From Asparagopsis taxiformis (Eukaryota; Rhodophyta; Florideophyceae; Bonnemaisoniales; Bonnemaisoniaceae): a stretch of 64,000 nt of DNA. Below the pieces are notes generated by a model. That model did not search any database and was not told the origin of the DNA. It saw only the letters and a list, made by a program, of their open reading frames with translations. A program made the translations under genes and the position numbers. This document shows positions 1 through 64,000 of the stretch, in pieces. Each line of letters starts with the position of its first letter. The first letter of the stretch is position 1. The stretch is from NCBI GenBank assembly GCA_030407315.1, contig JALQPE010002468.1, positions 93,622 to 157,621 on the forward strand, in the 5' to 3' direction.

Positions 1-602
1 GCCACAACTCGCTGCGCATGTGCACTCGTGCACTCGCGCTCTAGCCGTTCTGTAACGCCCCGACTTGTACTGTACGCTGTCCAGCCAGATGCTCACTGCT
101 TTTTTTATAATAATTTATACCTCCCACCCACCTTCAGGATCCACGCAGGGGACATCTCCCGATGCCCCGTGTCTCAACGTGTATGTAAGCTGCGCCACGC
201 CCGCCGCCCAAACCCTCGCTCGCAACGGGCCGCTCGCCCGCCGTCTTCCGCCGCCACTGTTCGCCCCCTGCCCGACACTCGTTTTCGCCTTTGTCCTTGC
301 ACAGCGTGCACCCCAACCGAACGACCGCCGCCGCTCTCCTCTTCTTGCATGTCCCAGCCACACCATTGCCAGTGCGTGGAGCTCGTCCCGATATTGCTAT
401 TGCGCTGCCGCTCTTCTTACATGCTCAGCGTTGTAGTGGCAAGACGCACTATGTATTTATTTAACTGATTGCCACACTCCCTGGCGGCATCCCATCCACA
501 AAATCTTTCTCACTATCTATCGCCTTTACGGTCACTACTCTTGCGGCCACCCAACCTGACTGCCTCATACATTCCATCGAGCGAGTGAACGAGCGACCGG
601 CC

Positions 603-625
603 GATCGATCGATCGATTGATTGAT
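603..625. repeat. GATC/GATT simple repeat
   Basis: A short run of GATC units passes into GATT units. It is low-complexity sequence inside the gene-poor left end. Confidence 0.7.
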
Positions 626-1943
626 ACTTGCGTATCTTCTTCTCTAGCCGCCATAAATTGCTGGTGTATTGGCGTAGACAGCGGCGCGCAGCATGACGTG
701 CTCGCGGCGAGAGATTTGGTTTGGTCGCTTTGCTCACACCGTTTGGGAGGTAAGAAGTGGTCTATCAAAACGGTCAATTTGGCGGGCGCGAGGACACGTC
801 CCAACGAAATTCAACTGTTAGCACCAACCAAGCGACGAAATTCAATCAATCCATTCAAACCTTTCAACGTTGCGGCACAGCACTAGACGAGCGCTCGATT
901 GACAACTGTACCGCTGTGTGCTCGCTTGATTCATTGCGTGAGGCAACAAGTTGTCAAAATGATATGCTGTTTCGTTGGATCGATCTTGTCTTGTCTTGCC
1001 GTCATGCAAGCACATGTTCAGCGCCGTTTCGCATCGTTTTAGTGGATCGACGGTGGCTTTCAACACCTATCAATTTGACGACAATATGTCGCTAACAGTA
1101 GCAGCAAATGCGCGCATGTCCACTCGGGTACTAAGCCTCGGGCGTGTAGGACACGTATACACTGTCAGCAGTGCCTCTGTTGAAGAGCTCGTAGACACAC
1201 ACCGTCGATAGATCGTATCGCACATATCGTATCAACAAGACACGGCAACAGCAGTAATCCAATCTCCACTCGCTCCAATTCACACGACGGCGTTGTGCCA
1301 ATTGTGCGCCGCTCTCTCGACTGCATTACTCTCAAGCCAGTGGGTACAGTCCATTTGACAAACCTAAACTGGATGCGCACTGATTCGCTCGGCACATGCC
1401 ACCATCTACGGCGGCGCTGTATGTTGCCCGCACGCGAGACAGCGGCAACGTTGTGCAACTAAACTGGAGCTCGCGAGATTTGTGTAAATCGCCGCAGGGT
1501 TTTATACATACACCAGCTATTCCGGTACTGTACATTCCACGTCGTTGGTTGATTGGCCGCTGCGGTGGAGGTACTACTTTCATTCCACACCGCGCCTGCG
1601 CCTCTCACGACTCGGCATTTGTAGCCGTATCGTACACAACCGCACCAGGGTCCAGCGGACCGCACCGACCCTGTTTCTGCCACGCATCACACATGCAGCA
1701 GCCGGGCCTCAATTGCGACGCGTCACATGCTGCAGGCAATGCTGTTTCGAATGTATCGTTTACCCACCGAATGACGATAACGACTGTACACCACCGCCGA
1801 TATGTCGCCCTGCCGCCGTGTGCTGCCATATGCGTCGTTTGGATCCTATTGCGCAACTCAATTGCACGTATTTCAGTTAGACACTCGTTGGCTCGCACAC
1901 ACAGCCGTGCGGTGCACTGCACCACAATGCTGTGCACTGCAGC

Positions 1944-1993
1944 GCTGTGCTATGCTGTGCCGTGCTGTGTTGTGCTGTGCCGTGCCGTGCGGT
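1944..1993. repeat. pentanucleotide tandem repeat (GCTGT/GCCGT)
   Basis: Ten consecutive 5-base units read GCTGT or one-base variants (GCTAT, GCCGT, GTTGT, GCGGT). The variation between units suggests an old array. It lies inside an otherwise unremarkable open frame and explains the Cys/Ala/Val-rich translation there. Confidence 0.75.
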
Positions 1994-2562
1994 ACAGTGG
2001 CAGGGTTTTCCCATTGCAACCGACATCGGCCTCCAGATCGATCTATATGACATGTAATGAACCAAACCCTACAAACGACCGACTAGACGCCGTCCGCCTA
2101 TCTCTACCCGATCTTCCAACCATGCTGCAGCAAGTGCGTTCTTCCGCGGATCGCTCGCTTTAGACGCTTCAACACATGCCTATCTACGCAAAGCCTCATA
2201 CGCGCTGCGTCTCCATTCCGTGCGTATCGCGCGAGATGTCGCCGCCCTCTGCGCAGATCGCCATACGCAAACACCGCTGCAGTCAATCAGTCAGTGGAAG
2301 CGCGTCGACAGCGAACAACAACCTGGTCACTTTCGCGGCGCCCATTCAAGCGTCGCATCGTCATCGTCTTGATTAACGATACGTCTCGCTGTCTGTCATT
2401 CGCCAGCACAGCACTGCACTACACTGCATAGCCTCGGCGTTGATCCGTTGCTCTCACAACCTCCATGACGCCCGTCGCTTACAGAGACGGCACTAGCGCG
2501 TACACATTTGTATGCTTCCGGTACGCGCAACGGCTGCGGCATTGCTTGCGGGAAGCATGGAG

Positions 2563-2580
2563 GCGCGCGCGCGCGCGCGC
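2563..2580. repeat. (GC)n dinucleotide run
   Basis: Nine consecutive GC dinucleotides form an alternating purine-pyrimidine tract that could adopt Z-DNA. No gene context is visible. Confidence 0.7.
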
Positions 2581-4085
2581 CTTTGACAGCACTTGCATTC
2601 CACTCGCGCCCGCATGGAGGCCGGCGCGCGTCGCGTTGGTTCTCGCCGGCGTCTTTGAGACGCGGCGCGCGCCGGGAGAGGAATCGGTTGATATGGAGTC
2701 GTGTTTGACGGCTATCGGCGCCGGTCACGCGCCGGAAAACAATTTTCATTTGTGTCGCGGTTCGAGACCCATCGGTCCGCCCGATGCGGAGACAAGGGCG
2801 CGCCGCGTGACGGCGACTTGAAGCAATAGCTTAGATCACATTTCTTGTTTTGTACGGGCTCGCGTTTGGCTGGCAATTTCTACGCAACTTGGAGGCGACT
2901 GATGTATGAAGAAAAGTGTGAGGATTCGTCCGAGGTTGGATGCAATCAAAATTGAAATGACCGTTGTTCACGTTTTGTTGTTCGATGGCCCCATTGACGC
3001 TATGTCTCTTCCGCGCAGACCAGTGAAGAAAACGGTACACAGATATTTTACCGGCCGCACGCCCACAGATAAATTTGGAGTCCTGTACATTTCGTTGCTT
3101 CTGTCTACATGCGTACATTCTATTAGCCAATGTGTTATGGCAGCGCGCATTCTACCTGTTGACCACCCACACACAAACACATAGATACCGTTGGAAACGA
3201 GGATATGTACTTGTTATGTTACCCTGCGTTCCCTCATTTACACCAACGTACACAGTGTAACCTCGCTGGGGCCTCCGCCGTGGTAGTACCCGACCATCCC
3301 CCGAAGCGTATCTTCGACTCGTTTCTTCACATTCACTCGTGTGCACGTCTAGACGCCTTCCGCCGTGAACTTGCCAATGACGTCATGATAACTGCTTTCA
3401 TAACTTCATGTACCGTACAATCCGTATCACACAATCTGTATTCCGATTGTGCAGCTTCCAGCATCTAATTACAAGCAATTCGATTTCACCCAAACCATTT
3501 GCCCTATCCATTGTCGCCAACTCGCACCATGCCCGCTGCTTCCTGTGCCGCACTACAGCATAGCGACCATTCCGATTCGCTGCAACCACGATCAATAAGT
3601 TGAAAATATTTTTGCCTCGTCAGCAAACTCGTAAGGCATTCCAACTGGCCCGGCCGAATCTTACAAAAACGCCTAGAACGGTAGAAATTTCAAATTCCCA
3701 ACAATGCTGAGCTCAGCAAACGCTGTCGACGCCCAAATCTCCGCTTCCGACAACTATCAATGGTGCACGCAATGAAACATAGCCGTCGCCCTCTCCACCT
3801 GTCCCATCACCATTCGCTGTACACCGCCCCCGCCTCCCCCCATTGGCTACGCAATATTCGCTGACGTCGTTTGCGGACCGTGGTAGAAATTCTCATCATA
3901 CGCCGTCAGCTGACCGCGCCCAGATTCCGCCCATTCATGGCTGCGAATCGCGCCTCCATCGATGCACATCTGCCACACACTACCGACGCCCAACCGCAAG
4001 TCGCGTCCTATAGATATCTGCAATTTCATCTCCTTCCATCCATCGTCGCCTCCTCCCGACCGTCGCACCACCCGCACAAACCGCA

Positions 4086-6239
4086 ATGGCCTTTGTTGGA
4101 TCCACTTTCATTCCCGGCAGGGGACGTAGCGCCCCCCAGCTTTCTTCCACCTTCACCGCGCGCGCAAACTTCCGCTCGACCAACCCCGTCCCGCGCTCGA
4201 CCCCGCGCATGGTCGCAGCCGAGAGCACCGGCCAACTCGCTCAGACTGACGATGCTTTCACCAATGACTGCATCAATGCAATTCGTTTCCTCGCCATCGA
4301 TGGTGTGGAAAAGGCAAAGTCCGGACACCCCGGTATGCCCATGGGTATGGCGCCCTCCGCATATGTGCTTTTCAAAAAGTTCATGACCTTCAACCCGAAG
4401 AACCCCGATTTCGTCAATCGGGATCGTTTTGTTCTTTCCGCTGGACACGGCTCCATGCTTCAGTATGCCCTCCTCTATCTCTTCGGTTATGACTCAGTCA
4501 CCATTGATGACATCAAGCAGTTCCGTCAGTACGGTTCCCGCACTCCCGGCCATCCGGAGAACTTTGAGACAAAGGGTATTGAGGTGACAACCGGCCCCTT
4601 GGGCCAGGGTATTTGCAATGCTGTCGGTATTGCTATGGCCGAGGCACACACAGCCGCTGTGTACAACAAGCCTGATGCAACCATTATCGATAACTACACC
4701 TATGTCATTATGGGTGACGGCTGCCACATGGAGGGTATCTCCGGAGAGGCATGCTCCCTTGCCGGCCATTACGGTCTCGGAAAGCTCATTGCTCTTTATG
4801 ATGATAACCATATTTCCATCGATGGCCACACCGATATCTCCTTCACCGAAGACGTCAGCAAGAGATTCGAGGCGTACGGCTGGCAGGTGATCAACGTGCC
4901 CAACGGCAACACTGATATCGCTGCTCTTGAGGCCGCCATTGTCGAGGCCAAGGCCTGCACTGACAAGCCCACGCTCATCAATGTGACGACTATTATCGGT
5001 TTTGGATCGCCAAACAAGAGTGACTCGCACGATTGTCATGGTGCCGCCCTCGGTGCCGATGAGGTCGCTGCCACCCGTGAGTACCTTGGCTGGAAGTACG
5101 AACCGTTTGACGTCCCGCAAAACGTCCTTGATCACTACCGCGAGAAGGTTGCCGACGGTGCACAAGCTGAAGCTGACTGGAATGCCTCCTTTGCCGCGTA
5201 CAAGGCCAAGTACCCTGAGTTGGCCGCTCAATTTGAGAGCACTGTTCTGAACAAGGAGCTTCCCGCCAATGTCGACCAAGCCCTCATTGACGCTGCAAAT
5301 GCAAGCGACGCCAAGGCCACGCGCCAGCTGTCGCAGCTGATGCTCAACACCATTGCACCGCTAGTGCCCAACTTTGTCGGTGGATCTGCTGATTTGGCCG
5401 GCTCTAACCTGACCATCATGAAGGGTTACGGCGATTTCCAGAAGGCAACACCAGAGGGCCGCAACCTGCGATTTGGTGTGCGTGAACATGGCATGGGTGC
5501 CATTGTGAATGGAATTGTTCTTGCCGGGTATGGAATGATTCCGTACTGCGCTACTTTCTTCGTGTTTACTGATTACATGCGCGGCGCCATGAGACTGGCT
5601 TCGCTGTCCAAGGTCGGTGTGATCAACGTCATGACTCACGACTCTGTGTTCCTAGGCGAAGACGGACCGACACATCAGCCGATCGAACATTTGGCATCTT
5701 TCCGTGCCATGCCCAACCACTACATGTACCGACCGGCCGATCCAATTGAGGTTGCTGCTTCCTATTCAGTTGGTCTGTCATCGCGCTCGACACCGGTCAC
5801 GATCGCTCTGACGCGTCAAAAGACAACTGTGTTGGAGGGCGGCTCGTTCGAGGGCGCCAAGAAGGGTATTTACACACTGAGCGACAACTCGACCGGAACA
5901 CCGGACATGATCCTGATGGGAACCGGTTCGGAAGTATCTCTTGTTGTCGACGCGGCCGAGGAGATCCGCAAGTCTGGGAAGACGGTGCGTGTGGTTTCTG
6001 CACCATGTGTGGACATTTTCGAGGAGCAAGATGCTGCCTACAAAGAGTCTGTATTGCCAGCAGCTATTAAGGATAAGACTCTGGTGTGCGAAGCAGGTAG
6101 CAGCTTTGGATGGGCCAAGTATGCGTCCACGTTTGTTTGCATCGATACTTTCGGTATCTCTGCACCGGGCAACGCAAAGATGTCGGAACACTTTGGCCTG
6201 ACGGTTGCGAATGTTGTTGAGAAGGCGCTTGCCATGTAA
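4086..6239 (+). CDS. TKT: transketolase, plastid form (Calvin cycle)
   Basis: This 717-residue protein is a thiamine-diphosphate enzyme that moves two-carbon ketol units between sugar phosphates. The first 45 or so residues form a transit-like peptide starting MAFVGSTF, rich in Ser, Arg and Phe, followed by the mature start near TDDAF. Family motifs are present: GHPGMPMG near residue 80, the GDG diphosphate-binding motif in [14 protein letters not shown], and the pyrimidine-domain segments [10 protein letters not shown] and [13 protein letters not shown]. Length equals a typical transketolase (about 670) plus a targeting peptide. The ATG follows a pyrimidine-rich leader. A plastid Calvin-cycle role is inferred from the extension; the family assignment is certain. 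Confidence 0.96.
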
Positions 6240-6627
6240 GTTTGCTCGTTTTGGTAGTGGACAAGTTTCGAAGTAAAGATTTGCTTTTCTACTTAACGAA
6301 AGGGCGAGACGGATAGATGAACGGGAGATTAGGCCCAAAATGAGGTATATATATGAGGGCACGTGTCGTTATATGGTTTGATGTGTGAGATGGCCCAGTG
6401 GAGAGGCTCAATGAGCGGTGAGAAATCCAAACCAACGTAAATTACAACTTGCACCTGTGAATATCTGGTGATATCTCTCGAGCGAGTGTGTGAGGTGCAA
6501 ACCCACCGCTGCTGTGCCGCCAATCGTCATTTCGAGACATGTTTTAAGCATAAAACCACATTCCCATGCACCTTTCCACTCTCTTATATTCGACCATCAA
6601 CAACTATTCCAGCCCGTCAACTTCATC
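6240..6627. other. intergenic: transketolase 3' end / SIL1-like 5' leader
   Basis: This stretch separates two rightward genes. It holds a TATATATA run near 6344-6352, whose role is unclear, and the 5' leader of the next gene. The frame of the downstream gene stays open upstream to an ATG at 6490, but that N-terminus does not look like protein. Confidence 0.4.
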
Positions 6628-7851
6628 ATGATCCTGCGACAACTCTCAACAACCTCTCGTATATCCCTCGTCCTCACCCTCGTCCTCACCGTTAACGCCG
6701 TTCATTTCCCTGTTATACGCCGCCCGCAGCGCTTACTACACGCTCCGCAACGTCGTCCAGTCTCGAGTGCAACCACCAACGAACATGCGTCCGACCGCGA
6801 CACCCGCTCATGGACGCGCATGGACTCCAAACGACTCCTCGCCTTTCGACTTTTGCGCAGTGCAGACAGACACAAAGAGCGCTCCTTACGTGATGTGCTC
6901 ACCGAGCACGACGACGATATTTCACAAAGCGCCCAGCCGGCGCAAACCGAGCTCCAGCCAGACGTCAAGGTCGAGGTGCAGCAACCTGAAACATTCATGA
7001 GTATGTCGCAGCTATTTGCATGGGCTATCAACAACACCGTTCGAGTAGCCGCGGCAACCAGCTACACAAATCGTGCCACACCGGCCGTACAAAAGGCGCT
7101 GCCGCCTGCCACGCGACGCGACGCCGAGCCGCCGCGTCAGCAGCGCCGTGTAGACGGCGCCGCATTGGACGCGTCCGTCGACGTGCAGCAGGAACTGGAG
7201 GCTCTGCGCACGTCGACCGAGTCCGAATTCGACGTAATGAAACGTAGTGTGCACGTATTGACCACAAAGCGCTCGTCGTCTCGGCAGGTGTCCGCGCTGC
7301 TGATGCTGGAAGAGCTGTGCCACAGTATAGACAATGGGCGCGATTTGGAGGTATCCGGCGGACTCAAACCGGTCATTGCGGCCATGGATTCGCGGTACGC
7401 GCCCGTGCGTGCCAGCGCCGCCTGGGCACTTGCCACCTGTTGTCAGAATAATCCGCCCGTGCAGAGGGGCGCGCTCGCGACTGGTGCCGTGCCGCTGCTG
7501 TCGCGGCTCGCCGCGCACGACTCGAGTGATACCGTGCGCGCAAAGGCGCTCTTCGCGCTTAATGCGCTGTTGGAACTTGAGGAGGCGCGCGTGCGTTTCG
7601 AGGAACTGCCGTTGGCGGTGTTGGTTGTGCGCAATTCAATGGTGCACACTGCTGATTTTCGCGCCACCAGACGCGCATTGAATTTATCTGAATTGCTCGT
7701 GAGACGTAATTTAGACGCGTGGAAGACTATGCTGGAGGCGTGGGATGTGCCGACAATGATTGAGAAACTGATGAGGGAGCATCGTGATCGAGATGTGCGC
7801 GAGAGTGCTGCAAGAACTATTGCTGCGCTTGATGGGCGGTCCGTTGCTTGA
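6628..7851 (+). CDS. SIL1: ER-type Hsp70 nucleotide-exchange factor (SIL1/FES1/HspBP1 family)
   Basis: The 407-residue product has an N-terminal signal sequence (MILRQLSTTSRISLVLTLVL, then TVNA), a low-complexity region, and an armadillo-like C-terminal half. The segment from about residue 225 carries the HspBP1/Fes1 signature: SALLMLEELCHSIDNG, GGLKPVIAAMDS, VRASAAWALATCCQNNPPVQ, and ARVRFEEL. Proteins of this family bind the Hsp70 ATPase domain and speed ADP release; with a signal peptide the likely partner is lumenal BiP. The ATG at 6628 was chosen over the in-frame one at 6490 because only it opens directly with the signal peptide. No C-terminal HDEL-like retention signal is seen (end is DGRSVA). 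Confidence 0.8.
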   Translation: MILRQLSTTSRISLVLTLVLTVNAVHFPVIRRPQRLLHAPQRRPVSSATTNEHASDRDTRSWTRMDSKRLLAFRLLRSADRHKERSLRDVLTEHDDDISQSAQPAQTELQPDVKVEVQQPETFMSMSQLFAWAINNTVRVAAATSYTNRATPAVQKALPPATRRDAEPPRQQRRVDGAALDASVDVQQELEALRTSTESEFDVMKRSVHVLTTKRSSSRQVSALLMLEELCHSIDNGRDLEVSGGLKPVIAAMDSRYAPVRASAAWALATCCQNNPPVQRGALATGAVPLLSRLAAHDSSDTVRAKALFALNALLELEEARVRFEELPLAVLVVRNSMVHTADFRATRRALNLSELLVRRNLDAWKTMLEAWDVPTMIEKLMREHRDRDVRESAARTIAALDGRSVA

Positions 7852-8319
7852 TGGCAGTTTTGGAATGCCCCGCGTAGTGGTAGTCGGCTGGTTGTTTATG
7901 TCGTTAGTTTCCATACTCTGCCAGCTGGTAGTTGATAGAATTTTGAACAATTGTAAAGTACGTGTTTGTTGTTATCAAAGGTCGCGCCTGTTATGTCTTT
8001 GACCAGTGACATTGTCGCATAGCTTGTCATCTCCCTTCAGAGAATATACTGCGCGCCTCAACTCCCCTCCGGACATGACTGACTGCACTTTCTTCGTCAA
8101 ACACGCAACTACTCAATGAGGACGACAAAATTTCAGAATCGAGTTCCGAGCGTGTGGCGCACGAAACTCGTCCCTTGAGGGCTTTATTTTTTTTGTCTTT
8201 TCTGTTACAAGAAGGCGCATAATCTATACACAGTAGGTTGAGGTAGATATTGTAGACTGCAACCGACTAAGTGCGCTCATCTGCAACTGTTTTCTTAAAG
8301 GGAAGGGCTAGAGGAATTT
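7852..8319. other. intergenic
   Basis: No gene is supported. The stretch includes a T-rich run near 8186-8194 and is more AT-rich than its neighbours. Confidence 0.4.
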
Positions 8320-8697
8320 ATGCCTCAGATTCACTGTTCAAATGTGTCTGAAAGTGAGCTTGATAGATCTGTGGAAGCATTGACCCAATGCATCTACGAG
8401 ATTGCAGAGATGAGTGAAATGCTGACTTTTTTTCTCACCCTTAGACTTGATATAAACAGTTACGATGTGTCCAGGGTTTTTCAAATGCAGTTATTCACAT
8501 GTGATGATTGTACATGTACTCAATGGTATGAATGGTTGGATGGTCACTTTGACCCAAAGATTAGAAGAAAATCGACACTTTCTCAACGAGCTCGAGTAAT
8601 CCAAACCACGATATGCTCAGAGAAAGTTTGTGTAGTGAAGTGTAGGGCACCATTTGGCACACCGTACAAGACCCATAATACCAATCTTCAATATTAA
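8320..8697 (+). CDS. small hypothetical protein (doubtful)
   Basis: A 125-residue frame opens at a real ATG. The translation begins MPQIHCSNVSESELDRSVEA and contains ten Cys, with a CDDCTCTQW segment in the middle. I recognise no family. The surrounding DNA is AT-richer than in the certain genes and no clear promoter is visible, so this may be chance. Confidence 0.25.
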   Translation: MPQIHCSNVSESELDRSVEALTQCIYEIAEMSEMLTFFLTLRLDINSYDVSRVFQMQLFTCDDCTCTQWYEWLDGHFDPKIRRKSTLSQRARVIQTTICSEKVCVVKCRAPFGTPYKTHNTNLQY

Positions 8698-8975
8698 ATA
8701 TCCCAAGTGCTCATGAAATACAAAACAGCTTCTTGACAAGCTTGAGCAATTGGCGATACGTTGGAATGTCCAATTTGTTGGACAATACGAACGATGCAGA
8801 TAGTGCGGAAAGAGGTAGAGAGAGATGGGGAGAGTGAAGAAAAGGGGGGAAACTCCAGATGGAATAAAGAAATGATGGGAGGGAATAGGTTGAAATGATC
8901 CCAGTCGCCACCCGAAAAAGGTCGGATGAAATCATTTCGAAACCCGGGGAGATGACAAGTAGAGGGGGGGAAGGA

Positions 8976-10202
8976 TCATTCGCAATACAGAGACTTGTCT
9001 ACAAGCGGAGGAATTGGCGCAATCTCTGTACCAAGTTCTTGTTCAATGCGGTAAAGATTAAAACGGTCTTCATACGTAATGAGACTTATGGCGAGTCCAC
9101 GGTGTCCGAAGCGACCAGACCTGCCGACTCGATGAAGGTAAGTCTCCGAACTTCTTGGGAAATCAAAGTTAATGACAACGTTCACGGCTTGGATATCGAT
9201 GCCTCGAGTGAAAAGGTCAGACGAGACAAGATTCCTACAAGCGCCGGAGCGGAAGTCATGGAAGACTCTGTTGCGTTGTTCTTGGGGCATCTTGGCATGA
9301 ATATAGAAGCAAGAGTAGCCAAGTTCAGTAATTTTCCGTGCAAGTAACTCCACACGGTTGACAGAGTTGCAGAATATGATACTTTGGTTGATCTGGAGTT
9401 TAGAGAAGAGGGTATTGAGGCAATGAACTTTCTTGGACTCCTCCACAAAGGCGTAGAACTGTGTGATACCACGGAGGGTAAGCTCGTCCATGAGGTTAAT
9501 TTCATAGGGCTTGCGGAGCCAGCGGTCGCGGAAACCCTTGACGGTGACGGGGAAAGTTGCAGAAAAGAGGGAGATCTGTCTGTCTTTGGGCGTGAATTTT
9601 CCAATAATTTGCTCGATGACATGTGTAAACTCTGCGGACAAGAGCTTATCGGCTTCGTCCATGACGACCATACGACAGTTGGAGAGCTTGCAGACACCTT
9701 TATCAGCGAGGTCCAGAATACGACCGGGGGTGGCAACGAGGACATGGACGGGCTGGTAGAATCTCATGATATCGTCACGAAGAGAAGTACCCCCAGTTGA
9801 AACCATGACAGCGAGACCATCGATGTGTCTACCAAGTTTTTTGCAGACTTGAGCGGTCTGGAGGGCGAGCTCGCGGGTGGGGACGAGGACGAGGGCGGAA
9901 GCAATGTTCTGTTTAAGATTAACTTTTTCGAGGATAGGGATGAGATAGGCGCCTGTTTTGCCAGTGCCGTTTTTAGCGCGAGCGAGAATGTCACGACCGG
10001 CAAGGGAAACAGGTATGGCAGCTTCTTGGATCGGGGAGGGTTGTTCGAAACCCATTTCATAGATGCCCATTAGAAGGTCGCGTTTGAGATAGTAGTCCTC
10101 AAATTCATTGCCCTTTGTGGCGGTGACATCTGTGGTCTTGATGCGGGTGTCTTTGGGTGGCGCCTTGACGAGGCTGCGCCAGTCTTCGGGAACGGCTGCC
10201 AT
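8976..10202 (-). CDS. DHH1: DEAD-box RNA helicase DHH1/DDX6 (mRNA decapping, P-bodies)
   Basis: This 408-residue protein is an ATP-dependent RNA helicase of the DDX6/Dhh1/Rck subfamily, which represses translation and promotes decapping in cytoplasmic granules. All motifs are visible: Q motif ([15 protein letters not shown]), Walker [35 protein letters not shown], and [10 protein letters not shown]. Subfamily hallmarks include the N-terminal [19 protein letters not shown] and the C-terminal IEQELGTEI. The frame stays open for 333 bases upstream to 10535, but that stretch is Pro/Ser-rich and unlike the family, so I start at MAAVPEDW (10202) and treat the rest as 5' leader. Confidence 0.95.
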
Positions 10203-10808
10203 GAGATCTGGCTGGTGGGGGCGGAGGGGCGGGTGGTGGACGGGACGGTGAGTACCGGTGGGGCGTGTGCTGGAGGAGGAGGGAAGCGGTGGTTGGGCGG
10301 GTTGGAAGATGATTGGGAAGTTGTAGACGGATGTTAATGGAGAGTCAGTGTGCACTACGGCTTGGACGGCGTAATTATATGAGTGGTTTGGAGAACAGAT
10401 TGAGTCTGCAGGAAATTGGCTACATTGCGATTCGAAAATAACTGTGTTGAGACGGCCAAAGATAGCACTGCTGGCTGCGAATGAAAGGGATCTCATGCGG
10501 ATGAATGGGGTTTGAGCTGATTTGATTTGGCTCAATGAGCCGATTACACGACCGATTTACTCACCCTGAACGGGCCATAGATTAGATTCACAGTAGCCTT
10601 GGCCCGCGACGTCGTCTGGAACGTCATTACACAGTTTCGAAAACCGGGACCAGACACGTCCTCGAACCAGACGAAGCCCGGCAACACGTTGGACGCCTGC
10701 AAGCCTCAAGGGACAACCATACCCATCACTAACAAAATGTACAAATAAAATAACAAAACCGGCACGTCTCCCAACCATCGCGCCTATTCCCACACATATT
10801 GCACACCC
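10203..10808. other. DHH1 upstream region
   Basis: It holds the 5' leader and promoter of DHH1 and the 3' flank of the next leftward gene. Short minus-strand frames here have no recognisable product. Confidence 0.4.
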
Positions 10809-11417
10809 TCAGAACAAATCCGTCATCAACAACCCATTCGTCTCCTCCCAAACCTCCCTCGCGCCATCCACGCCTCCCCCCTCCGGGGACCGCATCGGCG
10901 ACGGCGGGGGGCTAGCATTCTCCAAGTCCAACAAACTCCCCACACTCCCGACGATCTCCAGCTTTCGTCCAAAGCTACCATACCCACCCACGGAACCGGC
11001 GCTGGCCCCATCGCAGACATCAGCCTCCGCGCGCGTCGCAAGCGCGCGCACCGCGACGTAGAGCGCCGCGGAGACGGCGCCGACGGCCAGCGCGCCGACG
11101 AGGAGCGCGACGAGAAACACCATGAGCTCGCGGTAGACGAGGTGCAGATGCAGACGGCATGTGTGTGCGTCGCGAATATCCGCGCAGACCACATGCGCCG
11201 CGTCGATTTGTAGCAAGATGACGTCCAGTTTGCGCGCGAATTGACAGACCCATTCCGCGTCGTGGCGCGTGCAGACTATTCGTCGCGCCATCTCACACGC
11301 GCCCCGCGCACCCGTGCAGTGCCGCGTCGCCGCGGTGAAGCTCAGCGTCGGTGAGGCGTCCACCCCCGCCGTTGGTCGCTGGAGTAGGAAGGCGTGCAGG
11401 AGCCTGCGGGCGCGCAT
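10809..11417 (-). CDS. small single-pass membrane protein, unknown function
   Basis: The frame encodes 202 residues. The N-terminal half has several Cys and His (CTRHDAEWVCQF, HVVCADIRDAHTCRLHLHLV). A strong hydrophobic segment of about 25 residues follows (VFLVALLVGALAVGAVSAAL and on), then a Gly/Ser/Pro-rich tail ending in LLMTDLF. The start is an ATG at 11417; a second in-frame ATG 42 codons in (MARRIVCTRH) is possible. Strong GC bias at third positions and a clear membrane segment make coding likely, but I do not recognise the family. Confidence 0.55.
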   Translation of the reverse strand: MRARRLLHAFLLQRPTAGVDASPTLSFTAATRHCTGARGACEMARRIVCTRHDAEWVCQFARKLDVILLQIDAAHVVCADIRDAHTCRLHLHLVYRELMVFLVALLVGALAVGAVSAALYVAVRALATRAEADVCDGASAGSVGGYGSFGRKLEIVGSVGSLLDLENASPPPSPMRSPEGGGVDGAREVWEETNGLLMTDLF

Positions 11418-12313
11418 GGTGCGGGTGCGATGGTTGGTGATGCTGCGTTTTGGTGTGGGCTGTGGCGGATGGATGGAAGATTGTGGCGATTTGACATGTT
11501 GTGGGCTGGTGAGGATGGAGATTTGGTGTAGGTTGAGCTTGCAGATATGGTACGGTTGGATGCGTTCATAGGTGTTATTGTCGCTGCTGTATGACTGGAT
11601 TTGTGTTGGATTTCATTTATGGTGTTGTTTGTGGGCCCGAAATTGTATGCTTGGGGCATTTCTGGCCCCTGAAATAATTTGTTATCTCGGTTTGGGATGA
11701 ATGGGAAACGTGTCCGGAATTGGTACTGCGGTCTACAGCTTGGAAACGGAGGCAAGGTCTTGCTTACTGTCTATCTCTCGCCATTTTCGACTCTGCGTAG
11801 ATACAAGTAAATTAATTTTAGCAAGGAGAGCGTTCTTTCTTCAGGATGTATCGCAAACATTTTGCATCGGTTTCGTTGCATATTGTGACAAAACATACTC
11901 GCTGTTGATCCCTTACCATAGTACACTGTACGGTCGTTGTCGTCATCAACACAATACGTTTGGTCTCCCCTGTTTGCATTACATATCTGACGTAGTCATG
12001 TGCGTTATGGGTTATCTACGTATTTTAGTCCCAACACATGTAATACATCCATTGGCTTATTACTATCATCTTACTGTACAGTAAATACACTTTCGTACTA
12101 CTACACTCTTAAATTGCATTGTCATTCGCCGCAGACCAACTCTCAATACACTCTCAACATGCCATGCGCACGACCACGTCCAACTCGGATCAAACACCAT
12201 TGCCGAAAGCTACATCTCAGCATCATCCCACCAACTGAAACCAGCTTCAATCATCCCCCCATCCAATTAGCCCCCAGCCCTTCCATCTGCATTAACAGAA
12301 AGCGCACATCTCC
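11418..12313. other. divergent intergenic region
   Basis: It separates the leftward membrane-protein gene from rightward RPC2 and should hold both promoters. The right half is AT-rich. A minus-strand frame at 11342-11755 overlaps the membrane gene and looks spurious. Confidence 0.4.
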
Positions 12314-15300
12314 ATGGATGCCAAGAAGGAGCCATTGCCAACGCAAATTCCCGTTGAAGTGAAGCCCAAAATCGAACAAACGCCTCTGTCCTTTGACAAT
12401 TCACAAAAGCATCATGAAAAACCTGCACAGAAACCAACTGACACCAAGACTGACCCATCCTTCGTCAAACGACCGCCCTTCACTCACGAGCAATTACTGC
12501 AGCCGATAAAGGCCGTGCAGGACAAGTGGAAGCTTCTACCAGCATTTCTCGCCCTGCGCGGAGTAGCCAGACATCATGTCGAGTCCTTCAATTACCTCAT
12601 CAACACAGAGATCAGGAACATTGTCCGCGCCAACGAGAAAATCATTTCCGACATAGACCCGCGTTGGTATCTGAAATACGACGACGTACGCGTAGGAAAA
12701 CCGTGCCAGACAGACGACATGATCCGCAACGATATCACCCCCCACGAATGCCGTCTACGCGACATCACCTATTCTGCCCCGATAACCGTGGACATCAAGT
12801 ACACCCGCGGCGAGGAGATCGTGCTCACCAGAAACATGCTCATCGGCAAAATTCCCATCATGCTCCGCTCCGCCAATTGCGTCCTCTCCCGCAAATCAGA
12901 CGCCGAACTCGCCGAGCTGGGCGAGTGTCCACTCGATCCGGGCGGCTATTTCGTCGTCAAGGGCGCCGAGAAAGTCATCCTCATTCAGGAGCAGCTTTCG
13001 AAGAACCGAATCATCATCGAAAAGGACCCCAAAGGCATCATTGCCAATGTCCAATCTTCCACTGCGGAGCGCAAGTCTCGCACGACACTCGTCGTGAAAA
13101 ATGGAAAGATCTATCTCCACCACAATACCCTCGAGGCAGATGTGAACATTGCGATCGTGCTGCGCGCAATGGGCATCGAAACAGATCAGGAGATCATCCA
13201 GCTCATCGGTACCGAGCCCCGTTTCGTGGACGGAATGGCCCAGACTTTGCATGAATGCGCCCATGAGGGTATCCATACAGAGACACAGGCACTCGTGTTC
13301 ATCGGTAACAAGGCAAAGACATTTCGCGGTCCCGCTTTTGGATCATCGCGTCCCGGCTCGATGCGTTCCGGTCCCGCCCCGAAACCAGCTCCAGATATGA
13401 AAGCCGGCGCTAAAATGGCTGGCAATTTGTATCATCCCAAACAGAAGAGCATTGATCATGCGCGTGATCTGTTGTCGGGCGTCATTTTGGCGCACGTTCC
13501 TGTAAAGCATTTCAACTTTTGGGACAAATGTGTCTTTGTAGCGCAGATGTTGCGAAGAATGTTGATTGCGATGGAGGATGAATCTACCATTGATGATAAG
13601 GATTACTATGGAAATAAGCGTCTCGAATTGTCCGGTCAGCTCTTGTCGTTGTTGTTTGAGGATTTGTTTAAAAAGTTCAATACAGATCTTAAGCGCATTA
13701 TTGATGCACAGATTACGCGGTTCACGAATAAGGTCGCAAAGGAGAAGACGCGGAAAAGGATGAGCGATGGGTTTGATGGCGGCCGCTCTACCCCACGTCC
13801 AAATATTGATGTTTCCAAGTATTTCAGAACGGACACCATCACGCAGGGGTTAGAGTTTGCTATTTCGACAGGGAACTGGCATGTGAAGAGATTTAAAATG
13901 GAGCGTTCTGGCGTCACAGAAGTGCTGTCGCGCCTGAGTTTCATCTCGGCGTTGGGAATGATGACAAGAATCACGTCACAATTTGAGAAAACCAGAAAGG
14001 TTTCAGGACCTCGTGCACTGCAACCGTCGCAATGGGGTATGCTGTGCCCCGCTGATACTCCAGAAGGTGAGGCTTGTGGTCTGGTGAAAAATCTGGCATT
14101 GATGAGTCATGTTACGACGGATGATGACCCTGCGCCATTGGAGAGACTATTGTACGATCTTGGCGTGCAACCAACAGCAATTCTAACAGGGGAGGAGATT
14201 AACCAAAATGACATTGTATTTCTGAACGGATTGATCATCGGAGTTCATTGCCAACCAAGAAAGCTGACGTACCGTTTACGAGAGCTGCGGCGAAGCGGAT
14301 TTATAGGAGAATTTGTAAGTGTATTCGAGCAGCCAGACCATGGATATGTACATATTGCATGCGATGGTGGTCGTGTCACGCGGCCTTTGATCATTGTGGA
14401 TCTGTCTACTGGACAGCCGCGAATCCGAGATGAACATGTACAAAAAGTGACGAAAGGGCTGATGGTGTGGCGTGACCTGCTGGAAGATGGATTGATAGAA
14501 TACCTAGACGTGAACGAGGAGAACAATACGCTAATCGCTACGTATGAAACAGACATTGTCGTCGGGAAAACTACACATATTGAAATTGCACCATGGACGA
14601 TTCTCGGCGTATGCGCCGGACTAATTCCGTACCCGCATCACAATCAATCACCGCGTAATACCTACCAATGTGCTATGGGCAAGCAAGCAATTGGAGCGAT
14701 TGCCTACAACCAACACATGCGTGCTGACACGCTGCTGTACCTTTTGAGCTATCCGCAACGGCCGTTGGTGCAGACGAAAACGCTAACACTTGTGGGATTC
14801 GAACGACTTCCCGGAGGGCAAAACGCATCGCTAATGGTAATGTCGTATAGTGGATACGATATTGAAGATGCGGTCGTGCTAAACAAAGCGTCATTGGACC
14901 GTGGCTTTGGACGTTGCATCGTAATCCGTAAGCACTCTGCAGGCTGTAGACGATATCCCAATGGAGCATCTGACCGAGTGATGCCGTCACCTGCGACAGC
15001 ATCGGAGGCTGAAGGAGATCGGTTTGCGGCGCGACAGTTTGCGCGTTTCTCAGCTCTTGACAGTGATGGAATCATTGCGCCGAGCGAGCAGCTATCAGCG
15101 GGAATGGTGTTTGTGAACAAAGAAGTACCCGAGGTGCAGTCGATTGGGGCCAATTTACCAGGCATGATGGGCGGCATGAGGTATCGTAGCCAGCCCATGA
15201 CGTTTAAAGGCAGCTCGCGCGTTGTGGCTGACAAAGTGCTGTTGACGAGCAATGAAGTGGACCACGTGCTGATCAAAGTGATGTTGCGTGAGACGAGACG

Positions 15301-16027
15301 GCCGGAACTCGGGGACAAGTTTTCATCGCGGCACGGGCAGAAGGGTGTTTGTGGACTGATTGTGTCGCAGGAGAACATGCCGTTTTCTGATAAGGGAATC
15401 GTGCCGGATTTGATCATGAATCCTCACGGATTTCCGAGTCGAATGACGGTGGGGAAGATGATTGAATTTGTGGCGGGCAAGGCGGGCGTGTTTGAAGGAC
15501 AGTTCCGATACGGCACGGCTTTTGACGGGGACAAATTGTCGGTGTGCGCGGAGAGCCTTGTGCGAGCGGGGTACAATTACAACGGCAAGGATTTTGTGTA
15601 CTCGGGGATTAGCGGGGAAGCGTTGCGCGCGTACGTGTTTTCCGGACCAATCTTCTACCAGAAGCTCAAGCATATGGTCAAGGACAAGATGCATGCGCGA
15701 GCGCGGGGTCCGCGAGCGCTACTGACACGACAGCCGACGGAGGGACGGAGCAGGGACGGCGGGCTGAGATTGGGCGAAATGGAGAGGGATTGTCTGATTG
15801 GGTATGGAGCATCCATGTTGTTGATGGAGAGATTGATGGTTTCATCGGATGAATTCACCGTGCATGCGTGCCAAGTATGCGGGTTGATCGGATACAAGGA
15901 TTGGTGCCAGTTTTGTCAAAGCGGGCGTGAGGTGGCGATGCTCAAGATTCCATATGCGTGCAAGCTGCTGTTTCAGGAGCTGCAAGCAATGAACGTCGTG
16001 CCAAAGCTCAAGATGGAGATTGTATGA
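12314..16027 (+). CDS. RPC2: RNA polymerase III second-largest subunit RPC2
   Basis: The 1237-residue protein is the beta-like catalytic subunit of nuclear RNA polymerase III, which makes tRNAs and 5S rRNA. Pol III rather than Pol II identity comes from segments such as [50 protein letters not shown] and [11 protein letters not shown]. The conserved core is intact: [50 protein letters not shown], and the clamp segment [15 protein letters not shown]-terminal zinc ribbon is visible (HACQVCG then WCQFC). About residues 340-380 form a Gly/Pro/Ser/Lys insert ([12 protein letters not shown] and on) not typical of the family. RPC3 of the same enzyme lies at the right end of the window. Confidence 0.96.
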
Positions 16028-16127
16028 TGCGACAAGCTGTCCTGTGCAAATGCAATAAATACATCGCGCGTGCGTGCTCCACACAGCCGTTGTGCATACA
16101 ACGTGCTCTCACGCCCGCGACGCAGTC

Positions 16128-17051
16128 ATGAAACGCTTCCGCGACCTCATCGCCCAGTTCGACAATAGCGAATGGATTATCGACGAATCGCAAATTTCCT
16201 TCACCAAGAAGCTCGGCGACGGCGCCTCGGGCATCACGTATCTCGGCGAATATCTCGGCGAAAAAGTGGCCATCAAAGCCTACTCGGCCTCTATCCTGCT
16301 CAATGACACAAACTCCGTCAAGAATGAAATGGACATTCTGTCTAAAATGCGCCACAAAAACATTGTCCAGTTCAAAGGCTTGTACATCCGCCAGGATAAA
16401 CCCGCCGCCGCTCTCGTCACCAAGTTTGCCGAGCGCGGCGAACTCGGCCATGCGCTCTACTCCTCCCGCCTCGTCCGTCGCAAGGGCGACTCCCTGCGCT
16501 TCAAGATTGTTATCGGACTGGCTGAAGGACTCCGCTATCTCCATTCCTATCATGTCATACACCGCGACATCAAGCCTGCTAATATCCTCCTCGCCGATGA
16601 TGGAGAGCCCATGCTCACCGACTTTGGATTTAGTCGCTTCATCGACCAGGAGTCCACCGACAAGATGACCGGCGAAACGGGCTCGTATCGCTATATGGCG
16701 CCCGAGGTTACTAGTCATAGTCATTATACTGAGAAAGCTGATACCTATTCGTTTGCTCTCATTTGTAATGAAATCTTCACCGATGAGAAACCGTTTGAGT
16801 ATCAGATTGCGGCCGTTGTGGCCGTGGACGTCGTCAAGAAAAACTTGCGTCCATCGCAGAAGAAAATCAAGAATGATAGATTGAAGAACATTATCGCGCG
16901 TTGTTGGGATGCTGATCCGGCCAATCGTCCTGATTGGGACGAGGTTATTTCAGAGCTGCAGGCGGCTAAGAAGGAAATGGAGAAGAAGAGTGCTACTGGT
17001 ATCGGATCACTGTTTAGGAAGAAGAGCAGCTCAGCTAGTTCTAGTAGTTGA
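16128..17051 (+). CDS. protein kinase, TKL-like (dual-specificity/Raf-like)
   Basis: This is a 307-residue compact kinase. Visible elements: glycine-rich loop LGDGASGITY at about 29-38, VAIK lysine at 50, HRDIKPANILL catalytic loop, DFGFSRF, and a short activation loop leading to GSYRYMAPEV. The GSYRYMAPEV and ARCWDADPANRPDW segments are typical of plant and protist TKL kinases that phosphorylate Ser/Thr. A Ser/Lys-rich tail ends the protein. The gene begins only 100 bases after RPC2 stops, and an ATG 18 codons upstream gives a less likely extension. Substrate unknown. Confidence 0.85.
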   Translation: MKRFRDLIAQFDNSEWIIDESQISFTKKLGDGASGITYLGEYLGEKVAIKAYSASILLNDTNSVKNEMDILSKMRHKNIVQFKGLYIRQDKPAAALVTKFAERGELGHALYSSRLVRRKGDSLRFKIVIGLAEGLRYLHSYHVIHRDIKPANILLADDGEPMLTDFGFSRFIDQESTDKMTGETGSYRYMAPEVTSHSHYTEKADTYSFALICNEIFTDEKPFEYQIAAVVAVDVVKKNLRPSQKKIKNDRLKNIIARCWDADPANRPDWDEVISELQAAKKEMEKKSATGIGSLFRKKSSSASSSS

Positions 17052-17350
17052 TTTCACATAGTATGTATATCTGCTTTGCAAATGTTTATAACGCTCGGTT
17101 GCTTCCGTTCCATCGCGCTGCCAAGATGATTTATTCTAAACCCACCTGTCTTACGAGATTGCGATGAACATGATCTAAACGGTGGTTGGTTGCCAGGCAC
17201 CGCAGCAAATCTCAATGCTGTCAGTCAGCCATCTACGAACAGCTCAGATGAAACGACATCACTTGCAACGTAATTTCCGCATAATATTTCCATCAACGAT
17301 CCATTGCAAGCACTCGGCCACCGTCCATCCCCCACTCCACCGTCATCATC

Positions 17351-19288
17351 ATGCCCTCCCACTTTGCGCCCATCCTTTTACAAATCCTCCTCCTACTAAC
17401 TCTATCCACCCTTCCAAATGGCCACCCCTACACCTACTACACCTACGCCCAAATCCACGATCGACTCCGCCAACTCACGCAAGCGCACCCTCAAATCCTC
17501 CGCATGTACTCGGCGCAGACCCGATTCCTCCTCCCGCACGTCGGCAATTGCACCCAGATTTCCGCCGCCGCCCCGACAACAGTCCCGTGCACCGTCTGGA
17601 TTGTCGAGCTATCCAACTTTGACACACTCCCGTCCGATCCCTTCCGTCCCGAACTGCTCATAAGCGGCGAGTTGCACGGCGATGAAATTCTCGGTCCCCA
17701 CGCCATTCTCGCCTATCTCGAGTTTGTCACCGCCTCGTATAACACCAGTTTGCACGTGCGTCGCATGGTAGACACGCGTCTCACAACCCTGATTCCAATG
17801 ACCAATGCCGTTGGTTTCGAACGACGCGAACGACTTGAACGACAGCCCGCGACAGATACAACTCCCGAGGCACTTTTAGATCCCAATCGCGACTTTCCGT
17901 TCAATCAGCAGAAAACACATTGTATGCAGACAGTCGCTGCACGCGTTATCAATGAACTCTTTCGCATCCATCTCTTTCGAGTGCTCATCACCTTTCATGG
18001 CGGCACCAACGCGCTCGCATACGAATGGGGCGATAATTTCCACTGCGAGGGAAGAAACTGCAAGACCGCCCCCGATGACTTCATTATGAGCGCACTCGCG
18101 AAACGCATGTCCCGGAACGCTGGCCCCGCCGGCGCGCATCAGCTTGCGTATCCCATCGGTGACATGGGCAAGTTGGTCTACCCCGTTAACGGCGGTATGG
18201 AGGATTGGGCCTATGGCGCCAGTTGGTCTGGAGAGGCCGTTGTGTGTGAACCGTCCAATTTGGGCGGTTATCCCCCGGAGAAGACCAGAACGGACACTTC
18301 TACAAAGCGATGCGTCACGTATTTGGTCGAAATGGGCAATGAAAAGCAACCAGATGAACATACACTTGGCGGTCGTGATCAGGTTTTGGTACGTGGCGCT
18401 CCGGATGATGGCCATCTGCCTAGGAATATTCGCCTCATTATGAGCGCCGTCGATGCTGTTGAACCTTACATTCTTTTGCAGAACAACATAACCGCTGACA
18501 GCAATAACAGACCGCTGTTGTCGTGGCGTGTCGGCGGCGCATTCACCGTCGATGGTACCGTTTTGCAGTGGAGTACTATAGGCGGGAAACATTTCGGTAA
18601 TGCAGACGTGCAGAATGGAACAGCGGGCGTATCTATGGCTGGTGAGCAGGGTACTTTATTTTCCAGTGCGTTGAATACTGAACTCCCATCATTGTCATTC
18701 CCATTGTACTGCCGCATCGTTGCAGTGGTTGACCGTGATTATGCAAGACAGCCAGAGGGATGTTCGCCGGACGTGACCCCGCAGAGTCATTTGATGGGCT
18801 CTCGTGCAAGTTCAAAATGGGAGTTCAGCGCGGGTGAGCACAAGATTAAGGGGTCTCTTGTGTTTACATCGCACACAGTTAAAATAGAACAGACCAACTC
18901 TGGGACGTTCAGTGCGGCGCCTGTCGAGGACGCTGTGTGGGGTGAAGTAGGCGAAGGGAAGCTGTATTCCCAATCCGAATTGGATCTATTCCAGTTGCTG
19001 GTTGGACCTGGAAACGATGCTAGGGGTGGAGTGACTGTGTTACCGAGCGGCGGTTCGAGTTTGAGTGCAGGCGGTACGATTTTGGTGGGAGCTGCAAGCG
19101 TATTTGTGATTGTAGCGTTTGCTATTGCTATTTATATTTTTGCGCGACGTAGACGGCAGCGTAGAAGTCGGAAGAGTTCTGATGCATTCGCTCTCGTGGA
19201 TGAGGAGGAACTGGAAGAGCGCAGAGCGCTCACACCATCAGGGGAGTTTGATGAAGAGCAGATAGTTTCGATTTCCGTACAAAGTTAG
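17351..19288 (+). CDS. secretory M14 zinc carboxypeptidase with C-terminal membrane anchor
   Basis: The 645-residue protein has an N-terminal signal peptide (FAPILLQILLLLTLSTLPNG), an M14 metallocarboxypeptidase domain, a beta-rich middle domain and one transmembrane helix near residue 575-600 followed by a basic stop-transfer (RRRRQRR) and a cytosolic tail. Zinc ligands H109 and E112 lie in GELHGDE, the third is H216 in ITFHGGTN; the substrate-binding DPNRDF is at 178-183, and the general base is probably E327 in LVEMGNEK. All key residues are therefore present. Such enzymes trim C-terminal residues from peptides in the secretory path or at the cell surface. It may sit in plasma membrane or a lytic compartment. 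Confidence 0.88.
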   Translation: MPSHFAPILLQILLLLTLSTLPNGHPYTYYTYAQIHDRLRQLTQAHPQILRMYSAQTRFLLPHVGNCTQISAAAPTTVPCTVWIVELSNFDTLPSDPFRPELLISGELHGDEILGPHAILAYLEFVTASYNTSLHVRRMVDTRLTTLIPMTNAVGFERRERLERQPATDTTPEALLDPNRDFPFNQQKTHCMQTVAARVINELFRIHLFRVLITFHGGTNALAYEWGDNFHCEGRNCKTAPDDFIMSALAKRMSRNAGPAGAHQLAYPIGDMGKLVYPVNGGMEDWAYGASWSGEAVVCEPSNLGGYPPEKTRTDTSTKRCVTYLVEMGNEKQPDEHTLGGRDQVLVRGAPDDGHLPRNIRLIMSAVDAVEPYILLQNNITADSNNRPLLSWRVGGAFTVDGTVLQWSTIGGKHFGNADVQNGTAGVSMAGEQGTLFSSALNTELPSLSFPLYCRIVAVVDRDYARQPEGCSPDVTPQSHLMGSRASSKWEFSAGEHKIKGSLVFTSHTVKIEQTNSGTFSAAPVEDAVWGEVGEGKLYSQSELDLFQLLVGPGNDARGGVTVLPSGGSSLSAGGTILVGAASVFVIVAFAIAIYIFARRRRQRRSRKSSDAFALVDEEELEERRALTPSGEFDEEQIVSISVQS

Positions 19289-19493
19289 ATGTAGACCTTC
19301 CTCAGATTTGTACATAGGTGTGTTCTACAAGGGACCTTCTGGACAAGTATAACTGTTTTGTTACAAGATCTGACATCTATTTTACAACTGCGCCTGGCAA
19401 AGCAACATGCATAGGCACGAGTGAGCCTTACTCATATATTCTCAGACAATTATCACACAAATATGTTACAACAGCTGAAAACTACAAACGCAT

Positions 19494-21080
19494 TCAGCTA
19501 AGCATCGCCTCGTCCGATTCCTTGTGATACGCATCTCGAGTACGCGAACTGGAATGGTTTGTCTCCGCAAGATACCTCTCCAAAGCGCCTTCGCCCCTCA
19601 GCACCACCGTGCACACCTTTTCGTCTGGCGAATCTGCATCTTCAGCAACAACAATTGCGGCCGGTGTACCGTTCATATCTGGTATCTCATACATGGCATC
19701 ATTAAGCGTATTCTCCATCAGCGCGCGCAGACCGCGCGCACCAGTTCCCTTCCGCAGCGCCTGACGAGCGATAATTGTCAGCGCGGCATCCGTTACATGC
19801 AACTGCGCATTATTCATGCCAAGCAATTCGCGAAACTGTTTCACAATCGCATTCTTCGGCTGGGTGAGAATCTGTACCAATTGCTGCAGGTCCAATGCGT
19901 GCAGATTCACAACGATGGGCAGCCGGCCGATCAGCTCGCCTATGAGACCAAAGCTTCCCAGATCCTCGCTCTCCACATGGTCCAATATGGACGAGCTGAT
20001 GGGGCCATCCTTTCCTTCAGCGCGTACATGCGCGCCAAAACCGATGCTCGATGCCGACATTCTGTCCGCCACAATGCGGTCAAGGCCCGGGAACGCCCCG
20101 CCGCATATGAAAAGAATGTTGGACGTGTCGACATGAATTACATCGCCACGAGGATTTTTCCTGCCACCGCCGCGTTCCGGCACGCCCACGACGCTTCCTT
20201 CCAAAATCTTCAGCAAGGCTTGCTGCACACCCACGCCGGAAACATCTCTTGTGATCGAAACGGACTCGCTCTTCTTCGCGCACTTGTCAATCTCATCAAT
20301 AAAAACTACGCCACGCTCCGCGAGCGACACATTAAAATTGGCAGCCATGAGCAGCTTGTACAAAATAGACTCTACATCATCTCCAACATAGCCGCTTTGC
20401 GTCAGCGACGTAGCATCAGCAATCACAAACGGCACATTAATCCTACGCGCAAGCGTCTTGGCCATGTGCGTCTTGCCCACACCGGTGTTGCCAATCATCA
20501 GAATATTGCTCTTCTCCAGTTCCACAGTGTCTTTCCGGCGCGAGTGCGGGGTCGGTAGCTGCTTGAAGACCTCTGGAAGCGGCGGCTCACGGGGCACCAG
20601 CTGCGGGGTGAGGACGGAATCTCTGGCGAGCAAGGCGGCGGCCTCCTGCAGTCTCTCGGTTGGAATTGGCTGATTTGAAGGTGGACCATACCATGTTTTC
20701 TCCTCGGCATCCTTTGAAACGGGGAGTAAAGCCGGGTCCACTTCGGTTGCTGCAGCGAGTGCGTGCGCCTCATTCGCTGCTACACGCTTGTAGTGATTAT
20801 ACACAGCGACTGAGAGAACTTTCTTGGGCTTCTTCTGACCGATGACATATTCATCGAGACCGGCGTGGATAGCAGACGGGGTCGGTATATTGCGGATGAG
20901 ACGTTCCAATGAGGGCGGCTCCGGGGGAGGGGGCGTTGCACGGCCGGTTGGGGAGAGGAGTGAAGCAGAGGCGGTGGGTGTTGTAGAGTTTGGTGCGGAG
21001 GTTGGTGTGCTGGAAGGTGGATTGGGGGAGCGGAGGCGGGAGATTGAGCTCAGGAGACGAACATGGCGGGCACAGGCCAT
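19494..21080 (-). CDS. CLPX: ClpX, organellar (probably mitochondrial) AAA+ unfoldase
   Basis: The 528-residue protein is the ATPase that unfolds substrates for ClpP. The first residues ([18 protein letters not shown]) resemble a mitochondrial targeting peptide. Seen: Walker A GNTGVGKT (197-204), pore loop GYVGDD (230-235), Walker [30 protein letters not shown], the IGF loop (I346-F348) that docks on ClpP, and sensor-2 GTGARGLR. The zinc-binding N-domain of bacterial ClpX is absent: no CxxC pairs occur. About 80 extra residues separate YNHYKR from the Walker A strand. The frame is open upstream of the chosen ATG (21080) but only as leader-like sequence. Confidence 0.93.
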
Positions 21081-21467
21081 CGTGATGGCTAGTGATGATG
21101 AAGTATTTTGGTTGTTGGTTTGGTTTCCATGCGACGAAGCGATTACGGGTGCGAATATGTTTTGGGGGGATGACGGAGCAGGGAGTCCAAGTTCCAGCAC
21201 ATCAGCAAATGGATGAGAGTGTGCTCAGGGTCTGCGAGCAGGAATTATAAATGTATGAAGGGGTGGATAAGGTGGGTGGTTGGACTATTAGGTCAGCTGC
21301 GCAGCTTTCAGGGTACAACGTGCCGTGGCCCGATATAATTGCAGGAGTGATTTCAAAAGAGATATTTGACATGATAATGTTTCCTTTTTGGCTATCGATA
21401 ATCTTACAAGTGGAAGCGTGATTCCTTATCTAGACTAGGAGGACTGGTCCGTTTCTGCAGCACGGGC
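21081..21467. other. ClpX upstream region
   Basis: It holds the promoter and leader of leftward clpX between that gene and the tRNA-Arg terminator. No other feature is seen. Confidence 0.4.
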
Positions 21468-21473
21468 AAAAAA
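21468..21473 (-). terminator. Pol III terminator of tRNA-Arg
   Basis: Six consecutive T residues on the minus strand start six bases after the discriminator base of tRNA-Arg, as expected for RNA polymerase III. Confidence 0.85.
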
Positions 21474-21479
21474 GTCAAG

Positions 21480-21553
21480 CGACCCTGGCAGGACTTGAAC
21501 CTGCAATCTCCGGATCCGTAGACCGATGCCTTATCCAATTTGGCCACAGGGCC
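21480..21553 (-). tRNA. tRNA-Arg(ACG)
   Basis: The minus strand folds into a complete cloverleaf: acceptor GGCCCTG/CAGGGTC (one G-U), D-arm GCC/GGC, anticodon loop CTACGGA, T-arm GCAGG-TTCAAGT-CCTGC, and discriminator G. The anticodon ACG (inosine-modified to ICG) reads CGU, CGC and CGA. A T-T mismatch closes the anticodon loop (31/39). No intron and no encoded CCA. Internal A and B boxes are in normal order. Confidence 0.95.
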
Positions 21554-21588
21554 AAGCTCGCTGCGTTGCTTGCGTGGGGTGTGTAGAA

Positions 21589-21596
21589 TATTTATA
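21589..21596 (-). promoter_or_regulatory. TATA element upstream of tRNA-Arg
   Basis: The minus strand reads TATAAATA about 36-43 bases upstream of the mature tRNA 5' end, fitting a start site a few bases before the tRNA. The permuted tRNA-Gly has a similar element. Confidence 0.55.
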
Positions 21597-22796
21597 GCTA
21601 CCCAAATGTTGCTTGATTTTGCGAGCCAGCTGTCACAGATCCTGTTTTTTCGTCGTTTTTGTAGGGGCAAGAATAGATCGCTGCTGTCAAAATAGATGTA
21701 CAGTAGTGCAGTCGCAGTCGCAATGGAGCAAGTCACTTTCGTCAGATCAACTTCTAGGCCAGCATAGTCCCCTTCTTCAACAGTGGTGCATCAACTAGGC
21801 GATTGTTCACAGATTAGGCAGAATGTGAGGTATTCTTCCAAATGGAAAATATCCGATCCACACATACAGTGCATAGCTTTACAGCCTCAGACGAATGCGA
21901 GGAGGCAAGTTGCGCAACAATTGGCAGTTCCAGAATAATGAACAGTCAAAGGATATGCAAAAGTCCACGCATCTGATGTTGCGCAAGCAGTAAACAGCGA
22001 ATGTATCCAAAAAATTCTGGCCGATAAGCGATGTTCACGGCTGCGAGCACCAAAAATCATACAAAACGAAGAAAAAAAATTGTGCAATTCACACTGAGAA
22101 GCTCGCGATCGACACGGAACAGTCTCTTCGAAACCGAATCAACTCCACAAGAGACATGAAATCTCAACCGTCATGTCGCAACAAACCAGGCATACCCACC
22201 ATGGTAACCGGCTCACAACAACAAACTACAACAATCTCAACGGCAACACACAACTCAACACGGCCGCATATTTCCGATATTTGGCCAACGGCGACATGGC
22301 GGCAACACGCAGCGATGCGAGCTCGCCGAAGAGGATCGGGGTAAGAAATGTGAAAATTCCGCACCAATCGCATGGCAGTATCACCAACAGACCGGGCACG
22401 TGTCGCGCGGCATAGTTGCATACGCCGCGAGATACAGTGTGCAGGACGACAACCGCCCCATACAAGCCGTAAATCGGGCCGGGTTTAATCTCATATGCGC
22501 GCCGTGGCCTTTGGAGCCGTGCTGATTCGGAAGGCCATATGCTGCAAATTGAGCCATTCACTGTTTGATTTTTGTACCCAAACGGCGTATCAGGTCGCAG
22601 AGTGCGCTTGAGATTGCTCCACATCAATTGGTGGCGCTTTCAACCCAGCCTTGATTGGCCCATTCAGATTTATATGTCGCGCCGTTATGCATTTGTTTCC
22701 ACTGCTTTTTTCACATCCCCACACAAACGCAAGATCCGCTGCCTCAAAACCAGCTTTCAGCACCTCTGGACAGAAGCTTATCGTCGCGCTGATGGG
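21597..22796. other. intergenic, no gene seen
   Basis: Between tRNA-Arg and the promoter at 22797 I see no convincing gene. Open frames on both strands overlap each other in GC-neutral sequence and have no domain. Confidence 0.4.
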
Positions 22797-22803
22797 TATA
22801 AAA
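22797..22803 (+). promoter_or_regulatory. TATA box of the 22905 gene
   Basis: TATAAAA lies 108 bases before the ATG at 22905. It supports starting that gene at 22905 rather than at the far end of the longer open frame (22572). Confidence 0.6.
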
Positions 22804-22904
22804 ACGACTTGACTGCACCCAGTGCGCCCGGTAGCGGCTCGTTGTTATCCAAGCTTCGTCATAAAATCGCACCCTTTCTCATCAACTATCAATTAGAGCA
22901 CAAC

Positions 22905-23222
22905 ATGGAGGACCACTTCCAAGATCCCGCTGATGCCGCAAATTTCCTCTCCCGCTATCGGGAGGCACGACGTGCATCCGCACCCTCCTCGCCCGCTATG
23001 TCGATCCCCAATCCTCCAAACCCGCCCTCCCCCCGTCGCATGTCTCGCACAGAGAACGCCCGCAACGTCTGGGGCTCCGTCTTCCATCCACTGGGCAAAT
23101 CGCCGACATCCGCAGACCGCTATGATCTCTCTCCAGGACAGACCAGTGCGCCCGGCTTCAGCGCCTCGGAGGTGCATTCCAAGGGCACTGGAATTTCCTT
23201 GGATGCCAAGGTGGATGATTAA
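22905..23222 (+). CDS. small protein with an NVWxSVF motif (dormancy/auxin-repressed-like?)
   Basis: The frame encodes 105 residues starting MEDHFQDPADAANFLSRYRE, followed by a Ser/Pro-rich linker and the segment NARNVWGSVFHPLGKSPTSA. The linker plus NVWxSVF-P motif resembles the C-terminal part of plant dormancy-associated/auxin-repressed (DRM1/ARP) proteins. The match is short and from memory, so function is not assigned. A TATA box 108 bases upstream supports this start. It is convergent with SEC8, the two stops lying 85 bases apart. Confidence 0.6.
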   Translation: MEDHFQDPADAANFLSRYREARRASAPSSPAMSIPNPPNPPSPRRMSRTENARNVWGSVFHPLGKSPTSADRYDLSPGQTSAPGFSASEVHSKGTGISLDAKVDD

Positions 23223-23307
23223 TGCAAGTAGCTTGGTTGTATACTTTAGCAGATGTACCATATCGTAAACAGCCTCTTCTTTGTTTTACATGCCTATCTA
23301 CAAATGT

Positions 23308-26300
23308 CTATAGCATGCCAGCAGCAAACAGTAGTACCCGACATTCCTCAGCCGCACATGACGCACCTTCTGCTACAGAGTAGTGCGCTTCAACTCCTGG
23401 CCACCCGAAACTGTCCGCTGCCGCATAAGCCGCTACGTCGATGAATAATCGTGCCGTGCTCGCAACTTCTCGCACATCCAGTCCATCCATGTTTCCAGCT
23501 GCACGGATTCCACATCCGACTGCCTTGTCCGCCTGTCCGAAAACATAGTCTCGTTGCGATACTGATAGATTGTGTTTCACACACATGTCCACTCTGAAAA
23601 TGCTTTCCCCAAAACGCCGTGCAGCATCGATCACTGCCCGATCCCCTTCGGAAAGCGCTTGCCCAGATCCCGGTACCACATCTGGTACAAACTTTCCGCT
23701 CGTCTCATTCCAATCCGCTTCCTCCATCAGGATGCTATTCGCATACCCGTATTCCTCCAGATCTGCATCGATAGCGCCATCTCCTGCGCCACCGATACGA
23801 TCTCCAAATTCATCATATTCACATATCACATTCATGTCCTCACTGAGCTTGTCAACGTCCGAAAGTTGAATAGAAGATACCTTGAATATTGTAGATGGAG
23901 TCGCAACCTTATTCCCATTTGCCGCATCCTCAGAGATGCTACTCGTTCCGTCGGCGTCCCTAGGCTCCGTCTTTTTCCCGACCGCTTTCCAATCAGAGCC
24001 AAGCGTACAGACTGCCTCGGAAAAACAGCGTAACACCACCTCTGCATGCAAAAGGATCACCCCACGCTCAATGACTTCGTCACGAAGCGTTTTACATCCT
24101 GCTCTAGTTTGTGCTATTGCTTCGAGAACCGCAGCATTACCTGCGCCCGTCAATCCGCGCTCATGTAGAACACTCCGCAGATTGAACTCACGAGTTCGAC
24201 CACCGTCCATAAAACTCACAATTTCGTCATGCTTAAGCAGACAGGCCTCAAGTTCTGTGATCACGATTGTAGCGTTTGTCACTAGCCGTACCACAGCCTT
24301 CCATTCATGTTCATCCAGCAAATTAGCTTGCTTATAGTTTGGATCATTCACATTGTGCAGCTCTGATAGGCAGGAGCAAGCCAGATCCGGTTTGCCCCTG
24401 ATCGTATTCAGTATATCGGCATTGCAGGATGCGCCTTCTTTTTCAGCGCGTTCACGCATAGCGGATACAAGCGCCCCAGCATCCGTCCAGCTCTCTGCAA
24501 GATTTAGTGCATAGATCGCACGCTCGGAAAAGGGCTTGATGACTTCGTCATTTATGAGCTCGCCGAGCGGGCGCGCCACGCTAGGTACCGCCACACAGAG
24601 CGACAGGCAGCATGCAATGATGTCAAGGAGCATCTGCGTTTGTGGTAGCGGAGGCAAAAGGTGGGTTTCAACTGCAAGGCCACGCGTTGCGTCCGAGGGC
24701 GGCTGTAACAACGTGCCAGCTCGATTTCCAAACGCATTGTCCATGTAGCCTTTTACATCCCGCCGCACGTTGCAAAGAAAAAGTTGTACCGCTCTTTCAA
24801 GCAATCCAGGAAGCGTAGACTCGTCAGCCCTTTGCTCGCACTCGTCCCCAGTTTTTTCGCGCCACGAGTGAAGCAGACGGTTACTATTGAGGATGAATTG
24901 CTGTAACGGGTTATATATTATCTCCAAGTTATATATGCTTGGTGAGAGATTGGGCATGCTATTTACAAGAGTTGTGAAAGAATCACGAGAAGCTCCTTGC
25001 TCTAGTTCCCATGTATACCGATGAGCATCGCCTGTTGCGGCCGCTTTGCGCGAAGAAGGAAGCAATGAAATGCCGGTATGTGTGTCTTCCGTACCTGAAT
25101 ACACAGCCCCCGCGCCGGAGATTCCCAACAGAGCCTGGATAAGCAGAAGTAAGAGCCGTTCCATGTGTGACCAAACAAAGCAAATTGCCTCGCAGATATG
25201 GGGGACATCGGCTGATATGGAATCAGCCAATAGGGACAGACGCCGCAATACTGCGGTCATTTGAAAACGAACCCGTTCGACAACAGCGAGACAAGCGAGT
25301 CTTCCACCATGTGGAAGATCTCTGCCGAAAACTTGAGCAGTTGCTCTTGAAGTAGACGACGCCACGCTTGGCACCGACAAGCTCGCCGTGGTCGGGCCTC
25401 CCGCAGTGAACGAGGAAGAGGCAAGAGATGCGACGGTACGCTGAGCAGGTGGACATTCGGCCACAACTGCATCACGCAACAGCGAGAGTAGACGAGTATC
25501 TGTTGCGTCCATGAGCACCTTGGCTGCCTTTCCGGGTCCGCAGAGAACATCAATGGCACGTGCTAGATCTGGCTGTAAGCCTCCACGAGCCAGCGGAGAG
25601 GCGGACGGGTGTTTGCTCGAGTCGGTGTACGGATCGGAGGGCGTAGTAGAGAGATTGGGTACCGAAGCTGGGGGCGGATTTGACGAAGCTGGCGGCCGTC
25701 GGCGGGGTGCTGACGTATGACCGAGGGTTGGCGCGAACACGCCGTCGAGCATCACGGCCTCAAGATCGGTTAGCAACGCAGTGTAGCGAGCCTCTAGGGC
25801 AGTGCGGGGAGCGTCGAGCGCCGGAATTGCTTGCAGGGCAGGGGTGGAGGCGGCTGCGCGGGCTTTCTGCAATGCAGCTGCACGTACGAGAAAATGGGGA
25901 TGGAGACGTGCAAAGTGATCGGTGGAGGTCGGCGAGGCGGTTGGAGAGGGCGGTGGAAGAATTGGGGATGACGCCGGCCAGTTTCCAGATGCGGATTGCG
26001 GGGAGGAGATGGTATGAACGGGACTTGTCGGGGCGGTCGTAATCGGGTCGGATGCTTCGACAAGACGGAGGAGTTCTGCAAACTCGCGAACCGAGGACAT
26101 CAATGCGGCGTTTGCGGCCAGTTGGGAGGTGCGTGCCAGTACGGCTGACATTCGGGACGGGTAATCGTGACTGCTCGGGGCATCGTGCAATGCGGTTAGA
26201 TTGTTGCGCAGCTTGGAGGCGCCCTGAGTGGCGGAGAGGGCTTCGCTGAGGGAGGCGGTGGCGGGGGCGAGAGTGTGCCATGACGGAGCGGAAGCATGGA

Positions 26301-26502
26301 GGGAGAGGGCGAGGGTATCACGGAGCTGACGGAGCTGATTGAGAGTCTCTTGACGAGGCGCTGGACGCTGTTGTACGAGTTTGGCGGCTGTGGCGGGAGC
26401 GGAGAAATCGGGCGACAGATAGATTGGAGGAATGGAAGGGGTTGGAATGTTGTGCGGAGTGCGCGCACGTCGACGCGGCGGCGATTGCCGTGGCTGCGGC
26501 AT
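23308..26502 (-). CDS. SEC8: exocyst complex subunit SEC8/EXOC4
   Basis: This 1064-residue protein matches the exocyst subunit Sec8, part of the eight-protein tether that holds secretory vesicles at the plasma membrane. Diagnostic stretches, in order: YNLEIIYNPLQQFILNSNRLL (family: ITVIFHPLLRFI), a helical middle, ERGVILLHAEVVLRCF (family: LLVLHLEVRVHCF), an acidic linker, and the C-terminal IFRVDMCVKHNLSVS followed by a helical repeat. The N-terminal 50 residues are Pro/Arg-rich, then helical coiled-coil-like sequence (RQETLNQLRQLRDTL). Identity is by pattern across distant relatives; another CATCHR-type tether subunit is the alternative. Confidence 0.7.
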   Translation of the reverse strand: MPQPRQSPPRRRARTPHNIPTPSIPPIYLSPDFSAPATAAKLVQQRPAPRQETLNQLRQLRDTLALSLHASAPSWHTLAPATASLSEALSATQGASKLRNNLTALHDAPSSHDYPSRMSAVLARTSQLAANAALMSSVREFAELLRLVEASDPITTAPTSPVHTISSPQSASGNWPASSPILPPPSPTASPTSTDHFARLHPHFLVRAAALQKARAAASTPALQAIPALDAPRTALEARYTALLTDLEAVMLDGVFAPTLGHTSAPRRRPPASSNPPPASVPNLSTTPSDPYTDSSKHPSASPLARGGLQPDLARAIDVLCGPGKAAKVLMDATDTRLLSLLRDAVVAECPPAQRTVASLASSSFTAGGPTTASLSVPSVASSTSRATAQVFGRDLPHGGRLACLAVVERVRFQMTAVLRRLSLLADSISADVPHICEAICFVWSHMERLLLLLIQALLGISGAGAVYSGTEDTHTGISLLPSSRKAAATGDAHRYTWELEQGASRDSFTTLVNSMPNLSPSIYNLEIIYNPLQQFILNSNRLLHSWREKTGDECEQRADESTLPGLLERAVQLFLCNVRRDVKGYMDNAFGNRAGTLLQPPSDATRGLAVETHLLPPLPQTQMLLDIIACCLSLCVAVPSVARPLGELINDEVIKPFSERAIYALNLAESWTDAGALVSAMRERAEKEGASCNADILNTIRGKPDLACSCLSELHNVNDPNYKQANLLDEHEWKAVVRLVTNATIVITELEACLLKHDEIVSFMDGGRTREFNLRSVLHERGLTGAGNAAVLEAIAQTRAGCKTLRDEVIERGVILLHAEVVLRCFSEAVCTLGSDWKAVGKKTEPRDADGTSSISEDAANGNKVATPSTIFKVSSIQLSDVDKLSEDMNVICEYDEFGDRIGGAGDGAIDADLEEYGYANSILMEEADWNETSGKFVPDVVPGSGQALSEGDRAVIDAARRFGESIFRVDMCVKHNLSVSQRDYVFGQADKAVGCGIRAAGNMDGLDVREVASTARLFIDVAAYAAADSFGWPGVEAHYSVAEGASCAAEECRVLLFAAGML

Positions 26503-27266
26503 GTTTACGGTTGACTAGATGTCCATTGATGCGAATGTAGATGGCGGCGCGGAAGTGGTTGGTTTGTTGTGCGCGGAGTGTTTGATAGAGAAGAATTGGA
26601 TAGGATTAAATTGGGTGCACTGTTCGTTTCAAGTTCATGAGTTGTATACGATGACGTCATAGCGACAGAGATGTGGCCAATCACAGCATGACAGATGGTA
26701 CATGCGAAACAATTGTACGCTGGGCGCACTGTAAGCATGGTGGAAAAGAGTTTCGTGCAAGAAATATGAATTAAAGTCATTTGCTTTCCTGCCATGGACA
26801 GCTGGCTGTGGCTGCTCAAGCTCAACAATGCTAACGGTAGATACAACTGTAATACTCGTGCATGTCGCTCGCAGCTCGCACAACACAACAGACGATGAGA
26901 GCTGGAAACGTATCGATGCTTCAACGATAGCAGTGCACCGCTTCAATTCACTTGCTCCCGTTTAAATCTTCCGTGAGCTGTCAATAACATCTATGAAACA
27001 TGGATTCGTTATATCAGTTGGCCATCCACCACGCACATTAATTTGCTGATCACTTTTAATCCAACCTACTACCTCCTCAATTATAACCCTCTCGATATTC
27101 CGATCGCACATCAGCTCTACGCCCGACGATATCTTGCATCACTGCCGCAAAACATAATACAAACACATACACCATTAACAGTTTATTCACACACTATGGA
27201 AAAACACATAATTCTACATCTGTCCCAATATCCCACCATCAAAATCTTTCCTCCAGCACATCGCAG
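26503..27266. other. intergenic, SEC8 promoter side
   Basis: This AT-rich stretch separates the SEC8 start from the end of the zinc-finger gene, both leftward. No gene, tRNA or repeat is supported. Confidence 0.4.
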
Positions 27267-28439
27267 TTACCAATTAGTATTATTAGGTCTCATCGGCTGG
27301 TTGAGCGGCGGATGAACAGGGTTAGGAGCGTTATGGGCGGGCGAATCTGGCGGTAGCGGAGAGAAAGGCGCCAGCGGACTGAGCGGCATCGGCGAGATAC
27401 CGGGACACACAATTGGCGAAGAAATGGGTAATGGGGAACATCTAGTCGGCGGCACAAATCCACGGAACGGGTCGCCGGTTCGCATAAACGCGTCCTGCGC
27501 ACCGATGATCTTGGCGGTGCCCTCGTCGTCCGAGTCGTCCAGCTCCATGGCGATGGGCATTTTGGGCATTTTGCTACTGTTATACATGACGGGCGGTTTG
27601 GCGCCGGACGACACGGAGGAGCTAGCGGGAACGCGCAGGTCGAAGAGAGGTTTTGACGAATTCTCTTTATGGGTCGACATGCCGTAGAACGGGTGCTTGG
27701 GCAGCGAGCCAGGAATGACGGGTGGACGGCCGCCACCGACGCGTTTTTCGCCGAGCAGCGCTGTGGGAGCCGGGAGGACATCGGCTAGAAACGGGGCGTT
27801 TGTCTGCGGCGCTGGAGAGAGCGGTAATGGCGACACGGCGAGGCCGGATGAAAAGCTGACGGTTGCCTGGAAGGCTGGGGCGTCCAAAGCTGTGCGCTGG
27901 GGAGCGGACACTGGGGGTTGCTGTTTCGGGAAGGATTGCACAAAGGGGTGTGCGGCGGTGGCGGCGTCTTCGCGCAGACGATTTTGCTCGTGTTCTCTGA
28001 TTGCGTCCTCGGGGGAGATGGGAGTGGTGGGTAGTGGAGCTTTGGGGGCGCGCTTCTTGGGACGGTGAACGGGGGGAGTGCGCGACTGGAGCGACCAGTC
28101 GTCATCGTCATCGTCGTTTGCGACACGCGGGAGGTTACTCTTGGGACGCTTCTGGACGCCTTTGGTAGCGACTGGAATTAGTGGTGCGGCATCTTTTTTG
28201 GTCGAGGGGCAGTTTTGTTCATGAAAGGTGACGGAACTTTTCCACATGAAGGCGCGGCCGCAGCCGGGCTTGGAGCATGCGTAGGGTTTTTCGCCGGTGT
28301 GCTTGCGGGAGTGCACTTTGAGATTTGCCTTTTTGTTGAAGATTCGCGAGCAGACGGGGCATTTGAAGAGCTTTTCGGGCTCGAGGGGATTGGAGTCGTG
28401 CGGGGAGAGTGGTGCGGCAGTTGCGGCACCGGAGCCCAT
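27267..28439 (-). CDS. zinc-finger protein, probable transcription factor
   Basis: The 390-residue protein carries two adjacent fingers near the N-terminus: C27-x2-C30...H43-x3-H47, a TGEKPY linker, then C55-x4-C60...H73-x3-C77. The second finger thus ends in Cys instead of His (C2HC). The rest is disordered and Pro/Ser-rich, with an acidic patch (DDDDDDW), a basic patch (RPKKRAPK) that could be a nuclear signal, and repeated SPLPLSP-type motifs at the C-terminus. A DNA-binding regulator is likely, target unknown. Confidence 0.8.
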   Translation of the reverse strand: MGSGAATAAPLSPHDSNPLEPEKLFKCPVCSRIFNKKANLKVHSRKHTGEKPYACSKPGCGRAFMWKSSVTFHEQNCPSTKKDAAPLIPVATKGVQKRPKSNLPRVANDDDDDDWSLQSRTPPVHRPKKRAPKAPLPTTPISPEDAIREHEQNRLREDAATAAHPFVQSFPKQQPPVSAPQRTALDAPAFQATVSFSSGLAVSPLPLSPAPQTNAPFLADVLPAPTALLGEKRVGGGRPPVIPGSLPKHPFYGMSTHKENSSKPLFDLRVPASSSVSSGAKPPVMYNSSKMPKMPIAMELDDSDDEGTAKIIGAQDAFMRTGDPFRGFVPPTRCSPLPISSPIVCPGISPMPLSPLAPFSPLPPDSPAHNAPNPVHPPLNQPMRPNNTNW

Positions 28440-29497
28440 TTTGGCGAGCGGGCGGGCGGGGGGATCGGAAGGGCGGGGGGAAGACGGAGGTGGGATGAGG
28501 TTGAGTGGGGCGGTGCGGGGTGGCTTCTGGAGTGGGGTGCGCTGGGGAGCGTGCGCGCGTGCTGGGGTGGAGGAAATTGTGTGGGAGTGGAGATGTCAGC
28601 GATGAGTTGGGAAGCATCGAAGCAAAGCAATCGGTGGCACTGCACATCAAGCTGCAGTCGTTTACAAGTAGAGCAGACAGCGGGCCTCGGGGCGAGCGGT
28701 CGGTGCAAGCGGACCAGGATGGACCGTATTGGATACGTGGTGCTCTCATACAGCGTAAGTGCAGTTGGAGCGAAAGCTCGGAGGAGCGCCCCCTCTATGT
28801 AACTTTTTTGTCACGATGTGCTGAATTACACTGCGCCGTGGCGGCTGACATGGTTGCCATGATGGCGTTGAAAGGGGGAAATTTTTGGGGGGTATGCAAG
28901 TGGCCATCGACCATTGGTTGGGACAGCGGACAACGGCTTGCACATTGGTCGAGCGGTGGCGGATTCCAGCGGCTTGGAAAAGTTGCCGCGGCGCAACGTT
29001 GCTGGACGTGGCATGCGTGACCAGTGCTGACACAAAGCGTGGCCCGGTAGCAATGCACACCAGTGTGTTTCTCACAGTTGATGTCGACCACTCGGACCGA
29101 AACATTAACGACACCAGCTGAATTCATACTTAAATTCACATATACTATTAATGGTCCAAACCACACGCTATCGATAACGGCGGGCGCGACATGCGCAAGT
29201 TACACTGCTGGCAAATTTCACGTGACACGTCGCAGTCGCCCAGTGTATTTACGCACCCCAGTACCAATCCAATTCAACGTTTCGCACGTGGCACCAAAAA
29301 ACTCAACCTTCCTCTCCAACTCAGATCTATGGCCCGTGCACTCGTTACATCGTGACGCTGCCATCTCCACCTCCACCATTACACATTTCTGCCGCCACGC
29401 TTCCCTCCGTCTGTTCACAGCTCTACCCCGCGCCACGCCACATCAACCTGTCTGCCTGCCTGCCCGCCTGCATCCGCTTACACAATTCCTGCCACCG
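28440..29497. other. intergenic
   Basis: No gene is supported between the zinc-finger start and the FKBP stop. Open frames at 28215-28802 and 29063-29758 are antisense to, or run into, real genes and look like GC-driven shadows. Confidence 0.4.
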
Positions 29498-30085
29498 TCA
29501 GCGCACGCGTACAATCGCCACTTCAAAAACCAGACTTTCCATCCGATGCGCGGCGAGGCTGCGTCGCGCGCCGAAATCGGGCGGAATAGGTCCGGGGTCG
29601 CGCTCTCGACAACCCGAAACATACCCCAATTGGGGCGGCACGATGAACCGCACGCGCGCGCCTTCATTCAACCCGTCCAAACTCTGGTCGAAACCGCGCA
29701 CGACGTCGCCGCTCGCCTTGCGAAACGTGTACGTTTCGAAGCGATCAAACCCGTATGAAGCGTCGATGAAATACCCATTCGCTCGTCGCAGCACATACTT
29801 GACCGAGACTAGTGCATCGTCGCGCACGCGCGCGCCCGTCCCCACGCTCACCACCTGGATCTGCAGACCGGACGCTGTGCGCACAAATTGCCGGGACGCG
29901 GCGTCCTCCTCCAGCCCGTTGAGACGCGGCGTTTCGGGCAATGCCGCGCGCGTTACGGCCGGTAGATAGAATGGCATCGCGAGTAACGTTTGCACAAAGG
30001 CGCGACGTGTAGCACTGCTTTGTTGCATTGTTGGTGTGATGCGCTTTGCGGGTGGCGCCGCGAATGATAGTGCAAACTTACTCAT
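29498..30085 (-). CDS. thylakoid-lumen FKBP-type peptidyl-prolyl isomerase
   Basis: The 195-residue protein starts at MSKFALSFAAPPAKR with a transit-like stretch, then a twin-arginine signal (TRRAFVQTLLAMPFYLPAV) ending at TRA-A, typical of lumenal Tat substrates. The mature part is an FKBP domain (SGLQIQVVSVGTGARV, VRGFDQSLDGLNEGARVRF, a terminal beta strand LVFEVAIVRV). The tryptophan at the base of the classical FKBP pocket is Phe here (VRGF), as in many lumenal members, so isomerase activity may be low. It would act as a folding helper or assembly factor in the thylakoid lumen. Confidence 0.85.
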   Translation of the reverse strand: MSKFALSFAAPPAKRITPTMQQSSATRRAFVQTLLAMPFYLPAVTRAALPETPRLNGLEEDAASRQFVRTASGLQIQVVSVGTGARVRDDALVSVKYVLRRANGYFIDASYGFDRFETYTFRKASGDVVRGFDQSLDGLNEGARVRFIVPPQLGYVSGCRERDPGPIPPDFGARRSLAAHRMESLVFEVAIVRVR

Positions 30086-30678
30086 TGCGTCGAGTGTTGA
30101 CGTCACTCGTGGTCGCGCTATTTCGACGCTCGAGGTCGCTTTTACGACGCAGCGCCGCGCCGCGCTTGCACCTCTGTCGAGCTCGCGTATGACAAGGCGA
30201 TGGACAGCTGTACAAGTGATATTGACCGTTGTAGAAACACATGATATGTGTGCCACGTCACTTGGACGATACTATCGCGCACGCGTAACATGCTACTATT
30301 ACCTCTGTCGCGCTGCGCGACTTGTAGCGTCGCGCATTCGACCAGAGCAGACGAGTTTGGCCGTCACGCCGCGCCGCGCTGCGCTGCGCTGCTGGCTGCC
30401 GCTCGACAACTGCCAATCACTAACATTCATGCTGCACAAACACCGTATGTTGACAATTTCTTCAGAGCGCTCTCATGCAGACTGTAAGTTATACATGCCC
30501 AATTTCGCTACCCAACTACCCTATCCGCTCTACATTGCTCCGCTCCCCACCGCCCACCATCTGAATTGCCACAGCCAATATAGACACACGGCACATCGTT
30601 TGCCACACCTGCTTCCTGCAGCTACTGCACCATGGAAGCACATCACACGTTCCATCATCATCTCTACCCACTACAAAT
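30086..30678. other. intergenic
   Basis: It holds the promoter of the leftward FKBP gene and the 3' flank of MOG1. GC-rich palindromic patches (GCGCTGCGC types) occur near 30310-30400. No gene is seen. Confidence 0.4.
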
Positions 30679-31275
30679 TCAGCAGAATAACCCCCAATCC
30701 TTCACCTGCACACTGCTCAATGCTTCCCGCAGCACAATCCCTCTTTCATTCATGTCCGTTTCTTCCGGCTTTGCAACTGACGACCCCGATCGCGCACTTG
30801 CGCCCTCTGGATGCAGTTCCACCGGGTCGTTAAACACCACCAATAAATCAGTATCTGCTCTCGAAAGTCGAATGCATGCCACATATACATGCACTAAATT
30901 CGCCAATTGATCATTGTCCTTAAATTTAGACACACGATGCCGACCACACGCCAAGCTTATCTGCGCGTTGCGATCATCAGCGAATATTAGCGGATAATCA
31001 GTTGCCGGCAGTGAGTTCTCATAGAACAGAGACGCTTCTGCAGCACCAGAATCACGCGCAAGCACCGCAAAATGATGACCAGATGGCGTAGTTGTCGTTA
31101 AATCAGTTTCCAGTTGTAAAAGTTCCACTATGAGACTGCGGTCCGTCTCAGCGTGCGCGAAAACTTCCTGATTGTCCGGAATTTCGCGGATTTGCGATAT
31201 GTCCGCAAACTCTGCTGGGATTCGAACGCTTATTGCACCGCCAAATAACGCCCGTGTTCCGTTTCCATCAGCCAT
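30679..31275 (-). CDS. MOG1: MOG1-like Ran-binding protein
   Basis: The 198-residue protein begins MADGNGTRALFGGAISVRIP and continues DISQIREIPDNQEVFAH, the classic Mog1 opening (LFGGAI, then REIPDNQEVF). Mog1 binds the GTPase Ran and releases its nucleotide, supporting nuclear transport. The C-terminal strands (DLLVVFNDPVEL, ALSSVQVKDWGLF) fit the Mog1/PsbP fold. The frame is open upstream to 31455, but this runs into the tRNA-Gly gene and is not coding. Confidence 0.92.
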   Translation of the reverse strand: MADGNGTRALFGGAISVRIPAEFADISQIREIPDNQEVFAHAETDRSLIVELLQLETDLTTTTPSGHHFAVLARDSGAAEASLFYENSLPATDYPLIFADDRNAQISLACGRHRVSKFKDNDQLANLVHVYVACIRLSRADTDLLVVFNDPVELHPEGASARSGSSVAKPEETDMNERGIVLREALSSVQVKDWGLFC

Positions 31276-31428
31276 GGATGTTTCTCCGCTCGCTCTCAAC
31301 GTCGCAGCTCGCAAAGTTGCGTGTTTGTGTCTCGCGACAAGAAGGATTTGATCCAAGTCAGTAACGTTGATTGAAGTTCCAAGTAGATGTGGAGGCCACT
31401 GTGCGCTAGATAATTTGCACAAGTGTAG

Positions 31429-31438
31429 AAAACAAAAA
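31429..31438 (-). terminator. Pol III terminator of the permuted tRNA-Gly
   Basis: On the minus strand five Ts, a G and four Ts follow the 5'-half of the tRNA after a short trailer. A T-run after the 5'-half, not after the 3'-half, is what a permuted gene requires. Confidence 0.75.
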
Positions 31439-31454
31439 GAACGGAGAGCCTTCA

Positions 31455-31531
31455 TGGAAGGCTGATATCATACCATTTGACTACAGGCGCGCTCATTACG
31501 CCCGCCGGGAATCGAACCCGGAACCTCAGCT
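31455..31531 (-). tRNA. circularly permuted tRNA-Gly(UCC)
   Basis: On the minus strand the 3'-half of a tRNA (positions 38-73; 31531 down to 31497) is transcribed first, then a 6-base spacer (31496-31491), then the 5'-half (positions 1-37; 31490 down to 31455). Joined at 37/38, they form a complete cloverleaf: acceptor GCGCCTG/CGGGCGT (one terminal G-U, one internal U-G), D-stem GTCA/TGAT, anticodon stem TCAGC/GCTGA, anticodon TCC after T33, T-arm CCGGG-TTCGATT-CCCGG, and discriminator A. In direct order no cloverleaf forms. Flanks of the cut sites fold as a bulge-helix-bulge. An upstream TATA and a downstream T-run delimit the transcript. Confidence 0.9.
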
Positions 31532-31554
31532 CACTCCTCGGCTGATTGCCCCGC
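31532..31554 (-). other. leader of permuted pre-tRNA-Gly (splice helix strand)
   Basis: This leader ends ...AGCCGAGGAGTG just before tRNA position 38. GGAG can pair with CTTC of the anticodon loop (32-35), leaving the bulge TG-A at one cut. AGCC can pair with GGCT of the trailer (31446-31449). The exact 5' end is inferred from the TATA position. Confidence 0.6.
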
Positions 31555-31580
31555 TCGATCTGCAGTGCGATTTTTATGAA

Positions 31581-31586
31581 TTTATA
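31581..31586 (-). promoter_or_regulatory. TATA element upstream of permuted tRNA-Gly
   Basis: The minus strand reads TATAAA about 50 bases before the 3'-half. This leaves room for a leader of roughly 25 bases, enough to make the splice helix. Confidence 0.55.
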
Positions 31587-31857
31587 CTCCATGATATCTG
31601 TTCACCCACGAAAATTCACTGCAGTAGGAGGCGTAATGAGTGATGACGTCGACATTACTTTCACGCGTTACACGGCACCTTTACACGTCACCCAGCAGTG
31701 CACCTGTGATCCATCTCCCACCGAGTAATCTTTCTCGCGCACCTGCTCCAGGGACGGCCCCTCACCCTTGCCATTAAATAGTCAACTATGCCTTCCCAAA
31801 CCTATTACCATCTTGCAAGTCTACCAAAATATCCACAGCCTGTGAGGCATCATCCAG

Positions 31858-34800
31858 ATGGCAGAGCAACGCTACGGAGACCAAGTTTCCGTCCAAGAAT
31901 CAAATGGTGCCCTAATTGTAACAGGCCCAGACGTCACCTCACTAACTACCCGTCCCCACTTGTTCACAAAGACCTCTTTCAGGTCTGAAACCAATGCAAG
32001 CCATCACATAACTGTAATCCCTGCCCATGAATACAAGAACCTCTCAACAAACTGCAGGACAAGCGCAAAAATCACTCTAACAGCTGCGAACCCACCGCAA
32101 CCACTTTCAATTCGCTCTATTCAAACACATAACCCCGACATAACTATAACTTTTGTTACTATCTTTTGGCCAGATGCAGCGCGTCTCCGTGCAAGACTTG
32201 CGCTTCCTGTCCATCATTTCCACATAACGCTTCAAGCAACGCCGCGGAATCTACATCAGGTTTCCAAACACATAACATATATCTCGCCCAGTGCACCACT
32301 CGATGATTTTTTGGAGTCTATAAGGGGCCATTTGCGATCACTGGCGGCCGAAAAAGAGCAGAGTACACAACTATGGGCCGGGTGGCGTTTGTACCGTCGC
32401 CACTTTGCTGAGAGATGCCTGGGACTTACAGAGCTTGTCATGGGTGACGTACAGCGTGATGATGATGGAAATGAAGAGCAGACCACCGAATTGAGAAGAA
32501 AGTTCCATGAGACTCGCGTGGCATGTTTCAGGCTGATTCCTGGGAGGGGTGATGAAGAAATGTCAGCGTCTTATGCGTTAGTTTCTGTGGCACCAGATGT
32601 TCCGTCTTCGTATTTGCACCATGCTATTTCTCTTTTCAACTCTGGAAGTGTTCTGAAAGCATCTCGTTGCGCATGGAAGGCCTTGTTAATATCAAACGAT
32701 ATTGAAGGTTCAGTCGTGGAATCTTCTTTGCTCTTGTTGGCCAAGTGTCAAAAGTTCATGAATATGGTTCGGCTTGATGTGTTTTTGATTGGTCAGCACC
32801 CTTTTGTTCATGAGGAAGAAGGGTATTTCAAACTCTGCTGGTCCGCACTAGCTCCAGAACAGAAAGAATGGCATCATATGTTTCTTGCGAGGGTAATGGA
32901 GGTATTCTTTGAAAATAATTTCACCATGTCTAAACCACTGACAGACCAGCGAACAAGATATATGATGGCGAGGACGAAAGGTGGGAAAAATAAGCTGGAC
33001 AAGCTTCCCAAGTACTTTTCATGGTTTATCCCTTTCAGGATTGCAGCTTCGGCAATTCCACGCGAAGAAAAAGACATTTCCAATTTATGCGCTCTTGGCA
33101 TAAATAAGGTGTTCACCCTATCCATGGAATGCCCACTCAGATCGGAATGGTTCAATGATGGAATTCAAAACGTGTTTCTTCCAGTCCGTGATAATTTTCC
33201 ACCATCGTTTTCGCAACTCGATGCTTTCTTTGCGGAGGCGACCGCAGAGAACTCTCAAAGTCTCGTCCACTGCATTGCGGGGATTGGAAGAACAGGGACT
33301 CTTCTGGTAGCATGGTGCATGCTTTATGGCTCGCAAAATGTGCCCAGGTTGTGCATGATTTGCAATGAGAAACTGAAGGGTGGACTTCGCAGCGAATTGA
33401 AAGTAGGTACATGCGAAAATGAACTGTGCTCTATGGGGTGTAGAGAACCGGCAATGTCAGCAGAGAAAGCCATTGCATTCGTTCGTTCTCTAAGAAGCAG
33501 ATCAGTGGCTTCATGGCGTCAGGAAAGCTTCCTTAAGGAATATAATTCAGAGCTATGGCGAAGATCAAGTGGTTGTATTCTGGGTAATGCGGGCACGGAT
33601 CAAGTTGAAAATGAATTTGATGACTCTCCTTTGGAAATCATTGGAAACCGGCCTAACCACATTCCCTCCTTGATTGTGATGTGCGGCGTTCCTGGCTCAG
33701 GCAAGTCGTACATCGCTCAGACATTCCTCAACTCACTCGGTGATAAATGCACAATAGCTTGTCAAGATGAAATGGGGTCAAAGGCTGCATGTGAATTTGC
33801 AGTTTCCAATTCAATGCAGAGTAGGAAAACAGCATGTTCCATCGTTGACAGATGTAATCTACTGGAGCGTGACCGAGGGGAGTGGTTGGGAGTTGGATTC
33901 GAACCTAAAGATGCAATGGTTATCTTCATGGATACGTCAATACCAACATGCATTAACCGTGCGGAGACACGGGTTGATCACAAGACTCTAGTTCCTCAAA
34001 AATCGCAGAGGCTGATTAAGTCGCTCAGTCGCTCCATCCAACCACCAGGACAGGGGGACATAAAGAACGGGTTTAGTACAGTGCTTGTCGCGAAGGGGCG
34101 GCGTGCTGTTTCGGAAATGTTCGCTCTATTCGGTATTTCCGATACAAGTCGCTGCGTGGCATATCAGGGTAATGCCGAATCTGCAGACACGGGGGATACG
34201 AATCGTTTGCAGAATTTTGTCAAGTTTCCTCGCACAAGGCATCTGCTTGACCTTGGGTCGGTAACTAGAAGTGATTTGTGTAAGTCCAGGGCTGATGCAC
34301 AACAGATGATAGAGCTTCATGGAAAGAATGGAATTGAATTACACCTGGAGGAGAAAGTTGATGGTGCAAATATTGGATTTAGCATTGACAACGATACAAA
34401 TGCGATCCGGGTTCAAAACCGATCCCATTTTATCGATAATACGTCACATGCTCAGTTCAAGCTTGTTTCGCAGTTTGCTGAGAAGCATGAAAATGATATA
34501 AGGCATGTGTTGGACGGCGACTCGAGCAATATCTTATTCGGAGAATGGATGTTTGCTCGACATAGCGTTCGGTACGAGCGATTGCCGGCTTATTTCTTGG
34601 TGTTCGATTTGTACATGGGTAAGAAGAAGAAGTTTGTTAGCAGAAGTCGACTGAAACGAATTTTGACTGAAACTGGGTTGATTTCTGTAGGAGAGATCAC
34701 TGTACCAAGTGGGGCGAAACTAACATTGGAAAGTATTGTGGACATAGTGCAGCAAGGAAGGAGTGACTATGGAGATACATCCATCGAAGGAGTATATTTG

Positions 34801-34947
34801 CGGTTGGACCAGGGCGAATGGTTGATTGATCGGGCGAAGGTTGTCCGACCAGGATTCATATGCGGTAATCAGCATTGGAGTCATCGCGGTGTAGAACAAA
34901 ACGGGGTTTTGGAAAGTGCTTACTTGTACAGCTACAGAACAACATGA
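31858..34947 (+). CDS. multidomain RNA-repair enzyme: DSP phosphatase, polynucleotide kinase, RNA ligase
   Basis: The 1029-residue protein joins three end-processing activities. A dual-specificity-phosphatase domain (about 385-565) has the loop HCIAGIGRTG with C472 and R478 and a possible acid D445. A P-loop kinase (about 603-760) has GVPGSGKS (610-617) and DRCNLLERDR (664-673), the polynucleotide-kinase type motif. A C-terminal nucleotidyltransferase (about 785-1029) has ligase motif I EKVDGAN with K833 as AMP acceptor, E896 in GEWMFA, the AYFLVFDLY strand, EGVYLRL and motif V AKVVRP. This matches proteins called Swiss-army-knife RNA-repair enzymes. The N-terminal third is divergent; one HxT (H122-T124) could be a remnant of a 2H phosphoesterase. 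It would heal and seal RNA breaks. It starts 327 bases from the permuted tRNA gene, divergently. Confidence 0.85.
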   Translation: MAEQRYGDQVSVQESNGALIVTGPDVTSLTTRPHLFTKTSFRSETNASHHITVIPAHEYKNLSTNCRTSAKITLTAANPPQPLSIRSIQTHNPDITITFVTIFWPDAARLRARLALPVHHFHITLQATPRNLHQVSKHITYISPSAPLDDFLESIRGHLRSLAAEKEQSTQLWAGWRLYRRHFAERCLGLTELVMGDVQRDDDGNEEQTTELRRKFHETRVACFRLIPGRGDEEMSASYALVSVAPDVPSSYLHHAISLFNSGSVLKASRCAWKALLISNDIEGSVVESSLLLLAKCQKFMNMVRLDVFLIGQHPFVHEEEGYFKLCWSALAPEQKEWHHMFLARVMEVFFENNFTMSKPLTDQRTRYMMARTKGGKNKLDKLPKYFSWFIPFRIAASAIPREEKDISNLCALGINKVFTLSMECPLRSEWFNDGIQNVFLPVRDNFPPSFSQLDAFFAEATAENSQSLVHCIAGIGRTGTLLVAWCMLYGSQNVPRLCMICNEKLKGGLRSELKVGTCENELCSMGCREPAMSAEKAIAFVRSLRSRSVASWRQESFLKEYNSELWRRSSGCILGNAGTDQVENEFDDSPLEIIGNRPNHIPSLIVMCGVPGSGKSYIAQTFLNSLGDKCTIACQDEMGSKAACEFAVSNSMQSRKTACSIVDRCNLLERDRGEWLGVGFEPKDAMVIFMDTSIPTCINRAETRVDHKTLVPQKSQRLIKSLSRSIQPPGQGDIKNGFSTVLVAKGRRAVSEMFALFGISDTSRCVAYQGNAESADTGDTNRLQNFVKFPRTRHLLDLGSVTRSDLCKSRADAQQMIELHGKNGIELHLEEKVDGANIGFSIDNDTNAIRVQNRSHFIDNTSHAQFKLVSQFAEKHENDIRHVLDGDSSNILFGEWMFARHSVRYERLPAYFLVFDLYMGKKKKFVSRSRLKRILTETGLISVGEITVPSGAKLTLESIVDIVQQGRSDYGDTSIEGVYLRLDQGEWLIDRAKVVRPGFICGNQHWSHRGVEQNGVLESAYLYSYRTT

Positions 34948-35468
34948 TAGCTTTGAGAGAAGTGAAGGGAACAGCATCATTATTAGCAAAGAAATATACT
35001 GGTCATCTTGTTCATGCCTAATAGAGGAATGAAGCGACGCAAGGACTCGTTGGAATATCACTTTCAACTTTCAAACACAAGAGAGGCTTTTTATGTTCCT
35101 CGAGCATGAGTGGAGAATGACTGTTCGATTAGAAGCGAGCGGACCACTCCTGTTGGTCAGACGAGTGCGAGTGGTGCCCGCGAAGACCATAAGAACATCT
35201 CCATTGCAATTTGCATCTCGGAAACTGTTGTATTGCACCCAATGTGTCTGGTCCTGACAAGCGGTCCCTTAGTGAACTGCGATGTAACTTGAAATTTCAA
35301 TCGTGTAAAAGCATGACATATTTTTTCTGAAATTGACAACTCGAAGTGTGCTCTGTACAGCAAGGAACGTTTGAATTGGAGATCTCTCAACTTCCGTCGA
35401 CAGGTCTACGAAATCTCCCAGAATCGCCGTCTGCCATTGCAAATTTTCTACATCTGCGTATTGATCAT
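34948..35468. other. intergenic
   Basis: No gene is supported. The NusG frame is open back to 35346 but opens there with GTG, so the first usable ATG is 35469. Confidence 0.4.
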
Positions 35469-37310
35469 ATGCAAACCTACAACATGATCCCGGATACCTC
35501 ATCCGGAAGGTTGACTTTCCACAATGCAGAATTTGCCTATGTTGGTAGCCGTGCTTGCAGCTTCACGCGTGGATCCTCAGTACTGGTCTCCAGATGCAGG
35601 CGGCGCCAACGTCCAGTGAAAGCCCTGCCGAGGAATTGGCGTTGTGCCTTACCGGAAGACGCAGAAACAAAAGTTGATAATGATGCCGTTCCCGCAGACG
35701 AAGCCGTTGACATTGCCCAGGTCGAAGGCGCACTAGCAATAGATACCCTTGATGCTGATTTGGAAGCCGCATTATCAAAGGGCTGGGATCAATTAGAACT
35801 TTTCGATTCTATGGATGAAGCCGAGAACGATGAGACCGATTCAACAGATGGGGAAGAGGAGGAGGAAGAAGATGAGTTTTCAACGCTAGAACAAGAATCT
35901 GTGTCAGAGCAGGATGAAGATACAGACACTTCTTCTAGCAATGTTGAAGAGGATGTCCCAGTCCAGTTTCTCGAGTCTTCAGCATCAAAGGAATCGGATG
36001 ATGCTGCAGCCGCCATCAGAGAAGCCAAACAGCCAAAAAAGAGAAAACCCAAGGCATCAGCGAAGAAGAAAGAAACAAAAAAGACTACGAAAGGCAAGAA
36101 ATCGACTAAAGCTGGTAAAGATGAAGAAGTGAGGGAAATGACTCAACGAGAAATGCTCAATTCAGAGGTGTGGGATCCCGAGCCGCGTTGGTTCTTCCTC
36201 CAGGTGAAGCCAGGCTGTGAACAAAGCTGTGCCATTTCGCTTCGCAATATGGCTGAATCTCTGGAGAGCCTGGAAGTCCTCGAAGTTCTTGTACCGGCAA
36301 TCACGATCATGCGATTGACCAAGGGTGGTAAGTCTGTCAAGAAGGAGGAGAGGATGTTCCCTGGGTACATATTGATTCTCATGGTCATGAATCGACAGAA
36401 TTATGCTGATGTGCAACGAGTACCAAACGTGCAGTGGTTTATGGGTGATCCAAACAGAGAAAAGCAAAAAGACCAACCTTTCAGACCGCCGTTGCCTGTT
36501 TCAGACGCCGAAATGAGTGTAGTCTTTGAAAAAGTTCGGGCAGCAGATAGCGCAAAGCCTGAGAAGAAGACTACGCTTCGCCCGGGTGATGCTATCAAGG
36601 TCATTTCGGGTACCCATTCTGGCAGTGTGGGACGAGTCGTCGAAGTCAAACCAGACACTCAGCTGGTTAAAGCGAAACTGAAAGCATTCGGTGGAATCAC
36701 TACAGAAGAGCTCGAGTTTGGTCAAGTTGAAGTTGTAGACGATAGCGAGCTCGAGGACCCGGTAATCGAAGAAAGCCCTGATTCTTCGGAAAAAACTGAC
36801 CAGCCGGAGAAGGATGGATCTGCTCCTCGCGAAGGGTATAGCGCAGGAGTTGCATCGGCTGAGGATGATTTGGCGTTCTTACTTGGTGATGATGGAGAGG
36901 ACAATGAGTATGCCAATTGGGATCCGTTGTCTTCCAAGGGAGATGATTCGGGAGATGACGGGTTTAGCGAAGGGGAAATTTTCGATCAATCTGAGGAAAC
37001 TCCCGATCTTGACAAGTTGATCAATACTGAAATGAAGTCGAACAAGAGCAATTCTGCAGCGAAGAATGAGATTAACGACTTTGAGTCTTTCCTGGGTGAT
37101 GACCTTGCAGAATTTCTAGGTAATGATGATGATTCCAATCTTTGGGACCCTCAAGTCCCTTCGAAAGCAAGCGGTCCCGATCGAAGCACACCAGAATCTC
37201 CCATCGAATCAGAGGACAGCAGCAAGGGTTACAGTGCAGAAGACGATCCATTTAGCTTTCTGGACAGCGATGAAACTGAAGATTCATGGTTCCCAGAGCA
37301 GATGCCATGA
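35469..37310 (+). CDS. nusG: plastid-targeted NusG-type transcription factor with acidic repeat tail
   Basis: The 613-residue protein starts at ATG 35469 (a second ATG at 35484 is equally good). An N-terminal Arg/Ser-rich extension (RGSSVLVSRCRRRQRPVK) looks like a transit peptide. A long acidic stretch and a Lys-rich stretch (KKRKPKASAKKKETKKTTKG) follow. Then come an NGN domain (RWFFLQVKPGCEQSCAISL ... MFPGYILILM ... VQWFMGD) and a KOW motif (LRPGDAIKVISGTHSGSVGR). NusG binds the polymerase clamp and controls elongation. The C-terminus carries three acidic FLG/DD...WDP-like repeats at roughly 36860-36927, 37087-37150 and 37240-37300. Bacterial NusG is about 180 residues, so most of this protein is added disordered sequence. 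A plastid polymerase partner is inferred. Confidence 0.87.
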   Translation: MQTYNMIPDTSSGRLTFHNAEFAYVGSRACSFTRGSSVLVSRCRRRQRPVKALPRNWRCALPEDAETKVDNDAVPADEAVDIAQVEGALAIDTLDADLEAALSKGWDQLELFDSMDEAENDETDSTDGEEEEEEDEFSTLEQESVSEQDEDTDTSSSNVEEDVPVQFLESSASKESDDAAAAIREAKQPKKRKPKASAKKKETKKTTKGKKSTKAGKDEEVREMTQREMLNSEVWDPEPRWFFLQVKPGCEQSCAISLRNMAESLESLEVLEVLVPAITIMRLTKGGKSVKKEERMFPGYILILMVMNRQNYADVQRVPNVQWFMGDPNREKQKDQPFRPPLPVSDAEMSVVFEKVRAADSAKPEKKTTLRPGDAIKVISGTHSGSVGRVVEVKPDTQLVKAKLKAFGGITTEELEFGQVEVVDDSELEDPVIEESPDSSEKTDQPEKDGSAPREGYSAGVASAEDDLAFLLGDDGEDNEYANWDPLSSKGDDSGDDGFSEGEIFDQSEETPDLDKLINTEMKSNKSNSAAKNEINDFESFLGDDLAEFLGNDDDSNLWDPQVPSKASGPDRSTPESPIESEDSSKGYSAEDDPFSFLDSDETEDSWFPEQMP

Positions 37311-38084
37311 ATAGGCACATTGCAGTCACGTCTTGAAATGCCTTCCGACTTGCCTAGAGTGATTTGATACTCACTCTCATCCACTATGCATTTCAGGCAA
37401 CCTTGCTTGACAGTATTGGAATGCAAATGACTTACTAGTTTGGCAAGTATCTGTGACTCGAGTCTGTGTCTGGTTCACTTCATCGAAGATCCAAAAGCCG
37501 GGAGTGGTATATAACCCTCATTGTGTTCAGGCTTATGCAGGGAATATATTGAATCGTGTGCAGCACTAACAAAGCTTCAAGATGCTTACTGCCACGACTT
37601 AGAAGAGGGCCAGTTGTGTGTAAAATATCGTCAATCACACAGAAAGACAGCATTCTGGGCGGTACTTGAGAGAAAACACACAGATGGTGAACGACTCGGT
37701 GGAATTCTAGAAGTAGGCACCGTTCAAAAGTTGCATTCGCAACCAACATGACGCTCTCCTGTGATATTTCCATTTGATGGAATATGTCCGGAAACCTCTG
37801 TCATCAAAATACGCGTTACCTCCAATAGCCCGTAAATTTATCTGCGCCTCCGTTGAAGTAGTTGCATGGTAAGACGAGAATTTTCATCGAAGCGTGCACT
37901 AAAGAATAACGAAAACGCGCGTGAGAAGCTTCGAACCGCACCGTCAACTCTGATAATATCCAGTCCGTACCACATGTCTTACTAGCGCTATCAGAAAAAT
38001 ACATACATCTAACCGCAGCTCACATTACATGTCGCAATATGAATCCCAAAACATTGCCATCCGTAAAAACGTCCTCAGATCAGA
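37311..38084. other. intergenic (convergent)
   Basis: It lies between the ends of NusG and MoaC. Short open frames have no recognisable product; no RNA gene is seen. Confidence 0.4.
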
Positions 38085-38699
38085 CTACTCAGCCTTGTAA
38101 TCACCACTCTTCCCGCCAGTCTTACTCAGCAATCGGATACCATCTATTTCTATCGCCTTCGAGCCCGCCTTGCACATATCGTAAACAGTGAGCGCTGCAA
38201 CAGATGCAGCAGTCAAAGCTTCCATTTCCACACCCGTCTGAGCGAGTCCAGTAGAGGCGGTAGCGGTGATCTGCACGCCATGTATAGCCTCGTCAAGTTG
38301 CAAAAGCACGGAAACATGTGCGAGAGGAACTGTGTGACACAATGGAATTAGATCCGGTGTTCTTTTCGCGCCCATGATACCCGCCAATTGCGCCACAGTA
38401 AACACGTCTCCTTTCTTATTCGATGGTCTGTCGGAAATACCTTCCGCACCCTGCATGCTATCCGAGAGTGTTTTGAACACACTGTGACCGAGATTCACCG
38501 TGGCACACGCAGTCGCAGTTCGTTCACTCGCGGCTTTCGATCCCACATTCACCATGCTCGCCCTACCACTATCGTCCAGATGGGTTAGGCGACTGGCGTG
38601 CGTCGGGCTGGCTGATGACTCGTTGGAGAAATTACGCGCTGCGAGCAGAATTTGATATGCCCGAGATCGGAAACGTAATATTGCTCCATGTGATAACAT
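38085..38699 (-). CDS. CNX3: cyclic pyranopterin monophosphate synthase (MoaC/CNX3), mitochondrial
   Basis: The 204-residue protein makes cyclic pyranopterin monophosphate, the first stable intermediate of molybdenum cofactor synthesis. The first 30 residues (MLSHGAILRFRSRAYQILLAARNFSNES) resemble a mitochondrial presequence, as in plant CNX3. The MoaC domain opens with THLDDSGRASMVNVGSK and carries KKGDVFTVAQLAGIMGAKRT, the LIPLCHTVPL active-site segment and GVEMEALTAASVAALTVYDM. Length is a MoaC domain (about 160) plus targeting peptide. The partner MoaA/CNX2 is not in the window. Confidence 0.94.
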   Translation of the reverse strand: MLSHGAILRFRSRAYQILLAARNFSNESSASPTHASRLTHLDDSGRASMVNVGSKAASERTATACATVNLGHSVFKTLSDSMQGAEGISDRPSNKKGDVFTVAQLAGIMGAKRTPDLIPLCHTVPLAHVSVLLQLDEAIHGVQITATASTGLAQTGVEMEALTAASVAALTVYDMCKAGSKAIEIDGIRLLSKTGGKSGDYKAE

Positions 38700-39072
38700 G
38701 ATTCAGATGATGGAATATCAACAGCGATCGACCTGTTCTTCGAGGGTTTCAATGATGTACTCGAAGATTTCACATGCGTGTTGCGGAGATGGAGATAACG
38801 ATGCGGTTCGATGTGTCAATTGATGACTGCCGACGACATTCGATGGCGTGTGTAGAAGTTGACACTTGGTTTTTGCAATCTTAATTTGGCGTGGAGCAGG
38901 GCGATGACTAGCCGGGGGAAGTCGCGATATCAACTTGAAGCTGGCGTTCGGTCGATGATGCGTTGTGACTTGAGAGAAGATGTTGTTCAGTTGCTGATTC
39001 GTTATTGTTTATTCTAAATTTCAACATGATCTCAGCCAGCTCTTCAGATTGTTGAGCAGAGCGTTTGCAGAA
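38700..39072. other. divergent promoter region, CNX3 / SufE-MnmA
   Basis: The two genes start back to back here, so both promoters lie in these 373 bases. No sharp TATA element is seen. Confidence 0.45.
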
Positions 39073-40869
39073 ATGTGCAATTCTGCTACCTGCGATTCGC
39101 CTCCCGCGTTTGTATCACACTTTGTGCAAAAGTTCCCGTGTGAGCGGGCGACAGGAAGACGTTCACGCTTTGCTCAGTGTCATTCATCATGCAGGCAGAC
39201 CAACAAACGTTCCAAGTGGTCATGTGCACTTCCCGCAAATTTGAAGTCCTTAGCAGCGCAAATTCAAATGGGTAACAGTGTGACTGAGAGATATCTACAA
39301 TTAGTGAAAGTTGGACATCAGATGACGCTGCTCGCTGAAGAATCTCTTGAAGCTTCTTCTAGAATATCTGGATGTACCTCAATATCGCATGTGACAGTGC
39401 AGATGAGACCTGACAATTCAGTTGTGTTAGCAGGTTATTCTGATGCGCAAATCTCCCGCGGAATCGTTGCACTACTCGTTCTAGGTCTCAACGGATGTTC
39501 GGCATCTCAAGTTTTGAGTATACAAGCTGCTGATGTAATTTCTGCGACAGGCCTAAATGAAGCGGTTGGGCCATCTCGAATAAACGGTCTGGTCAGCGTC
39601 CTTGCTGGGATAAAGAAGCAAATATCACAAATTCAAAGCCGGAACACATCATTGCAAAATGATGAACAGAGCCATCCGATGGACGGACGATGGAGTGGTA
39701 GACAAGGGGAAGATGTCGCAGTACTATTATCAGGAGGTGTCGATTCCTCGGTTGCAATGCGACTCGCAATGGAGGGAGGTGCAAGGGTGCATCCATTCTA
39801 TCTGAAGATTTGGCTTGATGACGAACTGGCACATTTGGGCCAGTGTCCATGGGAAGAAGATATCGAATATGCCAGCGCGGTATGCAAGCAGGCGGGTGTG
39901 AAATTGCAAGAGGTTCCATTTCAAAATGCGTATTGGGATGAAGTGGTCTCATATACAATTGACCAAACGCGACTAGGACGTACGCCAAACCCGGACGTGA
40001 TGTGCAATTCCAGAATTAAGTTTGGGGCGTTTCACGAGCGCATCGGGAAGCACTATGACAAAGTCGTGACGGGGCATTATGCTGAGACGAGAATAAATAC
40101 GGACACTGGTCTGGCGGAGTTGTATGTTTCGAAAGATCCATGGAAAGATCAGACGTACTTTTTGGCGCATCTTCGTCAGAATCAACTGGCCAATGTATCA
40201 TTTCCTGTCGGGCGGTTTTCGAAACAAGATGTGCGACATCTGGCGCAGCGATATAATCTGCCGAACAAAGAGAGGAGGGATTCGCAGGGGATCTGCTTTC
40301 TGGGCAAGCTGAAATTTGATGATTTTCTCGCTCACCACCTGGGATATCGACGCGGGTCACTGGTGGAGTTCGAGACGGGACTTGAACTGGGACATCACAG
40401 AGGGTTTTGGTTTTTTACACTCGGTCAGAGAAGAGGTGTGGGGCTTTCCGGCGGCCCGTGGTATGTAGTATCAAAGGACCCGGTGCGAAACGTTGTGTTT
40501 GTGAGCAAGGATTATAACCATGTCGATAAGGAAAGGAATTGTTTCGAGTTTGAAACGCCGCTGTGGATTTCGGGAAATTGGCCGGAGGAACTGAGCGAGA
40601 TTGGTGATGTCATGGAGTTGAAAGTGAAGACGCGACACGGTCCGCACTTTCATTCGGCGACGGTTTGTCGTTTGCCACAGGGGCGTGGTAGGGTGGATTT
40701 GGTGCAACGAGACAAGGGCTTGGCGCCTGGTCAGTTTGCTGCGTTTTACAAGGATGATATGTGTCTAGGATCGGGTATTATCTCAAATGACTTGTCGCTG
40801 TCGGAGGCACCGAAGGTTATTCGGAAAATGTCATCCAAGTCGAAACGATTGCAAGCGCTCAATCCGTAG
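39073..40869 (+). CDS. mnmA: SufE-MnmA fusion: sulfur acceptor joined to tRNA 2-thiouridylase, probably plastid
   Basis: The 598-residue protein combines two enzymes. Residues about 55-190 form a SufE domain: SRISGCTS with the persulfide-accepting C101, then YSDAQISRGIVALLVLGLNG and VGPSRINGL. Residues about 213-598 form MnmA/TrmU: PP-loop SGGVDSS (220-226), NPDVMCNSRIKF with catalytic C311, DQTYFLAHL, DSQGICFLG with C408, and the C-terminal GQFAAFYKDD barrel. MnmA thiolates U34 of tRNA-Gln, -Lys and -Glu; SufE carries sulfur from the desulfurase SufS. The N-terminal 55 residues look like a transit peptide. The frame opens earlier only with TTG. In bacteria the sulfur relay to MnmA uses separate Tus proteins. 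Confidence 0.92.
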   Translation: MCNSATCDSPPAFVSHFVQKFPCERATGRRSRFAQCHSSCRQTNKRSKWSCALPANLKSLAAQIQMGNSVTERYLQLVKVGHQMTLLAEESLEASSRISGCTSISHVTVQMRPDNSVVLAGYSDAQISRGIVALLVLGLNGCSASQVLSIQAADVISATGLNEAVGPSRINGLVSVLAGIKKQISQIQSRNTSLQNDEQSHPMDGRWSGRQGEDVAVLLSGGVDSSVAMRLAMEGGARVHPFYLKIWLDDELAHLGQCPWEEDIEYASAVCKQAGVKLQEVPFQNAYWDEVVSYTIDQTRLGRTPNPDVMCNSRIKFGAFHERIGKHYDKVVTGHYAETRINTDTGLAELYVSKDPWKDQTYFLAHLRQNQLANVSFPVGRFSKQDVRHLAQRYNLPNKERRDSQGICFLGKLKFDDFLAHHLGYRRGSLVEFETGLELGHHRGFWFFTLGQRRGVGLSGGPWYVVSKDPVRNVVFVSKDYNHVDKERNCFEFETPLWISGNWPEELSEIGDVMELKVKTRHGPHFHSATVCRLPQGRGRVDLVQRDKGLAPGQFAAFYKDDMCLGSGIISNDLSLSEAPKVIRKMSSKSKRLQALNP

Positions 40870-41434
40870 AATGGGATTCACATTGCGAGCAACGATGCAT
40901 GTGCGCACACTGTTTGCGACAATGTGGAAACGAGAGTCAACAGGTGCAGTGTCCTGTGTGTGTTCTAGGATGTGTGATGGAATCATTTGGGTAGACTGTG
41001 GCATGCTTGAAAGATTTGCGGTCAACGATTTTTGCGACTGTCGTGAATGGAACAGGTCATCACGTCATATGCTTTCGTGGTGAGGCGTGATGGATGTCCA
41101 GATGATGTTCAGCCTTTTCAATGTTTACATTGTGTAGAGCTCCACCAGGGGTTGGGTAGTATGAACAAAGCGTGAAAGAGCTCTGATCTCTCGTGCCGCA
41201 TCGCACCCATTAAGCGAAATCCACGTTAGCCATGATGCAGTCTGCTGTACCATTACATGTGTACATCCATGAAATGAACGTTTAAATTTCAATAAACGAG
41301 TCCAATTGCGCCGATTCTCTCTCAAGACCCGTTGAAATTTACTACACAATCCTCCTCAATTACCTGGCGTCCATCGAGCATACACTCTGAACATCACCTC
41401 CCCTTCCCACCGACGGCGCCCGACTCACCCAGCA
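40870..41434. other. intergenic
   Basis: No gene is supported between two rightward genes. The right part must contain the promoter of the next gene. Confidence 0.4.
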
Positions 41435-42178
41435 ATGGCCTCCAAAGTGCACCGCTTCACGAGTCCCCGCAGCGCCGCGGAGCCGCGGGCGCGCAAGCGA
41501 GTCCGGTTGATGGCGGAAACGCCCAAGCCATCAGCAGGGCACGCGGGATCGACGCCCACAATAGCGGCCCGAACGCGCTCCCGAAAGCGCGCAAGCGACT
41601 GTCTGACGCCGGTAGTCGGCGCGCAGAAGCGGCGACGCCCGACGCTAGACGAGGCCATTCCGGCCGCGAAGCGGCAGCGCGTCGTGGATCACGACGTCGA
41701 AATGCGCGATTGTCAGCCGAGTGCGCATGTCAGACGTAAGAAGAAGAACAAGTTGTTGCGAAACGTGCTGCGTGCGGAGAAGATTGAACGTTCTGTTTTG
41801 AGAAATATTCGCATGCAACGGTACGCCGATTTGGATGCGGCCGCGAAAGCGTTTGAGGAAAAGACGCTTGAGGCGCAGCAAAGTTCTGCGACGACGACGA
41901 CGACGAAGGGGCAGATGCAGTCGTCCTGTGCGGAGAGTGGCCAGAAGGTTGTGGAGGATGAGGATGACGTTTGTGAGGTTATTGATGCGTCGCAATGTTC
42001 TGACTCGGCCGCGGATTCGTTTCAGTCGAGAAATGGTCTGCATGCTAGTGGTGGTGAGCCTTCTGTTCAGGCGGCGCTTCTGACAGATGGTCGCTGTGTG
42101 GTGCATGTAGTGAAGCGCGATGGGACGACGCAAACTATCGTCTTTGATACTGAGGCCGACTGGCATCAGCAGTTCTAG
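41435..42178 (+). CDS. basic nuclear-type protein, unknown function
   Basis: The 247-residue protein is Arg/Lys-rich in its first half, with several possible nuclear signals (RARKRVRL, RSRKRAS, QKRRRP, RRKKKNK). A helical stretch (LLRNVLRAEKIERSVLRNIR and on) follows, then an acidic/Ser-rich linker (VVEDEDDVCEVID) and a C-terminal beta-like segment (GRCVVHVVKRDGTTQTIVF). I do not recognise the family. GC use and a clean ATG after a pyrimidine-rich leader suggest a real gene. Confidence 0.6.
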   Translation: MASKVHRFTSPRSAAEPRARKRVRLMAETPKPSAGHAGSTPTIAARTRSRKRASDCLTPVVGAQKRRRPTLDEAIPAAKRQRVVDHDVEMRDCQPSAHVRRKKKNKLLRNVLRAEKIERSVLRNIRMQRYADLDAAAKAFEEKTLEAQQSSATTTTTKGQMQSSCAESGQKVVEDEDDVCEVIDASQCSDSAADSFQSRNGLHASGGEPSVQAALLTDGRCVVHVVKRDGTTQTIVFDTEADWHQQF

Positions 42179-42252
42179 TTGGCTATTTCGTGCCGGTTGC
42201 TTATCGAGCAAAGCTGTGCATTAGTTAATTTTAACAAGTTGACATGTCTCGG

Positions 42253-43587
42253 CTACTCAGCTTTGCCAACGGGCGGCTCGGTGACTAGTTGATTGCCAGT
42301 TACAGTCGTTGGTAGCAACTTGGTATTGGTCGACGTTCCTTGCGAGGAAGACAGAGAAGTCCACAAAGAAGCTGCACGCAAGTCTCCGCTGAAAAGTCGA
42401 GCGCTGCGAGAACTGGATGACGCAAGTATGTCCATGAAAACGCGACGAAAAATCGCCTGCAACAACAAATACGTCAACGCCACGCACGGCAAAAGTATCA
42501 CGTCCAGAATAATACGCATCACCGTCGTCTCATATCTCATCTGTCGACTCAGTTGATAATACGGAAATCCGCCCTTGTCAGTTGGTAGCAAGCCATTCCG
42601 AAACGCCACATCAGTACTCGTCGACTTTGCAGTCGGTGCTGTTTCCACATATGATTCATATATGCCATTTATCCTCGCTAGCGACACTTCAGCAGCATCT
42701 CCAAGATACTCGCGCTTGGGTCGAAGCACGAGCATGCCCATTGGATCGTCTGTGTAGCCGTCTACGGGGCCATGCGCGACGACGCGTGCAAGCTCGTCGT
42801 AGAACGTGAGCACCGCCGAGTAGTGCGCGGGGCGCAGCAGGTAATCATGGAAGAACACGACAGAATCTGGTGTCAATTGTGACAAGATACGCAACGCGCA
42901 TGCGACTCTAGCCCGTCCATTGATAAGCACTTTGTCAAACATTATATGCGACAAATTGGACCGTGGGAAATCAACATAGTTTCGAAATGCCTTGTACGTG
43001 CCCTCCTCGAATTGCGACACGCGACCCCACCCGGCACGCCCCGTCGGAACTGGCGCGCAGAAAGCACGCAGCTTGGCGCTAAGATCATCGTGCTTGCGCA
43101 TCTCCAACGCGATCCCTTCGCAGACGCGCACGTCGTGCTCGATGGTGAACGACTGGCGCACAAAGTAGGGAAAGGCGAGGGAGGTCGCGCTGGCGCCGAA
43201 TTCGAGATACACATCGGTGCTCTTTAGATAGGATAGCATTAGGTCTGCCTCTGGCCTGCGCATCGGTAAAGCAGCATAGTTGAGATACTTGTTGCGCAGA
43301 TATTGCTCGTGTGTGCTGTTGATCGATGATGCACCAGTGGCGAATGTCGCCTTTTCCAGTGGCTCGCCGCGTGCACGAGCCTGGTAGACCGCGGCTGTGC
43401 GTCCGCTTACGCGGAACATGAAGGAAGCGAATGGGTAGATAATGACATTGAAGGTTATTAGATAGGCAATGAGTGCTATTGCAAACGCGATGCAAGCATA
43501 TTCAACAAGCACGAGTACCGGGCGTTGTCGGCTGAGTTTTCGTTTGGCGTAGAGAATGACAAACTTTACTGTGCGCTCGATCAGCAT
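42253..43587 (-). CDS. membrane protein with methyltransferase-like core
   Basis: The 444-residue product starts MLIERTVKFVILYAKRKLSR, has one transmembrane helix (VLVEYACIAFAIALIAYLIT and on), a globular domain, and a second hydrophobic segment near the C-terminus (ILDVILLPCVALTYLLLQAI). The domain contains TDVYLEFGASATSLAF, SFTIEHDVRVCEGIALEM and SVVFFHDYLLRPAHY, spaced like motif I, motif II and a post-motif strand of SAM-dependent methyltransferases of unusual algal types. No substrate is assigned. The frame is open to 43854, but that would leave five bases to the next gene and the added part looks non-coding. It is convergent with the gene ending at 42178. Confidence 0.6.
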   Translation of the reverse strand: MLIERTVKFVILYAKRKLSRQRPVLVLVEYACIAFAIALIAYLITFNVIIYPFASFMFRVSGRTAAVYQARARGEPLEKATFATGASSINSTHEQYLRNKYLNYAALPMRRPEADLMLSYLKSTDVYLEFGASATSLAFPYFVRQSFTIEHDVRVCEGIALEMRKHDDLSAKLRAFCAPVPTGRAGWGRVSQFEEGTYKAFRNYVDFPRSNLSHIMFDKVLINGRARVACALRILSQLTPDSVVFFHDYLLRPAHYSAVLTFYDELARVVAHGPVDGYTDDPMGMLVLRPKREYLGDAAEVSLARINGIYESYVETAPTAKSTSTDVAFRNGLLPTDKGGFPYYQLSRQMRYETTVMRIILDVILLPCVALTYLLLQAIFRRVFMDILASSSSRSARLFSGDLRAASLWTSLSSSQGTSTNTKLLPTTVTGNQLVTEPPVGKAE

Positions 43588-43859
43588 TGAGGTAGTTGTG
43601 TGCTGCGCGTAGCAGAGGTCTTCGTGTCTGGTTTGCAAAGCTATGGACTGGCAGAGTTTGAAACCGGTAGATGCCACAGTTGCAGCAGCTTGGCGCGATG
43701 GTGAAGCACAGTTGCCGTGCATGGTATGGAAACAGGTCATCCTTTCATACTGTGCTCCCGCAGTTTGACCATGCGTCTGTGGGGCCGTATTCTGCTCAGC
43801 TGACACCGTAAAACAAAGTATGACACATTCGAGTGACACTGGCACCAGTCGCAAATTTA

Positions 43860-44831
43860 TTACAATTTCGCAGCATAAATACTCTTCTTCTCCGCAAGCT
43901 GATCACGACTCACATGTCTTTCAATAACTTCAATACATTGCTTTGTCGAAAGTCGCTCAAGCATTGCCTCACGCAGCGCATCAAGCGCAGCTGAGTGCTG
44001 TTTCAACAACAGCACTGCCTCAATCAGCCCCCATCTCAAAATCATCTTCCTTCTCTCCGGATGCAAATCTCTGCTCGCATTGCAGGCGCGAATACTGCGC
44101 GAAACATCAGCCATGTCCTCTGTACCGCCCTCACTAACGCCGTACTTGATCACCTCTGCAGCGATACCAGCCATTCCAACAGCGGCCACCGAGTGCGCAT
44201 CGCCCGAGGCTGGCGAATTGCCGTAACGCACGCCCAGTTCATCGCCGGCGCCGTTGAGAATAGCGGCTGAAGTCGGGATGCAATAATCATCGATACGGAA
44301 TCCCAGCAAATAGCCGACGAGAAAATGGCCTGCTTCGTGGTGTGCGATGCGTTCATCGTCCTGCAACGAGATGGACAACGCACGACTGACGACGCTGTTC
44401 AGCGCGAGCACGTCCACGGCCCACGCGGACAGTAGCACGGCAATTGCGCCGGCCAGCGGCCATTCGATGGAGATGTGGAAGAAGAGCGGCGGTACGATGA
44501 GTAGCATGGCGACGACGAGACCGGCGAGTACAAAGTAGATATTGGCGTCCATTTTGCTGTCGTCGAGTAATTTGGACGGATTTACTCCCTCCCTTTCTAG
44601 CTCGTAGAGGCCGACTGTTCGTCGTGGAAACTGCTCGCCGCGTCCGAAACAGGACGGTGTTGATTTGGCACTTTGTTGGGTCAATGACGAGGTTTCAACC
44701 GTTTGCGGGGTCGCGGACGCCACGACGATGCCGGTTGTCCGTGCTGGTTTCCGAGCTGAGGTTGGGCATAGCTGTGGTCGTGTGTGGAATGGGCGGACAG
44801 ATGGAGCGGAGAGGATGAAAGCTGCGTTCAT
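43860..44831 (-). CDS. plastid membrane protease, M41 (FtsH) type without AAA domain
   Basis: The 323-residue protein has a Ser/Thr/Arg-rich N-terminal extension of transit-peptide type, two transmembrane helices (about 98-119 and 124-147) and an M41 peptidase-like domain with the zinc motif HHEAGH (H165, E166, H169). The later segment GVSEGGTEDMADVSRSIR holds a likely third metal ligand (Asp). No Walker motifs occur, so it is not a full FtsH. It resembles plant chloroplast proteins with an M41 domain alone (for example VIR3), which are needed for chloroplast development. Whether it cleaves proteins by itself is open. Confidence 0.82.
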   Translation of the reverse strand: MNAAFILSAPSVRPFHTRPQLCPTSARKPARTTGIVVASATPQTVETSSLTQQSAKSTPSCFGRGEQFPRRTVGLYELEREGVNPSKLLDDSKMDANIYFVLAGLVVAMLLIVPPLFFHISIEWPLAGAIAVLLSAWAVDVLALNSVVSRALSISLQDDERIAHHEAGHFLVGYLLGFRIDDYCIPTSAAILNGAGDELGVRYGNSPASGDAHSVAAVGMAGIAAEVIKYGVSEGGTEDMADVSRSIRACNASRDLHPERRKMILRWGLIEAVLLLKQHSAALDALREAMLERLSTKQCIEVIERHVSRDQLAEKKSIYAAKL

Positions 44832-45663
44832 GATGACGGTGATGGTGGTGGAATGAGAGTGGGATTGGTTGTGTGTGTTGGGATGTATAGAGATTGTTGG
44901 GCCAGAAATATCTGAGCGATTTGATTACATGACATGCTTTGACCAACTTGGTTGCATCACAACCGCATGATGCACCACGTGCGCTGTTTCGAGTGTGAAT
45001 CGGTGCCAATGTTTTCCGGTATTTGATGCAATTTGACCAATGGATGTCGTCCAAGTGGTGTGGAAAAAAACGATTGGATGATCGGATTTATTGCATGTAG
45101 AGATCGTTTTGAGTCGGGTGAGGGACAACCCAGGTAGGTTGGTCGTCTACCCACTGCCAAGGTTTTGTCTAAACAAATGCTTTTGAGTTTGCATCATGGT
45201 GGGTCGTAACACGATCTGCTTACATACCTATGGGCAGTATGTCCCACATGCATCTCGTCGCGATTGCAACGCTCAACAGAGCTGAAACTACGGGTGTCAA
45301 AGTCGCAACGTGGGGGTGATTGATGATGTACGCAACCCTACTTTCATCAAACGTGGAGGCGTTTCAAAAAATTAAATCTTAACAGACCGATATTGCACAA
45401 CCGCCACCAAGCGAAGAGATATCATCTCACCCCTCATAACACACCAATCAAGTCGGCTTTCTCCTGACACCAAAAAAAATTCCAAACATTCATACCAGTC
45501 ATTGACATCCTCCAGCAACGCACCAGTAGCAACATGAGCGCCATCATCAACCCACACGCGGCCCGCCACGCCATCCCGTACCGCATATAACCCCGGCAGC
45601 AGCAGCGTGACACACCTCAATTGTCCGCCCCAACCCACCAACCAACCGTCGTCCTCTTCCGCC
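44832..45663. other. divergent intergenic region
   Basis: It holds the promoters of the leftward M41 gene and the rightward SPRY gene. No other feature is supported. Confidence 0.4.
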
Positions 45664-46875
45664 ATGGCGACCGTGCACCTAGCGCCCAAGCCGCCATCCC
45701 ACGCCATGCATGCGCCCTGCCAGACGCGACGGTCGGCGGCAACCGCCTCGACGCACCGTCCGTTCGCCATCGGTCTGGAGACATCTCGAGTCGATCTCGG
45801 CGACCAAACGCACCGTCAATCCACCGCCAGCTCGCCCGTGTTCGTGCGCAGCATCATGTACAAAGCGGTGTCAGCACGCAGCTTCCAATCCGTGGTCGAT
45901 TACGACGCGTCCATCTCCGCCATCGCGCGCCGTTTCGGCGTCTCCGAACACGACGTACGCATGCTCTGGCTGCCGAGTCCGCCGCCGCCAAGCGCCCCGC
46001 ACGTCGCGAGCACACGCCGTCGTCCGCCGCCCGCCGGGCTGGACGCGCGTCGTTTCCAGGACCTGTTTGCAGAACGTCCGCAACTGGACCCCGATGTGAC
46101 GCAGTTTGCGCATAGCCTTATCGCGCGTCTCAACACGCTGCAACGACAGCGCTCGCCGGTGCGTCTGCAGAAACGGAAACCAGACGCGCTGCTATCGCCC
46201 GTGTCGCATGCAGATGCCGTGCGCGAGTCGTGTCCGCCGCGCACCTGCGGCTTTGCGCGCGCGCGCTCGCACAAGGAACTGGACGTGTTGTGTCAGGGAC
46301 TCGCGATCGTGAAGAAGGGACGCGGGTTGTATCGGACGGCGTGTGGTTGTTGCGCGATGCGTCCCGGCGCGGATGGTCACTATTTTGAGGTGGTTGTGGT
46401 GGAAGATGGCGGTGTGGGTGGTGTTTGTGTCGGCGTTACGTGCGGCGTTTTGCCGTTGAATAAGCTGATTGGTAGTGATGATACTAGCGTGGGATTGCAT
46501 AGTTCTGGACAGATTGTGTCGCGTGGCGGGCAGTTTCAGCAGTTTGGTCGCGCGTTTAAGAGCGGGGATCGCGTGGGATGCGCGGTTTGTGTTAAGAAGA
46601 TGGGTATGGAACGGGCGGATGATGCGGAGGAATTTGTGGTGCAATTGACGTACTTTATTAATGGTTTGAGACAAGGAAGCGTTTGTGAAGCGGTTTGGCA
46701 ACATGGCGCGGATGATAGGGCGGTTTATCCGGCGGTTTCTTTGTATAAGGCAGGGAGTAAGGCGATTATTCAATGTTGTCGCAAGGATTGGAAGATTGAT
46801 ATGGAGAGTCTAGGTGAAGATTTATCGACGGTTGTACCGGTTTGTTCTGGCGTTGGTGAAGAATTGGCGTGTTGA
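45664..46875 (+). CDS. SPRY-domain protein
   Basis: The 403-residue protein starts at the ATG at 45664; an upstream GTG-opened frame is ignored. The first half is disordered and Arg/Pro-rich with a helical patch (DYDASISAIARRFGVSEHDV). From about residue 245 a SPRY fold is visible: HYFEVVVVEDGGVGGVCVGV, LHSSGQIVSRGG, FKSGDRVGCAVCV, TYFINGLRQGSVCEAVW and VYPAVSLYKAGSKAIIQCC. SPRY domains bind partner proteins. No RING, LisH or other companion domain is seen, so the role is unknown. Confidence 0.8.
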   Translation: MATVHLAPKPPSHAMHAPCQTRRSAATASTHRPFAIGLETSRVDLGDQTHRQSTASSPVFVRSIMYKAVSARSFQSVVDYDASISAIARRFGVSEHDVRMLWLPSPPPPSAPHVASTRRRPPPAGLDARRFQDLFAERPQLDPDVTQFAHSLIARLNTLQRQRSPVRLQKRKPDALLSPVSHADAVRESCPPRTCGFARARSHKELDVLCQGLAIVKKGRGLYRTACGCCAMRPGADGHYFEVVVVEDGGVGGVCVGVTCGVLPLNKLIGSDDTSVGLHSSGQIVSRGGQFQQFGRAFKSGDRVGCAVCVKKMGMERADDAEEFVVQLTYFINGLRQGSVCEAVWQHGADDRAVYPAVSLYKAGSKAIIQCCRKDWKIDMESLGEDLSTVVPVCSGVGEELAC

Positions 46876-48892
46876 AGTTGTGTATCAGATATGTGCGTGG
46901 TGGTTTAGGCATAAGATTAACTAGCTACTCGATAAAGCTTATTTCAAGTGTGTAACATTACATTAAGGGGTCGTTGCTTTTTCATCGGTGCGAGAAACGA
47001 CTTGCTGCAGGTGTGTTGCAAGGAGCAATGACAATTGTTGCTGTCACGCTGAGATCATATCGTGACAATGCGGCATACAGAAAACGACGCTGGAAAAGCA
47101 AGCAGTATTTGATACATGCATGAATGTGTATCAAAAAAATTGCTTCTGGCCGTTGATCTCACCAACGGGAGATGGCATCAGCATTATCCCTCCTCTAATC
47201 GAAACGCTGGATGATTCCCAAGCAGCAGACGCAAATACATGGTCTCCGGACTGCGGCGCAACAAGAATAACCAACAATATCCGCAACTTACCCTGATCAT
47301 GGCATGTATCATCCATCCCAAGTCTGTTAACCGTATACGTGACATTTGACCCACAACGGCTGACGCTTCATGCAACTGGTGCTTCCATTATGCGATAATC
47401 AACGCTGAAAGGTACGCACTTATGGGCCGTGATATCTTCGTTGGCAATATTCCCTCATCCCATTGGCTGACGTTCTGCTACCCACGATATATATCTAATA
47501 TCTAACTTTGTACATGTGAAATACTCGTAAATTTCCTCCCACACTTCCGCGCATGTAATGTCCCCTGCTCTGCTTTCCTCCGAAATCAGCGTCTCACCAA
47601 CGCGTACATCCTGCACCAATTTGTTTCGCATAGGTCTCGCCCGCCCAACAGACGGCAATGGCGTGGAAGATGTTGCAAAATGTGGGGCCTTGCATTCTAA
47701 ACCTATCTACTGCAGTGCATTAATTGAATAGACGACCGACCGTTCCCGCTGTCCATCTTCAACCGCGACTGTCAGGTTTGCGCACGCCGACACACTATCC
47801 ATGAAGGAATAAATGGACGATCCAGCAGCGCCGCCTCTCATCGCACATGCAATGCACGTGTTACGTCAGAAGCGCTGTGCGACCTGATTGGTTGAACGAC
47901 ATGAGTTTTGTAATTGCGGTGCATGAGTCAATAATTTGGCAGGCCCAAGTTTTAGGTCGGCCATGTAAATTATTTGGAGGCTTCGACATCTACGCCCCGT
48001 GTTTTGTATCAATTTGGACAGATACTTGCGGTATGCAATTCAAAACGCCTCCTCCTCACTCCAGTACTTGCTGGCCGCCACGTCGCATTGTTAACGTTTC
48101 ATTCTCGCAACCGCTCCATGTTACGCTGGTATGGACGGTGGAGAAGCGGAGAAAGTGGTACAGAGGCCCTCACCGTATTTTGTGCCTGCCTAGAACGCTG
48201 GTCATACTTCATCAGACGTTGTAGTGCGCAGGGTGCAAAATTAGAATCAGATGAGAGGAAAACAGCAGAGTTGGTAGTGTCTTTCTAGCAAGCCTGCAGA
48301 ACGGGCTCAATGGTTGTTTTGAGGACATGAGAATTTTTCCACCATGAAATCGGGTTGCATTTTATTAGTGAGACGCATGAAATTGCTGTTTGTTTCGAAT
48401 ACAAACATTTGGAGCTGGATAGATACACTCCGTTATTTTGTTTCGACGTCCATCGTGTAACGTAGGGCAGTTTAGTTACTTTTGTAACGCTTGTTGTCAT
48501 GATGTTTTACGTCGTATTGCCAAAGGACGACATGCCTGATTGAAATTACATGTTTGTTGCTAAATTACACCCGTTAACAGTTCCTACCTTTCAGACTTTC
48601 GCTTGCCGGCAGCGGGGTCTGTCAAGTTCAAACTCCAGACTTGCTCACTTGAACATGCGTCTTTCAAAGCAACAGCAGGTGCAGGTCTTCCTGTGTCAAG
48701 TACATTCCCGCAGTGTCATATCCAACATATACACCATGTACATTTTTCCCTAGTGTATCTTAGTTCAGTGTAGCGTTGGAAATTCTGCGACTCTCATGTT
48801 GAATTTTTCAGATTTCGAAACTATTTCATCGCCGCTGCGCAGCCGCTCACGTATGTCTGGCTACGCACAGCGATTCGACTGATCCCAAACTG

Positions 48893-48900
48893 TATAAATA
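48893..48900 (+). promoter_or_regulatory. TATA-like element (TATAAATA)
   Basis: A clean TATAAATA lies in the gene-poor stretch. A 52-codon ATG frame begins only 19 bases later (48912-49070), too close to lie inside a transcript started about 30 bases downstream, so any product may be non-coding. Confidence 0.35.
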
Positions 48901-49262
48901 CCTTCCGAGGCATGCCAGAGTTTCTGAATCGCTCTACACATCGTTTTGCGAGGTGCCTTGGAAGACCCGATCATGTGGAATGGATGACCAGTAGGGATTG
49001 CAGTTGGCGATCCTATAGAGCAATACGCGGTTTCAGTTCGCTCATGTTGCGTATCACGCCCCCTCGTTGAACTGCGGATGTCAGGTCTGGCGTACAGCCA
49101 AACCTGATGCGTCTTCGGTCGGCCGAGGCCGTGCCAGAATATGTACTGAGTACCGCACCCTTTTTCGTAGTATTTTAGTTATTCACTGCCCTTCTCGCAC
49201 GCAGATCGAGCCATATTGGTTGCTCATATCGCAATCTATAGGGCAAAAAGTAGAAGGCTTCG

Positions 49263-49270
49263 TATAAAAG
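49263..49270 (+). promoter_or_regulatory. TATA-like element (TATAAAAG)
   Basis: TATAAAAG lies 187 bases before the doubtful small frame at 49450, and two short ATG frames intervene. Confidence 0.35.
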
Positions 49271-49449
49271 CACCCGTTCTGGCTCATCGATAGCCTTGGC
49301 GGGTCGTAAACGTAGCCAACATGACTGAGCGATGTATATAATTTAGTACAGAAACGAACACTTCTGAGACTACATTCCGCTCGTCCTAGTCTTGTAGTTG
49401 AACGGATGGTCATTCTGGCGGCGCAGTCTCTAAACGGTGCTACTCTCCG

Positions 49450-49737
49450 ATGCAGATTCAAGACGTAGCAACGCGGAGGCATGTTCAGATTAGTGATACT
49501 GCTTCACGCCTCGTAGAATGCGCGGTGACCCGACCACCCGACCATACACCTGAACATCTGCGAGTAACAGAATGGGAATTCGGTAACACGGGATCGTCGA
49601 CGATAGGATTCTACGTGGAGTCACAACGTGTGAGGATCTCTTTAGCTGAGCTCAAAACCAGATTTTGCGCGTCAAACCCGAAAATATTTCAGGTATTCCT
49701 CAAAAGAAACCAAAATAGTATGATTTTACAAGTATAA
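49450..49737 (+). CDS. small hypothetical protein (doubtful)
   Basis: A 95-residue frame begins with ATG (MQIQDVATRRHVQISDTASR). No family is recognised. It is weakly supported by the TATA element at 49263 and ends before the RPL4 leader. Confidence 0.2.
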   Translation: MQIQDVATRRHVQISDTASRLVECAVTRPPDHTPEHLRVTEWEFGNTGSSTIGFYVESQRVRISLAELKTRFCASNPKIFQVFLKRNQNSMILQV

Positions 49738-49930
49738 ACCTAAATACCTCCAGCATGTGATTCGCCGACTCTTATCAATTTATTCAATATTTTTTCGTCG
49801 TCGTCGACGGCAGCGGAAGAACAGCCAGTTGAACAATATGCATCGAATCCGATCCCCAACATAACTTCTCCCCTTGATGCCTAAACAGTCATCTCCTCGT
49901 CATCCCTCCCGATAGAAATTGGCAGCCGAA

Positions 49931-51031
49931 ATGTCGACAACCGCAGCTGCAAGGCCCGTGGTGACGGTGCTCAGCGCCGAAACCGGTGAGCCGTCTGGCT
50001 CGACCGCGATGCCAGCCGTGTTCACATCGCCGATCCGAAACGACGTTGTTCACTTTGTGCACACCAACATGCGCAAGAACAGCCGTCAGCCGTACGCAGT
50101 GTCCCGCATGGCCGGTATGCAGAGCTCAGCCGAGTCCTGGGGAACCGGTCGTGCCGTTTCTCGAATCCCTCGTGTGCCAGGCGGCGGAACGCATCGCTCC
50201 GGACAGGGTGCCTTTGGTAACATGTGTCGCGGAGGTCGTATGTTTGCGCCCACGCGTATCTGGCGCAAGTGGCACCGAAAGGTCCCGAGGAAGCAGAAGC
50301 GTTATGCCGTCATCTCTGCCCTCGCGGCCAGCGCGCTCCCCGCCCTGGTCATGGCTCGTGGTCATGAAATTGATGACGTTCCCGAGGTCCCGCTTGTCAT
50401 CGGCAACAATGCTGAGGCCTTGAAGAAGACCTCCAAGGCTGTCACCCTGCTCAAGTCTTTGGGCGCCTATGATGACGTCGAGCGTGTCATCGAGACGAGG
50501 AAGATGCGTGCTGGAAAGGGTAAGTATCGTAACCGTCGATTCAAGCAGCGTCGTGGGCCTCTTGTTGTCTATGATAAGGATGATGGTATTGTCAAAGCGT
50601 TCAGGAACCTTCCGGGTGTCGATCTGTGCTCGGTGGATTGCTTGAATCTTTTGCAGTTGGCTCCTGGTGGTCACATTGGTCGCTTCATTATCTGGACTGA
50701 GAATGCAGTTTCCAAATTGGATACCATTTATGGAACTGGTGAAACTGGTAGTTCGATTAAGAAGAACTTCAACATTCCCAAGAATATCATTAACAACTCG
50801 GATGTTGCCCGTATCATCAACTCGGATGAAATTCAGTCTATCATTAGGCCAATTGCAGAGAGGAAGATGTGGATTCCGCGGAAGAAGAATCCCCTTCGCA
50901 ACAAGGAACTTATGTACAAGCTCAATCCGTATGCTCGTGTGGCTGAAAAGATTATTGACAAGAAGCTTCCTGCTTCGAAAGGCGAAAAGGCTGTTGGTCA
51001 AGCTTTCTACGAGCAAATGATCTCAAACTAG
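49931..51031 (+). CDS. RPL4: 60S ribosomal protein L4 (uL4)
   Basis: The 366-residue protein starts [20 protein letters not shown]. Family segments include [20 protein letters not shown], the long loop [26 protein letters not shown] that reaches the exit tunnel, and [20 protein letters not shown] with GHEID. It is a core component of the cytosolic large subunit. Length is near that of plant and animal L4 without the long Lys-rich tail. The frame opens four codons upstream only with TTG, so ATG 49931 is the start. Confidence 0.97.
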
Positions 51032-51355
51032 ACCCTGTTTCCCATGCAGTCGGAAAAGATCGTGAAAATGACAAACTTTAGACTAGTTTGATAGGTCTGT
51101 ATGTCGAAACGGTTGATCCTATACGAGTCTCATGTCGAGGTCTTGCACTATGCGATCTTTTCTCCTCAGATGACATGAGCACTATTGTGTATCCTCACTT
51201 TGGACCCAGTAGATCGTATCGCATATTGCAGTAAAGCGTCAGACTAGTTTACAGAAACAGCGCCTCGTAACAACCTTCAAGTGCTCATGTTGAATTGCGG
51301 TTGGTTGTAGGTACTAAGTCGGTCCTGGATGTATCACCTACCATCGCCCAGGGAT
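51032..51355. other. convergent 3' region
   Basis: This stretch separates the stops of RPL4 and DNA2. No feature is seen. Confidence 0.4.
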
Positions 51356-54300
51356 TTAATCGAAGCTCACAGGTATTACAAGTTTTCGGCTCTCCAAGTC
51401 CGAAATCATAGTTCCTAAGAAGTTTGAACCCTTTGCAATAGTAGAAGAACATCCGACAAGGATTAGTTTTTGTTTTGCTCTTGTTAGTGCCACATTAATT
51501 CTTCTCCAGTCTTTCAACAAGGGCCCAACGGGGTCTGAACTATGACGAACGAATGAAACAATTATGCACTTGTTGTCTTTGCCTTGATATTGGTCTACTG
51601 TGAACACATCGACATTTTGTATATCTATGCCATCTTGTGATTTGGCGCGGAGAATACCGTCCTTGACCAGAAAAACCTGAGCTCTAAATGGAGAAAGAAC
51701 TGTGATTTCTTCAGACTTCATTCCACCTTGGACTAGACATTGTATTGCAGTAACAATGACGGAAGCTTCGGTAGAATTTTCCCTACTAGCTTGTTCTGAC
51801 TTTCTCCGCCGCTTCAACAATTTGTCCTTCGACTCTGTTTCAGATGACACTGCAGCGATGGGAATGGTCGGGCTTGAGTCGTCTACGACGTCGAGAAAGA
51901 GAACGCGTCTGGCAGGGTTACGAACTGCTTTCAACCATGGAGAGAGTTTGCTCAAACCTCCAATAGGAATATCAAGCTTTTGCGCGGCAATGGCGTCAGA
52001 CCCACACGACAAGCTACCACAATATACCAATTCATTTGATAAACGCATTATGTCCGCCGCCATTCGATACTGCTTTGATAGGCTCACCATAGAGTCTGGA
52101 TGGGCTTGACAAAGTCTTCGGAACAAAGATTCGGTTGTCGCCGTCTCTTGTACTGACATTGCTTCATTCACATCCACCTCGTTCTCTACTGATGAGGCAT
52201 TTTTCGTGTTCAATGCAGATTTAGAGTGATCCTCATGTTTTGCTCGTAGCAATGGCGGTAGTTGATAGTGATCACCGACTAATATAAATGGACCATCGGT
52301 AAACTGTAAAGGTCCAATAGAAATTGGCTGCAAGATCTGAGAAGCCTCATCGATGACAACGAGATCGAATTTGCTTCTGCGGCAAAATATCGGATGGTTG
52401 ATTCCCAAACACGTGGTTGCAACAACTCTCGGCCCATCGAGGTCTTTCTCAAGCTGCTCCACGGTTTTTCCAATCCTGATAAACTTGGAAATATGAAACG
52501 GGTGTATGCGACTCGCTATAACGTCAGTCTTCCTTCCCAGTCTGATAAAGTCTTCAAAGCCCATGCTGAGCAACCTCAACAGAACATTGTCAACAGCAGC
52601 ATTCGTATGGGAGCACAATAGAACGGATTTGTTTTGCATAACCGCGGCGAGCACAATAGCGCACAAAGTCGTGGTCTTTCCTGTACCTGGCATGCCTAGA
52701 ATGAGTACATAATCCTTTGCACGAAGCGAAAGTTCAAGTGCACGTTCCTGATCTGCATTCAGCTTTAGATCATATTTGCTTTGGCATGATTTGCTTATAT
52801 CTCTTTTCGCTTCATCACTTGCCGTAAACTTGGGAGTAGATGCGTCCACAATCAACTCGCGAAGCCGTGTTAATCCGAGAGCTTCTTCAGCAATGAAAAG
52901 ATTCTCCAATGTATTCTTTGCCGTTGAATGGGATGCATAAATCTCCTCGGCGTCTACCCGCCAACACATGTTGTCCACAGAAACTCCCTGATGATGTGCC
53001 CATGCGACAAGACTGCGGTCTATCATGACAGTGATACGGTTTTTCGATATAGAGCGAATGAAGCCGCTCGACACGCCCGATTGCCATGTCTTGGTGGAAG
53101 GTTTGTATCCCACTGGAGAGTGTTCATACACAGACCGGCTTTCGGCTGACACAACCACGTAATCGCCCTGCGACAAACCCTGCCCGGCGAAATCACCCAA
53201 CGGATGTCCATGTTTGTGCCGTACAAATTCTACATCCTTACGTTTTCCAGGCGCCAGTAGCACTTTCTGCTCCTCAGAGGCATTTGGACTCACAACTAAT
53301 TGCAAGTTTGCAACGCATTGGCCATCTTCCTCTCGCTGTGAGCCCCGCCTCGACCAAATTCCGTTTTGCTCGCGTCCAGCATATTCCTCCTCAGCAGCGA
53401 GTACCCTTCGCCAAAATTTGTAATACGCAGCATGTTTGTCGGTGAGATGCGCTGCCTTCTCGCGAAACAGCTCTACTCCAGGGCCGTCCTTCGCACCGAG
53501 CTCATCGCCGTCTTCGAGTAATCGATACTGCAGCAGGCAATTATCATTCGAAAAGCATTTCTTGCACAGCTTTTCGCTGTTCTTAATCGGGGGTGGTAAC
53601 GTCTCAACAGGCACAACACGCCGCAAATAGCTTGCAAGTCTATTGCGCTGCATGATGAGTCCCACGAGTTCTGCCCGCTGGGTAGTTACAACCTTGCAGT
53701 TTGGTCCATGATCCAGACTGGACTTCGTTTTCTTCAAGTCTACATTCTCTTCATTTTCGCGCACGGCAGCTAGTGCCTCTTGATATCGAATGTAGGTCAG
53801 AAGCGATATGTCCACGTGACGGCTGTATCGATCGGACATAAGCAGGGAATACAACGAAACCTGAGCGCTGTGTGATACGGCAGAATAGCCCTGTGACGAG
53901 CCTGTTTTCAACTCGAAGATACCCATTCCAGCATCAATGCCATTTTTACGGAGACGCACTGTCGCATCCACCTTTCCTTTCAAACCGAGCACGGGACTCC
54001 AGATGAGTTCCTCGATGTCATGGACGTCTGTGACGGCAATATCACACAGTGACTTTTTGTCCGGGACTTGCAGGCCTGGTGATGGATCATCAATTCGCAT
54101 GAAGTTGTCATGCCAGCTCACTATTTCCGGCACAATCTTATGCAGTACCAGACGTGCGTGCTTTTCGGATATTCCGGTCGCGTATAAAGACTCTAGGTTT
54201 TGCACAAGTAGCTCTTCGATAGATTCATACACTTCCATAATGTCTAAGGAGGAGTGCTGTTTGCGTGCAGCCGAATCTAGGACAAGTACATGCTGGAAGA

Positions 54301-54757
54301 GATCATGAATCATGGAGCCGAACAATGCCGCTTCTCCTCCTGCAGAGCCGACAATATTACGCTGTGGAACGCGAGAATTGAGGACTGACTTTCGGAGGCA
54401 AAGGAATGAATCTGCGACTGATGTGCCTGTGATTAGAGTGTCTGGATGTTGGATTAGGAGATTAATATCACTCGTTACCAGAATGGGGTCTGTTGGTGTT
54501 GTTATTAGATTGGTCTTGAACGGGATGTAGGTTCCATCTGGGTTGGTTTGAACGACGCGCACAATGTCTGCTGGAGATATGGAGGTTTGTACCCATTCAT
54601 CGCATAACGCTATAAGAATTTCAGCATTTGATGAGGAGTCCAGGGTTCGGATGAGCTTGGAAGAGGGAGTTGCGGATACTTCAAGGACTATGAGGCGGTT
54701 TGTACCCGCAGCAGATGGGCCGGAAGGGGCGGGAGTTGTGGGATCGTCTGATGGCAT
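51356..54757 (-). CDS. DNA2: DNA2 nuclease-helicase
   Basis: The 1133-residue protein processes Okazaki-fragment flaps and resects DNA ends. The N-terminal nuclease (PD-(D/E)XK type) shows LGLKGKVDATV with D264 and GIFELKTG with E282 and K284. Four cysteines fit the iron-sulfur cluster: C120, then C398-x2-C401-x5-C407. The C-terminal superfamily-1 helicase has LGMPGTGKTTT (Walker A near 688-695), VVIDEASQI, VGDHYQLPPL, SKQYRM, VDQYQGKD and VALTRAKQKLILVG. All catalytic residues are present. The start MPSDDPTT is the first ATG of the frame, which is open further upstream only from a TTG. Confidence 0.95.
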   Translation of the reverse strand: MPSDDPTTPAPSGPSAAGTNRLIVLEVSATPSSKLIRTLDSSSNAEILIALCDEWVQTSISPADIVRVVQTNPDGTYIPFKTNLITTPTDPILVTSDINLLIQHPDTLITGTSVADSFLCLRKSVLNSRVPQRNIVGSAGGEAALFGSMIHDLFQHVLVLDSAARKQHSSLDIMEVYESIEELLVQNLESLYATGISEKHARLVLHKIVPEIVSWHDNFMRIDDPSPGLQVPDKKSLCDIAVTDVHDIEELIWSPVLGLKGKVDATVRLRKNGIDAGMGIFELKTGSSQGYSAVSHSAQVSLYSLLMSDRYSRHVDISLLTYIRYQEALAAVRENEENVDLKKTKSSLDHGPNCKVVTTQRAELVGLIMQRNRLASYLRRVVPVETLPPPIKNSEKLCKKCFSNDNCLLQYRLLEDGDELGAKDGPGVELFREKAAHLTDKHAAYYKFWRRVLAAEEEYAGREQNGIWSRRGSQREEDGQCVANLQLVVSPNASEEQKVLLAPGKRKDVEFVRHKHGHPLGDFAGQGLSQGDYVVVSAESRSVYEHSPVGYKPSTKTWQSGVSSGFIRSISKNRITVMIDRSLVAWAHHQGVSVDNMCWRVDAEEIYASHSTAKNTLENLFIAEEALGLTRLRELIVDASTPKFTASDEAKRDISKSCQSKYDLKLNADQERALELSLRAKDYVLILGMPGTGKTTTLCAIVLAAVMQNKSVLLCSHTNAAVDNVLLRLLSMGFEDFIRLGRKTDVIASRIHPFHISKFIRIGKTVEQLEKDLDGPRVVATTCLGINHPIFCRRSKFDLVVIDEASQILQPISIGPLQFTDGPFILVGDHYQLPPLLRAKHEDHSKSALNTKNASSVENEVDVNEAMSVQETATTESLFRRLCQAHPDSMVSLSKQYRMAADIMRLSNELVYCGSLSCGSDAIAAQKLDIPIGGLSKLSPWLKAVRNPARRVLFLDVVDDSSPTIPIAAVSSETESKDKLLKRRRKSEQASRENSTEASVIVTAIQCLVQGGMKSEEITVLSPFRAQVFLVKDGILRAKSQDGIDIQNVDVFTVDQYQGKDNKCIIVSFVRHSSDPVGPLLKDWRRINVALTRAKQKLILVGCSSTIAKGSNFLGTMISDLESRKLVIPVSFD

Positions 54758-55136
54758 TTTCTGGAGAAGAGACGATTGAAAGCGAATGTGCAGAGGTGTT
54801 GACGGATTTTGAAAGATATTGAGTTGCTTCCATTTCCAGCTATGCTCTATCAATGCAATGGCTTTTGATCCGCATCATCTTCCGTGGGTGTACGTCCTGC
54901 GAGCTGTCGATGCTGTGCCTGCAAAGCAATTTCAACATGTGGTGAGTTTGGCGCTAATAAAAGCCGATCAGCAGCTTTGGTCAGCTCCAAAAATTCCGAA
55001 TTAGACGTGCTGGCGTATGAAGTCACACTATGATCAGAGAACTTGTTATCATACCACAACGGACCAACGTGAGATATGGTCGCAGCTCAGCTCATTCCTC
55101 CACGAGGCCTCCGTTCTTCATAGCAAAATACTTGCC
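54758..55136. other. divergent promoter region, DNA2 / plastid helicase
   Basis: Both genes start here in opposite directions. The helicase frame is open to an ATG at 55017, but the transit-type start at 55137 is preferred. Confidence 0.45.
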
Positions 55137-56864
55137 ATGTCGGCATTTGTGCCGTCAACATTCGTCTCGAGGTTTTCCCGACAAGGCATTAAAGTTTCCA
55201 CCATTCGTGTCTGTACGACGCCAACGTTCCGAAACCTTACATTTGCTTGTTCAAAACGTTCTGCTCTTGACGCTGAGACGCCACAAAACGATGACGACAA
55301 TGGCGAATTCACAAACCGCTCTGCCTTTACAGAGGCCACAGTATCCCCCGAAGCTATAGGAGACGAACTGACTGTTTCCGCGGAAATCGATACGGACCCT
55401 GACGTCTCAGAGGGTTGGTATCAAATTTCCCAACCAATCGGAAAGATTGATACAGAAGGTCTGCAGCAGCCCGCTGGTTCATCAGATGATGTTTTCGACC
55501 TGATGGAGTTGGATGGAATGGGGCGTCAAATGCTGTCAAAGTCTAGTTACGGTTCCATTGTGGACGTTGACATTGAAGAAGGAGGCGTTTTGGATGACGA
55601 CGAGGATAACAACGAGCTGTTCTGTGGTGTTGGTCTGGATGCTCTCATCGAATCTGAGCAACTAATAGAGAATCTTCGAAATGATTTTAAAATCGAAACA
55701 GCTACCCATGTGCAGCTCTCTGCTATACCGCGCGTTCTAGACGGGCGTGATATCGTAATTCAGAGCCATACCGGAACTGGAAAGACGCTTGCATTTCTAC
55801 TGCCACTTCTGGATGAAATCGACACGACTCTGGACAATGTGCAGGGGGTTATTGTGGCGCCGACACGAGAACTCGCCATGCAGATCTCCCGCGAATGCGA
55901 CAGATTGGTTGCAAATACTGAAATTCGATCACTGGCACTCATAGGCGGCGCCAACCCGGCACGGCAAGTCGAGAAACTGCGACGTCGATTGCCTCACGTC
56001 GTGATCGGTACACCGGGTCGTGTGGCAGAACTGGAGGACAATCGGGAGCTGCGTCTACACAGGTTGAGAATGTTGGTCGTGGATGAAGTTGACCAATGTC
56101 TGCAGGATGCTTTTCTCGAAGATGTTGTCTATCTGCTCAGAGCTGCGCCGCGAAAGACGCAAAAGGTGCTCGTATCCGCAACAGGCGACGTGGATTCGGT
56201 GCGACAATTCGCAGGCAAATATCTACACAAAGCGGTGCTATTACGCGTAGGCGGCACGCAACGACTTCCGAAAAACATAACGCATTGGTACTGCGCGGTG
56301 CCGGCGCGTCTACGAATCGAGATGCTACGAAAATTGATGTATACTAAGCCGATGCCGACGCGGGCAATTGCGTTTGTGGACGACCCGCGGCGCGTGGACA
56401 TTGTGGTGGAGCGGCTGTTCAAAATGGGCGTGCAGGCGGCAGCATTGCGGGGCAATGCGCATAAATTGGAACGAGCGGAAGTGCTGAGCGCGTTTCGAAA
56501 GGGGCGTGTTTCACTACTGGTGACGACGGAGGTGGCGGCGAGGGGGCTGGATGTGCGTGAGATTTCGCATGTATTCAACGTCGACTTACCGACGGACGCG
56601 GATCACTACGTGCATCGGGCGGGTCGGTGCGGTAGGGTCAGGGCGGCTGGGACGGTCGTCAGCATTGCTAGTGGCGAGACTGCGTTTGTTATGGGGCGAT
56701 TGGAGAGGGAACTTGGGGTCGAGATTAGGAGGATGGAGCCGCGTGGCGGGGAGTATGCGGAGCCGATTGATCGGAGCGGGCATCGTGATAGACGGACGGA
56801 TGTGCGGAAGAAGACGGAGAAAAGTGAGGTGAAACAGGAGGAGAGGGAGGGAGTGCACAGATGA
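55137..56864 (+). CDS. plastid-targeted DEAD-box RNA helicase
   Basis: The 575-residue protein begins MSAFVPSTFVSRFSRQGIKV, a red-algal transit-peptide style start. An acidic segment follows, then the helicase core: HTGTGKT, PTRELAMQ, GTPGR, motif II as VVDEVDQC (DEVD instead of DEAD), SATG, and HRAGRCGR. The C-terminus turns highly charged (RKKTEKSEVKQEEREG). Relatives in plant plastids help rRNA maturation or intron splicing; the exact target is unknown. An ATG 40 codons upstream is possible. The stop overlaps the ATG of a Lys-rich frame at 56861. Confidence 0.88.
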   Translation: MSAFVPSTFVSRFSRQGIKVSTIRVCTTPTFRNLTFACSKRSALDAETPQNDDDNGEFTNRSAFTEATVSPEAIGDELTVSAEIDTDPDVSEGWYQISQPIGKIDTEGLQQPAGSSDDVFDLMELDGMGRQMLSKSSYGSIVDVDIEEGGVLDDDEDNNELFCGVGLDALIESEQLIENLRNDFKIETATHVQLSAIPRVLDGRDIVIQSHTGTGKTLAFLLPLLDEIDTTLDNVQGVIVAPTRELAMQISRECDRLVANTEIRSLALIGGANPARQVEKLRRRLPHVVIGTPGRVAELEDNRELRLHRLRMLVVDEVDQCLQDAFLEDVVYLLRAAPRKTQKVLVSATGDVDSVRQFAGKYLHKAVLLRVGGTQRLPKNITHWYCAVPARLRIEMLRKLMYTKPMPTRAIAFVDDPRRVDIVVERLFKMGVQAAALRGNAHKLERAEVLSAFRKGRVSLLVTTEVAARGLDVREISHVFNVDLPTDADHYVHRAGRCGRVRAAGTVVSIASGETAFVMGRLERELGVEIRRMEPRGGEYAEPIDRSGHRDRRTDVRKKTEKSEVKQEEREGVHR

Positions 56865-57040
56865 TGAACAAGAAGAAGAATAAGAAGAAGAAAAAGAGGA
56901 CGGGGAAGAAAGCGGAAGTCAAGTCGATCAAGAAGAGTAAGACGCAGGGGGATATGAGTCGGAGTTGCGACTTGAGCTTGCGAGCGGCAACACGCGGATG
57001 GGTTGGCAATCGTGACAGTGCAGGCACAGTGGACAATTAG
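56861..57040 (+). CDS. Lys-rich 59-codon frame overlapping the helicase stop
   Basis: The sequence ATGATGA both ends the helicase (TGA) and starts this frame, which reads MMNKKKNKKKKKRTGKKAEV and on. Its composition continues the charged tail of the helicase. It may be the true helicase C-terminus displaced by a one-base indel, or a chance purine-rich frame. A separate gene is least likely. Confidence 0.25.
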   Translation: MMNKKKNKKKKKRTGKKAEVKSIKKSKTQGDMSRSCDLSLRAATRGWVGNRDSAGTVDN

Positions 57041-57315
57041 AGTACAACTATTGGTCGAAGCTGGCAGTTGACAACGAGATACAGTAGTAAATCGCAATGG
57101 ATCCAACACTACTGCCACGTGCCTTCTCATTCGTACTTGCCGTTTCTCTCACGTCAGCAGAACGCCACACCCGATTCCAATCTGTCTTTGTTCAATCACT
57201 GCGCAACATAATTTATTTCTCCCCATCGTCGAAACCGATCACGCCCACCAGTCGTATCCGAATCGATCTCGCACCAATCGTCCTTCCTCCGCGCCCGCCG
57301 CCATTCCCCGACCAA
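57041..57315. other. galactokinase 5' region
   Basis: The frame is open back to an ATG at 57097. The upstream translation is pyrimidine-tract derived and not conserved-looking, so I treat it as leader. Confidence 0.4.
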
Positions 57316-58529
57316 ATGAGCACTTCCGTAGCCGAAAACGACGCTGCAGCCGTCACCCGCGCGGTCGCTCTCTTCGAGAAAGCCTTCTCCAACGCGCCGA
57401 CGATCGCCGTCGCCGCGCCGGGGCGCGTCAATCTCATCGGCGAGCACGTGGACTACAATGACGGCTTTGTGTTCCGCTGGCGCTCGAGAAGAACACATAC
57501 ATCGTCGGCGCGCCCTCCGACTCGTCGATGTGCGAGGTCGTCGCCGAGCATTTCCCGGACGTAATAGCCAGCTTCGAGGCCGGCGACACGCCGCCCGACG
57601 AGTCCACCCCGGGCTGGACGCGCTATCTCAAGGGCATGACCGCCCTGTACGCGCGCAACGGACACCCCGTCAGCGCCTTCCGCGCCGCAATCGTCAGCGA
57701 CGTGCCGTTGGGCAGCGGCCTTTCCTCCTCCGCCGCGCTGGAGATGGCGACCGCCGTGCTGATCGAGCAGCTGGCCGATCTGCAGGTGGACGCCTCAGAT
57801 CGCGCAAAGATGGGCCAGATGTGCGAGCATGAATTTGCCGGCGTGCCGTGCGGTATCATGGATCAGCTCATCTCCAGTCGCGGACAGGCTGGACGTGCCT
57901 TGTTGATCGATTGTCGTAGTCTGCAGGTCACCCCCGTGCCGCTTGATGATCCCGAAGCGGTGATTGTTGTGGCCAACTCCAAGGTCACCCATCAGCTTAG
58001 CGGCTCCGAGTATCCGACTAGACGCGCGCAGTGCGCAGAGGCGGCTGCCGCGATTGCGGAGATGTTCCCGGATGAGAGGATTACGCATTTGAGGGATTGC
58101 ACGTTGGAACAGCTGGAGAGCGTCAAGGAGCATATCAGCGAGGAGACGGAAAGGAGGGCCAGACACGCGATTGCAGAGGATCGGCGTACATTGGAGGCGA
58201 AGAAGTGCTTGGAGCAGGGCAATTTGGATAAGACGGGCAAGTTGATGTATGAAAGTCACGTGTCTCTGCGCGATTTATTCGAGGTGAGTACCACGGAGAT
58301 TGATGCTTTGGTGGAAATTGCTATGGAGGTGCCGGGCGTGTATGGCAGTCGCATTACTGGCGGCGGATTCGGCGGCTGTACGGTGACGCTGGTGAGGAAG
58401 GATGCTGTGGATGAGCTTGTACAAGCTATTGAAGATAAATACCAGGAGCACAATAACGGCGTGGCTGCAGCCGTGTTCGTGACGAGAGCGGGACCGGGTG
58501 CGCGTGTCGTGAGCGAGTTGCTGAATTAG
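57316..58529 (+). CDS. GALK: galactokinase (GHMP kinase) with a one-base frame break
   Basis: The product phosphorylates galactose at C1 in the Leloir pathway. The galactokinase signature [15 protein letters not shown] lies in the first frame, starting from MSTSVAEND at 57316. Right after GFVF the frame breaks at 57474-57475, and the protein continues in another frame with [35 protein letters not shown] (ATP loop) and [14 protein letters not shown]. The match to the family resumes with one base missing from a short C run. No splice signals surround the break. A sequence error, a strain mutation or frameshifting are possible. Total length would be about 404, normal for galactokinase. Confidence 0.85.
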
Positions 58530-58873
58530 ATTTACAACGTGGCTTGTTTTAGTCGTAGAGGGTCGTGTTGAGTCGGTAAACGTAAACTCAAGTGTCGCAA
58601 TAGTCGGACTTTGACAAGATCTCGATGGTGTGTTGGGGGGACGACAGACTGATTTCCACTCGCACCGCCAACTGAAAACTGGCCGTCCCATTTTAATTCA
58701 CTTTTTTACCATTTCGCATTGTGCCGTTCACGACACTTGATGAATAGTATTTTCTCTCGCAACGTGCTCACGTTTTCCCGCACCCCTACTGCCACTCTCC
58801 GTCCATTTCCACCAATCCATCCGCCTGCCCATCCGCTCGCTCGCTCGCTCACCCGCCCACCCACTCACTCACC
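58530..58873. other. intergenic with pyrimidine-rich leader
   Basis: The right part is a long C/T-rich leader with CTCG and CCCA repeats before the kinase ATG. No other feature is seen. Confidence 0.4.
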
Positions 58874-60211
58874 ATGCCCACCCGCACAGTGGGCCGTTAC
58901 CGCCTCACCAAGCAGCTCGGCGTCGGCATGTTCTCCAAGGTCATGCTCGGTGTGGACGACGACACCAACGAGCACTTTGCCGTCAAGATTATGCGCAAAG
59001 ATAGTCTCGAAGATATGGAAATGGCACGATATGCTCGTCGCGAAGCTGCCGTCCTACGCAAACTAAGCCACCCCAACATTGTTCGCTTTGTGGAGGCCAT
59101 TCAGAGCGATACAAAACTCTTCCTCGTCATGGAGATTGCACCCGGCAAGGAGCTGTTGGAAATCGTCTCCACCGGTCCCCTGCGAGAAACAGACGCACGA
59201 TGCTACATGCGACAGATAGTCGATGCCGTCACCTATCTCCATCGCAAGGGCGTTGTACATCGCGACCTCAAGCCCGAAAACCTGCTCGTGGACGCCGAGT
59301 CGCGCACCGTCAAGCTCATCGATTTTGGGCTTACTGGAATTATTCGCAAGCAAACTCCCATGCGTACCTCGTGTGGATCCAGTTTCTACTCCGCCCCAGA
59401 AGTCACCTTTGCGCATAATGACGGTTACGACGGCACAAAGGCCGATGCATGGTCCATTGGAATCCTGTCCTACATCGTGCTAACCGGCTCGCACCCCTTT
59501 GTCGACGCAGACGGAGAGCTCATGACCGCTATGATGCGCCAGGGTATGGTCGAGTACCCTGAATATTTATCGCGTGGCGCTATTCACTTCATCTCGCGTC
59601 TGCTCGCTATCGACCCTAATAAGCGCTATTCGGTCGCGCAGGTGTCGCTGCATCCGTGGCTCACCGGCAAGCCCGTGCCCAGCGCTGGTCACAACACCGA
59701 GCTCAAAGACCGTCCCAAGAAAGAGTTGTCCGCGTTGGACGGGCCGGTGGGTACGGTCAAAGCCAACTCGAAGCGTCACGCGACGTTCACCAGCGCGCAT
59801 CATCACATTCCACTCTTCGGCCGCAACCACACTGATAGAAATAACCACAGCTCTCCAAGTCTGGCCATGCGCAGACGCTCCAGTCATAAAAATAGCAGCG
59901 GTTCCTTCCTTTGGTTTCGTAGACAGAGTGCAGGGCAGGAGAACGAGGAGCGAGCTCAAGAGCAGCTTGTCACACACCAATCACCAACTGCATGCCGAGG
60001 ATCGTTAGACTGTCCGCGAGGCCTTCGAGATGCCATGGGTGCACAGCGCGAGGGGAGAATAACGATTGATATTGCAGGCGGTGTGAATCGACCAAAAGGT
60101 GTCACAGAAGCGGACGGCAGCAAACTGGGCGGTGCACGCGTCCGTCGCCAATTGTCATTGTCAAGTCGAACACGGGCGCTGCTCATGCGAGGCTCGCCGG
60201 GCGGCGACTGA
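58874..60211 (+). CDS. Ser/Thr protein kinase, CAMK/SNF1-like
   Basis: The 445-residue protein has an N-terminal kinase domain: LGVGMFSKVMLG, VAVK-type lysine K38 (FAVKIMRK), HRKGVVHRDLKPENLLVD, LIDFGLTG, activation loop TSCGSSFYSAPEV, and the closing ISRLLAIDPNKRYSVAQVSLHPWL. Arrangement and activation loop resemble CAMK-like/SNF1-related kinases. The C-terminal 170 residues are basic and Ser-rich without a recognisable UBA, KA1 or NAF domain. Thr/Ser in the activation loop suggests control by an upstream kinase. Confidence 0.87.
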   Translation: MPTRTVGRYRLTKQLGVGMFSKVMLGVDDDTNEHFAVKIMRKDSLEDMEMARYARREAAVLRKLSHPNIVRFVEAIQSDTKLFLVMEIAPGKELLEIVSTGPLRETDARCYMRQIVDAVTYLHRKGVVHRDLKPENLLVDAESRTVKLIDFGLTGIIRKQTPMRTSCGSSFYSAPEVTFAHNDGYDGTKADAWSIGILSYIVLTGSHPFVDADGELMTAMMRQGMVEYPEYLSRGAIHFISRLLAIDPNKRYSVAQVSLHPWLTGKPVPSAGHNTELKDRPKKELSALDGPVGTVKANSKRHATFTSAHHHIPLFGRNHTDRNNHSSPSLAMRRRSSHKNSSGSFLWFRRQSAGQENEERAQEQLVTHQSPTACRGSLDCPRGLRDAMGAQREGRITIDIAGGVNRPKGVTEADGSKLGGARVRRQLSLSSRTRALLMRGSPGGD

Positions 60212-60338
60212 TTGCGGCACCCACCCATATACACACAATTATATTTCCGACGTCAATTGTTATGGTGCGCTCACGAGTTGCTCAAACTATGCAGCGCCAT
60301 TAAACTGTACAAACTCGCTATTTTTACGACGTCGTCCT

Positions 60339-61076
60339 CTACCGCATGTACCGCTTCATGAAACGGCGGTGAAAGTCATTCCGAATAGTATCATTAATGA
60401 ATCGCTGCGTCGGTTTCCGCTCACGACGTGCCTGGTCACGAAATAGCACATCATCGTCCCACCTTCTTCGCACCGCAAATGCAGGAACACTACCAGTTGC
60501 CAAACTGGCCGTATCACTGATATCATCATTGAAGCCCAAATTATTCCACACAGCATTGGCATCACGTTTGTCCACTTGTTCATTCTCCATTCTCTCCTGC
60601 TCCTCCGATTGTTTCTTTGCTTTTTCAAACGCACGTTCCTTGCGAATCTTCTCCAATTCCGCCAGCAGCTCTGCTTCATCATCATCATCATCCGAATCAC
60701 TTTCCGACGCGTTACCCGACTCTGCCTCATCTGCAGAACCGGCGCCCAAACGGACGTCGGCGTCCGCCCCATGCGACGCGTCCCCGACGCGCAGCTCGGG
60801 CGGTATACTGTCGCCCATGCCGAGCTTGAGCGCGGATGATTCGTCCTCAATGGCGAATCGTGCACGCTTCTTCACACGGGCCGACTGCTCGCCATCTTCC
60901 AACAAGGCTCGTAGTGCATCACGCGTTTGACGTTCAGGTGCACGCAGCTTGAGACTTGTTTCGCCCGCCACATCTTTCGCTGATACCGCTTCTGACGGCA
61001 CGTGCAAACGAAAACTTCCCTCTTCTTGCAGCCCGCCGCGGGCGGCTTTCCACGTTGCTCGATGCGCAGTTGTCAT
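60339..61076 (-). CDS. CWC15: spliceosome factor CWC15
   Basis: The 245-residue protein starts MTTAHRATWKAARGG, the conserved CWC15 N-terminus, and ends with WDDDVLFRDQARRERKPTQR followed by FINDTIRNDFHRRFMKRYMR. The middle is acidic (SESDSDDDDDEAELLAELEK) and coiled-coil-like. CWC15 is a component of the Prp19-associated activated spliceosome. Its presence shows that splicing is retained although genes here rarely contain introns. It is convergent with the kinase gene. Confidence 0.95.
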   Translation of the reverse strand: MTTAHRATWKAARGGLQEEGSFRLHVPSEAVSAKDVAGETSLKLRAPERQTRDALRALLEDGEQSARVKKRARFAIEDESSALKLGMGDSIPPELRVGDASHGADADVRLGAGSADEAESGNASESDSDDDDDEAELLAELEKIRKERAFEKAKKQSEEQERMENEQVDKRDANAVWNNLGFNDDISDTASLATGSVPAFAVRRRWDDDVLFRDQARRERKPTQRFINDTIRNDFHRRFMKRYMR

Positions 61077-61441
61077 GTTTTCAACGCGGAGCAGTCGCAG
61101 CAAGTGCGGTAGCCGTCGCTACCCGGCTTGACAAATAGATACCTGAGTTGAAAATGCTCGAATGTCGACGGACGGAAGATCGTGTGGTCTCGGTCCGCGT
61201 TGTAATTGCCTTTGTTGTTCCGACAGGTTTGCGTAATTTAAGTTTCAACTCGGGACAACAATTTGGATAAAAATATATGTAAAATTTGCATTCCCACGTC
61301 GGCATTCCATCTGTGACCTTATCTGTCATACGCGTCACATTCTGTTCAAATCGGATTTCTCAGTCTGCGCAACCGGCAGTTTGATACAGACACGGATGCC
61401 AATTACTTTCGCCCGCCGTTGGTGACCAAAGCACATAACGT
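61077..61441. other. divergent promoter region, CWC15 / RNase H1
   Basis: The two genes start back to back. No sharp TATA element is placed. Confidence 0.4.
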
Positions 61442-62525
61442 ATGCCGCGGGCTGCTGCCTTTACTCCCAATCTCCCCTGCAAAGCACCTTCGTTTCGCCC
61501 GGCGGCACCGGCAGTAACCCCCGTAATGCCGCTAGACAGACATGGCAAAATCAGCAAGAAAAGGTCGCGCGGTTTTCGCATGTCTCAGCCCTCTCTAGCG
61601 TCCTCGTCCAAGCAGAAGTTCTACGCTGTGCAATGCGGCCGTGAAGGCTACAGCGGCGTGCTCAACACATGGGACGAATGCAAGTTCTACGTGCACGGTG
61701 TCAAGGGCGCGGTGTTCAAAAGTTTCAATACCTATGAAGAGGCGCTCGTCTTCTCCACACTGCGGCACAACGCGTCTGAAGAGCCGCAACACAGCGCCGT
61801 GCAGCGCGACAGTATTGACGACGTGGCCAGCACGTTGCATGCTGCCAGTGATGACGTGATTGATCTAGAGGCTGACGACTGGCAGGAGCAGGCGCGACAC
61901 AGTGGTATCGCTCAAAAACTGCCAATTGCAAGAGCGAAAATCGCCGCCCCGCCGCCGCGCCCTAAGCGCATCACAGTTTATACAGATGGCGCTTGTTCCA
62001 ACAACGGACAGTGGAATAGTCTGGCTGGATATGGTGTCTACTTTGGCGAGGACAGTCCGCATAATATATCGGAGCCCCTGGCGGGACCAGCAACTAACCA
62101 GCGTGCTGAGATGATGGCTGTGTTGGAAGCGTTGCGGACTGTGCTTGCGCACCAGCTTGTGACTCGCGGTGGTTTTGTTCAGATACGGACAGACTCGCAG
62201 GTTTGTGTTTCTTATTAGCGACGATCTCATTTGTTGTGATAGCGATATCTCAATGTACTGACTTGTGTTTATTCCACTCGCGCAGTACACCAAACAGGGC
62301 ATCGAGTCGTGGGTGGAAAATTGGAAGAAAAACGGTTGGAAAAGCGCCGCCGGCAAACCAGTCAAAAACAAAGACTTGTGGATGGCATTGGATAAAACTA
62401 GAATAACTTTGTTGGAAAGCGGCGTCCAGTTGGAACTGGTCTGGGTCAAGGGACACGCCGGTTGTCCAGGCAATGAAGCCGCAGATCATCTAGCAACGCA
62501 GGGAGCCAAAAGGGCTGCCCGATAG
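61442..62525 (+). CDS. RNASEH1: ribonuclease H1 with one spliceosomal intron
   Basis: Exon 1 is 61442-62200 and exon 2 is 62286-62525, giving 332 residues. An N-terminal basic extension (possibly mitochondrial) precedes the hybrid-binding domain (KFYAVQCGREGYSGVLNTWD ... FKSFNTYEEALVF). The RNase H domain shows all catalytic residues: D182 (YTDGACSNNG), E223 (NQRAEM), D251 (RTDSQ) and D320 (GNEAADHLA), plus H310. It degrades RNA in RNA-DNA hybrids. The intron falls in phase 0 right after RTDSQ, and splicing restores the family sequence (TDSQ-YTKQGIESW). Confidence 0.93.
62201..62285 (+). other. spliceosomal intron of RNase H1
   Basis: The 85-base intron begins CAG/GTTTGTG and ends CGCAG/TAC. 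A TACTGAC branch-site-like sequence lies near 62255. Reading through gives a stop five codons in; removing it joins two halves of a conserved domain. Confidence 0.9.
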
Positions 62526-62527
62526 CT

Positions 62528-64000
62528 TCATCTCTTCTTCATACGCCCCATCGGCCCGTCTGTAATTCTATAATGAGCAGGAAAGTACGCTGTTGTAACT
62601 GGACCAAAGTCGCGAATCACCATTATAGATTGATCCATACGCAGAATGTATCCCAACACAACCGCCTTGTGCTCGTTTATCTCCTTTTGCTTTTGCTCAT
62701 TGTCCGAGACCTCCTTCGCCTCCAACGCCTCCAGCCGTACAAACAAATTCAGAACCGCTTTGTACATCACTTGCGTCATATTGCGAAACACACTGATTGT
62801 GTTCGCCTGCCACAAATAGTACCAATTGCTCGCTCGTTGTTGATCGTGCGATCGTGGCACTTCCTGTATAGAAATAATTCGATCCTGATACATCCGAAAT
62901 AACGTCTCTCTCGCGACTTTCAACGGCAACATACACTTTTCAGCCAGCACTTTTTCCTCCATGCCACCCTCAATAGCCAGTGCGCGAAATACTCTCCGAC
63001 CAATGCCGCCGTACCTATGCAACAGCAAATGCTCCGCAGTTTTCTGTCTCGCATCGGCGATGAGTCGTCCAGGAATAAATCGCAACGCAGTTGGCGAATG
63101 TTCCGGGATCGCCACCACAAACTGTGGCGTATGATTCACAAGAATCTGCACCGCATCCCAAAACTCATGTGCGCTGAATGCCGCGACTTCATCCGCTAGC
63201 AGTTTCTGAATCGAATCTGTGGGCACATCAGCCGATTCAAAGTCTTCCGATGGCACTTCACAATCCTCGTTGTCAAGAGAAATCTGCAGACCCGCACGGA
63301 GGATCCGCATTGCAAGTTGGTGTTGTACCCGACCCTGTGCGACGATGATACAGCATTCGTTGCGAAACTCGCGGTTGAGATGCCAAAAGGAAATGCCCCA
63401 AGTATCTTCGTTATTGTTCTTGGATGGTGCTCCCACTATTATCCTATGGTCGCCCCGTCCGACTTGAATATCATCATAACCTCGCGGTAGGAGCGCCTTG
63501 TCATCATCCGAGTCAGAGTCGCCATCGGTGCGTAGGCGCTTTCTGCCTCGCATCTGTTCCCCATTTTCCTGTCCACCCTGTACGCCGTTTTGATTTTCCA
63601 CCCCGTTTTGTTCGATACCCTCATTCTCTTGCTGTGCTTTTCTGGATTCAAAACGACGCTTGCCAACCCAGCACAGAAGTCCTGACTGGGCCATATCAGT
63701 GAGACATGCCTCTGCGTCTACAAGACTAATTTCTAGTTCGGAGAGGATAGGTTCGAGGGCTGTTTCGAACAATTGCTTAGAGGTCATTCTACCGCGTTCA
63801 AAAATAGCACGCACAGCTGCCGCTCCCACATCCCCATATCGCTTTCGGGCGAATCCAAGATAAAGCGGTATTCGCGAGCGGAATAGAATGCACTGCAAGT
63901 CAATACTATACAAATATCGAATGTCAAAGGTTCGACGCAGTTTTCGGGCTCTTTTCCATGCTTTAGAATGGGGCGCTGGTGTTTCCTTCGGTGGTTTTTT
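62528..64000 (-). CDS. RPC3: RNA polymerase III subunit RPC3 (RPC82), partial at 5' end
   Basis: The minus-strand frame is open to the right edge, so the N-terminus lies outside. At least 490 residues are present. Family features: RRTFDIRYLYSIDL and SRIPLYLGFARKRYGD near the start, winged-helix segments (GGIGRRVFRALAIEGGMEEK and RETLFRMYQDRIISIQEVP), and a coiled-coil C-terminus. With RPC6 and RPC7 it forms the initiation subcomplex of Pol III. The first in-window methionine is not the real start. Its stop codon lies two bases from that of RNase H1. Confidence 0.88.
   Translation of the reverse strand, partial: KKPPKETPAPHSKAWKRARKLRRTFDIRYLYSIDLQCILFRSRIPLYLGFARKRYGDVGAAAVRAIFERGRMTSKQLFETALEPILSELEISLVDAEACLTDMAQSGLLCWVGKRRFESRKAQQENEGIEQNGVENQNGVQGGQENGEQMRGRKRLRTDGDSDSDDDKALLPRGYDDIQVGRGDHRIIVGAPSKNNNEDTWGISFWHLNREFRNECCIIVAQGRVQHQLAMRILRAGLQISLDNEDCEVPSEDFESADVPTDSIQKLLADEVAAFSAHEFWDAVQILVNHTPQFVVAIPEHSPTALRFIPGRLIADARQKTAEHLLLHRYGGIGRRVFRALAIEGGMEEKVLAEKCMLPLKVARETLFRMYQDRIISIQEVPRSHDQQRASNWYYLWQANTISVFRNMTQVMYKAVLNLFVRLEALEAKEVSDNEQKQKEINEHKAVVLGYILRMDQSIMVIRDFGPVTTAYFPAHYRITDGPMGRMKKR

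Follow-up and report, generated by a model that had tools for sequence, protein, structure and literature searches.

The stretch of DNA analysed here (64,000 nt in full; hereafter the window) carries a type II circularly permuted tRNA-Gly(UCC) gene, with its junction between tRNA positions 37 and 38, on the minus strand of positions 31429-31586. A preliminary description had placed the 3'-half ahead of the 5'-half with a 6-nt gap between them; direct reading bears this out, and assigns the gene to the minus strand, which had gone unstated. The features of the locus are given below in order of transcription, followed by the neighbouring protein-coding gene:

31586-31580, minus strand: TATA-like box TATAAAT, lying 55 nt ahead of the 3'-half
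31540..31543, minus strand: leader AGCC, pairable as the outer helix with trailer GGCT
31532..31537, minus strand: leader end GGAGTG; GGAG is pairable with C32-U33-U34-C35, and TG together with A38 makes a 3-nt bulge
between 31532 and 31531, minus strand: expected cut on the leader side, from the splice-motif register
31531..31497, minus strand: 3'-half, tRNA positions 38-73 (A38 at 31531, A73 at 31497), first in the transcript
31496..31491, minus strand: 6-nt spacer ATGAGC between positions 73 and 1, a loop that would cap the acceptor stem
31490..31455, minus strand: 5'-half, tRNA positions 1-37 (G1 at 31490, A37 at 31455), second in the transcript
between A37 (31455) and T (31454), minus strand: expected cut on the trailer side, from the splice-motif register
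31447..31454, minus strand: trailer TGAAGGCT, whose GGCT pairs with leader AGCC
31438-31434, minus strand: T5 run TTTTT, putative Pol III terminator, recognised by motif
31858..34947, plus strand: divergent, head-to-head neighbour, a predicted 1029-aa RNA-repair protein recognised by domain search and motifs

Joined at 37/38, the two halves form a canonical tRNA. The acceptor stem has 7 bp, including two wobbles (G1-U72 and U6-G67), and the D stem 4 bp, including one G-U; the anticodon and T stems are each Watson-Crick at all five pairs, confirming for the joined molecule the earlier claim that the 5-bp arms are perfect and that U33, UCC and TTCGA are in place. U8, A14, G18G19, a 4-nt variable loop, TTCGATT and A73 are likewise present, and CCA is not encoded. 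ARAGORN and Rfam missed the permuted gene in the window, as expected, and reported solely a tRNA-Arg(ACG) near 21479-21553. We considered an ordinary intron-containing tRNA for this locus and rejected it, since the 5'-half does not lie ahead of the 3'-half.

The joined 71-nt tRNA served as query against the whole draft assembly (141,494,207 bases in 3156 contigs). The 12 half-matches that were returned make up six permuted genes and no contiguous one, adding five copies to the one described previously. At each of the six, both halves lie on one strand, the 3'-half first and a spacer between them. The copies (the window copy, on C2342, and those named C212, C67, C83a, C83b and C83c after their contigs) lie in four neighbourhoods, with the three C83 copies inside 1.6 kb and in both orientations; the spacer is 6 nt long in the window copy and 5, 5, 14, 14 and 18 nt in the others. 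Since the arrangement recurs at five further places with different spacers, its occurrence in the window is not due to chance. A covariance model of permuted tRNAs, trained on 28 rows that include the window, C83a and C83b copies, scored the six copies at 61-66 bits and the adjoining ordinary tRNA stretches at 38 bits or less. Reading frames by the C83 copies, named by eye, resemble E1-type and peptidyl-prolyl-isomerase-type genes.

The 71 mature nucleotides are identical in the six copies except for one C-to-T change in C83b, which converts an acceptor-stem G-C pair to G-U and keeps the pairing. C212 and C67, 96.9% alike across 4.3 kb, represent either a duplication or two alleles; in the flanks of the other copies, detectable similarity is gone within ~20 nt of the tRNA, and the start of the trailer is common to the window, C83a and C83c copies. 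These comparisons bear on another possibility, namely that the six loci are pseudogenes or remnants of tandem tRNA duplications, with an undetected ordinary nuclear tRNA-Gly(UCC) gene, for example one containing an intron, working in their place. Near-identity over 71 nt in six copies with diverged flanks, and a single change that keeps its base pair, argue against this. So does the composition of the 12 half-matches, among which a similar gene in normal order, with or without an intron, would be expected and none was found. As a separate observation, the leaders and trailers of C212 and C67 are by eye visibly more divergent than their ~97% surroundings, and the changes keep the outer helix.

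The preliminary description had credited the window gene with a complete splice structure. In eukaryotic anticodon-intron pairing, the register has a three-base bulge that is cut after its second base. A bulge-helix-bulge (BHB) motif, strict or relaxed, can be formed at the junction, and in the window it can be drawn as described: GCTGA/TCAGC, the bulge TG-A, the central helix GGAG/CTTC with one G-U, the bulge CA-T, and AGCC/GGCT, where the hyphens mark the expected cuts. Two of the copies, those of the window and C83b, have a fully paired 4-bp central helix; a single mismatch interrupts it in each of the remaining four, and its end pairs are present in all six. By folding energy, C83a alone has its minimum at the canonical register. 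In the window copy the minimum slides GGAG one base onto U33-C36, and the drawn register is 3.2 kcal/mol costlier; the corresponding penalties are 0.2 kcal/mol for C83c, 2.7 for C67, 4.7 for C83b and 5.0 for C212. The earlier claim stands as to what can be drawn and, for two copies, as to the full helix, but a mismatch in four copies and a register that is the minimum in just one take away from its completeness. The latter count is a point for the pseudogene explanation. Against that explanation, the leader ends in G-N-N-G-N-N before A38 in every copy, with -3 facing C32 and -6 facing C35 as in the anticodon-intron register, a count of six of six that comes from copies not all independent of one another. 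We give the conserved G at -3 and -6, together with the known mechanism, more weight than the folding energies.

Beyond the second bulge, outer helices can be formed in all copies (assigned partly by eye): AGCC/GGCT in the window, TGCC/GGCA in C83b, GAGCGG/CCGCTC in C83a, GGAAGTGG/CCACTTCC in C83c, CCCAGGG/CTCTGGG in C212 and CCGGGGA/TCCCTGG in C67. We compared the summed energy of each leader paired with its own trailer with that of swapped pairs. At the initial setting, own pairing ranked 2 of 720; over 25 length settings with six copies, it ranked 1-32 of 720 for trailers of at least 16 nt and 11-111 for 12-nt trailers. When one of C212 and C67 was dropped, 120 arrangements remained: with trailers of at least 16 nt, own pairing came first in 32 of 40 settings and at 4-10 in the remaining 8, and with 12-nt trailers it ranked 1-19 in 10 settings. 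Taken one copy at a time, leader-trailer pairing is weak relative to shuffled sequences (11-109 of 1000 equally good); with 45-nt flanks, only two of the six copies stand out from shuffles, and once the tRNA constraint is lifted, four of the six fold more favourably into other structures, by 2.2-7.9 kcal/mol. The complementarity of leaders and trailers is a further point against pseudogenes.

The signals expected around a Pol III gene, which had been proposed from the window alone, are there: the TATA-like box at 31586-31580 and the T-run at 31438-31434 together support the reading of the locus as a circularly permuted tRNA-Gly(UCC) gene with its junction at 37/38. Five of the six copies have an AT-rich, TATA-like box 54-83 nt ahead of the 3'-half; C83b has no clear box and only TTGAATACATT. 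The first TTTT after the 5'-half comes at 15-23 nt in four copies, at 32 in C212 and at 56 in C67. By eye, a similar box and T-run accompany most of the listed ordinary nuclear tRNA genes. By motif, the loci read as single transcription units with a box before the 3'-half and a T-run after the 5'-half, clearly so in the window copy and less so in C83b, C212 and C67.

The position of these signals also bears on whether the two halves are instead transcribed separately and joined in trans, as in a split tRNA. The halves are indeed separate, and 37/38 is a usual junction of archaeal split tRNAs. However, in all six copies 5-18 nt separate the halves, which share a strand and follow the order 3'-5', an arrangement outside the split-tRNA class, and an interval of that length leaves no room for a promoter and a terminator. 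The upstream boxes and T-runs lie outside the halves, and, summed over copies, leaders pair best with their own trailers. We regard joining in trans as the least probable of the explanations considered here, with hardly any claim to belief, and continue with the reading of a single permuted transcription unit.

An intact ordinary gene for the same tRNA had been named beforehand as something to be sought across the genome and as grounds for rejecting the permuted reading; as far as the search reaches, its outcome favours that reading. Under ordinary rules, GGA decoding requires U34, and six reading frames of the window use GGA more than any other glycine codon (111 of 359). Patterns combining a UCC loop (C32 or U32) with a B box at normal spacing recognised no contiguous nuclear tRNA-Gly(UCC) gene; the contiguous genes that were recognised are on the plastid contig C469 and the bacterial contaminant contig C1424. 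The CTTCCR pattern gave five matches: the plastid gene on C469, the bacterial gene on C1424, and sites on C152, C436 and C1385, at which ARAGORN found no tRNA. The TTTCCR pattern gave six, two on C469 that represent one place at a 177.17-kb offset and one each on C1866, C2491, C2664 and C2732; of these, the tRNA check with ARAGORN covered the C1866 match alone, where it found none. A broad pattern, TTCCR..GGTTCRANYC, had 139 matches (79 forward, 60 reverse), and among the matches listed most are a few repeated sequences. ARAGORN found no gene at the 10 examined of 30 broad-pattern loci (L025-L054), and the permuted model, applied to all 30 and to six further stretches, gave one weak match (E 0.26). 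These patterns presuppose an intron-free gene with YTTCCR and GGTTCRANYC, and would pass over one that is interrupted by an intron, has an atypical B box or falls in an assembly gap. Blindness to introns, a draft assembly in 3156 contigs, and an intron-like tRNA-Ser missed by ARAGORN (L028, below), which illustrates that genes can be overlooked here, all speak for a hidden ordinary gene. Weighed against the sequence conservation, the guanines at -3 and -6 and the half-match search, we nevertheless consider it improbable that the permuted copies are pseudogenes. On the reading that they are working genes, they are apparently the only nuclear-encoded source of a tRNA with the UCC anticodon, reading GGA.

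A scan for other permuted genes had also been suggested. As a control, we used two concatenations of plant-type tRNAs, comprising 22 query types. All 40 matches to the first cross 37/38 in ordinary order (segment borders compared by hand), as do 30 of the 31 matches to the second, some of which are plastid or bacterial; the exception, 26 nt long, is on C1161, which bears a CCA-ending tRNA. Since they cross 37/38, these matches identify Ala, Pro, Glu, iMet, Cys, Ile, Phe, Leu(CAG) and Thr-like genes as ordinary, and ARAGORN places Arg, Asn, Gln, Trp and Val genes in ordinary order. The contigs with the four Tyr-like matches are plastid or bacterial, and one Ser-like match, on C1157, was left unplaced. 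At least nine of the 22 types (Lys, Asp, His, Gly(GCC/CCC), eMet, Gln(CTG), Val(AAC), Leu(UAA) and Ser(GCU)) had no match to their queries. The outcome of the scan is ordinary order for the nuclear tRNA types that could be tested, with at least nine query types matchless; the tRNA inventory is partial, RF00005 scoring having covered 63 of 5383 candidates. Exact-pattern scans of viral and GTDB contigs gave no match, and neither did blastn of the region against phage records.

Some ordinary tRNA loci have features of their own. L028 (G000:C86 near 139380, minus strand), missed by ARAGORN, is a tRNA-Ser(UGA)-like sequence with, by eye, an apparent intron after the anticodon and ~14 extra D-loop bases; by analogy with Cyanidioschyzon, this intron is possibly an ectopic one. 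tRNA-Arg(CCU) genes (L075, L076 and L093, on C614, C1742 and C2133) and tRNA-Asn(GUU) genes (L077 and L078, on C182 and C2336) occur as inverted pairs ~0.5-0.7 kb apart, and similar pairs at a shorter distance are formed by Ile-like sequences on C2652 and C1608 and Phe-like sequences on C2462.

The assembly is of mixed origin. Contig C469 carries a red-type rbcL that, among the 120 matches listed, is 96% identical to a Gracilariaceae entry, ~91-95% to other florideophytes and ~89-90% to Bangiaceae; several tRNA matches on it repeat at an offset of ~177.17 kb, as expected if the plastid circle has been read past its start. In the window, RPC2, a subunit of RNA polymerase III, is encoded at 12296-16027 on the plus strand in one open frame of 1243 aa. 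Its product shares 75-76% identity with the Gracilariopsis chorda and Gracilaria domingensis proteins, 59% with that of Porphyridium and 56% with that of Galdieria. From its sequence, we take the window to be nuclear DNA of a florideophyte red alga. An assembly artefact, or contaminant DNA from, for example, an epiphytic microalga, would be a different source for the permuted genes, and bacterial contigs such as C1424, which has CCA-ending tRNAs, do occur in the assembly. That there are six copies, in four neighbourhoods and with spacers that differ, counts against both artefact and contaminant, and the RPC2 similarities, which place the window contig only, against a contaminant; we judge this explanation very unlikely, and retain the reading of florideophyte nuclear genes.

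Enzymes for splicing a permuted precursor are encoded in the assembly. Four matches to PF01974 (splicing endonuclease) are of two kinds, those on C5, C1662 and C1663 having equal scores and that on C1878 being of the other kind. RtcB is found on C1747, a contig of unchecked origin, and two RtcB fragments on C1390, and the only match in the assembly to the RNA ligase family PF09414 is the neighbour of the window gene. Thus, a splicing endonuclease and an RNA ligase (PF01974; RtcB and PF09414) are both represented. The neighbour combines 2H phosphoesterase, DSP-type phosphatase (DSP-PTPase) and Rnl2-type RNA ligase domains with a P-loop kinase match below the Pfam cut-off, and contains HxT twice at the expected places, CX5R, a P-loop and KxDG. 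Judged from these domains, it could possibly heal and seal the ends for circularisation. Its adjacency is probably a coincidence, since relatives are widespread (Gracilaria domingensis and many fungi are among those named), RtcB is present, and five of the six permuted copies lie elsewhere. We set aside the idea of a dedicated partner of the permuted tRNA, and mention it as a side point. Further along the plus strand, a single reading frame at 38998-40869 encodes SufE sulfur-acceptor and MnmA-type tRNA 2-thiouridylase domains.

We conclude that the window gene is very probably one of six functional type II (37/38) permuted nuclear tRNA-Gly(UCC) genes of a florideophyte, matured by the following proposed pathway. 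The upstream box, internal boxes and T-run suggest that Pol III would make a single RNA consisting of leader, 3'-half, spacer, 5'-half and trailer. The body of this RNA would fold as a tRNA, with the spacer closing the acceptor stem and a computed pairing of leader and trailer extending the anticodon stem; the exact BHB register is taken from the sequence and does not coincide with the energy minimum in every copy. By analogy with Cyanidioschyzon, tRNA-splicing endonuclease would cut after A37 and before A38, and a ligase would join 37 to 38 to give a circular RNA. RNase P and tRNase Z would presumably take out the spacer, as in the same alga, with CCA then being added, and the mature tRNA-Gly(UCC) would read GGA codons.

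Permuted tRNA genes were reviewed by Soma 2014 (PMC3978253), with 34 examples from six unicellular algae and one archaeon. In Cyanidioschyzon, according to that review, the permuted pre-tRNA is cut and circularised, the spacer is removed by RNase P and tRNase Z, and CCA is added; anticodon-intron pairs are mentioned there as well. Since the host is a florideophyte, the precedent of Cyanidioschyzon lies within the same phylum. The table of PMC3978253 has two C. merolae Gly(CCC) genes, with junction 37/38 and 7-nt spacers, and no Gly(UCC). Like the genes described here, they are glycine genes of a red alga with a 37/38 junction, a short spacer, a BHB and more than one gene per mature tRNA. They differ in the anticodon, CCC, and in an additional intron at 55/56; moreover, C. 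merolae is a unicellular cyanidiophyte with a 16.5-Mb genome, and the processing of its permuted pre-tRNAs has been shown with RNA (PMC3978253), whereas the seaweed genes are known from sequence. In Ostreococcus, Micromonas and the Bigelowiella nucleomorph, nearly all permuted genes are likewise type II (37/38), with spacers of 5-64 nt, but these are unicellular and of the green lineage, and no glycine tRNA is in their part of the table (PMC3978253). The archaeon Thermofilum pendens also has the 3'-half before the 5'-half and very short spacers (7 and 1), with its junction at 59/60 (PMC3978253). In Auxenochlorella, according to PMC12636532, permuted tRNAs were likewise found after an ordinary scan had left the set incomplete, in this case in a green alga. 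PMC13353863 refers to permuted tRNAs by a citation.

We found no report of a permuted tRNA in red algae outside Cyanidiophyceae in the open-access literature searched, mostly at the level of titles and the openings of abstracts. Within that literature, the statement in the preliminary description that no such gene had been described in this kind of alga is borne out, with the Cyanidioschyzon and green-algal cases known. The kind of gene is therefore not new, but it is apparently unreported from florideophytes or from multicellular organisms in the open-access literature; what appears to be new here is its phylogenetic reach and its multi-copy, apparently exclusive state.

If permuted genes are both multi-copy and exclusive in a macroscopic red alga, the arrangement is not limited to small single-celled genomes. 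The absence of Gly(UCC) from standard annotation of such genomes would be explained, since ARAGORN and Rfam overlook the gene, and the six natural variants of leader, trailer and spacer offer material for studying what the splicing endonuclease recognises. We suggest, tentatively and at somewhat less than even confidence, that the whole cytosolic supply of an essential tRNA comes from a dispersed, duplicated family that has been kept permuted, its leaders and trailers diverging under selection for pairing. Taken together with the Cyanidioschyzon Gly(CCC) genes, the seaweed family raises the prospect, on the same tentative footing, that permuted glycine genes are old in red algae, and that maturation through a circular RNA may have stayed obligatory through the rise of multicellularity.
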